Below are positions 1 through 43,525 of a stretch of 43,525 nucleotides of DNA, piece by piece. The stretch is taken from NCBI GenBank assembly GCA_028696805.1, contig JAQVGI010000005.1, positions 1-43,525 of the forward strand. Reading direction: 5' to 3'. The position numbers and the translations under genes are program-made. Under the pieces are notes generated by a model. That model was not told where the DNA came from, searched no databases, and saw only the letters and a list, made by a program, of their open reading frames with translations. Within the stretch, counting starts at the first letter, position 1, and each line of letters begins with the position of its first letter. This stretch comes from Alphaproteobacteria bacterium (lineage in GTDB: Bacteria > Pseudomonadota > Alphaproteobacteria > CAAHEQ01 > UBA3637).

Positions 1-554
1 TCCATTTCGTCGCATATCCCGCGTATCCGCCGGAATGTGTCCTGAATCAGCTTCGGCGACAGGCCGATGCTCGGCTCGTCCAGGAACACCAGCTTCGGGT
101 TGTTGATCAGGATGCGCGCCAGATCCACCATCTGCTGCTGGCCGCCGGACAGGTTCCCCGCCAGGTCGTCCAGCCGCGGCTTCAAATCCGGGAAGTAGGT
201 CAGCACCTCCCCCAGCTTGCGTTCGAACGGCGCGCGGTCTTTCCAAAAATGCGTCGCCAGCTCCATGTTCTCCAAAACGCTCATGTTCGGGAAGACGCGG
301 CGACCCTGCGGCACCATGAAAATGCCGGATTCCACCAGGCGGACCGGCTTGGGCGCTATCTTTTTCCCGTTCAGGAAAATCTCGCCTTTCTGCGGCTTCA
401 AAAGCCCGTACATCACTTTCAGCAGCGTCGATTTCCCGGCGCCGTTCGGCCCCATGATGACCGTGATGGCGTGGTCGCGGACAACGGCGCTGACATCGTG
501 GATCACGCGCCGCTTGCTGTCATACCCCGCACAGATTTCTTTCAATTCCAACAT
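1..554 (-). CDS. livF: Branched-chain amino acid type ABC transporter ATP-binding protein LivF, 3' end outside window
   Basis: Cytoplasmic ATPase of a LivFGHMJ-type importer; it would power uptake of branched-chain amino acids or related small molecules. The frame opens at an ATG at 554 preceded by an AGGA box and stays open to the window edge (184 residues seen). It has a Walker A motif (GPNGAGKST, residues about 35-43), the ABC signature LSGGQQQ (about 130) and a Walker B motif with LVFLDEP followed by SIGLSP (about 150), all in LivF style. It lies 24 nt after the second binding-protein gene and is probably co-transcribed with it. LivG and LivM are not seen and may lie beyond the left edge. 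The true substrate cannot be read from the sequence. Confidence 0.93.
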   Translation of the reverse strand, partial: MLELKEICAGYDSKRRVIHDVSAVVRDHAITVIMGPNGAGKSTLLKVMYGLLKPQKGEIFLNGKKIAPKPVRLVESGIFMVPQGRRVFPNMSVLENMELATHFWKDRAPFERKLGEVLTYFPDLKPRLDDLAGNLSGGQQQMVDLARILINNPKLVFLDEPSIGLSPKLIQDTFRRIRGICDEM

Positions 555-578
555 GCTCGTCCTTTCGCCCGCCCCCGT

Positions 579-1664
579 TTACTCTCCTATCACCGCCTTG
601 CCACCGCGGATGGTTTTCACAACGGCCTCGGAATCGAATATGTTCCCCTTGCGCGTCAGGCGCCCGACGATGCCGTCGTATTCCGTCGTAGCCGCCAGGA
701 TGTCTATCGCCCCGGCCTTGTCCGGCGCGGTTTCGAAGGCCTTGACCAAAAGCATCGCGCTGTCGTAGCTCTGCCCCAATGCGTATGTCGCGTCCGATTT
801 GTTGTGCGCTTTGATCCGGTCCATCGTTTCATTGTCGGCTTCGGCGCCGTCGATGCACCATGTCCCTTCCAGCGCGGACAAAATGTCCGACGAGACCATC
901 GAGAAGGTTTCGATGCCCGTCACATCCGTTTTGGCGCCGCTTTCGCGCAGCTGCTTGATGAAAATGGTGAGTTCCGGATCGAAGAAAAGCATCACATATA
1001 AATCCGGATTGACGGATCTTTTCAATTTTTCGATGTCGATCCGGAAATCCCGGATGCCGGGATTGGAAACAAGCGTTTTGTTCACAATGCCGGCCGCATT
1101 CAGTTTCGAAACCAAAGCCTCCGACATGGCCAGCGGCCCCTGATGGTTGGCGACGATCAGGGCAATGCGCTTATACCCTTTCTTCAAAATTATTTCCATC
1201 GCTTTGCGCGCTTCGGTTTCCGGCGTGGTCCAGTTGATGAAATTGTATGTGCCGGAGGCGATCGCCGGATCGGTTGCCAAGGAAATATGCGGCACTTTGT
1301 TCTCCTCGGCGACCGGCGCGGTCACAAGCCCGATATTGGAGCCGAGAGACAGAATCGCATCCACCTTGTCGACAAAAACGAATTTTTTCAAAATGGTTGC
1401 GGTCCGCATCGGGCTGAACTGGTTGTCCTCAAAAATCGGCTGATAGAAATACTTTCCTCCCCGCGCATTCGCATCCTGAAAGGCGACCTCCAAGGCTCCC
1501 TTCACCGGGCGTCCGATAATCGCGAGATTGCCGGACAGCGGCGCAACGATGCCGATCTTGACGATCGGTTTGTCGGTCGCCGGCCCGCGGGTGATGACCT
1601 GATGCCGCCAGACAGCCAGCCCGACTATGACGACGGCCGCAAGACCTAAAACAACTTTTTTCAT
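579..1664 (-). CDS. ABC transporter substrate-binding protein (LivJ/LivK type), paralogue 1
   Basis: Periplasmic binding protein for the Liv-type importer, 361 aa, the usual size. The N-terminus is a hydrophobic segment (residues about 3-17) followed by WRHQVITR. There is no lipobox cysteine, so it is either cleaved after a weak GLA site or kept as a membrane anchor. The mature part begins with DKPIVKIGIVAPLSGN, the typical start of the type I periplasmic binding fold. It overlaps the stop of the preceding paralogue by ATGA, with GAGGAGG just upstream, so translation is probably coupled. It is closely similar along its whole length to the next gene at 1661-2755, so the pair looks like a tandem duplication. 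The ligand is unknown. Stop codon is TAA. Confidence 0.9.
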   Translation of the reverse strand: MKKVVLGLAAVVIVGLAVWRHQVITRGPATDKPIVKIGIVAPLSGNLAIIGRPVKGALEVAFQDANARGGKYFYQPIFEDNQFSPMRTATILKKFVFVDKVDAILSLGSNIGLVTAPVAEENKVPHISLATDPAIASGTYNFINWTTPETEARKAMEIILKKGYKRIALIVANHQGPLAMSEALVSKLNAAGIVNKTLVSNPGIRDFRIDIEKLKRSVNPDLYVMLFFDPELTIFIKQLRESGAKTDVTGIETFSMVSSDILSALEGTWCIDGAEADNETMDRIKAHNKSDATYALGQSYDSAMLLVKAFETAPDKAGAIDILAATTEYDGIVGRLTRKGNIFDSEAVVKTIRGGKAVIGE

Positions 1665-2755
1665 TTAACCTCCTCCACAACCGCCTTGCCGCCACGGATG
1701 ATCTTCACGGCAGCCTCGGAATCGAACACATTGCCCTTGCGCGTCAGGCGTCCGAGAAGGCCGTCGTATTCCGTCATCGCCGCCAGGACGTCGATCGCCC
1801 CGGCCTTGTCCGGCGCGGCTTCGAAAGCCTTGGCCAGAATCATCAGGCTGTCATAGCCGTTTCCGAGATCAAAAGTGGCTTCCGACTTGTTGTGCGCCTT
1901 GATCCGCTCCATCGTTTCGCCGCTGCCCTCCGCGGCGTCGACATACCACGCCCCTTCCAGTTCGGACAGAACGGCCGGATTGGAAAAGATAGAGAATGTT
2001 TCGATGCCCGTCACATCCGTTTTGGCGCCGCTGTCGCGCAGCTGCCGGATGAAAAGGGTGAGCTCCGGATCGAAAAACAGGACCATATACAAATCGGGAG
2101 CGATCGCCCGCTTCATCTTTTCAATCTCGATCCGGAAGTTCCGGACGCCGCCGTTGAATGTCCATGTCCTGTTTTGAATGCCGACCGCGTTCAGCTCGGA
2201 CACCAGCGCATCCGAAATCGCCAGGGCGCCCTGATGGTTCAAAACGGCCAAGGCGACGCTTTTATAGCCTTTCTTTTTAATCATCTCGGTCATTTTCCGC
2301 GCTTCGGATTCCGGCTGCGTCCAGTTGATGAAATTGTATTTTCCGGAGGCCACTTTCGCGTCCGAACACAGGGAGATATGCGGAATCTTGTTCTCCTCGG
2401 CGACCGGCGCGACCACGTGTCCCGGCGGCGCGTTGAAGGAAATCAGAGCGTCCACCTTGTCCACGAAAACAAGCTTTTTAACGATCGTCGCCGCCCGCAT
2501 CGGCTCGTTCAGGTGGTCTTCGAAAATGATCTGGTAAAAATACCGGTTGTCCCGCGCGTTCAGATCGGCCGCCGCGACCTCGATGGCGCCCCGGACGGGC
2601 TTGCCCATGATCGCCACATTGCCAGACAGCGGTGCCAGGACGCCGATCTTGACGATCGGCTTGTCGGTTTCCGGCGCGCGGGTGATGACCTGATGCCGCC
2701 AGACGGCCAGTCCGACCACGGCGACGGCCGCGACAGCTAAAATGATTTTTTTCAT
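1661..2755 (-). CDS. ABC transporter substrate-binding protein (LivJ/LivK type), paralogue 2
   Basis: Second binding protein of the same operon, 364 aa. The ATG at 2755 is chosen over an upstream in-frame ATG at 2818 because AAGGAGGA sits just before it and because the hydrophobic N-terminus then matches its paralogue. It shares the WRHQVITR segment and DKPIVKIG start with paralogue 1, and most of the remaining sequence. Conserved blocks such as VDKVDA, AHNKS and AGAIDVLAA occur in both. The gene begins 20 nt after the end of livH, and its TGA overlaps the next ATG. Two adjacent binding proteins could widen the ligand range of one permease; this is inference. Confidence 0.9.
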   Translation of the reverse strand: MKKIILAVAAVAVVGLAVWRHQVITRAPETDKPIVKIGVLAPLSGNVAIMGKPVRGAIEVAAADLNARDNRYFYQIIFEDHLNEPMRAATIVKKLVFVDKVDALISFNAPPGHVVAPVAEENKIPHISLCSDAKVASGKYNFINWTQPESEARKMTEMIKKKGYKSVALAVLNHQGALAISDALVSELNAVGIQNRTWTFNGGVRNFRIEIEKMKRAIAPDLYMVLFFDPELTLFIRQLRDSGAKTDVTGIETFSIFSNPAVLSELEGAWYVDAAEGSGETMERIKAHNKSEATFDLGNGYDSLMILAKAFEAAPDKAGAIDVLAAMTEYDGLLGRLTRKGNVFDSEAAVKIIRGGKAVVEEVK

Positions 2756-2774
2756 ATTTTCCTCCTTGTTGAAG

Positions 2775-3635
2775 CTAAAATCCGACCTTTTTCTGGAAGA
2801 TGCCCTGCGGGCGGACATACAGGAATCCGATGAAGATGATGAACGAAATCAAATCGCGCCACTCGGAGGCGAATATCCAGACGGCGATATTCTCGCTGAA
2901 CGCCAGGAACAAGGCTCCCCAGAACGCGCCTTTCAGGTTGCGCATGCCGCCGATAATCGCGGAAATCATCCCTTTGAACAGCCAGTTGAACCCCATCGTC
3001 GGCTCCATGCCGACATCGTAGCCGATCAGGATGCCGCAGACCCCCAGAATCGCGCCCGCAATCACGGACACGATCAAAATGATGCGGTCCGTCCGCATGC
3101 CGATGATGTGCGCCAGAGTTGTCGAGTCGTGGACGGCGCGGATCTGCTTGCCGATGAAAGTCCTTTCCAGGAAAATCCGCAGCCCGATGTAAAAGCCGAA
3201 AAACAGGATGATCGTCACGAACTGGATGACGGGCATCGTGGCGATGCCCAGGTTGATCTGATGCGCGTTCAGGGCTTTGCCGAGCGTGTAATACTGCGCG
3301 CCGAAAATCAGGCTGATCGTCGCCTCGAAAACGGTGTAGAGCCCCAGGCTGACGACCAGCAGGATCATCGGCGACGCGCCGTGGAGCCGCATCGGCTTAT
3401 ACGCCAGGGCTTCCAGCATCTACGCCAGCACGGCGACCAGCGCGACGACCGGAACCATCGCCCAGACCCCCAGCGTCGGGAACAGGTAGAACGTGGCGTA
3501 TGACCCGACGGCGATCAACGATCCCAGGGTCAGGTTGAAAAACGGCGAAACGGAATACATCAGCCGGAAAGCCAGCGCAATCAATCCGTATCCGGAACCG
3601 ACGATCAGCGTGTTGACAAACAATTGGAGCAACAT
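2775..3635 (-). pseudogene. livH: LivH-type permease, interrupted by one in-frame amber codon
   Basis: Inner-membrane permease of the Liv importer, 287 codons in one frame. Codon 72 (3420-3422) is TAG. The upstream part (3635-3423) encodes residues 1-71, including GLIALAFRLMYSVSPFFNLTLG, typical of a LivH N-terminus. The downstream part (3419-2775) begins at once with ATG and encodes the rest, including EALAYKPMRL and the C-terminal RPQGIFQKK block. Nothing is missing and no frameshift is seen. It may be a recent nonsense mutation (GAG or CAG to TAG), a read-through codon, two polypeptides made by re-initiation at the ATG touching the stop, or a sequence error. The gene also ends in TAG at 2775-2777. 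An AAGGAA box precedes the start. Confidence 0.8.
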
Positions 3636-3668
3636 GGATATTCCTTGGAAAGAAATAACAATATGTCA

Positions 3669-3697
3669 TTCATATTCCCAAAACGGGCCCAAGTCAA
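3669..3697 (-). promoter_or_regulatory. Promoter of the liv operon
   Basis: On the minus strand, TTGACT and TATGAA are separated by exactly 17 nt. The -10 box lies about 34 nt before the livH start. It runs back to back with the promoter of the gene at 3800. Confidence 0.6.
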
Positions 3698-3737
3698 GAA
3701 AAAATTGAAAAAAGCGACGCTGCCCCCCAGAAAAAGC

Positions 3738-3765
3738 TTGCGCAATTTCAAAAGTGTGGTATAAT
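3738..3765 (+). promoter_or_regulatory. Promoter of the gene at 3800
   Basis: TTGCGC, a 16-nt spacer, then a perfect TATAAT. An ATG at 3764 overlaps this -10 box, which argues against it being the translation start of the downstream gene. Confidence 0.6.
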
Positions 3766-3799
3766 GGGTCTATATCTTTACAACCATAAGGAGGGAAAG

Positions 3800-4822
3800 A
3801 TGGCGCAATATATGACAGCTCAAGAAGTGGAAATGGCTTTAAAAAGAGGGGACAAGGGCTTGACGTCAACAGCTTTGAAACGCTCCATATTCACAGACAC
3901 AGACGGGAAATATGGGGCCAAAGGTTTGACGCATATGCAGGCCTATGACGGCGGAAAACTTATCGCCGATTTTGAGATGGTCAATCTCGGAGGCCGCCTG
4001 GGAATACATGGAAACTACACGATATTCAAAGAAGACGGCAAAAACCCGCTGGTGCGCGGCTATTACGAACACGGGAAAGAAGATAAAGGCGAATGCAGAT
4101 CCTACGATAGCACTGGTCATCTTTACTATATGGAGCGAGGGGCCCATTGCGCCGTCTACGACGCAGCGAATGATCAGTTGATTGAGATGGTGGCGAATGA
4201 GGTATTGGGGCGGCGCCTTAAAGAATTGGCCGAGAAAAAGTCGAAGGAAGAACCTGCTCCCAAGCCCGAGCCTGCTCCCGCGCCGGAAAAGCCGAATGAA
4301 GAACCCACACCAGCGCCAAAAGAAGAACCAATCAAATTGAATCAGGGCAACGCGACCGGCAAGGGCGGAAGTGACGACGGAGAAAGCGCAGAGAAAATGC
4401 CGCCGGAGTATGACCCGATTACCGCATTCTGGAAGCTAAACTGGCCGGAGCGCGCGGATGGAAACAAGGTTTGCGAATATACGGCGAAAACGGATACGCT
4501 GAAGTTCGATTTCTACAAAAAATCCGGGGATGTCGAAAAGCTGGATGCCCGCATCGAATACAAAACGCCGCAGAACGTGACGTTGAGCGGCGTCAACAAT
4601 GCGATTCCGGATCAGGAATACTTCGACAAGATGTGCGCGGAAATCGCCAATCGCGGCGAAACGCAGATCGAGCTCGGAAAAATCTGGGACACGACTTTCA
4701 AGGAGCGCTTGGAGCAGGCGGCGGAGCAAGCCGGTCTGACCATCGCCAACGATGAAAACTTCACATTTGCGAAAAGACCGCGGACATTCGGCCCGCACAA
4801 CCAAAACAACAACGGCCGATAA
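3800..4822 (+). CDS. Unknown protein with MORN-like N-terminal half and proline/glutamate-rich linker
   Basis: I do not recognise this 340-aa protein. The ATG at 3800 follows AAGGAGGGAAAG and is clearly better than the ATG at 3764 inside the promoter. Residues about 35-105 contain repeated Gly-Tyr/Asp-Gly patterns (GGKLIADFEM, GRLGIHGNYT, VRGYYEHGKED, STGHLYYMERG) that recall MORN or antitoxin-like wing repeats. Residues about 155-185 are a low-complexity Lys/Glu/Pro/Ala linker. The C-terminal part is a charged globular domain of unknown kind, ending in an Asn-rich tail. There is no signal peptide or membrane segment, so it should be cytoplasmic. It is a single-gene unit with its own promoter and terminator. 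Confidence 0.75.
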   Translation: MAQYMTAQEVEMALKRGDKGLTSTALKRSIFTDTDGKYGAKGLTHMQAYDGGKLIADFEMVNLGGRLGIHGNYTIFKEDGKNPLVRGYYEHGKEDKGECRSYDSTGHLYYMERGAHCAVYDAANDQLIEMVANEVLGRRLKELAEKKSKEEPAPKPEPAPAPEKPNEEPTPAPKEEPIKLNQGNATGKGGSDDGESAEKMPPEYDPITAFWKLNWPERADGNKVCEYTAKTDTLKFDFYKKSGDVEKLDARIEYKTPQNVTLSGVNNAIPDQEYFDKMCAEIANRGETQIELGKIWDTTFKERLEQAAEQAGLTIANDENFTFAKRPRTFGPHNQNNNGR

Positions 4823-4840
4823 TTCTCGGATACACACGAT

Positions 4841-4875
4841 AACCGGCGGCACCCGTTGCGCGCCGGTTATTTTTT
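4841..4875 (+). terminator. Intrinsic terminator of the gene at 3800
   Basis: An 8-bp stem (AACCGGCG at 4841 with CGCCGGTT at 4861) is followed by ATTTTTT. It overlaps the last codons of smpB, which converges from the right. Confidence 0.8.
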
Positions 4876-5352
4876 ATGGTTGTTCTTCCATGCGACGACC
4901 CGGCGCTTTTCCAGGTTCCAGTCGCGTTTTTTGATGTCCTGGCGCTTGTCGACCAAGTTCTTACCGCGCGCGACCGCCAGCCGCACCTTCGCCAGCCCGC
5001 GCGCGTTGAAATACAATTCCAGCGGCACAATCGTCTGGCCTTTTTTCTGAACCGCGGCGCGCAGCGTTTTCATCTCCTTCGCCCGCACGAGCAGTTTGCG
5101 CGGCTGGGACGCCGTCTGCTCGACGAACCCGCCCTTGGCCTTGTCATACGCATCGATGTGCGCGTTGATCAGGTAGAGCTCCCCCTTTTCGACGGACGCG
5201 TAGCTCTCGCCGATCGCAGCGCGGCCGGCGCGCAGGGACTTGACCTCCCCGCCCGTCAGAACGACGCCCGCTTCCAGCGTATCCAGGATCTCGTAATTGA
5301 ATCTCGCCTTGCGGTTCGTCGCGATCGTTCCCGTCGCAATCAGTGTTTTCAT
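4867..5352 (-). CDS. smpB: SsrA-binding protein SmpB
   Basis: Cytoplasmic partner of tmRNA in rescue of stalled ribosomes, 161 aa, normal length. Family blocks are visible: NRKARFNYEI, LEAGVVLTGGEVKSLRAG, AHIDAY, RKLLV and GLAKVRLAVARGKNLVDKR, ending in a basic Lys-rich tail. The ATG at 5352 has no ribosome-binding site. Instead a consensus promoter ends 6 nt upstream, so the mRNA is probably leaderless. The gene follows prmA on the same strand, and its -35 box overlaps the prmA stop codon, so it can be transcribed apart from the operon. Confidence 0.95.
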   Translation of the reverse strand: MKTLIATGTIATNRKARFNYEILDTLEAGVVLTGGEVKSLRAGRAAIGESYASVEKGELYLINAHIDAYDKAKGGFVEQTASQPRKLLVRAKEMKTLRAAVQKKGQTIVPLELYFNARGLAKVRLAVARGKNLVDKRQDIKKRDWNLEKRRVVAWKNNHKK

Positions 5353-5358
5353 GCGCGC

Positions 5359-5387
5359 AGTATATCAAAACGGCGGCGCGATGTCAA
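5359..5387 (-). promoter_or_regulatory. Consensus promoter of smpB
   Basis: TTGACA (5387-5382), a 17-nt spacer and TATACT (5364-5359) on the minus strand. Only 6 nt separate the -10 box from the ATG at 5352, so the expected start of transcription coincides with the start codon. The -35 box contains the TGA stop of prmA. Confidence 0.75.
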
Positions 5388-6217
5388 TGCTTTGGTTTTT
5401 GGACGACCAGCGTCGACCATCCCTTGACCCGATACCGGCGGACGAACGCCAGGCCGGCCCGCTCATGCGCGCGCAGGACGGAGGCCGCTTGCCGCGTCAG
5501 GAATCCGGACAGAATCGCCCGCCCGCCCGGGTTCAGGCGCGCGGCCAAATCCGCCGCCATATCCGTCAGCGGCCGCGCCAGAATGTTGCAGAAAATCAAA
5601 TCGTAGGTTCCCGGAACCGCGTCGTATCCCGCGCTTTGCCAGACGCGCACCAGATCCCCGGCGCCGTTGGCCGCCGCGTTTTCGGCCGCGACCCGGACGG
5701 ATTCCGCATCGATGTCCGTCGCGTCCGCGGGGCGGCGGAACCGCTTGGCATACGCCATCGCCAGAATCCCGGAGCCCGTCCCGACATCCAGGACTTTATC
5801 GGGCGCGACATCCAAATCGTCGAGCGCCTGCAAGCACCCGCGCGTCGTCTGGTGCTCGCCCGTGCCGAACGCCGTCGCCGCATCGATTTTCAGCGGAATC
5901 AGCCCGGCGGGAACCTCCTCGTGCACATGCGATCCATAAATGAAAAACCGCCCGATGGTCAGGGGCTTGAAGCTCCGGTAGCATTCCCGCAGCCAGTCTT
6001 TGTCCGGCAGCGGCACCACGCGCGCGCCGGGCAGGATGCGGCGCAAGACAGACAGGTCGGGCTTATGCTCGAAAAGCGCCTGCACCTCCCACTTGCCCTT
6101 GTCCGCCCCCGTTTCAATCGCGCGCGTCAAAACGGCGGACGCCAGATCGGACAGGGCGTTTTCCAAATCCGCAATCGCGTCGGCCGGAACGACAACCTTG
6201 GCCTCGTAAAGCATCAT
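5384..6217 (-). CDS. prmA: Ribosomal protein L11 methyltransferase PrmA
   Basis: SAM-dependent enzyme that methylates ribosomal protein L11, 277 aa. Visible motifs are AFGTGEHQTT before the SAM site, the SAM-binding loop DVGTGSGIL (about residue 143), an acidic DIDAESV block, and the catalytic-region NILARPL. The start is ambiguous between two consecutive ATG codons (6217 and 6214). The first overlaps the TGA of rlmN as ATGA, implying translational coupling. The gene ends in TGA inside the smpB promoter. Confidence 0.94.
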   Translation of the reverse strand: MMLYEAKVVVPADAIADLENALSDLASAVLTRAIETGADKGKWEVQALFEHKPDLSVLRRILPGARVVPLPDKDWLRECYRSFKPLTIGRFFIYGSHVHEEVPAGLIPLKIDAATAFGTGEHQTTRGCLQALDDLDVAPDKVLDVGTGSGILAMAYAKRFRRPADATDIDAESVRVAAENAAANGAGDLVRVWQSAGYDAVPGTYDLIFCNILARPLTDMAADLAARLNPGGRAILSGFLTRQAASVLRAHERAGLAFVRRYRVKGWSTLVVQKPKH

Positions 6218-7278
6218 TCCCCCCGGCCCGCGTCCGTTTTGTCGGATTTCAGCTGGCCGCAGGCGGCCATGATGTCCTGCCCCCGCGACCGGCGGATAGG
6301 CGCGGCGATGTGCGCTTCGTCCAGCACGCGCGCAAAGCGGTGCGTCGCGTTGTTGCTGGCCGGCTCGAACCCGCACCCGTCCCACGCGTGGAACGGAATC
6401 AGGTTCACCTTGACTTCCAGCCCTTTGACAAGATTGATCAGTTCGCGCGCATGCTCGACCGAATCGTTGATGCCTTTCAGCATCAGGTATTCCATCGTGA
6501 TGAACTGGCGGCGGTCGCACCGGCGCTGATAATCCCGGCAGGCTTCCATCAGGATTTTCAGCGGATATTTGCGATTGACCGGCATGATCCGGTTCCGGAT
6601 TTCATCGTTCGGCGCATGCAGCGAAACCGCCAGCTTGACGCCCAGGTCGGCCAGCTCGGGAATCTTGTCCGCGATGCCGCAGGTGGACACGGTTATCTTG
6701 CGCTTGGAGATGGCGATTCCGTCGCCGTCCATCAGGATTCTCAGCGCCGTTTTCAGGTTGTCGAAGTTTTGCAGCGGCTCGCCCATCCCCATCACGACGA
6801 TGTTGGACAGCATCCGCGTCTCGTCCGTCGGCGTCGGCCATTCTCCGTAGGAATCGCGCGCGGACATGAACTGCCCGACGATTTCGCCGGCGGTCAGGTT
6901 GCGCGCCATCCGCTGGGTGCCGGTGTGGCAGAACGCGCACCCCATCGGGCACCCGACCTGCGTCGAAATGCAGACGGCGCCGCGGTCTTCTTCGGGAATA
7001 TGGACGCACTCGACGGACTGGCCGTCCGCGAACCGCATCAGCCATTTGCGCGTGCCGTCGGCCGAGGTCTGCTCGGCGACGATTGCGGGGTGCGTCAGCG
7101 TGAAATGCGCGGCGAGGGTCGCCTGGAAAGGCTTCGCCAGCGACGACATTTTGGCAAAATCCGTCGCGCCTTTGTTGTATATCCACTGCCACAGCTGTTT
7201 GGCGCGGAAGGGTTTCTCCCCCAGTTCCGCCAGCCGCGCGGCGAGGTCGTCAAACGACAGGCCGATGAGCTCTTGCAT
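6214..7278 (-). CDS. rlmN: Dual-specificity RNA methyltransferase RlmN (23S rRNA A2503 / tRNA A37)
   Basis: Radical SAM enzyme that makes 2-methyladenosine in 23S rRNA and some tRNAs, 354 aa. The iron-sulfur ligands form the C-x3-C-x2-C motif of CPMGCAFC (Cys110, 114, 117). Other family blocks are EKPFRAKQLWQWIYNKG, GMGEPL, the STCG segment and SLHAPND near the middle, and IPFHAWDGCGFEP near the end. The ATG at 7278 overlaps the TAA of the upstream ialB-like gene (TAATG), and the stop overlaps prmA. This makes a tightly coupled ialB-like/rlmN/prmA unit. Confidence 0.96.
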   Translation of the reverse strand: MQELIGLSFDDLAARLAELGEKPFRAKQLWQWIYNKGATDFAKMSSLAKPFQATLAAHFTLTHPAIVAEQTSADGTRKWLMRFADGQSVECVHIPEEDRGAVCISTQVGCPMGCAFCHTGTQRMARNLTAGEIVGQFMSARDSYGEWPTPTDETRMLSNIVVMGMGEPLQNFDNLKTALRILMDGDGIAISKRKITVSTCGIADKIPELADLGVKLAVSLHAPNDEIRNRIMPVNRKYPLKILMEACRDYQRRCDRRQFITMEYLMLKGINDSVEHARELINLVKGLEVKVNLIPFHAWDGCGFEPASNNATHRFARVLDEAHIAAPIRRSRGQDIMAACGQLKSDKTDAGRGE

Positions 7279-7787
7279 TATTTTCTTTCACAGGCTTTGT
7301 CGGCCGCTTCCAAAGCCTTGGTCAGCCCCCGCAGCGAGAAAGTGTCCGCCGTCTTCGTGCCGCGGACGGACGTGCCGGACACGACGGCCTTGCCGCCCTT
7401 TTTCATCTGGGCGATCAACTTGCCGTCCGTTTCGGCGTTCGGCGACCAGGCCGAATCCTCGTATGATTTCAAAGAAAGGACGCGGTTGGCGTCGATTTTA
7501 ATCGTCGGGCGCGATCCTTTCTGATAGGTGTAGCCCGCCTTCATGCTCAACACGTCGAACTCGTTTTTCTGCGGGCGGTGCGTGATCATCAGGAACACAT
7601 CGTCGCGGCCCTTGGCCTTGGTTTCGGTCGCGCTCGGCTCGCTGGCGACATAGCAGACTTTGCCCGCCGCATCGGTCAGCGTGTAGGCCGTCCAGTGGCT
7701 GAACGTCCCCAGGATGGTCAGCGGCGCCCCCTGCGCCCCGGCCGCCGTCGCCGCCAACAAAACCGCCATCAATAAAACAAATCGCAT
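7278..7787 (-). CDS. Secreted IalB-family (invasion-associated locus B) protein
   Basis: Periplasmic or secreted protein of 169 aa. Residues 1-20 form a signal peptide (MRFVLLMAVLLAATAAGAQG). The mature part shows the IalB-family pattern: W-x-AYT, a KVCYVASEP block, a THRPQKNEFDVLS block, SWSP-like SAWSPNAETDG, then SGTSVRGTKTADTFSLRG and the terminal DKAC. IalB is named after a Bartonella invasion locus, but the family is widespread in free-living alphaproteobacteria, where it often sits beside rlmN, so no role in virulence should be assumed. It is the first gene of the operon, with a 17-nt-spaced promoter upstream and AAAGGAG before the ATG. Confidence 0.85.
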   Translation of the reverse strand: MRFVLLMAVLLAATAAGAQGAPLTILGTFSHWTAYTLTDAAGKVCYVASEPSATETKAKGRDDVFLMITHRPQKNEFDVLSMKAGYTYQKGSRPTIKIDANRVLSLKSYEDSAWSPNAETDGKLIAQMKKGGKAVVSGTSVRGTKTADTFSLRGLTKALEAADKACERK

Positions 7788-7813
7788 GTCCGCTCCTTTC
7801 GCTTACGGGGGCC

Positions 7814-7842
7814 AGTCTAGCAAAAAACGCGGCGAAAATCAA
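7814..7842 (-). promoter_or_regulatory. Promoter of the ialB-like/rlmN/prmA operon
   Basis: TTGATT, 17-nt spacer, TAGACT on the minus strand, 27 nt upstream of the ATG at 7787. Confidence 0.65.
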
Positions 7843-7854
7843 GAAGCCCGCGCA

Positions 7855-8442
7855 TTAAAATTCGGATGCGATGTCCTGCGCTTCCCGGATGCCTTGGGCG
7901 CGGATTTGCTCCACCTTGTCCCGGTGCAGCTCCGTCCCTTCGGCGACGATGAAGGAAATATCGCGGATGCCGATGAACCGCAGGATGCGCTTCAAATACC
8001 TCTTGTCATACACCAGCAGGCTCAAAGGCCACGGGCGGTACACTCCGCCGCGGGACAGGATGACGCACGCCTTCTTGCCTTGCAGCAGGCCGCGCGGCAC
8101 GCCGCCGACGCCGTACTTGAACAACACGCCCGCCACCATGATATGGTCGATGTAGGCCTTCAAAACAGCCGGAATCCCCAGGTTCCACATCGGAGACGCG
8201 ATAATGTATTTGTCGTATTCGGCGAACTGCCGGGCGTGCCGCTGCATCGCGCCGGCCGGGTCGGCCATATTGCTCAAATCCGCCAGCGTCAGCGGCGCGA
8301 TGTCCGACCGGCACAAATCCAGCGTCGTCACCGCGTCGTCGGGATGATGCGCCCGATACGCGTCCATAAAGGCCCCGCCGATCGTCAGGGATGTCGAATC
8401 CGACGCCTGCTTCGGGTTGGCCGTGATATATAAAACTTTCAT
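7855..8442 (-). CDS. azoR: FMN-dependent NADH:quinone reductase / azoreductase, flavodoxin-like
   Basis: 195-aa flavodoxin-fold oxidoreductase of the AzoR/AcpD family, expected to reduce quinones or azo compounds with NAD(P)H. It opens with a short beta strand (KVLYITANP) followed by the FMN phosphate-binding loop with SDSTSL. The family signature SPMWNLGIPAVLKAYIDHI lies at about residues 85-103, followed by the FKYG segment. The ATG at 8442 is chosen because CAGGAGGAGCTCT precedes it; a longer reading frame upstream has no such support and crosses the promoter. It is monocistronic, with its own promoter at 8464-8492. Confidence 0.85.
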   Translation of the reverse strand: MKVLYITANPKQASDSTSLTIGGAFMDAYRAHHPDDAVTTLDLCRSDIAPLTLADLSNMADPAGAMQRHARQFAEYDKYIIASPMWNLGIPAVLKAYIDHIMVAGVLFKYGVGGVPRGLLQGKKACVILSRGGVYRPWPLSLLVYDKRYLKRILRFIGIRDISFIVAEGTELHRDKVEQIRAQGIREAQDIASEF

Positions 8443-8463
8443 AGAGCTCCTCCTGCACGGCAT

Positions 8464-8492
8464 AGTGTAGGTCTTTTCGCGCCGCTTTGCAA
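8464..8492 (-). promoter_or_regulatory. Promoter of azoR
   Basis: TTGCAA, 17-nt spacer, TACACT on the minus strand, 21 nt before the start codon. Confidence 0.6.
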
Positions 8493-8510
8493 GATGTTTG
8501 TTTTTTTCCC

Positions 8511-8540
8511 TTGCAATCCGTCCGGACTTTCCGCTAAAAT
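8511..8540 (+). promoter_or_regulatory. Promoter of the rlu/asmA-like/acyP unit
   Basis: TTGCAA, 18-nt spacer, TAAAAT, 22 nt before the ATG at 8563. It is divergent from the azoR promoter. Confidence 0.5.
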
Positions 8541-8562
8541 GTCCCCAGGAAAAGGGGAAGAC

Positions 8563-9540
8563 ATGTCCGGCGTTCAAACAAAGACAATCGCACCGCAAGA
8601 CGACGGCATCCGGCTGGACCGCTGGTTCGCGCGCCATTATCCCGATTTGAAAAACGGGCGGCTGCAGCGCCTGCTGCGCGGCAAGAATATCCGCGTCAAC
8701 GGCGCGAAGGCGACCGCGGGCCAGCGCCTGGCCGCCGGCGACGCGATGCGCATCCCGCCGCTGGACGCGCCGGAAAAGGAAAACGCGCCGCGCGATTTAA
8801 GCAAGGCGGACGCCGCGTTCATGCAGGGCCTCGTCCTGTATCGCGACAATGATGTCATCGCGCTGAACAAGCCCGCCGGCATCGCCGTCCAGGGCGGCAC
8901 GAAAACCGAGCGCCACATCGACGGCATGCTGGACGCGCTGCGCTTCGGCGCGCCGGAGAAGCCGCGGCTGGTGCACCGGCTGGACAAGGAGACATCCGGC
9001 GTCCTGCTGCTGGCCCGCCACGCCAAAGCCGCCGAAAAGCTGACGAAAGCGTTCGCGTCGCGCGACGCGCGCAAGGCCTATTGGGCCGTCGTCGTCGGCA
9101 GGCCGAAAATCGCGCAGGGAAAAATCGACGCGCCTCTGGCGAAAAAATCCGCCGGCGGACGCGACAGCCGGACGATAGACGCCGACACCGGCCAGCGCGC
9201 GATAACATTGTATCGGGTGGCCGACAGCCTGGCCAACCGCGCCAGCTGGCTGGAATTGTTCCCGCTGACCGGCCGCACGCACCAGCTGCGCATCCACGCG
9301 GCTCAGGCGCTGAACACCCCGATCGCCGGCGACGCGAAATACGGCGGCGACCGCGCCGGCGTGCTGGGCCTGCCGCATCAGATGCACCTGCACGCGCGCG
9401 CGATACAGATACCGCACCCGTCCCGCGGCGTTTTGAACGTGACGGCGCCCATCCCGCCCCACATGGCGGACAGCTTCCGCTTCCTGGGATTCGAAGAGGC
9501 GGACGTCCCGAACCCCTTTGCGCTTTTACAGGAGGACTAA
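8563..9540 (+). CDS. RluC/RluD-family 23S rRNA pseudouridine synthase
   Basis: 325-aa RNA pseudouridine synthase. An N-terminal S4-like RNA-binding domain (residues about 14-70, RLDRW then LLRGKNIRVNG) precedes the RluA-type catalytic domain. The catalytic aspartate is in HRLDKETSG (Asp141), and the TGRTHQLRIH motif lies near residue 240. The ATG at 8563 follows AGGGGAAG; an in-frame ATG at 8494 lies upstream of the promoter and is rejected. The stop codon directly abuts the next ATG. RluC and RluD cannot be told apart from motifs alone. Confidence 0.9.
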   Translation: MSGVQTKTIAPQDDGIRLDRWFARHYPDLKNGRLQRLLRGKNIRVNGAKATAGQRLAAGDAMRIPPLDAPEKENAPRDLSKADAAFMQGLVLYRDNDVIALNKPAGIAVQGGTKTERHIDGMLDALRFGAPEKPRLVHRLDKETSGVLLLARHAKAAEKLTKAFASRDARKAYWAVVVGRPKIAQGKIDAPLAKKSAGGRDSRTIDADTGQRAITLYRVADSLANRASWLELFPLTGRTHQLRIHAAQALNTPIAGDAKYGGDRAGVLGLPHQMHLHARAIQIPHPSRGVLNVTAPIPPHMADSFRFLGFEEADVPNPFALLQED

Positions 9541-11658
9541 ATGAAATTATGGAAAAAAATACTCATCGGGCTGGGGGTCGTCCTGGGAATCGTCGCGATA
9601 CTCCTGCTGACCTTCGATGTGAACAGGCACAAGGATTATGTCGAGCGGCGCCTGTCGGCGGCGCTGGGGCGGAGCGTTTCCGTCGGCAGCCTGGAAATGA
9701 AGCTGTCGCTCGTCCCGACGATCGGCATGTCGAACGTCATCATCAAGAATCCGGCGGACGGCGCGGAGCCGCTGTTCAAGGCCGACCGGATCGACGCCGT
9801 CGTCTATCTGCCCGCCTTGATGCGCGGACGGCTGGAAATCCGCGACATGCGCATCCCGACGGCGCGCATGCATGTCGGGCAACCGGGGAAAAGCGCGGGC
9901 GGCGCGGCATCCGAGGACTTTCAGGTCAACAGCCTGGACATCCAGCAGCTGTTCCTGACCCGCAACGGCAAAAAGTATCTGTTCAAGGATATGTCCGTCA
10001 AGCAACTGCGCGCGTTTTCGACGGACATGACGATCGGCAAAAATGTCGTCCAGGTTTCCGGCTCCATAACGGGCCTGTCCCACCTGCTGGCGCAAAAGGA
10101 CAATTTTTCATTCACGGCCGACATCAAGGGATGGAATGCGCAGATCGGCGTGTCCGGCTCCATCGGCAGCCTTAAGGCAGGGGACGGCGTCGTGTTGCAG
10201 CTGACCGCGAAGGGGGACGATTTGCAGGCGTTCCTGGCCCACGGGGAGGTGAGCGTCCACAAGGCGTTCGCGCAGCCTTTCAACATCGTGCTGACGGCGC
10301 AGGGGACGGCCCGCGAGCTGAAGCTGTCCGGCGTGAGCGTCAAGCTGAACGAAGCGGTCCTCACCTCCGATGCCGCCGGCACGTTCGCGCCCGAAACGCA
10401 AAAGCTGGCGCTGGCGGGAACGGCGGCGATTCCGGAGGCTGTGTCCCGGAATTGGGGAATGCGCCCCTTCTCCTGCCAGTTCGACATCGAGCAGCAGGCG
10501 CGCGAAACATCGGTGAAGTCCCTGACGCTGGCGGCCGGCCGGTCGGACATCGCCTTCGCAGGCCGAATCATCTGGAAAAACACGCCGGCGTGGCGGGGCG
10601 TCCTGCAATCGCATTACCTGCACGCGTCGGACATCTGGACAGATCCGCTCGGCATGCTGTATCCGCCGGAAGCGGCCGCCCAGATCGCATACCAGCCGTC
10701 GCTGGCCCTCGCGCATCCCGTCGATCTGTCGGGCCTGAAAGCCGTCGATGCGGATGTCGGCATCAGGCTGTCCAATGTGTTTTTAACGGACAACCTGCAT
10801 GTCAACATCGCCGGACAGGCGGCCGTCCGGAACGGCGCGCTGATCCTCCGGGATCTGGACATCGCCGCGCTGGGCGGGTTCGCGCGCGGGGATATGACTA
10901 TATCGGCGGCGGACACGCCGCAGGTGGCCGTCGACCTGACGGGGCGCCAAATCCGTTTGGAGCAGATACCGGGCTTGGGCGGCACGTTCGACAACGCGCC
11001 GGTTCAGATGCAGATACGCGCGCAGGGACAGGGGGAAACGCTTGCGGACATAATCGGCTCGGCGACCGGCACGATACGGGCGTCCGCCGAAAACGGCACG
11101 ATCGTCAGCCCGTGGTTCAACGCGCTGGCAACGGCGATTTCCGGCGAGCAGGAGCAATCCTCCTCCCCGTTCTTCTCGACGGCCGATAAAAATGTGGCCG
11201 TTGCGTGCGCGGCTTTGTCCGTCGACCTGGACAAAGGGCGCGCGGAGGCGGACAACCTGATGGCGCTCGAAACAAGCCGCGTGCATTTCACCGCCGGCGG
11301 CGCGGTCGACTTGAAGGCGCAGACGGCCGACATCCGCCTGAACGCATCCCGCAGCGCTCCTGTCGCCGCGCAGCGGGGGAAAGAAACGCCCCCGTTGAAG
11401 CAAATCGCGATTCAGGGGCCGTTCGACAGCCTGCAAATCGCAACGGCCGCGGTGCCGGGCAAAGCGCCGGCGGACGCTCCCCCCCGGACGGGGTTATGCC
11501 GCCGCGTGCTGCCCCAGCCGATCGACGCCGCGTTCCCGTCCGTCTGGCAGGGAAAACCCAAGGCGGCGCTCCTGCCCGCGCCTGCCGCGCCGGTTTCCCC
11601 GAAACAGGCTGATTTCAAGCAGCAATTCCTGGAAGCCGTCCAGGACGCCGCCTCATGA
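9541..11658 (+). CDS. AsmA-family inner-membrane/periplasmic protein
   Basis: 705-aa member of the AsmA-like proteins, thought to act in lipid traffic between the membranes or outer-membrane biogenesis. A single membrane segment (residues about 5-25, Leu/Val/Ile rich) is followed by a long periplasmic part. The block VERRLSAALGRSVSVGS (about 37-53) and a C-terminal region around SATGTIRASAENGTI match the family. The start lies 1 nt after the preceding stop and has an AGGAGG in the end of that gene. The TGA overlaps the acylphosphatase start. The tail (about 640-705) is Pro/Ala-rich and probably unstructured. Confidence 0.82.
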   Translation: MKLWKKILIGLGVVLGIVAILLLTFDVNRHKDYVERRLSAALGRSVSVGSLEMKLSLVPTIGMSNVIIKNPADGAEPLFKADRIDAVVYLPALMRGRLEIRDMRIPTARMHVGQPGKSAGGAASEDFQVNSLDIQQLFLTRNGKKYLFKDMSVKQLRAFSTDMTIGKNVVQVSGSITGLSHLLAQKDNFSFTADIKGWNAQIGVSGSIGSLKAGDGVVLQLTAKGDDLQAFLAHGEVSVHKAFAQPFNIVLTAQGTARELKLSGVSVKLNEAVLTSDAAGTFAPETQKLALAGTAAIPEAVSRNWGMRPFSCQFDIEQQARETSVKSLTLAAGRSDIAFAGRIIWKNTPAWRGVLQSHYLHASDIWTDPLGMLYPPEAAAQIAYQPSLALAHPVDLSGLKAVDADVGIRLSNVFLTDNLHVNIAGQAAVRNGALILRDLDIAALGGFARGDMTISAADTPQVAVDLTGRQIRLEQIPGLGGTFDNAPVQMQIRAQGQGETLADIIGSATGTIRASAENGTIVSPWFNALATAISGEQEQSSSPFFSTADKNVAVACAALSVDLDKGRAEADNLMALETSRVHFTAGGAVDLKAQTADIRLNASRSAPVAAQRGKETPPLKQIAIQGPFDSLQIATAAVPGKAPADAPPRTGLCRRVLPQPIDAAFPSVWQGKPKAALLPAPAAPVSPKQADFKQQFLEAVQDAAS

Positions 11659-11939
11659 TGCACATTTATGTTTCGGGACGCGTTCAGGGAATCGGGTTCC
11701 GGGCATGGGCGTGCCGGAAAGCGGCCGAATCGAACCTGTCCGGATGGGTGCGCAACCGGCGGGACGGCCGTGTCGAGCTGCTGGCGGACGGCGATGCCGG
11801 GGATGTGCGCCGCTTCCTGCTCCTGTGCCGGCAGGGCCCGATGCTGGCGTGCGTGGACAAAGTCGAGCCGGTTTCGGCGCCGAACGCACCCCTGCCCCCC
11901 GTCGCGGCGGGGCATTTTACGATTCAGGCAACGATATGA
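11655..11939 (+). CDS. acyP: Acylphosphatase
   Basis: Small cytosolic enzyme (94 aa) that hydrolyses acyl phosphates. It has the family motif VSGRVQGIGFR, with the phosphate-binding arginine (Arg16), and GWVRNRRDG with the catalytic asparagine (Asn34). Two adjacent ATG codons (11655, 11658) are possible starts; the first overlaps the asmA-like TGA as ATGA. It converges on the gene at 11940 with no spacer: the two stop codons abut. Confidence 0.93.
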   Translation: MMHIYVSGRVQGIGFRAWACRKAAESNLSGWVRNRRDGRVELLADGDAGDVRRFLLLCRQGPMLACVDKVEPVSAPNAPLPPVAAGHFTIQATI

Positions 11940-12263
11940 TCAGATGGCGATGTCCGCCGGAACGGGCACTTCTTTCAGGCTTTTGATGACGGACACATAC
12001 TCGCGGACGATGGAGCCGTCGCGCGCCTCCACGATCAGGACCTGGGATTTGTTTTTCAAATCGTCGCGCACGCCGGGGTGGATGAAATCGAAAATAATCG
12101 TCTGGCCCGACCGGCGGTAAAACAAAGCGTGCTCGCCGCCGTCATAGACGATTTTCGGCTGCTTCGCGTCATCCAGCCGCGCGCGTATCAGGAACATGAT
12201 GTCCCCGCCGGCGTTTTTGAAAACCTGATAATTCTTTTCCTGCTCGATCGTGCCTGTGGCCAT
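11940..12263 (-). CDS. Hypothetical protein of 107 aa
   Basis: No family recognised. It is a small, probably cytoplasmic protein without signal peptide or membrane segment and with a balanced mix of charged and hydrophobic residues; the second half is rich in short beta-like stretches (QTIIFDFIHPG, SQVLIVEARDG). GGGGAGG precedes the ATG at 12263 and a promoter lies just upstream, so it is probably a real single gene. The stop is TGA. Confidence 0.7.
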   Translation of the reverse strand: MATGTIEQEKNYQVFKNAGGDIMFLIRARLDDAKQPKIVYDGGEHALFYRRSGQTIIFDFIHPGVRDDLKNKSQVLIVEARDGSIVREYVSVIKSLKEVPVPADIAI

Positions 12264-12286
12264 GCGACGCCTCCCCGTTTTCCTCC

Positions 12287-12314
12287 ATTATACAAAGAAA
12301 AATTAAAAATGCAA
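12287..12314 (-). promoter_or_regulatory. Promoter of the gene at 12263
   Basis: TTGCAT, 16-nt spacer, TATAAT on the minus strand, about 23 nt before the ATG. Confidence 0.6.
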
Positions 12315-12459
12315 GCCTTTCTTGCGCGGCGGGAAAAACCGGCCGCGGCCGCGCGGGATGCCGCACCGATCCGGCGCGGATGCGCAAAAGAAGGGCGCGG
12401 CACCGGATCATTGCATTTTTTTCTGGAAATCCGCGCGGTTTTGGACTATCATACGGACG

Positions 12460-12660
12460 ATGAAAAAAGACATGATTTCCATAATCGTCCCGGCCTTCAA
12501 CGCGGAAAAGTATATCGCGCGGTGCCTGGACGCGCTGCGGGCGTGCTTTGTTGATCACTGGCTTGCAGTGACAGGTTTACAAAAGAATAAGGATACGGTT
12601 GCTTTCCGGAAAAATAATGGTTATAATGCTCTAATCCTACAAGGATTTATCGTTGCTTAA
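12460..12660 (+). pseudogene. Truncated GT2 glycosyltransferase, stub A (host-like base composition)
   Basis: The first 28 residues (SIIVPAFNAEKYIARCLDALR) are a clear family 2 glycosyltransferase N-terminus in the GC-rich style of the chromosome. From about 12545 the sequence becomes AT-rich and the frame continues as about 38 unrelated residues to a TAA. It looks like a resident GT2 gene broken at the left edge of the AT-rich island. No good ribosome-binding site is seen. Without the catalytic Asp residues it cannot be active. Confidence 0.75.
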
Positions 12661-12693
12661 ATCTTTACAGTTTCATCCAAAAACAGGGATACG

Positions 12694-12834
12694 ATGGATA
12701 AACAGAATGAACACAAGATTGTTGCAGAACCTACGGGTGAAAAATCGCCTGTTTTATCTATAATCATTCCCGTTTATAATGTTGAAAAATATTCGCACAA
12801 GCGATTGACAAGGAGCGCGAAATGGCAAGCATAA
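12694..12834 (+). pseudogene. Truncated GT2 glycosyltransferase, stub B
   Basis: 46-codon frame. Residues about 20-33 (VLSIIIPVYNVEKY) are a GT2 N-terminus; the sequence then runs straight into the leader of glf and ends with TAA inside glf. AT-rich like the island. The break occurs exactly after the VEKY motif, at the string GTTGAAAAATAT (12781-12792), which is also present in stub C. Confidence 0.75.
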
Positions 12835-13928
12835 AAAATCTGATCGTTGGATGCGGCATATCCGGGGCATCGTTGGCAAGAAAACTTGCCGAGGCAGGAG
12901 AGCAAGTGGTTATTATTGACGCAAAAGACCATATCGCCGGTAATTGTCATGACTATAATGATAATGGTATTATGGTGCAAAAATACGGTGCGCATATTTT
13001 CCATACGAATGACAAAGAAGTCTGGGATTTTTTAAGCCGGTTCACGGATTGGTATCCGTATCAGCACAAGGTTTTGGGACTTATAGACGGCCAGTTTGTG
13101 CCGATTCCGTTTAATCTGAATTCTCTGCATGCTCTGTTCCCGGGCTTTATGGCAGATGAGCTGGAAAAACGACTGCTGGAAAATTTTGGCTTGAATAAAA
13201 AAATTCCGATTTTACAATTACGCAAGACCGGCAATAAAGACTTAGAAATGCTGGCGGACTATATTTATGAAAAGGTTTTCCTGCAATACACATTAAAACA
13301 ATGGGGGCTTGCGCCAGACCAGATAGATCCAAACGTTACGGAGCGCGTTCCGGTTTATACCGGCCGCGATAACCGGTATTTCGCGGCGGATAAATATCAG
13401 GGAATCCCGGCGGAGGGTTTTACCGAGATGGTTCGCAAAATGCTGGACCACAATGATATACAAGTAAAGCTGAATACTCCGTTTGATAAAACTATGGAGT
13501 ATAAGCAGCTTTTTTACACAGGGGCGATAGATGAATTCTTTGATTATTTTTGGGGCGAATTGCCATACCGCAGCCTGCGGTTTCAATTCGCTCAATACAA
13601 TTTTCCAAAGTTCCAGCAATCCGCGGTTGTGAATTGGCCGTGCAATTACGACTGGACAAAAAGCGACGAGCATAAATATTTTCTAAATGACCAGTCAGAT
13701 AAAACAATAATTTCTTACGAATATCCAGAAGCTTTTCAACGCGGAGTGAACGAGCGGTATTACCCGATACAAAATGACGAGAGCGCATCGCTGTATTCCA
13801 AATATTTGGAGCAAGCCAAGTCGTTAAAAAATGTTCATTTCCTTGGCCGCCTGGGCGATTACAAATACTATGACATGGATAAAGCTGTGGCGCGCGTGTT
13901 GGAATTAGTAAAGGAAATTGCAAAATGA
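12822..13928 (+). CDS. glf: UDP-galactopyranose mutase
   Basis: Flavoenzyme that converts UDP-galactopyranose to UDP-galactofuranose for surface polysaccharide, 368 aa, normal length. The FAD-binding start is VGCGISGASLARKLAE with VVIIDAKDHIAGN, followed by KYGAHIFHT, the IPFNLNSL segment, and late blocks GRDNRYFAADKYQGIP and LPYRSLRFQF. AAGGAG precedes the ATG at 12822. Its TGA overlaps the next start (ATGA). The gene is AT-rich with A/T-ending codons, unlike the flanking chromosome, which suggests acquisition by transfer. It begins an operon with the methyltransferase and GT2. Confidence 0.96.
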   Translation: MASIKNLIVGCGISGASLARKLAEAGEQVVIIDAKDHIAGNCHDYNDNGIMVQKYGAHIFHTNDKEVWDFLSRFTDWYPYQHKVLGLIDGQFVPIPFNLNSLHALFPGFMADELEKRLLENFGLNKKIPILQLRKTGNKDLEMLADYIYEKVFLQYTLKQWGLAPDQIDPNVTERVPVYTGRDNRYFAADKYQGIPAEGFTEMVRKMLDHNDIQVKLNTPFDKTMEYKQLFYTGAIDEFFDYFWGELPYRSLRFQFAQYNFPKFQQSAVVNWPCNYDWTKSDEHKYFLNDQSDKTIISYEYPEAFQRGVNERYYPIQNDESASLYSKYLEQAKSLKNVHFLGRLGDYKYYDMDKAVARVLELVKEIAK

Positions 13929-14935
13929 AAAATCCGCTGCGCAAATTATTTCACAAAAAAGCTAGCAATTCCACAACAACAATAGCAGATGATTTTTTCT
14001 GGGCTTGTGGCGTATTATCTATGGGGCAGAACACCATACTGCAAGATTATTTTCTGAAAAATAATATGCCGGAAAAAATTGCCAAATTAAAAGAGGGGTT
14101 CGATGAGGAGTCCCGGAGCAACATTGACCGATATTTACATAGAATGTTGACTCTGCCAGACTTCAAAATCTCTAAAAATTACAGAATCAGGAGAGAGTTT
14201 TTAGAATCTTTCCAAACAGAACGGGAAAAGGATTTAACGGCACAATTTTTTCAAAATCTGCCACAATACAAAACCGATGTTGTGTTAAATAAAGATGAAT
14301 ATAATCCAGATACTTTTCTATTCCATCACGGATTATATTTCCAAAATGATAAATTAAAAAAATATATCGCAGGAAAAGATTTTATAGATGGCGGGGCATA
14401 TATTGGCGATTCCGCAATTATGTTGAACAAGCATTACAATCCGAAAAAAGTCTGGTCGTTTGAGATCTCTAAAAAGAACGCCAGTTTATATAAAGAAAAT
14501 CTTGATAATAATAATATAGCAAAAGATAAATATGCCCTTGTGGATATGGGATTAGGAAAATTAAAATGCAGTTTGCTTATAGATGATATTGGCGGCCAAG
14601 GTGCAAATATTTTATGCCAAGGCGATAGTGAAATAAAAATAACGGATATCGATTCGTTTGTAAAAGAGAACTCGTTGCAGGTTGGATTTATTAAAAGCGA
14701 TGTTGAAGGTGTCGGACTGGATGCACTGGAAGGAATGGCTGAAACAATACAAAAACATCGTCCGGTTTTGTGTCTTGCCATTTATCATAATCCAACAGAA
14801 TTTTTTGATATGCCGCCGCGGGTGCGTGAAATCTGCGGGGGAGAGTATGAGATTATGATTACTCAACTTCATCCGTTTTACGATTGCAACAACGAGATTG
14901 TGATTTTTGCTTATCCAAAGGAGTTAGACCAGTGA
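13925..14935 (+). CDS. FkbM-family methyltransferase-like protein
   Basis: 336-aa protein whose second half resembles FkbM methyltransferases, which often decorate polysaccharides. The SAM-site-like FIDGGAYIGDSAIMLNK is near residue 155, KVWSFEISKKN near 178, and GFIKSDVEGVGLDALEGM near 255 (the usual FkbM K-x-D-x-EG block). The first about 130 residues are a helical extension of unknown role. Translationally coupled to glf by ATGA. Its own TGA overlaps the GTG of the next gene. AT-rich, part of the island. Confidence 0.82.
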   Translation: MKNPLRKLFHKKASNSTTTIADDFFWACGVLSMGQNTILQDYFLKNNMPEKIAKLKEGFDEESRSNIDRYLHRMLTLPDFKISKNYRIRREFLESFQTEREKDLTAQFFQNLPQYKTDVVLNKDEYNPDTFLFHHGLYFQNDKLKKYIAGKDFIDGGAYIGDSAIMLNKHYNPKKVWSFEISKKNASLYKENLDNNNIAKDKYALVDMGLGKLKCSLLIDDIGGQGANILCQGDSEIKITDIDSFVKENSLQVGFIKSDVEGVGLDALEGMAETIQKHRPVLCLAIYHNPTEFFDMPPRVREICGGEYEIMITQLHPFYDCNNEIVIFAYPKELDQ

Positions 14936-16038
14936 AAAAGCACTTGCGACTTTCTGTTATTGTTCCAATTTGCAATGTTGAAAAATACCTGCGTCAATGT
15001 CTTGACAGCATAGTGGCTTCAACACTGAAAGATTTGGAAATAATCCTTATCAACGATGGTTCAAAAGATAATTCGCTTGTGATAATGCAGGAATATGCCA
15101 AACGCGACAAGCGTATAAAAATCATAGATAAGCCGAACGAAGGTTATGGCAAAACTATGAATCGCGGCTTGGATATAGCAGCGGGCGATTATATCGGAAT
15201 CGTTGAATCCGATGACTGGATAGAACCAGATATGTATGAAACGCTTTATAATTTAGCAAAAAAACATAAGGTTGATATTGCAAAAGGACGCTTTTTTCAA
15301 TTTGATGATAAAACGGGGGAAACAGAACACCTTTCATCATTGCCGGAATATGATGCTGAACAGGTTATAAATCCCCGCGAACGCCCCGCTATTTTTACAA
15401 CGGGAGCAAGCATTTGGTCGGCGATATACAGACGTGATTTCCTGAACGACAATAAAATTCGCTTTCTTGAAAGCCCCGGTGCGTCTTATCAGGATACTGG
15501 ATTCAATTTCAAGGTTTGGGCTATGGCAAAATCAGCATATTTGACAATGAAGCCATTGCTGCATTATCGCGTTGGGCATGCCAGCCAATCTGTTAAAAGC
15601 AAGGATAAAGTATTTTGCATTTGCGATGAGTTCAAGGAAATTGAACGCTATATGGCCGATAAAAAGAAAAAGTTTCATGCGCTGGAAAAAATTTTTAATC
15701 GGGTGAAATATGGTTGTTATAAATGGAATTATAACCGCTTGGACGGCGAAAATCGCGAGGCATTTAGAAAAGCTATGGCATCGGAATTATCAGAGGCGGT
15801 GAAAAACGATAAGATCGAATTGATAGATTTTTCATACAGGGACAGGGTTAAATTACAGAAATTTTTCCAGCCGGATTCTATTCGGCTGAAAACGGAATAC
15901 ATATTTGCGGAAATTGGCCGTTGGTTTGTAAAAACAAAAAACAGGCACGGCATGAAACGATGGTATATTCTCGGTTTTTTTCCGTATATGGAAACGCCCA
16001 CTTATCTGGAAAAGCGTAAAGGAGAATTAAAATGGTAA
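14932..16038 (+). CDS. Family 2 glycosyltransferase (intact)
   Basis: 368-aa GT2 enzyme, expected to transfer a sugar in surface polysaccharide synthesis at the cytoplasmic face of the membrane. It has SVIVPICNVEKYLRQCLDS, LINDGSKDNS and the metal-binding-type VESDDW block near residue 87. The start is a GTG at 14932 with AAAGGAG 8 nt upstream; the ATG at 14884 lies inside the previous gene without a ribosome-binding site. It is the only complete GT2 in the island. The sugar donor cannot be told. The end overlaps the start of stub C. Confidence 0.88.
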   Translation: MKKHLRLSVIVPICNVEKYLRQCLDSIVASTLKDLEIILINDGSKDNSLVIMQEYAKRDKRIKIIDKPNEGYGKTMNRGLDIAAGDYIGIVESDDWIEPDMYETLYNLAKKHKVDIAKGRFFQFDDKTGETEHLSSLPEYDAEQVINPRERPAIFTTGASIWSAIYRRDFLNDNKIRFLESPGASYQDTGFNFKVWAMAKSAYLTMKPLLHYRVGHASQSVKSKDKVFCICDEFKEIERYMADKKKKFHALEKIFNRVKYGCYKWNYNRLDGENREAFRKAMASELSEAVKNDKIELIDFSYRDRVKLQKFFQPDSIRLKTEYIFAEIGRWFVKTKNRHGMKRWYILGFFPYMETPTYLEKRKGELKW

Positions 16039-16217
16039 AACAACCAAAGGTATCGGTGATTGTTCCGATTTGGGGCGTTGAAAAATATCTGAACCAATGC
16101 GTGGACAGCATTCTGGCGCAAACATTGGCGGATATAGAGGTCATCCTTGTTGATGACGGAAGCCCTGACAAAATCGACGGCAACAACATCGTCTATGAGG
16201 CCCTTTGCGTCCGATAG
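16032..16217 (+). pseudogene. Truncated GT2 glycosyltransferase, stub C
   Basis: 61-codon frame. Residues 7-46 (VSVIVPIWGVEKYLNQCVDS, then VILVDDGSPDK) are a good GT2 N-terminus. After GSPDK the sequence no longer fits the family and ends in TAG at 16215, touching the tRNA-Phe terminator. This is probably the right-hand junction of the island, near 16170. It overlaps the end of the intact GT2 by 7 nt. It lacks most of the catalytic domain. Confidence 0.8.
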
Positions 16218-16242
16218 AAAAGGCTCCCGAAAGGGAGCTTTG
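16217..16242 (-). terminator. Intrinsic terminator of tRNA-Phe
   Basis: On the minus strand AAAGCTCCC, TTTC loop, GGGAGCCTTTT. It lies a few nt after the 3' CCA of the tRNA. Confidence 0.85.
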
Positions 16243-16247
16243 AAAAG

Positions 16248-16323
16248 TGGTGCCTGGGGACGGGATTGAACCGCCGACACGTAGATTTTCAGTCTACTGC
16301 TCTACCAACTGAGCTACCCAGGC
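16248..16323 (-). tRNA. tRNA-Phe (anticodon GAA)
   Basis: 76-nt cloverleaf. The acceptor arm pairs GCCTGGG with CCCAGGC and ends in an encoded CCA. The anticodon loop reads CTGAAAA, giving GAA. The T arm contains GGTTCAATCC. It marks the right border of the AT-rich island. Confidence 0.96.
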
Positions 16324-16336
16324 AGGCCCGAGGCAA

Positions 16337-16365
16337 TATATACACTATTTTTTCGCCCATTGCAA
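16337..16365 (-). promoter_or_regulatory. Promoter of tRNA-Phe
   Basis: TTGCAA, 17-nt spacer, TATATA on the minus strand; the -10 box ends 13 nt before the tRNA 5' end. Confidence 0.7.
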
Positions 16366-16372
16366 GACTTTT

Positions 16373-17593
16373 TTAGAAACGCACCTTCAATGTAATCTGG
16401 CCGCTGTGGTTTTCATATGAGGAGCGCCACTGCCCCGTGTAGCGCGCCGACAGATCCACGCGCGACGCGATGCGGAAGCCCAGCTCCGCGTCCGCCTCCA
16501 CGCCGAAGGGCTTCAGCGCGTCCGTCTCTATCGGGTAAGAGGCCGTGTTGGGCAGCGTCGCCGTCAAGTCCGGATTCTTCCGCACCATATCGTACAAGAT
16601 GCCGACGCGAACGGCGCCCGTCGCCGTCATGTCCGTATACGCCAGGCCCATCGCCGTATCGGCCAGGGCAAAGGCGGCGCCTTTGATCGTGGAGCGGAAC
16701 ACGAAGACATTTCCGTCCGTGCCGGCGATCGTCGGCGCGGGCGTGAATCCGCCGGCGTTGAACGGGTTGGAATACGGCTCCGCGGCGGCGACGGACGTGA
16801 AATCGACGCCGGTCAGCGCGATATTCTTTCCCGTGGCGTCCAGGATGCCGCCCGCCAGCGAAACGCTCCCCGAATCGATGGTCAGGCCCTCGGTGATTTT
16901 GAAGGTGCCGACCTGAATGTTCAAATCCGTGTGGGTCAGGTCGACCTGCGTCGCGGTCAGGCTGCCGCCGTAGACGCCGTATGTTTCGGCGATGCTGCCG
17001 TTGCGGTCGAATGTGAAGCGGCCGGCCCCGATGTCGATCGTGCTGTTCGACGCGTTAATGGTTTTGAAGGTGGCCTTCCCGCTGACGGACAGCGCGGAAT
17101 CGTCCATCGACAGGGTCGGCGCATGCGACGCCGGCGATCCGCCCAGGGTGCCGTCCACCGACAGCGTGGCGGATGTCATTGACACCGCGGCCGTCGCGGA
17201 TTTGAAGGTGAGGCTGGCGCCTTTGGGGGAGATGTCCGCAATATCCTTGTCTTCCGGATCCGTCCCGTAATTGGCCGTATGGAACCCCGAGGCGACTGAA
17301 AGCGCGCCGGAATTGAGGGTCAGATTGCCGTTGATGACCAGCGCGCCCTGATCCGCGTCTTTCACGACGGGCAGATTATAGCTGTCGCTCGTCCGGAACT
17401 GGACGATTTGAACCAGGATGGAGCCGCCGGTCGTCACGGAGACATTGTCGTATGTGTTGACGCTGGCACTGGCGGGGCCGTTGACGCGGAAGATGTTGTT
17501 GTTCGAAACCGCCAAATCGGCCGCACGCGCGCCCGTTGCAGGCAGCGCAATGCTTAAACAGGCGAGAAGCAACAAATGCCGACGATCGACCAT
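16373..17593 (-). CDS. Autotransporter-like surface protein with a very short C-terminal beta domain
   Basis: About 406 aa. The start at 17593 gives a signal peptide (RRHLLLLACLSIALPATGARA); upstream in-frame ATGs at 17602 and 17605 are possible. Residues about 25-320 are rich in Ser, Thr, Gly and Asn with repeated short beta patterns (GNLTLNSGALSV, GGSLTATQVDLTH, GSVSLAGGILDATGKN), as in beta-helical passenger domains. The last about 45 residues (EADAELGFRIASRVDLSARY, ending in TLKVRF) look like the final strands of an outer-membrane barrel with a terminal Phe. A full autotransporter barrel needs about 250 residues or more, so this one appears shortened or forms a barrel by oligomerisation. 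The stop lies next to the tRNA-Phe promoter. Confidence 0.7.
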   Translation of the reverse strand: MVDRRHLLLLACLSIALPATGARAADLAVSNNNIFRVNGPASASVNTYDNVSVTTGGSILVQIVQFRTSDSYNLPVVKDADQGALVINGNLTLNSGALSVASGFHTANYGTDPEDKDIADISPKGASLTFKSATAAVSMTSATLSVDGTLGGSPASHAPTLSMDDSALSVSGKATFKTINASNSTIDIGAGRFTFDRNGSIAETYGVYGGSLTATQVDLTHTDLNIQVGTFKITEGLTIDSGSVSLAGGILDATGKNIALTGVDFTSVAAAEPYSNPFNAGGFTPAPTIAGTDGNVFVFRSTIKGAAFALADTAMGLAYTDMTATGAVRVGILYDMVRKNPDLTATLPNTASYPIETDALKPFGVEADAELGFRIASRVDLSARYTGQWRSSYENHSGQITLKVRF

Positions 17594-17623
17594 GCCCCCC
17601 ATCATACGGGGGCGCCCCGTCAA

Positions 17624-17810
17624 AGTCAGGAATTATTTTTTGTGTCTTTCGACGCCGAATCGGGTATAAACAGGCTCTCTGGACGCCCCGAACATCGACG
17701 ACATCGAGGGCGGCTGGTCCGGCGCGAACGAAACGGACACCGCTTTTTTCAAAGCGCTGCCCGACGGCATCGTCCACAAGCTCATCCGGCAAGCTGTGGA
17801 TAACTCGGCC
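17624..17810. other. Spacer between the surface-protein gene and lon
   Basis: No complete gene is seen here. One plus-strand frame stays open from after a TAA at 17667 through the lon promoter and gives a protein-like run (NIDDIEGGWSG, then AFFKALPDGIVHKLIRQAVD), but it has no start codon with a ribosome-binding site. It may be the remnant of a lost gene or chance in GC-rich DNA. Confidence 0.3.
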
Positions 17811-17839
17811 TTGACTTCGGCGGCGGGCATACCTATATA
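17811..17839 (+). promoter_or_regulatory. Promoter of lon
   Basis: CTTGACT, 17-nt spacer counted from TTGACT, TATATA preceded by CC. It fits the housekeeping consensus, and the CTTGAC/CCTATAT form also resembles alphaproteobacterial heat-shock (RpoH) promoters, which would suit lon. Confidence 0.65.
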
Positions 17840-17865
17840 TTCATCCAGATACAGAAAGGCCCTTC

Positions 17866-20211
17866 ATGACAGAAACACCCCCGATGGACGGCATTTATCC
17901 CGTCCTGCCCCTGCGCGACATCGTGATCTTTCCGCATGTCATCGCGCCGTTGTTCGTCGGGCGCGACAAATCCATCGCCGCGTTGGAAAGCGCCGTCGCG
18001 CAGGGCAAGCCCGTCCTGCTGATCGCCCAGACGGACAGCCTGATCGACATGCCCTACACCGGCGATTTGTATAAAATCGGGACGCTGGCGAACGTGCTGC
18101 AGCTGCTGAAACTGCCGGACGGAACCGTCAAGATACTGACGGAGGGCATCGGGCGCGCCCGCGTGCTGGAATGGACGCAGAACGAGCTCTTTTTCGAAGC
18201 GCACGCGCAGCTGGTGCCGTACGCGGACGCCGACGACGCGTAGGTCGAAATCCTGATGCGCTCGGTCGTCGAGCAGTTCGAAACCTATGTGCGCAACAAC
18301 AAGCAGATCACGCCGGAAGTCCTGCTGACCGCGACGCAGATCAAGGAGCCCGAGCGGCTGACCGATGTGATCGCGACGCACCTGCCGCTCAAATTGGAGG
18401 AAAAGCAGCAGATTTTGGAGATGGCCTCGCTGCCCAAGCGGCTGGAAAACCTGTTCGCGCTGATGGAAAAAGAGCTGGAAGTGCTGCAGGTCGAGCGCAA
18501 AATCCGCAAGCGCGTCAAGCGCCAGATGGAAAAATCCCAGCGCGAATACTACCTGAACGAACAGATGAAGGCGATTCAGAAAGAGCTGGGGGACTCCGAA
18601 AACGGCGGCGAAACCAAAGAGTTGGAAGACAAAATCAACAAGTCCGGCATGCCGAAGGCCGTCAAGGAAAAGGCCGTCTCCGAGCTGAATAAATTGCAGA
18701 TGATGGGCATGATGTCCGCGGAGGCCGGCGTCATCCGGAATTATCTGGACTGGCTGATCAGCCTGCCGTGGCAGGCGAAGAAAGCGCTGCAAAACGACCT
18801 GGCCGTCGCCGAAAAAATCCTGAACGAAGACCATTACGGGCTCGCGAAAGTCAAGGAGCGGATATTGGAGTTCCTGGCCGTCCAGAAACGGACCGGCAAC
18901 GTCCGGGGATCCATCCTGTGCCTGGTCGGGCCGCCGGGCGTCGGCAAAACCTCGCTGGGGCAGTCCATCGCCCGCGCGACGGGACGCACCTTTATCCGCG
19001 CCAGCCTGGGCGGCGTGCGCGACGAGGCCGAAATCCGCGGCCACCGGCGCACCTACATCGGATCGATGCCGGGCAAGATCATCCAGGGCATGAAAAAGGC
19101 CAGGACGATCAATCCGCTGTTCCTGCTCGACGAAATCGACAAGCTGGGCAACGATTACCGCGGCGACCCGTCGTCGGCGCTGCTGGAAGTATTGGATCCC
19201 GCGCAGAACGCGACGTTCAACGACCATTATCTGGAAGTGGACTACGACCTGTCGCACGTGATGTTCATCACGACGGCCAACACGTTGAACATGCCGCGGC
19301 CGCTGCTGGACCGGATGGAGATCATCCACCTGTCCGGCTACACCGAGGAGGAAAAAATCCAGATCGCGCGCCGGCACCTGATGCCGAAGCAGCTGGAAAC
19401 GGCGGGACTGAAACCGGACGAGCTGGCCCTGACCGACGACGCGCTGCTGGGGCTTATCCGCCGCTACACCCGCGAATCCGGCGTGCGGAACCTGGAACGG
19501 GAAATCGCCAACATCTGCCGCAAGGCGGTCAAGGAAATCCAGCTGACGGATGTCAAATCCTTATCCATCACGGACGGAAACTTGAAAAAATACGCCGGCG
19601 TGCCGAAATTCGATTACGGCGTCGTCGAGCAGGAAGATCAGGTCGGCACGACGACCGGCCTGGCCTGGACGGAAGTCGGCGGCGAGATTTTATCCATCGA
19701 GGCCGTCCTGATGTCCGGGACGAAGGGGAATATCCTGCTGACCGGCCAGCTGGGCAATGTGATGAAGGAATCCGTCGAGGCGGCGCGCTCCTACATCCGG
19801 TCGCGCCACAAGCAGTTCGGCATTCCGGCCGCGATCTTCGAGAAAAACGACATGCATGTGCATGTGCCGGAGGGGGCGACGCCGAAAGACGGGCCGTCCG
19901 CCGGCATCGCGATGATGACGTCGCTGGTCTCCGCGCTGACGGGCGTGCCGGTCAAGAAGGACATCGCGATGACGGGCGAAATCACATTGCGCGGGCGCGT
20001 GCTGCCGATCGGCGGGCTCAAGGAAAAGCTGCTGGCCGCCTTGCGCGCGGGCATCAAGACGGTTCTGATTCCGGCCGGCAACGAAAAAGATCTCGAAGAA
20101 ATCCCCGCCAATGTCAAGCAGGGGCTGCAAATCATTCCGGTGTCGTCCGCGGAAGAGGTCGTCAAGCTGGCGCTGACACGGCCGCTGACGCCGCTGGAAT
20201 CGGACAACTAA
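17866..20211 (+). pseudogene. lon: ATP-dependent protease Lon, interrupted by one in-frame amber codon
   Basis: Lon degrades misfolded and regulatory proteins in the cytoplasm. The frame is 782 codons, full family length, except that codon 126 (18241-18243) is TAG, between ...YADADDA and [13 protein letters not shown]. Everything after it is intact in the same frame: Walker [10 protein letters not shown] (codons 355-363), Walker B LFLLDEID, the catalytic serine in DGPSAG (codon 678) and lysine in GGLKEK (codon 719). The N-terminal substrate domain (about 1-200) is cut in two. The nearest later ATG (18256) has no clear ribosome-binding site. It may be a nonsense mutation, read-through, or a sequence error. 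AAAGG precedes the ATG at 17866. Confidence 0.85.
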
Positions 20212-20223
20212 TCGGACAACTAA
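20200..20223. repeat. 12-bp tandem duplication across the lon and carboxypeptidase stop codons
   Basis: TCGGACAACTAA occurs twice in a row (20200-20211, 20212-20223). On the plus strand each copy carries a TAA in the lon frame; on the minus strand each copy boundary gives a TAG in the carboxypeptidase frame. Both converging genes thus have doubled stops. Confidence 0.9.
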
Positions 20224-21464
20224 TCGGCGGCGGACGCCAGCGGCATGCACGACCATTTGCGGGCGCGCAGCCGGCGGCAGGCGTCGGAGGCTTCCTCTTT
20301 GGTATGAAAGCCGGCGATCTGCGCCTGGAAAGACTTGGCGTGCGGGACGGCCCGGGCCATCTTGTCCGCGCGGTCGGTTATGATGCGCGCCGCCTGGCGC
20401 GCCTTGGACAGCGCGGCGCTCTTTGTCTTGAACGCATTGCCGATTTTCACGGACCACGCCTCGTTCGTATCGCCCTGCTCGGTGTTGTCGTCGCCGATGT
20501 CCGCGGACGCCACCATCACCGGCCGCCGCGTTTCAAGGGTCAGGGCCAAGCGCTTCGCCTTGTCCGCGCTGCCCCGCATGTCGGGCTCGAACGCGCTGAC
20601 ATTCGGGACGGAAATGACGGCCTTGCGCTTCACGGGGCTGTCGAACGGACGCAGGTGCGACGCCTGCCTCTGCTGGCCCATTTTCTTGAATCCCGTGTCC
20701 AGCAGCCGGACAACCTGCGCGTCCCGCCGCTCGGGCGATTTCTGGCCGATGACAATACCGACCAGCCGCGACCCGTCGCGCCGCGCTGTCGAGATGATGT
20801 TGTAGCCGACGGCGGAAACAAAGCCGGTTTTCAGGCCTTCCGCGCCTTTGTAATACTGCGCGACCGCATTGTGCGATTGGTATTCACGGCCGCGGAACGT
20901 GAAGCTGTCCGCCGCGAACAGGCCGTAATACTGCGGGTAATGCTCGATCAGCGCCATCGTCAGCACGGCCAGATCGCGCGCCGTCGACATCTGCGCGGGG
21001 TCGTGCAGGCCGTTCGCATTCTTGAACGTCGTGTTTTTCAGGCCCAATTCATGCGCCGTTTTCGTCATCAGGTCGGCGAACTGCGCGTGGCTGGGCGCCA
21101 GGGCTTCCGCCAAAACGACGGACGCATCGTTGGCGGACTTGATGATCATCGCCATGATCGCCTCGCGCACGGAGATCGTCTGGCCGGCTTTCAGGTATAA
21201 TTTGGATTTGGGCTGGCGCGCGGCCGTTTCGGACACCGGCAAGGCGTCGTCCATCTTGATCACGCCGCGGTCCAGCGCGTAAAACGCCAGATACAGGGTC
21301 ATCACCTTGGCCAGCGAGGCCGGCGGCTGGGGCATATCTGCGTTCCGCGACGCCAGGATCAGGCCGCTTTTCGTGTCGGCGACCAGCGTGGCGACAGCCG
21401 CCAGCGCCGGAACGGACGATCCCGCGAGGCCGCATATCAGGCAAACAACCCAAAAAAGACGCAT
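20220..21464 (-). CDS. D-alanyl-D-alanine carboxypeptidase (DacA/PBP5 type) with C-terminal SPOR domain
   Basis: Periplasmic peptidoglycan-trimming enzyme, 414 aa. Residues 1-23 are a signal peptide. The serine peptidase triad is SLAK (Ser50, Lys53), SAN (110-112) and KTG (212-214), all in S11-family context. Residues about 335-412 (KSFQAQIAGFHTKEEASDAC, then RLRARKWSC) form a SPOR-like domain that binds denuded glycan, commonly attached to this enzyme in alphaproteobacteria in place of a membrane anchor. GGGAGGGCGG precedes the ATG at 21464. The stop is TAG, followed by a second TAG four codons later. It converges with lon, 8 nt apart. Confidence 0.92.
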   Translation of the reverse strand: MRLFWVVCLICGLAGSSVPALAAVATLVADTKSGLILASRNADMPQPPASLAKVMTLYLAFYALDRGVIKMDDALPVSETAARQPKSKLYLKAGQTISVREAIMAMIIKSANDASVVLAEALAPSHAQFADLMTKTAHELGLKNTTFKNANGLHDPAQMSTARDLAVLTMALIEHYPQYYGLFAADSFTFRGREYQSHNAVAQYYKGAEGLKTGFVSAVGYNIISTARRDGSRLVGIVIGQKSPERRDAQVVRLLDTGFKKMGQQRQASHLRPFDSPVKRKAVISVPNVSAFEPDMRGSADKAKRLALTLETRRPVMVASADIGDDNTEQGDTNEAWSVKIGNAFKTKSAALSKARQAARIITDRADKMARAVPHAKSFQAQIAGFHTKEEASDACRRLRARKWSCMPLASAAD

Positions 21465-21542
21465 CCGCCCTCCCTTTGGGACATTTTAGCCGGATAAAAA
21501 TCCTATTGTCCAGACTTTCATGCATTTTAAGTTGTGTTTTTC

Positions 21543-21570
21543 TTGCTTTTTTTTGAAAAATTAATAAACT
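21543..21570 (+). promoter_or_regulatory. Possible promoter of uvrC
   Basis: TTGCTT, 16-nt spacer, TAAACT, with only 7 nt between the -10 box and the ATG at 21578. No ribosome-binding site is visible, so a leaderless message is possible. Confidence 0.45.
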
Positions 21571-21577
21571 ATTAAAT

Positions 21578-23383
21578 ATGTCGCACATTACAGGCCCTGC
21601 CGTTTTCCATAAAAAGCTGCCGCACATCTCGCACAAACCGGGCGTTTACCGGATGCTGGACGCCGGCGGCGCCGTGCTGTATGTCGGCAAGGCGAAAGAC
21701 CTGCGCAAGCGCCTGACCAATTACACGCTGGCGGACAAGCTGACGGCGCGCATCGCGCAGATGGTTCAGAAAACCGCGGACATCGCGATTATCGAAACGG
21801 CCGGCGAGACGGAGGCGCTGCTGCTGGAAAACGATCTGATCAAGCAATACCGGCCGCCGTATAACATCCTGCTGAAAGACGACAAGAGTTTTCCCTATAT
21901 CGTGCTGACCGACGACGCCTGCCCCCGCGTGATGAAATACCGCGGACGGCGTGCGAAAACCGGTTCCTTTTTCGGGCCTTTCGCATCCGGCGCCGCCGTC
22001 AGCCAGACGCTGAACGAGATTCAGAAAGTCTTCGGCATCCGGTCGTGCACGAATTCGTATTTCGCCCACCGCACGCGCCCATGCCTGCAATACCAGATGA
22101 AGCGCTGCCTGGGGCCCTGCTGCCGGTGCGTGTCCGACGAGGACTATCGGGCGCAGGTCGCAGCGGCGCGCGACTTCCTGCTCGGCAACACGTCCGAATT
22201 GCAGCAGCGCCTGACACGGCAGATGCAGGCGGAAGCGGCCGCGCAAAACTACGAGCGGGCCGCGGCCCTGCGGGACAAGATAACGGCTCTGAACCAAATC
22301 CAGGACACACGATCGGGCGCGCCGCTGACCCAGTCGGACATCGTCGCCGTCCACCGCGACGGGACGGACGCGTGCATCCAGGTCTTTTTCTACCGGTCGG
22401 GGCGGTCGGAGGGCAATGTCGCGCATTTCGTCAAGGACATCGCCGACATAACGGAGTCCCTGGAAAGTTTCCTGATGCAGTTCTACGACGCCGTGATACC
22501 GCCGGCGCACCTGTTGGTATCCGAGCGGGTCGGCGGCGATCTGGCGCAGGCGCTGTCCCGCCGCGCGGGCTTCGCCGTTTCCGTGCAGTCGGGCGGATTC
22601 AAAAACATCAAGCGGACCCTGATGCGTCAGGCGGTCGCGAATGCGCGGCGCGCGTTCAAAGAAGAAGCCGCGGAGCGCGGGCTGAACGCCAGGACATGGG
22701 ACGCGCTGCAGCGGATGGTCCGCGCCCCGAAGCTGGAAAAAATCGAGGTCTTCGACAACAGCCACATCCAGGGCGCCTTCGCGGTCGGCGCGCAAATCGT
22801 CGCGACGCGCGCGGGATTCCAAAAAAAGCTCTACCGCAAATACAATATCGGGCAGGCGCGGACGGACGACGATTTCGGCATGATGCGCGAAGTCATGCGC
22901 CGGCGGCTGGCGCGCGGATTGGCCGACGGCGACCTGCCCGATTTGTTCCTCATCGACGGCGGGCGCGGGCAGCTGTCGTCGGTGCTGGCCGTCAGGAACG
23001 AGCTGGGCGCAGGCGGGCCGGCCGTGATGGCGATGGCCAAAGGCGCAAACCGGAACGCCGGCAACGAAATTTTCTACCTCGGCGACGCGCCGGCGACGCC
23101 CGTCGTGCTGGACGGGAAAAGCGATGTCATGCACCTGTTGCAGCGGCTGCGCGACGAAGCGCACCGGTTCGCCGTCGGGTCGCACAGGGCCAAGCGCGCG
23201 CAGAACATGCTGCATTCGTCGCTGACGGACATCGGCGACATCGGCGGCAAGCGCAAAAAGGCCCTGATGCTGCATTTTGGGTCGGCGCGCGCGGTCGCCG
23301 GCGCCTCCGTGGACCAGCTGATGCGCGTGCCGGGCATCAGCCGCGCGCTGGCCGAAAAGATATACGCTTTTTACCACGGATGA
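21578..23383 (+). CDS. uvrC: Excinuclease ABC subunit C (UvrC)
   Basis: Nuclease that makes both cuts in nucleotide excision repair, 601 aa, normal length. The N-terminal GIY-YIG domain shows PGVYRMLDAGGAVLYVGKAKDLRKRL across residues about 21-46. A UVR motif for binding UvrB is at about 205-240 (AAAQNYERAAALRDKI). The C-terminal RNase H-like nuclease half has EVFDNSHIQG and LFLIDGGRGQLSS, and a helix-hairpin-helix region ends the protein (MRVPGISRALAEKIY). It has no ribosome-binding site. It precedes pgsA, an order common in this class. Confidence 0.97.
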   Translation: MSHITGPAVFHKKLPHISHKPGVYRMLDAGGAVLYVGKAKDLRKRLTNYTLADKLTARIAQMVQKTADIAIIETAGETEALLLENDLIKQYRPPYNILLKDDKSFPYIVLTDDACPRVMKYRGRRAKTGSFFGPFASGAAVSQTLNEIQKVFGIRSCTNSYFAHRTRPCLQYQMKRCLGPCCRCVSDEDYRAQVAAARDFLLGNTSELQQRLTRQMQAEAAAQNYERAAALRDKITALNQIQDTRSGAPLTQSDIVAVHRDGTDACIQVFFYRSGRSEGNVAHFVKDIADITESLESFLMQFYDAVIPPAHLLVSERVGGDLAQALSRRAGFAVSVQSGGFKNIKRTLMRQAVANARRAFKEEAAERGLNARTWDALQRMVRAPKLEKIEVFDNSHIQGAFAVGAQIVATRAGFQKKLYRKYNIGQARTDDDFGMMREVMRRRLARGLADGDLPDLFLIDGGRGQLSSVLAVRNELGAGGPAVMAMAKGANRNAGNEIFYLGDAPATPVVLDGKSDVMHLLQRLRDEAHRFAVGSHRAKRAQNMLHSSLTDIGDIGGKRKKALMLHFGSARAVAGASVDQLMRVPGISRALAEKIYAFYHG

Positions 23384-23477
23384 TTTTTTTTCATCTTTTT
23401 TTCAAAAACCCCTATACTTTTCTCTTGAAATCGGTATATAAGGATGAAGCGTATTTCATCTGTCCAAAGGAGTCATC

Positions 23478-24086
23478 ATGGTCAAAAAACCGAAGAAAAA
23501 GCCGATACAGGCCGTCAAAGCGACAATCACGAACGTCAAAAAGGGAATCAATATCCCGAATGTCCTGACCATGGGGCGCATCTGGGCGATTCCGGTCATC
23601 GTGCTGACGATGTTCAGCACCTCGCTGTTCTGGACGTGGGTCGGCGTCGTGCTGTTCGCGCTGGCCGGCATCACCGATTACATGGACGGGTATCTGGCGC
23701 GCCACCTGGGGCAGCTGTCCCGCTTCGGCCGCGTGCTGGATCCGATCGCGGACAAGCTGCTGGTCGGCGCGGTGCTGCTGATGCTGGCCTACACCGGGCG
23801 GCTGGAGCACTGGGGCATTCTGCCGGCCGTCATCATCATGTGCCGCGAAATCCTGGTTTCCGGCCTGCGCGAGTTCCTGGCGGAGATCAAGGTCGGCTGC
23901 CCGGTGACGCGGCTGGCCAAATGGAAGACCGCGTGCCAGATGTTCGCGCTGCCGTTTTTGATGGCGGGCGCGCATTATCCGGCGCTGCATATTTCCGGGC
24001 TGGTTCTGATCTGGATCGCGGCGATCCTGACCGTCGTGACGGGATACGACTACTGGAAGTCCGGCCGCAAATACATGGAAGAATAA
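23478..24086 (+). CDS. pgsA: CDP-diacylglycerol-glycerol-3-phosphate 3-phosphatidyltransferase
   Basis: Inner-membrane enzyme making phosphatidylglycerophosphate, the precursor of phosphatidylglycerol, 202 aa. The CDP-alcohol phosphatidyltransferase motif D-G-AR-G-D-D is complete in DYMDGYLARHLGQLSRFGRV followed by LDPIADK (about residues 66-93). Several hydrophobic segments follow. AAAGGAG precedes the ATG at 23478. The N-terminus is longer and more basic than in E. coli (KKPKKKP). Only 1 nt separates it from lplT, so pgsA, lplT and aas form a phospholipid operon. Confidence 0.95.
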   Translation: MVKKPKKKPIQAVKATITNVKKGINIPNVLTMGRIWAIPVIVLTMFSTSLFWTWVGVVLFALAGITDYMDGYLARHLGQLSRFGRVLDPIADKLLVGAVLLMLAYTGRLEHWGILPAVIIMCREILVSGLREFLAEIKVGCPVTRLAKWKTACQMFALPFLMAGAHYPALHISGLVLIWIAAILTVVTGYDYWKSGRKYMEE

Positions 24087-24087
24087 G

Positions 24088-25332
24088 ATGTCGCCCGGCA
24101 TCTTGAAGACCAGGCGATTCCTGCCGCTGCTCATCGTCCAGTTTTTCGGCGCGTTCAACGACAACCTGTTCAAAAACGCGCTGATGGCATTCATCGCCTA
24201 CCGGATGGCCGCGCGGGCGGACATGCTGGCGAACGTCGTCGCGGGGCTGTTCATCCTGCCGTTCTTTCTGTTTTCGGCGACGGCCGGCCAGCTGGCCGAT
24301 AAATACGACCGGGCGCGCATCACGCGGATTTTGAAAATCGTCGAGATGCTGCTGCTGCTGTTCGCGGGCGTCGTGTTTTACATGCAGAATGTCTGGCTGT
24401 TGAGCCTGCTGCTATTCGGATTGGGAACGCACTCCACCTTTTTCGGGCCGATCAAATACGCGCTGCTGCCCCAGCTGCTGGCCAAGGACGAGCTGATCCA
24501 GGGGAACGGCTACATCGAGGGCAGCACGTATATCTCCATTATCATCGGGTCGGTGCTGGGCACGCTGCTGCCCGTCCCGGCCGTCGTCGGCATCCTGGTT
24601 TCGTGCGCCGCCGTCGGGTATGCCGCCAGCAGGTTCATCCCGCCGGCGCCCGGCCCCCGCCCGCACCTGGCCGTCAACAGGAACCTGTTCCGCGAAACGA
24701 TGCACAACATCCGGCTCGTGCACAGCCTGCCGACGATATGGCGGTGCATCCTGGGGGCGACATGGTTCTGGATGGTCGGCACGCTGGTGCTGACGCAGCT
24801 GTTCCCTCTGGCGAGTTCCGTCCTGCATGTCGGCAAGAGCGTCATCGCGTTCTTCCTGGTCCTGTTTTCCATCGGCGTCGCCATCGGGACGTTGAGCTGC
24901 AACAAGCTGCTGCGCGGCGCAATCACGATGCGGTTCGTCCCGTGGACGGCCGTCGGGATGGGCGTGTGCGCCTTCGCGCTGCACGCGCTGACCGAAAGAT
25001 ACACCCCGAACGGGGAGCTGGCCGGGCTGGGCATATTTCTGGCGGCCGGCGGCTGGGGATTCGCGCTGACGCTTTTCATTTTCGCGATATTCAGCGGGCT
25101 GTATATCGTCCCATTGAACGCGATGATGCAGAACAGGGCGCCGCACGACATCGTCGCGCGCGTCATCGCCGGCAACAACATTGTCAACGCGCTGGGGATG
25201 GTTTCGATCGCCGCGCTGTCCGCGGTGCTGCTGGGCATCGGATTCACCATTTCGGAGCTGTTCCTGATGCTGTCCGTCGCCAGCATTTTCGTCGCCGTGT
25301 TCATTGCGCGCCAAAGGAGGAAAGATGCGTAA
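24088..25332 (+). CDS. lplT: Lysophospholipid transporter LplT (MFS)
   Basis: 414-aa major facilitator protein with about 12 membrane segments. It is expected to flip lysophospholipids to the inner leaflet for re-acylation. The N-terminus FFGAFNDNLFKNALMAF is characteristic of LplT, as is the block THSTFFGPIKYALLPQ near residue 113. It overlaps the next gene, an Aas-like enzyme, by 8 nt; the same pair occurs in enterobacteria and supports the assignment. Confidence 0.9.
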   Translation: MSPGILKTRRFLPLLIVQFFGAFNDNLFKNALMAFIAYRMAARADMLANVVAGLFILPFFLFSATAGQLADKYDRARITRILKIVEMLLLLFAGVVFYMQNVWLLSLLLFGLGTHSTFFGPIKYALLPQLLAKDELIQGNGYIEGSTYISIIIGSVLGTLLPVPAVVGILVSCAAVGYAASRFIPPAPGPRPHLAVNRNLFRETMHNIRLVHSLPTIWRCILGATWFWMVGTLVLTQLFPLASSVLHVGKSVIAFFLVLFSIGVAIGTLSCNKLLRGAITMRFVPWTAVGMGVCAFALHALTERYTPNGELAGLGIFLAAGGWGFALTLFIFAIFSGLYIVPLNAMMQNRAPHDIVARVIAGNNIVNALGMVSIAALSAVLLGIGFTISELFLMLSVASIFVAVFIARQRRKDA

Positions 25333-27484
25333 GGAAAAAATAGGCCGCAGGATCCTGAAAGCCTGCGCGCGGACGATCGTCCGGCCGCTGTTCCGCGTGC
25401 GCGTCCGGGGCGCCTCGCATTTCCGCGAGGCCGGGCGGCGCGTCGTCCTGATCGCGAACCATGCTTCGTTGCTGGACGGGGTGCTGATGGGGATTTTCCT
25501 GCCCGAACGCATCACATTCGCCATCAATTCGGAGTGGGCCCGGAAATGGTATATGCCCGTGTTCGGATGGTTCGCGGATTTCCTGCCGCTGGATCCGACC
25601 AATCCGATGGCCATCCGGACGCTGATCGAGGCGGTCAGGGAAAACAAGAAAATCATGATCTTCCCCGAGGGGCGCATCTCCGTCACCGGCGGGCTGATGA
25701 AAGTCTACGAAGGCGCGGGCATCGTCGCGGAAAAGGCCGGCGCCAGCCTGCTGCCCATCCGCATCGACGGCGCCCAGCATTCCAAATTCTCCTACATGGC
25801 GGATAAAAACCGGACGCGGTGGTTCCCGCGGATCACCCTCACGCTGCTGCCGCCCGAGGAGATAAAAGTCCCCGCGCACCTGACCGGCAAGGCGCGGCGG
25901 CGCATCATCGCGCGCGATTTGTGGGACATCATGACGGCGATGATCTACCGCACCTCGGACATCCGCCAGAACCTGTTCACGGCGATTTCACAGGCGGCGC
26001 AGCGCGTCGGATACGGCAAAATCATTGCCGAGGACGCGACGCGGCGCGCGATCAGCTACAAGACTTTCCTGACCAAGTCCTATGTCCTGGGGCTGGCCTA
26101 CCGGCGCGCGATTCCCGAGGACATCGTCGGCGTGCTGCTGCCGAACGCCCTGGCCAACGCCGTGACGTTCGCCGCGCTGACGGGCGTGGACAAAACGCCG
26201 GCGATGCTGAACTTCGCGCTGGGCGTGCCGCAGGTGCTGTCCTGCGTCGCAAGCGTCCGGATCAAAACGATCGTCACGGCGCGCCAGTTCATCGAAAAGG
26301 CGCGGCTGGAAAAGCTGGAATACGCGCTGCGCGAGGCCGGGATAAAACTGATTTACCTCGAAGAGTTCGCCAAGACGATCACGATCGGGGAAAAACTGCG
26401 CGGGCTGGCGCGGTATCATGCGCATGTCCAGCCGCGGAAAAAATCCGACGCGGCGGCGGCCGTCCTGTTCACCTCCGGGTCGGAGGGCATGCCGAAGGCC
26501 GTCTTCCTGTCGCACCAGAACATCATGGCCAACCGGTGCCAGGTGCTCGCGCTGCTCGGCGTGCACGAGCAGGACGTCATGTTCAACGCGCTGCCGATGT
26601 TCCACTCGTTCGGCCTGGTCGTCGGGACGATCCTGCCGCTGACGATGGGCGTCAAGACATTCTATTACCCCTCCCCGCTGCACTACCGCATCGTGCCGGA
26701 GCTGTTCTACGACACGAACGCGACGATCATGCTGGGGACGGACACATTCTACGCCGGATACGGGCGCGTCGCGCATCCGTATGATTTCTACAACGCCAAA
26801 TACGCGATCGTCGGCGGCGAAAAGGTCAAGGACACGACCTACGACCTGTGGATGAAAAAATTCGGCGTGCGGCTGATGGAAGGATACGGCGCGACGGAAA
26901 CGGCGCCGGTCATCTCGGTGAACGTGCCGATCATGTCATCCGTCGGCACCTCCGGCCGCATCCTGCCGGGCATGGAATATCGCTTGAAAAAAGCGCCCGG
27001 CATCGAAACGGGCGCCGAGCTGGTCGTCCGCGGAGACAATGTGATGATGGGCTATATGAAGCCCGACAAGCCCGGCATTTTGCAGCCGCCGCCGAACGGA
27101 TGGTATGCCACCGGCGACATCGTCGAGATAGACGCCGACGGATTCGTCCGCATTCTGGGGCGCGCCAAGCGCTTCGCCAAAATCGCCGGCGAGATGGTTT
27201 CCCTGACCGCCGTGGAGCAGGCGATCGAAAAGCTGTATCCCGGCTTTATCCAGGGAATCGTCACGATTCCGGACGAGAAGCGGGGCGAGCGGATGGTCCT
27301 GATCACCGCATGCGAAACGGCCAATGTTTCCGAAATCCAAAAGGCTTTCCAGCAGAAGGGATACAGCGACCTGTGGGCGCCGCGCCGCGTCGTGTATATG
27401 AAAAAACCGCCCGTGTCCGGCACAGGCAAGTTCAATTACCTGGAAGCACGCGCGCTGATTATGGATGAGGGAAAACCGGCATAA
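25325..27484 (+). CDS. aas: Bifunctional 2-acylglycerophosphoethanolamine acyltransferase / acyl-ACP synthetase (Aas-like)
   Basis: 719-aa two-domain enzyme that re-acylates lysophospholipids. Residues about 30-190 are a PlsC-type acyltransferase with the catalytic NHASLLD (HX4D, near 44) and FPEGRIS. Residues about 235-710 are an AMP-forming acyl ligase with the P-loop LFTSGSEGMPKA (near 380), YGATE and YATGDI motifs. The ATG at 25325 is preceded by AAGGAGGAAAG and overlaps the lplT stop; an in-frame ATG 21 nt earlier is rejected. The partner LplT directly upstream strengthens the call. Confidence 0.9.
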   Translation: MRKEKIGRRILKACARTIVRPLFRVRVRGASHFREAGRRVVLIANHASLLDGVLMGIFLPERITFAINSEWARKWYMPVFGWFADFLPLDPTNPMAIRTLIEAVRENKKIMIFPEGRISVTGGLMKVYEGAGIVAEKAGASLLPIRIDGAQHSKFSYMADKNRTRWFPRITLTLLPPEEIKVPAHLTGKARRRIIARDLWDIMTAMIYRTSDIRQNLFTAISQAAQRVGYGKIIAEDATRRAISYKTFLTKSYVLGLAYRRAIPEDIVGVLLPNALANAVTFAALTGVDKTPAMLNFALGVPQVLSCVASVRIKTIVTARQFIEKARLEKLEYALREAGIKLIYLEEFAKTITIGEKLRGLARYHAHVQPRKKSDAAAAVLFTSGSEGMPKAVFLSHQNIMANRCQVLALLGVHEQDVMFNALPMFHSFGLVVGTILPLTMGVKTFYYPSPLHYRIVPELFYDTNATIMLGTDTFYAGYGRVAHPYDFYNAKYAIVGGEKVKDTTYDLWMKKFGVRLMEGYGATETAPVISVNVPIMSSVGTSGRILPGMEYRLKKAPGIETGAELVVRGDNVMMGYMKPDKPGILQPPPNGWYATGDIVEIDADGFVRILGRAKRFAKIAGEMVSLTAVEQAIEKLYPGFIQGIVTIPDEKRGERMVLITACETANVSEIQKAFQQKGYSDLWAPRRVVYMKKPPVSGTGKFNYLEARALIMDEGKPA

Positions 27485-27676
27485 GCGGCATCAACCATGT
27501 ATCTGCGCCGGGAAAACGCCTGGAAGTCGATGGGATGCGCGAAGCGGCTGTTTGATGTGCGGATTTTACCCCAAAAACAATATAAACGCATTTAGAAATA
27601 GGAAACGGCGACCGATGTGTATACTGAAATACATGAGGCCGCCGTTGACGCATTTATAAATCGTTTAGATTGTTTT

Positions 27677-28225
27677 TTAAAATCGCCAGCGGAGCCAGGT
27701 GAACAACACATTCCCATTATTATTCCCCAACCCCGGAATGTAGGTGTTTTCAAGCGAAAACTTCTTGTATTCGAAACCGATGATGGGCAGGACGGCCGGT
27801 ATCGGGATATAATCGTAATCCGACCGGAATGTGATGCCGGCCATATAGCCCAGCGTAAAGCGCCAGGCGTCCGACGTATCGCGCCAGATCCACTGCTTGG
27901 AATAGCCGAATGTCGGCTCGGGGTCGTCGTGGGAGTCCTGGAAAGTCATGGCGACCAAAGAATGGCGATTCTTGTTCTCGTCCAGATACGACTTGCCGAT
28001 GCCGACGCCCCAGGGACGCTCATTATATGTTTTAATCTTATCTTTTTCATACACGAAGCGGTTATGCCAGGTGTTGAGGGGGACGACGAGCTCCCATTGG
28101 TCCGAATGCCAGGTATTTTTCACGCAGTCCCACCACGGGATATAGTCGGGTTTGGGTTCCTGAGCGAGCACGGCCGTGCCGAAAAAACACCCGAAAACCG
28201 ATAAGACAAGCCCTGTTTTTTTCAT
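27677..28225 (-). CDS. pagP: Lipid A palmitoyltransferase PagP
   Basis: Outer-membrane beta-barrel enzyme that moves a palmitate from phospholipid to lipid A, 182 aa. A signal peptide (residues 1-21, ending AVLA) precedes a mature part that aligns with PagP by eye: NTWHNRF with the active-site His (His54), TYNERPWGVGIG, FQDSH with the Asp-Ser pair (97-98), the YNYIP-like YDYIPIPAVLPI and the terminal NNNGNVLFTWLRWRF. All three active-site residues are present. CAGGAG precedes the ATG. PagP is best known from gammaproteobacteria and a few betaproteobacteria, so this copy may have been transferred; it sits near a tRNA-Lys gene. Confidence 0.93.
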   Translation of the reverse strand: MKKTGLVLSVFGCFFGTAVLAQEPKPDYIPWWDCVKNTWHSDQWELVVPLNTWHNRFVYEKDKIKTYNERPWGVGIGKSYLDENKNRHSLVAMTFQDSHDDPEPTFGYSKQWIWRDTSDAWRFTLGYMAGITFRSDYDYIPIPAVLPIIGFEYKKFSLENTYIPGLGNNNGNVLFTWLRWRF

Positions 28226-28300
28226 CCGGCATCTCCTGTCGCACGCAAATAAAGCGGAGTATATCCAAAAAAAGCCTTCTTTGCAAGGGTAATTTTGTGC

Positions 28301-28329
28301 TTGATTTTCGATGAAAGTTCGTATATACT
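28301..28329 (+). promoter_or_regulatory. Promoter of tRNA-Lys
   Basis: TTGATT, 17-nt spacer, TATACT, 12 nt before the tRNA. The 12-mer TTGATTTTCGAT containing the -35 box recurs at 28434 just after the tRNA. Confidence 0.7.
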
Positions 28330-28341
28330 TCCTGCCGGTGC

Positions 28342-28417
<76 letters not shown>

Positions 28418-28491
28418 GTTTTCAAAATAATGGTTGATTTTCGATACGAAAAGGCGTCAGATATAAAAATCCCCAGAAACAGGAGGACGAC

Positions 28492-29052
28492 ATGTTCCCG
28501 CATTTTCGTTTTCATCATTATTTAGGAACGGCAATCCTGCTGTCTTGCTTTTGCATAACGCCCTGCGTCGCGCAATCCAAAGCCAAAGCGGCCTATATAT
28601 GCATGAAAAATGCGCCGGATACGTTTCGACTCCTTCCCATCAAAGAATTGGATTTAAAAAAACACCCTGCCGGCTTCAACGATTTTGAACAAAAATCTCC
28701 GGGGCTCGGATATTCTCAATATTATGGTAATCCTGCATGCCGCATCACCGTTTACCTTTACAACAAGGGATTGAAAAACATTACCCGGAAAAACCTGGAT
28801 GCGGAAATAGCCGAGAGCCGGCAAGTGTTAAGAAGCGCCCCTAAAACAATGAAAGACGCCATAGATGACGTTTCCATAGTGCCATACCGCAATGCCTTTT
28901 TGAAAATACGCTACACGTGCGGGAAATCAGGCAGATTCACCCTGGAACAGGACATGGATGTCATACGAATAATCACATCGAATTTTCAGGGGGAGTTCGT
29001 GGCTTATTTGGACAAATGCATCGAACGGCAGCTCTCCGGCGCGTCCAAGTGA
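28492..29052 (+). CDS. Secreted hypothetical protein
   Basis: 186 aa, no family recognised. Residues about 12-27 are a signal peptide core (AILLSCFCITPCVAQ), so it is probably periplasmic. The mature part has four Cys residues (in YICMKN, NPACRI, YTCGKS and DKCIE) that could form two disulfides. A basic helix-rich middle surrounds LRSAPKTMKDAIDD. AGGAGGACGAC precedes the ATG. Its base composition is slightly more AT-rich than its neighbours. It lies alone between tRNA-Lys and a binding-protein gene. Confidence 0.75.
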   Translation: MFPHFRFHHYLGTAILLSCFCITPCVAQSKAKAAYICMKNAPDTFRLLPIKELDLKKHPAGFNDFEQKSPGLGYSQYYGNPACRITVYLYNKGLKNITRKNLDAEIAESRQVLRSAPKTMKDAIDDVSIVPYRNAFLKIRYTCGKSGRFTLEQDMDVIRIITSNFQGEFVAYLDKCIERQLSGASK

Positions 29053-29073
29053 TCGTTTCGCCCCGATTACGGC

Positions 29074-29102
29074 TTGACATGCAGCCGTAAACGGAATATA
29101 TT
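29074..29102 (+). promoter_or_regulatory. Promoter of the binding-protein gene at 29129
   Basis: Perfect TTGACA, 17-nt spacer, TATATT, 26 nt before the ATG. Confidence 0.75.
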
Positions 29103-29128
29103 GAAGCTGGTTTGAACGGAGGATCCTC

Positions 29129-30238
29129 ATGAAAACAATATGGAAAATCGCTATCGTTTTGTGCGTTGTAGGCGTTATCATCGGCGTCGGCCTATACCGC
29201 CGGCCGCCGGAGTTCGTCAGCGACAAGCCGATCGTCAAAATCGGCGTCAGCCTGCCGTTGAGCGGGAATGCCGGATATGTCGGCAAACCGGCCTTGATTT
29301 CCGCCAACATGGCGCTGGACAAATGGAAAAACAAAGATACGAAATACGCCTATCAGCTGATTATCGAAGACGACCAATTGGAGCCCCGGCGCAGCGCGAC
29401 GGTCTCCCATAAGCTCATCTACCTGGACAAAGTGAGGGCCGTCGTCGGATTGTGGGGGACAAGCGCCCCGATCCTGATGCACGCGGCCAAGACAAACAAC
29501 CTGATCCACATGGCGTGCACATGGGGGGACGGCATGTATGCGGACGGGAAAAACAATTTCAACAACATCACATCCAACAGGCACCACGCCGAAAAGATGA
29601 TCGAGATTTTCAAGAAAAAAGGCGTCAGGAACATCGGCATTATCACGCAAATGACGGCTGCGGAGGAGCTGCTTATCAAAACGCTGACGGATGCTTTCAC
29701 CAAGGCGGGATTCAATATCGCCTTTACCGAAACCTTTTATTGGAACGTAAAGGATTTCCGGATTTTCTTCATGAAGATCAAAAAGAAAAAGGCCGATATG
29801 CTGGTCATCACGCTGCTGCCGCACAATTTTGCGGTCTTCCTGAAACAAAAGCACGACATGGGCGACACGACGGCGTATACGACCATCGATTACTTCGACA
29901 CGTTGGATCCCATGCTGACCGAGGGGCGCGCATATGTCGGATCCGCCGCCAGCACGGCGGCATTCGCCGAAGCGTTCGCCCAAAAATCCAACGCGCATCT
30001 GGGCGATTGCATCGGCAACATTTACGACAGCGTCGATCTGTTGATCCACGCTTTCGAAACGGCTGAAGCGCCGGCCGGGCAAATCCCGACGACGGAAGCC
30101 GTCGCCCGGGCTCTGCACGATACTAAAAACTGGGACGGCGCGACGGGACGCCTGACGATCAACCCGGACGGGCACATCGATTCGGACGCCATCGTCAAGG
30201 TCGTCAAGGACGGCAAAGTGGTTGTTTTGCCGCAATAA
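29129..30238 (+). CDS. ABC transporter substrate-binding protein (LivJ/LivK type), orphan paralogue 3
   Basis: 369-aa type I periplasmic binding protein homologous to the tandem pair at 579-2755. It has the same DKPIVKIG start followed by SLPLSGNAGYVGKP, and matching blocks such as IIEDDQLEPRRSATV, LDKVRAVVG and the final DSDAIVKVVKDGK. The N-terminus is a strong hydrophobic segment (residues 5-23) followed by YRRPPE, without a lipobox, so it may stay membrane-anchored. No permease or ATPase gene is beside it; it may serve the Liv transporter or act as a sensor. GGAGGATCCTC precedes the ATG. Confidence 0.88.
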   Translation: MKTIWKIAIVLCVVGVIIGVGLYRRPPEFVSDKPIVKIGVSLPLSGNAGYVGKPALISANMALDKWKNKDTKYAYQLIIEDDQLEPRRSATVSHKLIYLDKVRAVVGLWGTSAPILMHAAKTNNLIHMACTWGDGMYADGKNNFNNITSNRHHAEKMIEIFKKKGVRNIGIITQMTAAEELLIKTLTDAFTKAGFNIAFTETFYWNVKDFRIFFMKIKKKKADMLVITLLPHNFAVFLKQKHDMGDTTAYTTIDYFDTLDPMLTEGRAYVGSAASTAAFAEAFAQKSNAHLGDCIGNIYDSVDLLIHAFETAEAPAGQIPTTEAVARALHDTKNWDGATGRLTINPDGHIDSDAIVKVVKDGKVVVLPQ

Positions 30239-30287
30239 CGGCGCGCCTGCCAAAGCCTTGTTTCGCAATCCCCTCGCATTTTCGGGA

Positions 30288-30316
30288 TTGACATTGGCGC
30301 GATGAGGGCCTATATT
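30288..30316 (+). promoter_or_regulatory. Promoter of the nitroreductase gene
   Basis: Perfect TTGACA, 17-nt spacer, TATATT, 32 nt before the ATG at 30349. Confidence 0.75.
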
Positions 30317-30348
30317 CGGGGGCAAGGCAAACGAAAGGGGACTTTCCA

Positions 30349-30915
30349 ATGGACGCAATCGAGGCAATCATGAAGCGGCGGTCTGTCCGCAAATATCTGG
30401 ACAAGCAGATTTCCGCCGCGGATCTGGACACCATCGTCAAAGCGGGGCAAAACGCGCCGAACGGATACAACCGCCAGGCCGTCTACATCACGGCGATACA
30501 CAACGCCGACAAACTCAAAGAGCTGGAAAAAATCCTGAAAGAGGTCGCCGTCAACCTGCCCAGCGATCCGGAAAGCATCTTTTTCAAAGAAAAATGGGCC
30601 GAAAACGGGTCGAAGCTGTGCTACGGCGCGCCGACGTTCGTCATCGTATCGGCGGCGCCCAACTCGAAGTTCCCGGAAATGGACTGCGCCGTCTGCATGG
30701 AAAACATCCTGGTCGCCGCGACGGCTTTGGGGATCGCGTCCTGCTTCATCAACACATTGTTCAAGATGATCCCGCTGGCGACGATCAAGTCGGTCATGGC
30801 GGATTTCGGCGTGCCGGAAACGCATACGATTCACTGCGCGGCGGCGTTGGGATACAGCGTGGAAACGCCGGCGGCTCCGAAACGCGCGGCGGCGAATCTC
30901 ACGATTATCTCATAA
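30349..30915 (+). CDS. Nitroreductase-family FMN oxidoreductase
   Basis: 188-aa member of the nitroreductase fold, likely an FMN-dependent NAD(P)H oxidoreductase. The N-terminal MKRRSVRKYLDKQIS is the classic FMN phosphate-binding segment, followed by GQNAPNGYNRQ (usually AP-S-x-N-x-Q). The segment ENILVAATALGIASCFIN near residue 122 is the usual dimer helix. AAGGGG precedes the ATG. It is a single gene with its own promoter; a weak hairpin (AGGA/TCCT) with CTTTTT follows at about 30918-30938. The substrate is unknown. Confidence 0.87.
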   Translation: MDAIEAIMKRRSVRKYLDKQISAADLDTIVKAGQNAPNGYNRQAVYITAIHNADKLKELEKILKEVAVNLPSDPESIFFKEKWAENGSKLCYGAPTFVIVSAAPNSKFPEMDCAVCMENILVAATALGIASCFINTLFKMIPLATIKSVMADFGVPETHTIHCAAALGYSVETPAAPKRAAANLTIIS

Positions 30916-30939
30916 TTAGGAAAATAATCCTCTTTTTAA

Positions 30940-30968
30940 TTGACTTTTAGGAAAAAATATGATATACT
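30940..30968 (+). promoter_or_regulatory. Strong promoter of the leader RNA / tail-fibre unit
   Basis: TTGACT (30940-30945), 17-nt spacer, TATACT (30963-30968). Transcription should begin near 30975, about 183 nt before the first coding ATG. Confidence 0.75.
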
Positions 30969-30974
30969 GCGGGG

Positions 30975-31098
30975 CAGTCAGAGGGACAAGTCCGTCCGGA
31001 CTGAAATCCCCTGACACGGCCGCATCGCCCGCATGATGCGGCGCCCCATCATTCCCGATCCGCCTGACTTCCGAATCCCGCCGTCCGCGCGGGTTTTT
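30975..31098 (+). ncRNA. Hairpin-rich leader or small RNA of unknown family, about 124 nt
   Basis: Lies between a strong promoter and an intrinsic terminator and contains no convincing ORF. Three hairpins are visible. Hairpin 1 (30977-31015) pairs GTCAG with CTGAC, GGGA with TCCC, and AGTCCG with CGGACT. Hairpin 2 (31019-31042) has a perfect 8-bp stem, GCCGCATC with GATGCGGC. Hairpin 3 (31077-31098) is a terminator. It could be a free small RNA, or a 5' leader that controls the tail-fibre-like gene by early termination. I recognise no known riboswitch or sRNA in it. Confidence 0.5.
31077..31098 (+). terminator. Intrinsic terminator inside the leader
   Basis: CCCGC, 7-nt loop, GCGGG, then TTTTT. 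It sits 60 nt before the start codon of the downstream gene, so it either ends a small RNA or acts as an attenuator. Confidence 0.6.
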
Positions 31099-31157
31099 CA
31101 ATATGGGAACGATGTGCCTACCCTCTCAACCCGCAACCCGAAAAGGAGATTATCCTC

Positions 31158-32159
31158 ATGACAGAACACATCGTCGTCGGCTCCGAGCCGCCGCGCATCC
31201 AATATGCGGCGGACGGAACGACAAGCCGGTTCGAAACGCCCTTCCCCGTTTTCAAGCCCGACGCCCTTCAAATTTTCATCGACGACGCGGAAGTCCCCGC
31301 CGAAAACTACGCGGTGGATCTGGACGGCGACCTGCGCGCCGCCGTCGTTTTCGCCGCGCCGCCGCCGCAACACGCCGTCGTCACGATCACGCGCGTGCTG
31401 CCGATCGAGCGCGCCAGCCATTTCCAGGAAGGCGGCGCTCTGCGCGCGGACGTGCTGAACTACGAGTTCAACTACCAGATGGCCTGCCTGCAACAGCTGG
31501 CCGACAACCTGAACCGATCGATGATCATGCCGCCTTACGCCATCGACCCGAGCGTCCAGCTGAAGCTGCCGACGCCGACCGCGGGCAAGTCCATTATGTG
31601 GAGCGCCGACGGGAAATCGCTGGTCAATTCCAGCATCGAAATCAACAGCCTGCTGGACGAGATCGCCGCGCAATCCGCGCAGACGGCGGCCGCGTCGCAA
31701 ACCGCAACCGCGCAAGCCTCCGCGGCGGAAACGCATGCGGCGACGGCGACGGCGCAGGCGACCATCGCCACGAACCAGGCGGCGGTCGCGACCCAAAAGG
31801 CGGCCGAAGCGGTTCAGACGCTCGCCCAGAAAGCGTCCGTCAGCGCCGACAACTTCTCCGCCGCCGGCAAGGAAGCCATCGTGATTCTGGGCCGCCCGGA
31901 CGATGCGCGCGCCATTTCCTTTTCGACGACGAGCCCCTACACATGCCCGAACCACGGGTATGTCAGCATAACGATCAACGGATCGGCCAGCGGCGCGACA
32001 AACGTCCAGCGGAACGGCAAAAATGTCGGATATGCCTGGCACACGAACACCTATGTGGGGAACAGGACGAACTTCCCCGTTTCCAAAAACGATGTGATCG
32101 CATGGAGCGGCCCCGGCGGCGTCAGCGATCCCATCTTTGCACCCCTGAAAGGAGTTTAA
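31158..32159 (+). CDS. Phage T7-type tail-fibre-like protein
   Basis: 333 aa. Residues about 1-115 resemble the N-terminal, tail-attaching domain of T7-like fibre proteins: YAADGTTSRFETPFPVFKPD, then ITRVLPIERASHFQEGGALR and ADVLNYEFNYQMACLQQLAD. Residues about 170-225 are an Ala/Thr/Gln-rich heptad-like stretch, likely a trimeric coiled coil. The C-terminal about 100 residues, rich in Gly, Asn, Ser and Thr (around HGYVSITINGSASGATN), form a possible receptor-binding head. AAAAGGAG precedes the ATG. No other phage structural, packaging or lysis gene is nearby apart from the small gene that follows, so this is a domesticated or remnant fibre. Confidence 0.78.
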   Translation: MTEHIVVGSEPPRIQYAADGTTSRFETPFPVFKPDALQIFIDDAEVPAENYAVDLDGDLRAAVVFAAPPPQHAVVTITRVLPIERASHFQEGGALRADVLNYEFNYQMACLQQLADNLNRSMIMPPYAIDPSVQLKLPTPTAGKSIMWSADGKSLVNSSIEINSLLDEIAAQSAQTAAASQTATAQASAAETHAATATAQATIATNQAAVATQKAAEAVQTLAQKASVSADNFSAAGKEAIVILGRPDDARAISFSTTSPYTCPNHGYVSITINGSASGATNVQRNGKNVGYAWHTNTYVGNRTNFPVSKNDVIAWSGPGGVSDPIFAPLKGV

Positions 32160-32160
32160 G

Positions 32161-32466
32161 ATGAAAAAATACGCAAAAATCCACGACGCGCAGACGCGCG
32201 TGTGCGAGGTCTTTATCGGAACGGACACCGCGTGGGCGATCGCCCGGGGTTTCGCCGAAATGGATGTCGAGCAAGCCCCGGCCGGCGATTGGTATGCGGC
32301 GGGATACGCGCCGCCGACGCCCGAAAAAACATACGCAGAAAAACGGGCGGCCGCCTACCCGTCCGTCACGGACCAGCTGGACATGATGTATTGGGACAAG
32401 GTCAACGGCACGGACGATTGGCGCGACGCCGTCGCCGCCGTCAAGGCCGCCTATCCGAAGGCATAG
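32161..32466 (+). CDS. Small tail-fibre-assembly-like protein
   Basis: 101 aa, starting 1 nt after the tail-fibre-like stop, with AAAGGAG in the end of that gene. The C-terminal half (RAAAYPSVTDQLDMMYWDKV, then NGTDDWRDAVAAVKAAYPK) is a pattern common in small proteins encoded after phage fibre genes, thought to help fibre assembly or form a chaperone. The N-terminal half is unknown. It ends in TAG, and a strong terminator begins 4 nt later, closing the two-gene unit. Confidence 0.72.
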   Translation: MKKYAKIHDAQTRVCEVFIGTDTAWAIARGFAEMDVEQAPAGDWYAAGYAPPTPEKTYAEKRAAAYPSVTDQLDMMYWDKVNGTDDWRDAVAAVKAAYPKA

Positions 32467-32469
32467 CGA

Positions 32470-32495
32470 AAGGGGCGCCCGCCGCCCCTTTTTTT
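32470..32495 (+). terminator. Intrinsic terminator of the tail-fibre unit
   Basis: 8-bp stem AAGGGGCG/CGCCCCTT with loop CCCGC, running into a T tract. Confidence 0.85.
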
Positions 32496-32631
32496 CACGA
32501 TTGCCAGTAATGGATTTTCGATTGCAGCTTCTGCAGGTTCTTGCGCTTCGGCCAACACCCGAGCGTCATGAAAAACACCAGGCGTTTCAGGAGCAGCTTT
32601 CCTTTCAGCAATGATGACGGAGACGGACGGC

Positions 32632-33564
32632 CTAGGGTGTTCCATGCAGCATCCTCCACAACGCGATGCGGTGCTTCAGTTTCAAGCCGGCATACGAGAT
32701 GCGCCCGCGCGCCGACAATTCCCGCAGCCGCGGCCGCAGATAGGCCCGCAGATCCGCCCGGGAATCCGGCGGCGATTTCGCAATGCGGTTGAACATCATC
32801 TTGACGCGGCTGTTCAGGATGTATTTCCGGACAGCCGGAAGATCCGCCGGCCGGTTCCGCGCGATGAAATCGTAAACCGCATCGATGACCGCCGCATAGC
32901 TGTCCGTTTTCTTGTCGCTCCAAACCGAATGCATGATGGAGCCGAGATTGGCGTAGTAAAAATAAAGCTTTTCATCGACCAGCGCATATTTTTCGATTTT
33001 TGACATGACCTCGACCGTCCACGGCACATCTTCGAAAAAGATGCCCGGAATGAACCGCATGCCCTGTATTGTAGATTTCCGATACAACCGGCAGATGGAT
33101 GTCATGACCGACCGGTTCGTCATAAAAGCTTTCAGAGGTGCAATAAACACCTTGACCCGCCAGTCTGTCATGTCGGGCGGCATGGGCCGATAAACCAAAT
33201 CCGTTTTTTTCAAGGCGCATCCCGCAACATCCGCCTCCTCTTTGTCCATCACGGACAGCAAGATCTCGAACATCTGGGGATGGATGTAATCGTCCGCATC
33301 GACGAAAGCGATGACCTGCCCCGTCGCGTGCGCCAATCCCGTGTTGCGCGCACCGGACGGGCCTTGATTTTCCTGGCGGATGACGCGGAAGCGGCCGTCC
33401 GTTTCCGCAAACTCCGCGGCGATGCGCCCGGACGCGTCGCGCGACCCGTCGTCGACGCAGATGCATTCGAAATCCGCGTGCGTCTGGGCGGCGATGCTGC
33501 GCAGGCATCCCGAAACATATTTTTCAACCTGATACATCGGCACGATGACAGAAACCTTGACCAT
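32632..33564 (-). CDS. Family 2 glycosyltransferase, possibly frameshifted near its end
   Basis: 310-aa GT2 enzyme of surface polysaccharide synthesis: VSVIVPMYQVEKYVSGCLRS, CVDDGSRD, GPSGARNTGLA and the metal-site-type FVDADDY. The ATG at 33564 follows GAGGGAAAA; a longer frame to 33630 crosses the promoter and is rejected. It ends in TAG after ALWRMLHGTP. Another minus-strand frame then continues with a basic, protein-like tail (LGRPSPSSLLKGKLLLKRLV, then WPKRKNLQKLQSKIHYWQS) to a TGA at 32495, exactly at the next terminator. A 1- or 2-nt indel near 32635-32650 would therefore have cut off about 45 residues. GC-rich and host-like. Confidence 0.85.
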   Translation of the reverse strand: MVKVSVIVPMYQVEKYVSGCLRSIAAQTHADFECICVDDGSRDASGRIAAEFAETDGRFRVIRQENQGPSGARNTGLAHATGQVIAFVDADDYIHPQMFEILLSVMDKEEADVAGCALKKTDLVYRPMPPDMTDWRVKVFIAPLKAFMTNRSVMTSICRLYRKSTIQGMRFIPGIFFEDVPWTVEVMSKIEKYALVDEKLYFYYANLGSIMHSVWSDKKTDSYAAVIDAVYDFIARNRPADLPAVRKYILNSRVKMMFNRIAKSPPDSRADLRAYLRPRLRELSARGRISYAGLKLKHRIALWRMLHGTP

Positions 33565-33601
33565 TTTTCCCTCGGATATCCGCTGCGTTCTCTGGATACC
33601 G

Positions 33602-33630
33602 ATTGTATAGGAACCCGCCCGAAATTGCAA
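33602..33630 (-). promoter_or_regulatory. Promoter of the GT2 gene at 33564
   Basis: TTGCAA, 17-nt spacer, TACAAT on the minus strand, 37 nt before the start codon. Confidence 0.65.
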
Positions 33631-33657
33631 GCATAAAATCGCAGGTAATCCGGAAAG

Positions 33658-34623
33658 CTAGCCGGTTTCTTTCGGAACGCCGCGGGCGCGCGGGTGGGCG
33701 CGGTCGTAGACTTTTTTCAGCTGGATGGTCGTCACCTCGGTGTAGCGCTGGGTCGCCGACAGCGACGCGTGCCCCAGCAGCTCCTGAACCGTCCGCAGGT
33801 CGCCGCCGCCTTGCAGCAGGTGCGTCGCGAAGCTGTGCCGCAGCGCGTGCGGCGTCAACGTGTCCGGCAGGTTCAGCGCATAGCGTATGCTCCGCACATT
33901 GCGCTGGACGACGCCGGGGTTCAGCCTGTCCCCCTGCTTGCCGACGAACAGCGGCGCGCGCGTATCCGGGCACGGATGCGCCGACAGGCAGGCGCCGATC
34001 GCCTTCTTCACGACCGGCAGCAGCGGCACGACGCGCTGCTTGCCGCCCTTGCCGGTGATGGTGAAGGCAGAGCCGGCGCCCGCCACATCGCCGACGTTCA
34101 GCGACAGCGCTTCGGCGATCCGCAGCCCGCACCCGTACATCAGCAGATACAGCGCCCTGTCGCGTTTCGCCTGCCACGGCTGCGCCGCCGTTTCGGACGC
34201 CTTGTCCAAGAAGCGGCGCGCGTCCTCGACGGACAGCGGGTGCGGCAGCGTCCGCCCGATGCGCGCGGACCGGACGGCCATGATCGCGGTATTTTCGGCC
34301 AAGTCCCGCGCCGTCAGGTACTTGTAGAAATGCCGCAGAGCGGACATGCCGCGCGCCAGCGAGGGGCGCGATATGTTGCGGCCGGACCGGGCGACCAGAA
34401 ACGCGCGGAAATCGGACACGCCGAGCGACCGGATGTCCGCCAGGGCGATTTCCGGCTTTTCCAGATGCGGCGCCAGGAAGGCGAAAAACGCCTGCATGTC
34501 CTGCAGGTAGGCGTCCGCCGTGTGGCGCGCCAGCCGGCGTTCCAACATCATGTAATCCCGCCATTCCCGGATGAGGGTGTTCAGGGATGAATCCGCTTGC
34601 GAAATCAGCTTGTGTTCCGGCAT
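33658..34623 (-). CDS. xerC: Tyrosine recombinase XerC
   Basis: Site-specific recombinase that with XerD resolves chromosome dimers at dif, 321 aa. The N-terminal SAM-like DNA-binding domain spans about 15-105. The catalytic set is complete: Arg in GCGLRIAE, Lys in GKGGKQR, HALRHSFATHLL, the second His in LGHASL and the nucleophile Tyr in SATQRYTE. ATG at 34623 is preceded by AAAGGA; an earlier in-frame ATG at 34668 overlaps the priA start region. It looks like the housekeeping enzyme, not an island integrase. It ends in TAG and is divergent from priA. Confidence 0.9.
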   Translation of the reverse strand: MPEHKLISQADSSLNTLIREWRDYMMLERRLARHTADAYLQDMQAFFAFLAPHLEKPEIALADIRSLGVSDFRAFLVARSGRNISRPSLARGMSALRHFYKYLTARDLAENTAIMAVRSARIGRTLPHPLSVEDARRFLDKASETAAQPWQAKRDRALYLLMYGCGLRIAEALSLNVGDVAGAGSAFTITGKGGKQRVVPLLPVVKKAIGACLSAHPCPDTRAPLFVGKQGDRLNPGVVQRNVRSIRYALNLPDTLTPHALRHSFATHLLQGGGDLRTVQELLGHASLSATQRYTEVTTIQLKKVYDRAHPRARGVPKETG

Positions 34624-34669
34624 GTTTTGATGTATCCTTTCCGTTAACAATAACCGAAAGACAAACAAA

Positions 34670-36622
34670 ATGCAACGGATAAGCGTTTTATTCCCGACAC
34701 CGACGGGGTGCTACGACTATCGGGCGGAAGCTGACATGCCCGCCGGCGCCTTCGTGCGCGTGCCGTTCGGCCGGCGGCAAGCCGTCGGCGTCGTGTGGGA
34801 CGCGCCGCCGGACAATACGATACCGCCCGAAAAAATCAAGCCCGCGGCGGAAATCCTGTCCGTTCCGCCGCTCGGCGCGCAGACGATCGCGTTCGTGAAC
34901 TGGGTCGCCGGATACACTCTGTCGCCGGTCGGCATGGTTTTGAAGATGGCCCTGATACCCGACCTGGAAAAAACGAGCAAAAAGCCGCTGACGTTCGGCG
35001 CGCCCGACCCGGCGCACCAGACCATCCGTTTTTCGGATAAACAAGCCGAGGCGGTCCGGCAGCTGGCCGGCATCGACGGATTCGGCGTCGCGCTGCTGGA
35101 CGGCGTGACGGGCTCGGGCAAAACGGAAGTGTATTTCGAAGCTATCGCGCAACGCCTGGTGGACGGCGGGCAGGTTCTGGTTCTGCTCCCCGAAATCGCA
35201 TTGACGACGGCGTGGCTCGACCGGTTCGAAACGCGGTTCGGCGTCAAGCCGGCTGTGTGGCATTCCGCGCTGACGCCGAAGCAGCGGCGCGACACATGGC
35301 TGGCCGTTGCGCAGGGGCGGACCTCCGTCGTCGTCGGCGCGCGGTCGGCGCTGTTCCTGCCGTTCCGCGATTTGAAATTGATCGTGGTGGACGAAGAGCA
35401 CGACACGTCGTTCAAGCAGGAGGAAGGCGTCCTCTACCATGCGCGCGACATGGCGATCGTGCGCGCGAAAATCGCCGGATGCCCGATTGTCCTGGCTTCC
35501 GCGACGCCGTCATTGGAAACATACTGCAACGCGGCGGCGGGAAAATACCGCCACATCACGTTGCCCGACCGGTTCGCCGACGCGCGGATGCCGGATATCC
35601 TCATCGCCGACATGCGGTGCCGCGACAAGGGCGCCGTGCGTTTCATCTCGCCGCTGCTGTGCCAGAAACTGACCGAGCACTTGGCGCGCGGCGAGCAGGC
35701 GCTGCTCTTCCTCAACCGCCGCGGATACGCGCCGTTGGTGCTGTGCCGCGCCTGCGGGCACCGCTTCCAATGCCCGCACTGCTCGGCGTGGCTGGTCGAG
35801 CACAAATCCGGCGGCCGTCTGCAATGCCACCACTGCGGCCACGCCATCCCGAAACCGGCCGAATGCCCCGCGTGCCATGAGGCGGACAGCCTTGTTTCCT
35901 GCGGCCCCGGCGTCGAGCGCATCCACGAGGAGATAGCCGCGCTGTTCCCCGCGGCGCGCGCGGAAATCGTCACCAGCGAGCACATCGACAACCCCGCGCA
36001 GTTCGCCGACTTGCTGGGCCGCATGCAAACCGGCCTGATCGACATTCTCATCGGCACCCAGATGCTGGCGAAGGGATACCACTTCGCGAACCTGACGCTG
36101 GTCGGCGTCATCGATGCGGACATGGGGCTCGGCGGCGGCGACCTGCGCGCGGGCGAGCGCACGTTCCAGCTGCTGCATCAGGTCATGGGGCGCGCCGGAC
36201 GCGCGGCCAAGCAAGGAACGGCCGTCCTGCAATCGTTCAATCCGGACAACATGATCATCGGCGCGTTGAAAAACAACGACCGGACAGCCTTTTTAGCCGC
36301 CGAAACGCAAGCGCGCCAAATGCTGGAAATGCCGCCGTTCGGCCGTCTGGCCGCCATCATCGTCAGCGGGAAAAACCAGGCGCCGGCCTGGGAGGCCGCC
36401 CGGAAAATCGCAGGCGCGGCTCCAAAGGATGCGGACATCGCAGTTCTGGGCCCCGTCGCGGCGCCGATGGCGTTGCTGCGCAACAAATACCGGTTCCGCA
36501 TCCTGGTGAAAACCGGCAGGGACTGCAAATTGCAAAAGATGCTGGCGGGCTGGCTGAGCCGTGTCCGGTGCCCGGCCGGCGTCGATGTCCGGCTGGACAT
36601 AGATCCGTATAGCTTTTATTAG
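34670..36622 (+). CDS. priA: Primosomal helicase PriA
   Basis: Replication-restart helicase, 650 aa, somewhat shorter than the about 730 aa of E. coli. It has an N-terminal fork-binding region, the Walker A loop GVTGSGKTEVYF (about 146-157), the DEEH box in VVDEEHDTSFKQEE (about 239), and paired zinc cysteines (CRACGHRFQCPHC, then CHHCGHAIP and CPACHE, about 358-403). Helicase motifs TQMLAKGYHF and QVMGRAGR follow. No good ribosome-binding site precedes the ATG; only 46 nt separate it from the divergent xerC start, so both promoters must overlap there. It ends in TAG. Confidence 0.96.
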   Translation: MQRISVLFPTPTGCYDYRAEADMPAGAFVRVPFGRRQAVGVVWDAPPDNTIPPEKIKPAAEILSVPPLGAQTIAFVNWVAGYTLSPVGMVLKMALIPDLEKTSKKPLTFGAPDPAHQTIRFSDKQAEAVRQLAGIDGFGVALLDGVTGSGKTEVYFEAIAQRLVDGGQVLVLLPEIALTTAWLDRFETRFGVKPAVWHSALTPKQRRDTWLAVAQGRTSVVVGARSALFLPFRDLKLIVVDEEHDTSFKQEEGVLYHARDMAIVRAKIAGCPIVLASATPSLETYCNAAAGKYRHITLPDRFADARMPDILIADMRCRDKGAVRFISPLLCQKLTEHLARGEQALLFLNRRGYAPLVLCRACGHRFQCPHCSAWLVEHKSGGRLQCHHCGHAIPKPAECPACHEADSLVSCGPGVERIHEEIAALFPAARAEIVTSEHIDNPAQFADLLGRMQTGLIDILIGTQMLAKGYHFANLTLVGVIDADMGLGGGDLRAGERTFQLLHQVMGRAGRAAKQGTAVLQSFNPDNMIIGALKNNDRTAFLAAETQARQMLEMPPFGRLAAIIVSGKNQAPAWEAARKIAGAAPKDADIAVLGPVAAPMALLRNKYRFRILVKTGRDCKLQKMLAGWLSRVRCPAGVDVRLDIDPYSFY

Positions 36623-37143
36623 CTCCGCACCTGCTCCTTGTCGAAACGCTGCGCGAAGCCATGCGGCGGACGCGGATGGCCGCACACCTTGCGCGCAGGC
36701 GCATACCGCATGCAACTCATAGGCGCGGCGGATGGCGCCGGCTTTTCTTTTTTCAGCCGCTCGTGAATCCGGCAGCGCATCCGGCTCAGGAGACAGACGA
36801 CGGCCTCGCGCATCGGCAGCCGCCCCTGGAACCGGTCGACCAGGCGGCGCGTCGTTCTGGGCAGCAGATTTTGGGACGAGATGAAATCCAGCGCCTCGTC
36901 CATCCATCCCACCCGGATGGCGCGCGCCGTTTCGGGCTGCGCCGGCACGACGACGCGCAGCTTGTTCTCCCCCAGCAGGACGCGCGCCGCATGCTGGAAC
37001 GCTTCCGTTTCGGGGATTTTGTGGCACAGGCGCAGCGCGTTGCAGTTCAATGTTTCGACATCGATGCCCTGAACGGCGTGCTTCGAGTGGTGCTCGACAA
37101 TCCGGCACACCTGTTTTATTCTGTTTTTCAAATCGGCATTCAT
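36619..37143 (-). CDS. Hypothetical protein of 174 aa
   Basis: No family recognised. It is probably cytoplasmic and basic, with a helical first half (MNADLKNRIKQVCRIVEHHS) and a Pro/Arg-rich tail. Cys residues occur in several places (VCRIVE, LNCNALRLCHK, VVCLL, MRCRIHE), without an obvious zinc-finger spacing. The ATG at 37143 is chosen because AGAGGACTGGAA precedes it. A perfect-looking promoter lies at 37177-37205. Its stop overlaps the end of priA by 4 nt, on the opposite strand. Confidence 0.7.
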   Translation of the reverse strand: MNADLKNRIKQVCRIVEHHSKHAVQGIDVETLNCNALRLCHKIPETEAFQHAARVLLGENKLRVVVPAQPETARAIRVGWMDEALDFISSQNLLPRTTRRLVDRFQGRLPMREAVVCLLSRMRCRIHERLKKEKPAPSAAPMSCMRYAPARKVCGHPRPPHGFAQRFDKEQVRS

Positions 37144-37176
37144 TTCCAGTCCTCTCACTGATATTAGAAAGGAGAG

Positions 37177-37205
37177 AACATACCAGACGATGCTGGGTTT
37201 GTCAA
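37177..37205 (-). promoter_or_regulatory. Promoter of the hypothetical gene at 37143
   Basis: TTGACA, 17-nt spacer, TATGTT on the minus strand, 33 nt before the start and just after the cyclophilin stop. Confidence 0.7.
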
Positions 37206-37208
37206 GTT

Positions 37209-37742
37209 TTATTTCGCGTCGGCGGCGACTTGCATTTTGACGATTTTATCCGGATTCGAAACGGCGCCGTTGTTCGCGGAAGTGCCGGCTTTGATGCGGT
37301 CGACGAACTCCATGCCGGACGTCACGCGGCCGAACGCCGTGTATTGTCCGTCCAAAAACCGCGCGTCGGCGAAGCAGATGAAAAACTGGCTGTCCGCGCT
37401 GTTCGGATCGGAAGCGCGCGCCATCGAAATCGTCCCGCGCACATGCGGCGTCTTGTTGAACTCGGCGGGCAGTTTCCGGCCGCTGCCGCCCATGCCGGTG
37501 CCGGTCGGATCGCCCGTCTGCGCCATGAATCCCGGAATCACGCGGTGGAAAACGACGCCGTCGTAGAATCCGGCGCGCGCCAGCTCCTTGATCCGGGCCG
37601 TCGTTTTCGGCGCGGCGGCCGGATCCAGCTCGATCACGACGCGGCCGTCTTTCAAATCCAAATAAAGCGTGTTTTCCTTATCCATGGCATAAACTCCCGT
37701 TGTTAAAATAAGCGTTAAGATAAAAGCGAATAACCTGGTCAT
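37209..37742 (-). CDS. Periplasmic peptidyl-prolyl cis-trans isomerase (cyclophilin)
   Basis: 177-aa cyclophilin-type protein-folding enzyme with a signal peptide (TRLFAFILTLILTTGVYAM), so it acts in the periplasm. Catalytic and substrate-binding blocks are FHRVIPGFMAQTGDPTGTG, SMARASDPNSADSQFFICFA and YTAFGRV. The ATG at 37742 has GGAGG upstream and overlaps the TGA of the 45-aa gene (ATGA). It is the last gene of the gyrA unit. PpiA-like; the exact orthologue is not certain. Confidence 0.92.
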   Translation of the reverse strand: MTRLFAFILTLILTTGVYAMDKENTLYLDLKDGRVVIELDPAAAPKTTARIKELARAGFYDGVVFHRVIPGFMAQTGDPTGTGMGGSGRKLPAEFNKTPHVRGTISMARASDPNSADSQFFICFADARFLDGQYTAFGRVTSGMEFVDRIKAGTSANNGAVSNPDKIVKMQVAADAK

Positions 37743-37876
37743 GGCAGCGCCTCCGTTTGCTGGGGCGGAACGGGCGGTTCGGACTGGCGCAGCCCCAAAA
37801 CGACGCCGAACAGAAATCCCGCGACGAACAGCCAGAAAATATTCCATTTCGTTTTCTTGATACAAATCTTTTTCAT
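37739..37876 (-). CDS. 45-aa single-pass membrane protein
   Basis: Small gene with AGGAAAAAAAG before the ATG, overlapping both neighbours by ATGA, which makes it very likely translated. A basic N-terminus (MKKICIKKTKW) precedes one membrane helix (NIFWLFVAGFLFGVVLGL), followed by a short Pro/Glu/Gln tail that should be periplasmic. No family recognised. Its position between the Cys-rich mini-protein and a periplasmic cyclophilin may hint at envelope work; this is only inference. Confidence 0.7.
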   Translation of the reverse strand: MKKICIKKTKWNIFWLFVAGFLFGVVLGLRQSEPPVPPQQTEALP

Positions 37877-38019
37877 CTTTTTTTCCTGCTTTTCCGATCG
37901 GCGCATTGGCAGACGCGGCACCGGTTGTGGTGGTTCCGGACAAGTTTCCTCCCCCATTTCCAAAAGGCGAACGGCGCCAATAAAATAGCCAAAACAGCGC
38001 AAATCGGGCATGGGCACAT
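37873..38019 (-). CDS. 48-aa cysteine-rich mini-protein
   Basis: It begins MCPCPICAVLAILLAPFAFW, a CPCPIC cluster running into a hydrophobic helix, and ends with a basic tail containing CRVCQC. The six cysteines in two clusters could bind a metal or form a small zinc ribbon at the membrane. AAGGAGAATAAC precedes the ATG, and the gene starts 1 nt after the gyrA TAA. The stop overlaps the next start as ATGA. No family recognised, but tight coupling on both sides supports a real gene. Confidence 0.68.
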   Translation of the reverse strand: MCPCPICAVLAILLAPFAFWKWGRKLVRNHHNRCRVCQCADRKSRKKR

Positions 38020-38020
38020 G

Positions 38021-40786
38021 TTATTCTCCTTGGGTTTCGGTTGCGGGTTCCGCCGGTTCGGCGGCGGGCGCTTCGTCCGCATCATCCATCGTGTTTAGCA
38101 CATCCGCTTCCGATATGCAAGTCGCCGAAACGACTTTTTCATTTTTGCCCAGGCGGAACAAAATCACGCCCATCGTCGACCGGCCGGCGATGCGGATGTC
38201 GTCCGCACGCATGCGGATCAGCTGACCCCCGTCCGTCACAAGCATGATGTGCGATCCGGCCGGAACGGGCATGCTGGCCACCACGGCGGCGGCGCGGCGC
38301 TCGTCGGCCTTGATGTTGGTGACGCCATGCGTGCCGCGCGAGGTGATCCGGTATTCGTAAGCGGAAGAGCGCTTGCCGAATCCCTTCGCCGTGAGGGTCA
38401 GGACGAACTCCTCGTCCGCAGCCATGCGGTCGAACTCCTCGGACGTCAGAACGGCGTCCGACGCGCTTTCGATTTCGACCTCGTCGCCCTCGTCGGACAG
38501 CCCGGCCGCGCGGCGCCGCGCGGCGGCTTCTTTCAGATACGCGTCCCGCTTGTCCATCTCGGCGCGGGCATGCTTCAAAACGGACATCGAAATCACCTTG
38601 TCCCCGTCGGCCAGCCGCATGCCGCGGACGCCCGTCGAAGCGCGCGATTCGAACACGCGGACATCGCTGACCGGAAAGCGGACGCATTTGCCGCCCGCCG
38701 CGGCCAGCAGGATGTCCTGGTCTTCGTCGCAGATCGCCACGCCGACAAGCACGTCGCCGTCGTCCAGCTTCATCGCGATTTTGCCGCCCGCGTTCACGTT
38801 CCAGAAATCGGACAGGCGGTTCCGCCGCACGCCGCCGCTGCGCGTCGCGAACATCACGGTCTGTCCGGCGCATTCGGCCTCGGTTTCCGGCAACGGCAGA
38901 ATCGTCGTGATCGTCTCGCCCTGTTCCAGCGGCAGCAAATTGATCAGCGCCTTGCCCAGCGATTGCGGCGACCCCTCCGGCAGGCGGTAGGTCTTCATCT
39001 TATACACGATGCCGCGGGTCGAAAAGAACAGCAGCGGGCTGTGCGTGTTGGCGACAAACAGCTTGTTGACCTGATCCTCGTCGCGGGTGGACATGCCGGC
39101 GCGCCCCTTGCCGCCGCGGTTCTGCGCGCGGTAGGTGTTCAGCGCGACGCGCTTGATATACCCGGTGTCCGTCACGGTCACGACCATGTTTTCGCGCGGA
39201 ATCAGATCCTCCATGTCCTGCTCGAACTCCGCGTCCTCGATCGTCGTGCGGCGCTCGGATGCGAACTGCTCGCGCACGGCGACCAGCTCCTCGCGGATGA
39301 TCGCGTAGATTTTTTCACGGCTGGCCAGAACGCTCAAATACCCTTTGATCAGGCCGGCCAGCTCGCCCACCTCGTCATGGATCTTGTCGCGCTCCAAACC
39401 CGTCAGGCGGTTCAGCTTCAATTCCAAAATCGCTTTGGCCTGCGCCTCGGACAGCATGTAAGTCCCGTTTTCCACCTTGCGGTCCGGCTCGTCGATCAGC
39501 TGGATCAGCGCATCCACATCCGCCGCATCCCACCGCGTCGCCATCAGGCGCTCGCGCGCGATGGTCGGATCCGCCGCGGTCTTGATCATCTCGATGACTT
39601 TGTCCAGGTTCGCGACGGCAATCGCCAGGCCGACCAGCACATGCGCCCGGTCGCGCGCTTTGGTCAGCTCGTAAATCGTGCGGCGGCGCACCACTTCCTC
39701 GCGGAAAGCGATGAACGCGTCGATCATCTGCTTCAATGTCATCAGCTCCGGCCGGCCGTTGTTCAGCGCCAGCATATTCATGCCGAAGCTGGTTTGCAGC
39801 GGCGTGTATTTATACAGCTGGTTCAAAACAACATCCGGATACGCGTCTTTTTTCAGCTCGACGACGACGCGGACGCCCTGGCGGTCGGATTCGTCGCGCA
39901 GGTCGGCGATGCCCTCGATGATCTTGTCCTTGACCAGCTCGGCCATGCGGATAATCATCTGGGCCTTGTTGACCTGATAAGGCACCTCCGTGATGACGAT
40001 CGCGGGCCTGTCTTTGCGGATTTCCTCGATCGCGCACCGGCCGCGCATCACGACGGATCCGCGCCCCGTCAGGTAGGCGGACCGCGCCCCGCCGCGCCCC
40101 AGAATCACGCCGCCGGTCGGAAAATCCGGCGCCGGCACGATGTCGATCAGCTCGTCCGACGTGATCGCGGGGTTGTCGATCGCCGCGATGCAGGCGGACA
40201 CGACCTCGCCCAGGTTGTGCGGCGGGATATTGGTCGCCATGCCGACCGCGATGCCGCCCGACCCGTTGACCAGGATGTTCGGGAACCGCGCCGGCAAAAC
40301 CGTCGGCTCGGCGCAGGTTTCGTCGTAGTTCGGGCGGAAATCGACGGTGTCCTTTTCCAAATCGTCCAGCAGGTAGTGCGCCGTCTGGGCCAGCTTGGCC
40401 TCGGTGTAGCGCATCGCGGCCGCCGAATCGCCGTCCATCGATCCGAAGTTCCCCTGCGGCGCGATCAGCGGCACGCGCATCGAGAAATCCTGCGCCATCC
40501 GCACCATCGCGTCATAGATGGAGCTGTCGCCGTGCGGGTGGTATTTGCCCATCACGTCGCCGACGATGCGCGCCGATTTGCGGAACGGCTTATTGTAGTC
40601 ATACCCGTTTTCGTGCATCGAGAACAAAATGCGGCGGTGCACGGGCTTCAGGCCGTCGCGCACATCCGGCAGCGCGCGCGACACGATCACGCTCATCGCG
40701 TAATCCAGGTAGCACTTGCGCATTTCATCTTCAATCGGCGTCAAAACGGTGTCCAGCGTGCCGGTCGATATTGCTGTTTCGTTCAT
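38021..40786 (-). CDS. gyrA: DNA gyrase subunit A
   Basis: Type II topoisomerase subunit that cuts and rejoins DNA to add negative supercoils, 921 aa. The catalytic tyrosine is Tyr127 ([11 protein letters not shown]). The quinolone region reads [19 protein letters not shown]; Ser88 and Asp92, equal to E. coli Ser83 and Asp87, are unchanged, so no common resistance substitution is seen. The C-terminal beta-pinwheel is present with the [10 protein letters not shown] GyrA-box-like block; an acidic tail follows. AAGGAGCAAAAGA precedes the ATG. It is first in a unit with two mini-genes and a cyclophilin. An ORF repeating its N-terminus lies 104 nt upstream. Confidence 0.97.
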
Positions 40787-40889
40787 TCTTTTGCTCCTTG
40801 CTTGCTCTTATACTCAAACCCTGCCTGACAGGCGATGGATTGAAACCGGATAATCCTAATTTCCTCGCTCACCCCGCTCGTCAATAAGG
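40787..40889 (-). promoter_or_regulatory. gyrA leader region between mini-ORF and gyrA
   Basis: 103 nt. It contains an 11-bp palindrome GCCTGTCAGGC (40823-40833, minus-strand reading) that could be an operator or a small hairpin, and a TATAAG about 20 nt before the gyrA ribosome-binding site without a good -35 box. A TTGACG near 40885 has no -10 box at the usual distance. Confidence 0.35.
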
Positions 40890-40967
40890 TTATCCGCGTT
40901 TCAGTTCATCTTCAATCGGCGTCAAAACGGTGTCCAGCGTGCCGGTCGAAATCGCAGTTTCGTTCAT
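40890..40967 (-). CDS. 25-codon ORF duplicating the GyrA N-terminus
   Basis: The ORF begins with a strong AGGGAGAACC box and ATG at 40967. Its first 21 codons encode the same residues as gyrA codons 1-21 (MNETAISTG...TPIEDE), then LKRG and TAA. Over those 63 nt the two DNA copies differ at three places only, the third bases of codons 4, 5 and 6 (ACT/ACA, GCG/GCA, ATT/ATA), all silent. It may be a leader peptide controlling gyrA, or the scar of a partial duplication or an imported gyrA 5' end. Confidence 0.65.
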   Translation of the reverse strand: MNETAISTGTLDTVLTPIEDELKRG

Positions 40968-41090
40968 GTGGTTCTCCCTAAATCGCAGCCATATCACTTC
41001 CGATACGGGGGAGGAAAGAGCGAGCCGCACCGCAAGAATATGCGGCGCGCCCGTCGAAAATCCAGCCTAACCGCCCGCCGATATCATTTT
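40968..41090. other. Spacer between ssb and the gyrA mini-ORF
   Basis: No ORF and no clear promoter found. It holds a GC-rich inverted region (CGCCGCATATTCTTGCGGTGCGG on the minus strand is only partly paired) that might weakly terminate ssb transcription. Confidence 0.3.
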
Positions 41091-41561
41091 CTAAAACGGA
41101 ATCTCGTCGTCGAACGCGGCGGTGCCGGTTTTGGCAGTGTCCGCTTCAATCGGCGCGGAATCCCATCCCGACCCGGATTCGGCGTTGCCCTCCGTCGAGC
41201 GGCCCTCGCCGGAACGGGTGTCCAGGCTGACCAGCTCGCCGCGGAAATTGCCCAGGACAACCTCGGTGGAATACTTCTCGACGCCGGCGGAATCCGTGAA
41301 CTTGCGCGTCTGCAAGGCGCCCTCCACATAGACCTTCGAGCCTTTTTTCAGGAACTTTTCGGCGAAATCCGCCAGCGCCTGGTTGAACAGGACGACGCGG
41401 TGCCATTCCGTTTTTTCCTGACGCTCGCCGGATTTGTCTTTCCAGCTGTCCGATGTCGCGAGGGACAGGTTCACGACCTTGCTGCCCGAGGCGGTGTGGC
41501 GCACTTCGGGATCGCGTCCCAAATTCCCCACGAGAATCACTTTGTTGATACTTCCTGGCAT
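41091..41561 (-). CDS. ssb: Single-stranded DNA-binding protein
   Basis: 156-aa SSB. The OB-fold (residues about 4-110) starts NKVILVGNLGRDPEVRHTAS and includes EWHRVVLF, GSKVYVEGALQTRKF and TEVVLGNF. A Gly/Ser-rich linker leads to the conserved acidic tip DDEIPF, which recruits partner proteins. The stop is TAG directly after that tip. GAAAGGAAAT precedes the ATG at 41561. Confidence 0.97.
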   Translation of the reverse strand: MPGSINKVILVGNLGRDPEVRHTASGSKVVNLSLATSDSWKDKSGERQEKTEWHRVVLFNQALADFAEKFLKKGSKVYVEGALQTRKFTDSAGVEKYSTEVVLGNFRGELVSLDTRSGEGRSTEGNAESGSGWDSAPIEADTAKTGTAAFDDEIPF

Positions 41562-41603
41562 CTGTATTTCCTTTCATTTTGATAAAAAAGCGCTATCGGC
41601 TCC

Positions 41604-41632
41604 AGCCTAGCATTTTTTCGCGCGCCTGGCAA
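41604..41632 (-). promoter_or_regulatory. Promoter of ssb
   Basis: TTGCCA, 17-nt spacer, TAGGCT on the minus strand, 42 nt before the ATG. Confidence 0.6.
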
Positions 41633-41718
41633 GAAAAAAATACACAAAAAGGGATTATTTCGGCGGCCGGACCGGACGGCCGGCGGAAGGCCGGAACGGA
41701 CGGATTTCCGCCCGTTTG

Positions 41719-42954
41719 CTATGCGCACAGCGCCAGCAGAATCCCCGCCGCGATCGCCGAGCCGATCGACCCGGCCACATTGGCCCCCATCGCGTGCATC
41801 ACCAGGTGGTTGTCGGGGTTTTCCTCCTGCCCCACCTTTTCGGAAACGCGCGCCGCCATCGGAATGGCCGACACGCCGGCGGATCCGATCAGCGGATTGA
41901 TTTTCTGCCGCAGGAAAAGGTTCATCAGCTTCGCCATCAGGACGCCGCAGGCCGTTCCGATGGCGAAAGCGGCGATGCCCAGCGCCAGGACGACCAGCGT
42001 CTGGGGGATCAGGAACGATTCGGCGGACATCTTGGAGCCGATGGCCAGCCCCAGCAGCGCCGTGACGACATTGATCAGCTCGTTCCCCAGCGCGCGCGCC
42101 AGCCTGTCCGTCACGCCGCTTTCCCGCAGCAGGTTCCCGAACATCAGCGTGCCGATCATCGGCGTCGCCATCGGCACGCAGAGCCCCGCCACGATCGTCA
42201 CCGCGATCGGAAACAGGATCTTTTCGCGCTTGGAAACGGGGCGCAGCTGGGTCATGCGGATCGCGCGCTCCTTTTTCGTCGTCAGCAGCCGCATGATCGG
42301 CGGCTGGATCACCGGCACCAGCGCCATATACGAATAGGCGGCCACCGCGATGGCGCCCAGCAGCTCCGGCGCCAGCCGGCCGGCCATGAATATGGAGGTC
42401 GGCCCGTCCGCGCCGCCGATGATTGCGATGGAGGCGGCCTGCTTGATCGTCAGGTCCAGAAACGGCAGCCAATGCCCCAGCGCGACGGCCCCCAGAAATG
42501 TGCCGAAAATGGCGAACTGCGCCGCGCCGCCCAGCAGCATCGTCTTCGGCCGGGCCAGCAGCGGGCCGAAATCCGTCAGCGCCCCGACCCCCAGGAAAAT
42601 CAGCAGCGGAAACAGCCCCGTCGTAATGCCGAACTGATACAGGATATGCAGGAAGCCGCCCGGCGCGTCTATCGCGGATCCCGGAATGTTGACCAGTATC
42701 CCGCCGGCCGCAATCGGCACCAGCAGCAGCGGCTCGAACTTTTTCACAATGCCCAGATACAGCAATACCAGGCAGATGCCGATCATGACCAGCTGGCCGA
42801 TGCTTTCGGGCATCAGCATGCCAGCGGGCGTGTCCTGGGTCAAAAGCATGTAAATCCCCGTCTGGCGCAGGATATTCTGAATATCGGGGAAAACGAACCC
42901 GAGCCCGACGGCGGCCGCGATCGTCGCCAGGATGTAAGAAAAATATCTAACCAT
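41719..42954 (-). CDS. oadB: Sodium-pumping oxaloacetate decarboxylase beta subunit (OadB/GcdB family)
   Basis: Membrane carrier subunit that couples decarboxylation of the carboxybiotin to sodium export, 411 aa with about 9-11 membrane segments. The sodium-site block [10 protein letters not shown] lies near residue 180, and the second family block is [20 protein letters not shown] near 345, followed by [18 protein letters not shown]. The ATG at 42954 overlaps the end of oadA by 8 nt (ATGGTTAG). It ends in TAG. Related beta subunits of methylmalonyl-CoA or glutaconyl-CoA decarboxylases are alternatives. Confidence 0.9.
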
Positions 42955-43525
42955 CCGCGGCCTCGAACAAGGGCTGGCCTTCGGCGACTTTGTCCCCGGC
43001 GGCGACCAGAACGCGCGTGATTTTCGCAGGCCGCGCCGCGCGCACGAATGTTTCCATTTTCATCACCTCGATGACGCAGAGATTCTGCCCCGTCTGAACG
43101 ACATCCCCTTCGGAAACCAGCAGTTTCGTCAATGTTCCCGGCGTGGATGCGGCGATGCGGGAAACCGCCGCCGACACTGCCGATGTCGGCGCCGCCGGTT
43201 TTGCGGGATTCGGCGCAGCGGCGGGCGCAGGCGCGGCAGCTCCCGGCGCAGCCGGCCCGGCCGCATCGAACGCGACATCGTACTCGGTGCCGTTGACAAT
43301 CGCCTTGCCGCCGGCCAGCCGGACATCGAAACGCTCGCCACCGACCACCACCCGCATCGTGTCGGGCGCGGCGGGTTTTTCTGTTTTCGGCTCGCGATAC
43401 CGGACGGCCACCTTGCCCTTGCCCAGCAGGAAATCAATGCCCTTGTCCCCGCAGCTGGCCGCGATGAAGACATTCTCGTCCGTCGTCGGCAGCCCGGCCT
43501 TGCGCAGTGCCGTTTCATATGCCGC
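42947..43525 (-). CDS. oadA: Oxaloacetate decarboxylase alpha subunit, C-terminal part with biotinyl domain (5' end outside window)
   Basis: The last 192 residues of a biotin-dependent carboxyltransferase. The first part seen ([20 protein letters not shown], then KVAVRY) belongs to the end of the conserved carboxyltransferase region. An Ala/Pro-rich linker follows, then a biotinyl domain with the biotinylated lysine in EVMKMET (about residue 156 of those seen). The frame is open to the window edge. It overlaps oadB by 8 nt and ends in TAG. With oadB it would form a sodium-exporting decarboxylase; the small gamma subunit (OadG) is not in the window. A pyruvate carboxylase B subunit is an alternative, but oadB next to it argues for the pump. 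Confidence 0.87.

Follow-up and report, generated by a model that had tools for sequence, protein, structure and literature searches.

A tail-fibre gene of phage type that stands intact among bacterial genes raises the question of which particle, if any, it serves. We addressed this question for a fibre locus in an alphaproteobacterial contig (JAQVGI010000005.1 of assembly GCA_028696805.1), of which the window, that is, the whole stretch analysed, covers 43,525 nucleotides. An earlier note, made from the letters alone, had described a closed two-gene unit with its own promoter, structured leader and terminator, host-like in GC content and without phage genes around it. This description agrees with our analysis: both reading frames are intact, a TTGACT-17-TATACT promoter precedes them, the leader folds better than its shuffles (z −4.3) and a terminator closes the unit at 32470–32495 (Table 1). 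An Rfam search with the leader matched no family. The GC content of the unit is ~63%, as in the host, and it adjoins no genes for phage heads, tails, packaging or lysis. A Pfam match to a phage integrase at 33658–34668 looks like a host Xer recombinase adjoining priA. Elsewhere in the window, positions 12500–16200 are low in GC (36–43% versus ~60–65%) and end at a tRNA-Phe gene (16248–16323), which gives them the appearance of a genomic island.

Table 1. Features of the fibre unit and its surroundings, in window coordinates.
Feature	Position	Strand	Remarks
Operator-like palindrome TAGGAAAATAATCCT	30917..30931	.	Common to the portal operons of relatives
Sigma-70-type promoter, TTGACT-17-TATACT	30940..30968	+	Layout as in relatives
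Structured leader	30971..31157	+	Sequence unlike family leaders (no GTATC motif), layout alike
Intrinsic, attenuator-like terminator between promoter and fibre gene	31077..31098	+	31077–31093 plus U-run
Tail-fibre gene, 333 aa	31158..32159	+	Tail-attachment N-domain, coiled coil, variable head; frame intact
Phage_T7_tail N-terminal domain, residues 14–122	31197..31523	+	PF03906; solved relatives are the Dpo31/Dpo36 tailspikes
Long helix, probable trimeric coiled coil, residues 162–236	31641..31865	+	Predicted structure
C-terminal head domain	31875..32156	+	Part exchanged between genomes
Small partner protein, 101 aa	32161..32466	+	Intact ORF; variable N-half, conserved C-half
Terminator 3′ of the second gene	32470..32495	+	GGGGC-7-GCCCC, then U-run
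Convergent glycosyltransferase family 2 gene	32632..33630	−	What is left here of the polysaccharide genes usual at such sites

The T7-type N-terminus, coiled coil and head domain that had been read into the longer protein are all recovered. Residues 14–122 score 27.5 bits against PF03906, above the Pfam cut-off of 25.2, and the N-terminus also matches the phrog_1640 tail protein (E = 7.5e-10). In profile searches, the nearest solved structures to this domain are the tailspikes Dpo31 and Dpo36 (28lx/8ck1, E = 6e-18), and T7 gp17 is matched weakly by sequence (E = 0.058). Single-sequence structure prediction yields a long helix at residues 162–236 (pLDDT 65–84) followed by a beta-rich end, within a whole-fibre model that is poor (mean pLDDT 44). 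Named phages show ~23–29% identity to the fibre over part of the N-domain only, and IMG/VR contains no close viral relative. The small partner matches phrog_9114 and related phage families with no assigned function. Its C-half is conserved (YPS..DQLDM.YWD) and its N-half tracks the type of fibre head (partial Mantel r = 0.41, p = 2e-4), a covariation that makes it a probable fibre chaperone or cap.

We then considered where the fibre occurs and what accompanies it. The window's family consists of gut or rumen Alphaproteobacteria; the fibre is found in 26 of its 43 genomes and is also scattered through Alphaproteobacteria at large, usually with the small partner gene adjoining. Within the family, its presence follows that of a second locus, a syntenic short-tailed-phage block of ~11–15 kb. 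The fibre occurs in 24 of 28 family genomes that have the capsid gene of this block and in 1 of 14 that lack it, the lone exception being the window's own genome, G000 (0.96 Mb, 44 contigs), in which the fibre is single-copy; G018, whose cluster region is masked, is left out of this count. Genomes G005, G017, G031 and G033 have the cluster with no detectable fibre, and genera g2, g5 and g7 have neither.

The cluster begins with a divergent S24-type repressor, followed by F13, F17, portal (PF12236), a probable scaffold, capsid (PF19821), tail tube A, tail tube B, F16, the fibre where it is present at this position, F11, large terminase and a SleB endolysin. In the family, the cluster is closed by a further pair of small genes, F15 and F10, which appear holin-like by eye and which we guess to help lysis; particles would be released by the SleB endolysin and a holin. 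The GKST motif of the terminase is invariant, and tube B is ~30% identical to its counterparts in T7-like and Pelagibacter podophages. In several family loci, only tens of bases separate the cluster from ATP synthase or other host genes, which leaves no room there for integrase or replication genes at its edges. With a tube B profile, we found 465 encoding loci in a species-level genome collection. The best 80 of these 465, which we read, include Magnetospirillum, Magnetovibrio and Micavibrio, and those among the 80 that are long enough have one gene order with no integrase seen. Many 'viral' contigs of ~12–13 kb in IMG/VR (L249–L328) also carry the cluster with the fibre inside, and these may be host-owned elements filed as proviruses.

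The position of the fibre distinguishes the family from its relatives. Among loci in which tube B and terminase could both be compared, the fibre lies between the two in 42 of 44 non-family alphaproteobacterial loci and in none of 17 family loci, which indicates that the family moved the fibre out of the cluster. In family genomes the two loci are far apart, and the fibre pair is flanked by host genes and never lies in a prophage. The earlier note had reasoned that a full prophage exactly here in related genomes would reduce the unit to a random remnant; none was found, and such sites carry only the two-gene unit.

Comparison with a host marker indicates that the core cluster is inherited vertically and co-diversifies with its host. 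A tree of five cluster proteins has 8 of 9 splits in common with the GyrA tree over 12 genomes, and the distances of cluster and GyrA correlate at 0.96 overall and at 0.92 within the family (Mantel r). Where dN/dS could be measured for the cluster, it was low and mostly below 0.15; saturation affected many of the synonymous distances. The fibre N-domain follows GyrA weakly (r = 0.20, p = 0.09), and we therefore do not claim vertical descent for the fibre.

In their upstream sequences, fibre and particle operons of the family share one promoter signature. Under a strict pattern, a family palindrome, AGGAAAAWWWTCCT, followed by TTGAC lies 5′ of all 14 portal operons and of 10 of 18 fibre operons, the operator being degenerate or missing in several fibre loci. 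This pattern has 37 sites in 633 kb, 25 of which are upstream of portal or fibre operons. When whole genomes were tested, all 23 with the cluster contained the operator, and none of the 6 cluster-less ones did. The window form, TAGGAAAATAATCCT, is the only copy in G000 when up to one mismatch is allowed. Downstream of the promoter, 24 of 25 family leaders contain a terminator ahead of the first gene (versus 6% of shuffles), and a GTATC motif lies near +21 in family leaders of both portal and fibre operons.

These elements suggest how the system might be controlled. The operator reads exactly GGAA-AATT-TTCC in some promoters and GGAA-AATA-ATCC in others. RogA, the LexA-like repressor of the Caulobacter gene transfer agent (GTA), has the operator GGAA-N4-TTCC (PMC9632790); the AATT-centred palindrome has this form, and the S24 peptidase-type regulator in the cluster is a candidate for control of the RogA type. 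The S24 repressor would bind the palindrome (AGGAAAATTTTCCT, putative site) and keep particle and fibre operons off. Upon induction, transcription would have to pass the leader terminators by antitermination, perhaps through F13 (L145:6209–6607) or F17 (L145:6589–7011). These proteins of ~130 aa are encoded between repressor and portal and are conserved class-wide; neither matches a Pfam or PHROG family, and they are perhaps activators or antiterminators. The shared operator and leader also provide a sequence handle for finding all scattered genes of the system.

On this evidence, the window unit is very probably the receptor-binding module of a vertically inherited, podovirus-type phage-derived element, most likely a GTA, and in G000 it is probably a relict. 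What favours a GTA-like element is that inheritance is vertical, that the loci are scattered and that the packaging genes are conserved. Published criteria for GTAs include phage-homologous genes, endogenization often at several loci and vertical inheritance, together with an inability to package the whole of their own genome and the packaging and delivery of random host DNA (PMC9662315). Here, tailed-phage-like structural and packaging genes are found at family and class level and are deleted in G000, the element is endogenized at several loci, with family cluster and fibre separate under the same promoter, and inheritance is vertical. Among the proposals of the earlier note was a spare fibre serving a prophage or tailocin at a different site. 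The location survives, in that relatives encode a particle elsewhere in the genome behind the same promoter signature, whereas the kind of particle does not. Relatives encode capsid, portal and TerL, so the element is not a tailocin, and its inheritance with the host means that it is not an ordinary prophage. We also considered an ordinary prophage remnant, as phage-type genes without phage neighbours might suggest; this is exceedingly improbable given that the unit recurs in 26 of 43 family genomes at sites without a prophage, that its co-inherited partner cluster has no integrase or replication genes and that one promoter signature marks both loci.

The proposed GTA differs from those already described. 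Recognized alphaproteobacterial GTAs are long-tailed (PMC9662315), and an RcGTA-like (type I) long-tailed cluster can be dismissed here, as portal, capsid and tubes are podovirus-type. RcGTA and CcGTA are alike in vertical inheritance and several loci, and their capsule-binding fibres (PMC10218006) and RogA control (PMC9632790) have putative counterparts here, but they have long tails, whereas the present cluster has a PF12236 portal, a PF19821 capsid and podovirus tubes and, unlike them, contains its own repressor. BaGTA of Bartonella (type II) is likewise phage-derived and vertically kept, with tail-fibre genes (PMC3610622, PMC9662315), but is described as having long non-contractile tails and a link to secretion genes. 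T7-like and Pelagibacter podophages have the portal, tail tubes A and B and fibre N-domain in common with the element but are complete phages of ~35 kb with their own replication. FpGTA of Faecalibacterium (2026), the one podovirus-type GTA reported so far and introduced in its paper as the first GTA-like element of this morphology, resembles it in having podovirus-type genes, a main operon of ~10.5 kb and tail-fibre/receptor-binding genes at a distant second locus (PMC12946183). Its host, however, is a Firmicute, and the description of its second locus mentions no tie to polysaccharide genes; FpGTA particles have been seen, whereas the present element is known from its genes and is likened to FpGTA by description. 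Our search of the open literature, with subscription journals and preprints outside its scope, found no report of a podovirus-type GTA in Alphaproteobacteria.

The neighbourhood of the fibre points to its possible receptor. In 15 of the 18 loci, the fibre pair is followed by a convergent gene. Downstream neighbours are mostly glycosyltransferases, sugar-nucleotide enzymes and genes for rhamnan synthesis; no polysaccharide family was matched by two or more of the 69 proteins encoded upstream. Comparing heads between genomes, as the earlier note had proposed, revealed exchange of the head domain. At one site common to G014 and G022, upstream genes are 69–84% identical, the N-part of the fibre 78% and distal polysaccharide genes ~90%, but the heads, small proteins and nearest three or four polysaccharide genes do not match. 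G035 and G029 have upstream genes in common but not heads and sugar genes. Conversely, G002 and G009, which belong to different genera, have heads that are 83% identical and three sugar genes with a mean identity of 83%, whereas their upstream genes are unrelated. G002 and G018 have two downstream genes in common but not their heads. Fibre head and adjacent sugar genes change together in three informative pairs.

Because RcGTA fibres bind capsular polysaccharide (PMC10218006), polysaccharide is, by analogy, a plausible receptor for the present fibre. The fibre head would bind the cell's polysaccharide. In the gut family, the fibre module has left the cluster and travels with polysaccharide genes, so that the key (fibre) and the lock (sugar coat) would be exchanged together. 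Such a linkage of receptor binding to receptor synthesis, if true, would be a simple genomic way to keep particles aimed at kin as surface sugars change.

In the window's own genome, the partner cluster has been lost. Searching G000 for a particle that lacks its fibre, another proposal of the earlier note, yielded no portal, capsid or tube B gene in the 98% complete assembly, but it did yield a remnant of the cluster. The repressor profile matches half a gene on contig C36 (L331), where F10 and nearly all of F15 on the minus strand are joined directly to the S24 C-terminal half on the plus strand. This junction, at ~10197–10201 of L331, is single and precise, and the scar is flanked by the same neighbour genes as the cluster in G029 and G035; in relatives, the junction points lie ~10 kb apart. 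Everything from SleB to F13 is missing, together with the DNA-binding half of the repressor. At the ATP synthase site, which neighbours the cluster in several relatives, the ATPase operon of G000 is arranged differently and carries no evidence either way.

We weighed whether this deletion is an assembly artefact, such that the full element is present and the fibre live. The assembly consists of 44 contigs from mixed DNA, and in every sister lineage that has the fibre, the cluster is present too. A second apparent fibre-only genome, G018, was dropped because a masked run of N starts inside its repressor gene (L332:8001–20000; G018:C22 from 32001), so that the absence of a cluster there is not evidence; an absence of this kind can therefore be only apparent. 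An artefact is rather unlikely for G000, however, as the assembly also contains no second copy of the palindrome and the precise F15–repressor junction lies within one contig beside the expected neighbours.

A real deletion leaves the fate of the fibre to be explained. A neutral relict would be under no obligation to preserve its frame, promoter and operator, yet all three are intact. This might reflect a new role, in which the unit acts as a decoy or an adhesin or lends its fibre to incoming phages. We consider this decidedly unlikely: by eye, neither fibre nor partner has an apparent signal peptide, no other portal type is present (the RcGTA-type portal PF04860 is absent from G000), and although the leader terminator persists, the genes for F13 and F17, the candidate activators, have gone. 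In addition, the remnants at the scar have kept open frames; the loss thus seems to be a recent one, for which no new function is needed. Lacking its presumed activators but still behind a terminator, the window fibre is quite probably a recent relict, silent or nearly so, with assembly error as the main alternative. The earlier view of a kept, domesticated stand-alone device is weakened accordingly by the scar on C36, and for a surface adhesin or decoy we found no evidence.

The same operator and a tandem-terminator leader also precede operons at L394, L395, L396, L398 and L404 (sites 7359, 3619, 2957, 3621 and 7183, respectively). The L394 and L398 operons encode phage-lysozyme-like proteins, and L395 looks similar by eye. 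In the L404 operon, a Mu-F head domain comes before a region that weakly matches lysozyme-like proteins, and the L396 operon encodes a Tlde1/YkuD protein. It is possible that these lysozyme-like and YkuD products are particle cargo or entry enzymes.

The lysozyme-like (L394, L398 and L404), Mu-F and Tlde1/YkuD products would also suit a killing particle, a phage-like bacteriocin with a head that is aimed by the fibre and whose polysaccharide linkage sets self-immunity or target range. We regard this as possible though doubtful. The lysozymes may equally serve lysis or entry, and the invariant GKST motif of the terminase, together with strong purifying selection on portal and capsid, suggests that DNA packaging matters. 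Returning to the GTA reading, we are evenly balanced on its fullest form. This would be a class-wide podovirus-type GTA of Alphaproteobacteria in which the fibre of small-genome gut lineages is docked at polysaccharide genes so that coat exchange swaps the matching fibre. One repressor/antitermination signal would coordinate the scattered loci, and the regulon would extend to peptidoglycan-cutting proteins, possibly carried in the particle. The 465 tube B loci, with the one gene order among those read, suggest that a large class of host-owned particles has been overlooked in Alphaproteobacteria, cultivable magnetospirilla among them.

Two further pairs of loci were noted. L393:4761–5991 and L397:3915–4978, from two genomes of genus g6, encode, behind the same operator, small membrane-type proteins (57 aa; 194/195 aa) that match no family and perhaps form an accessory lysis operon. 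L399:2828–3487 and L403 from position 3475 onward, in two genomes of different genera, encode a DuOB (dual-OB-domain) protein behind a near-identical operator-leader with one mismatch.
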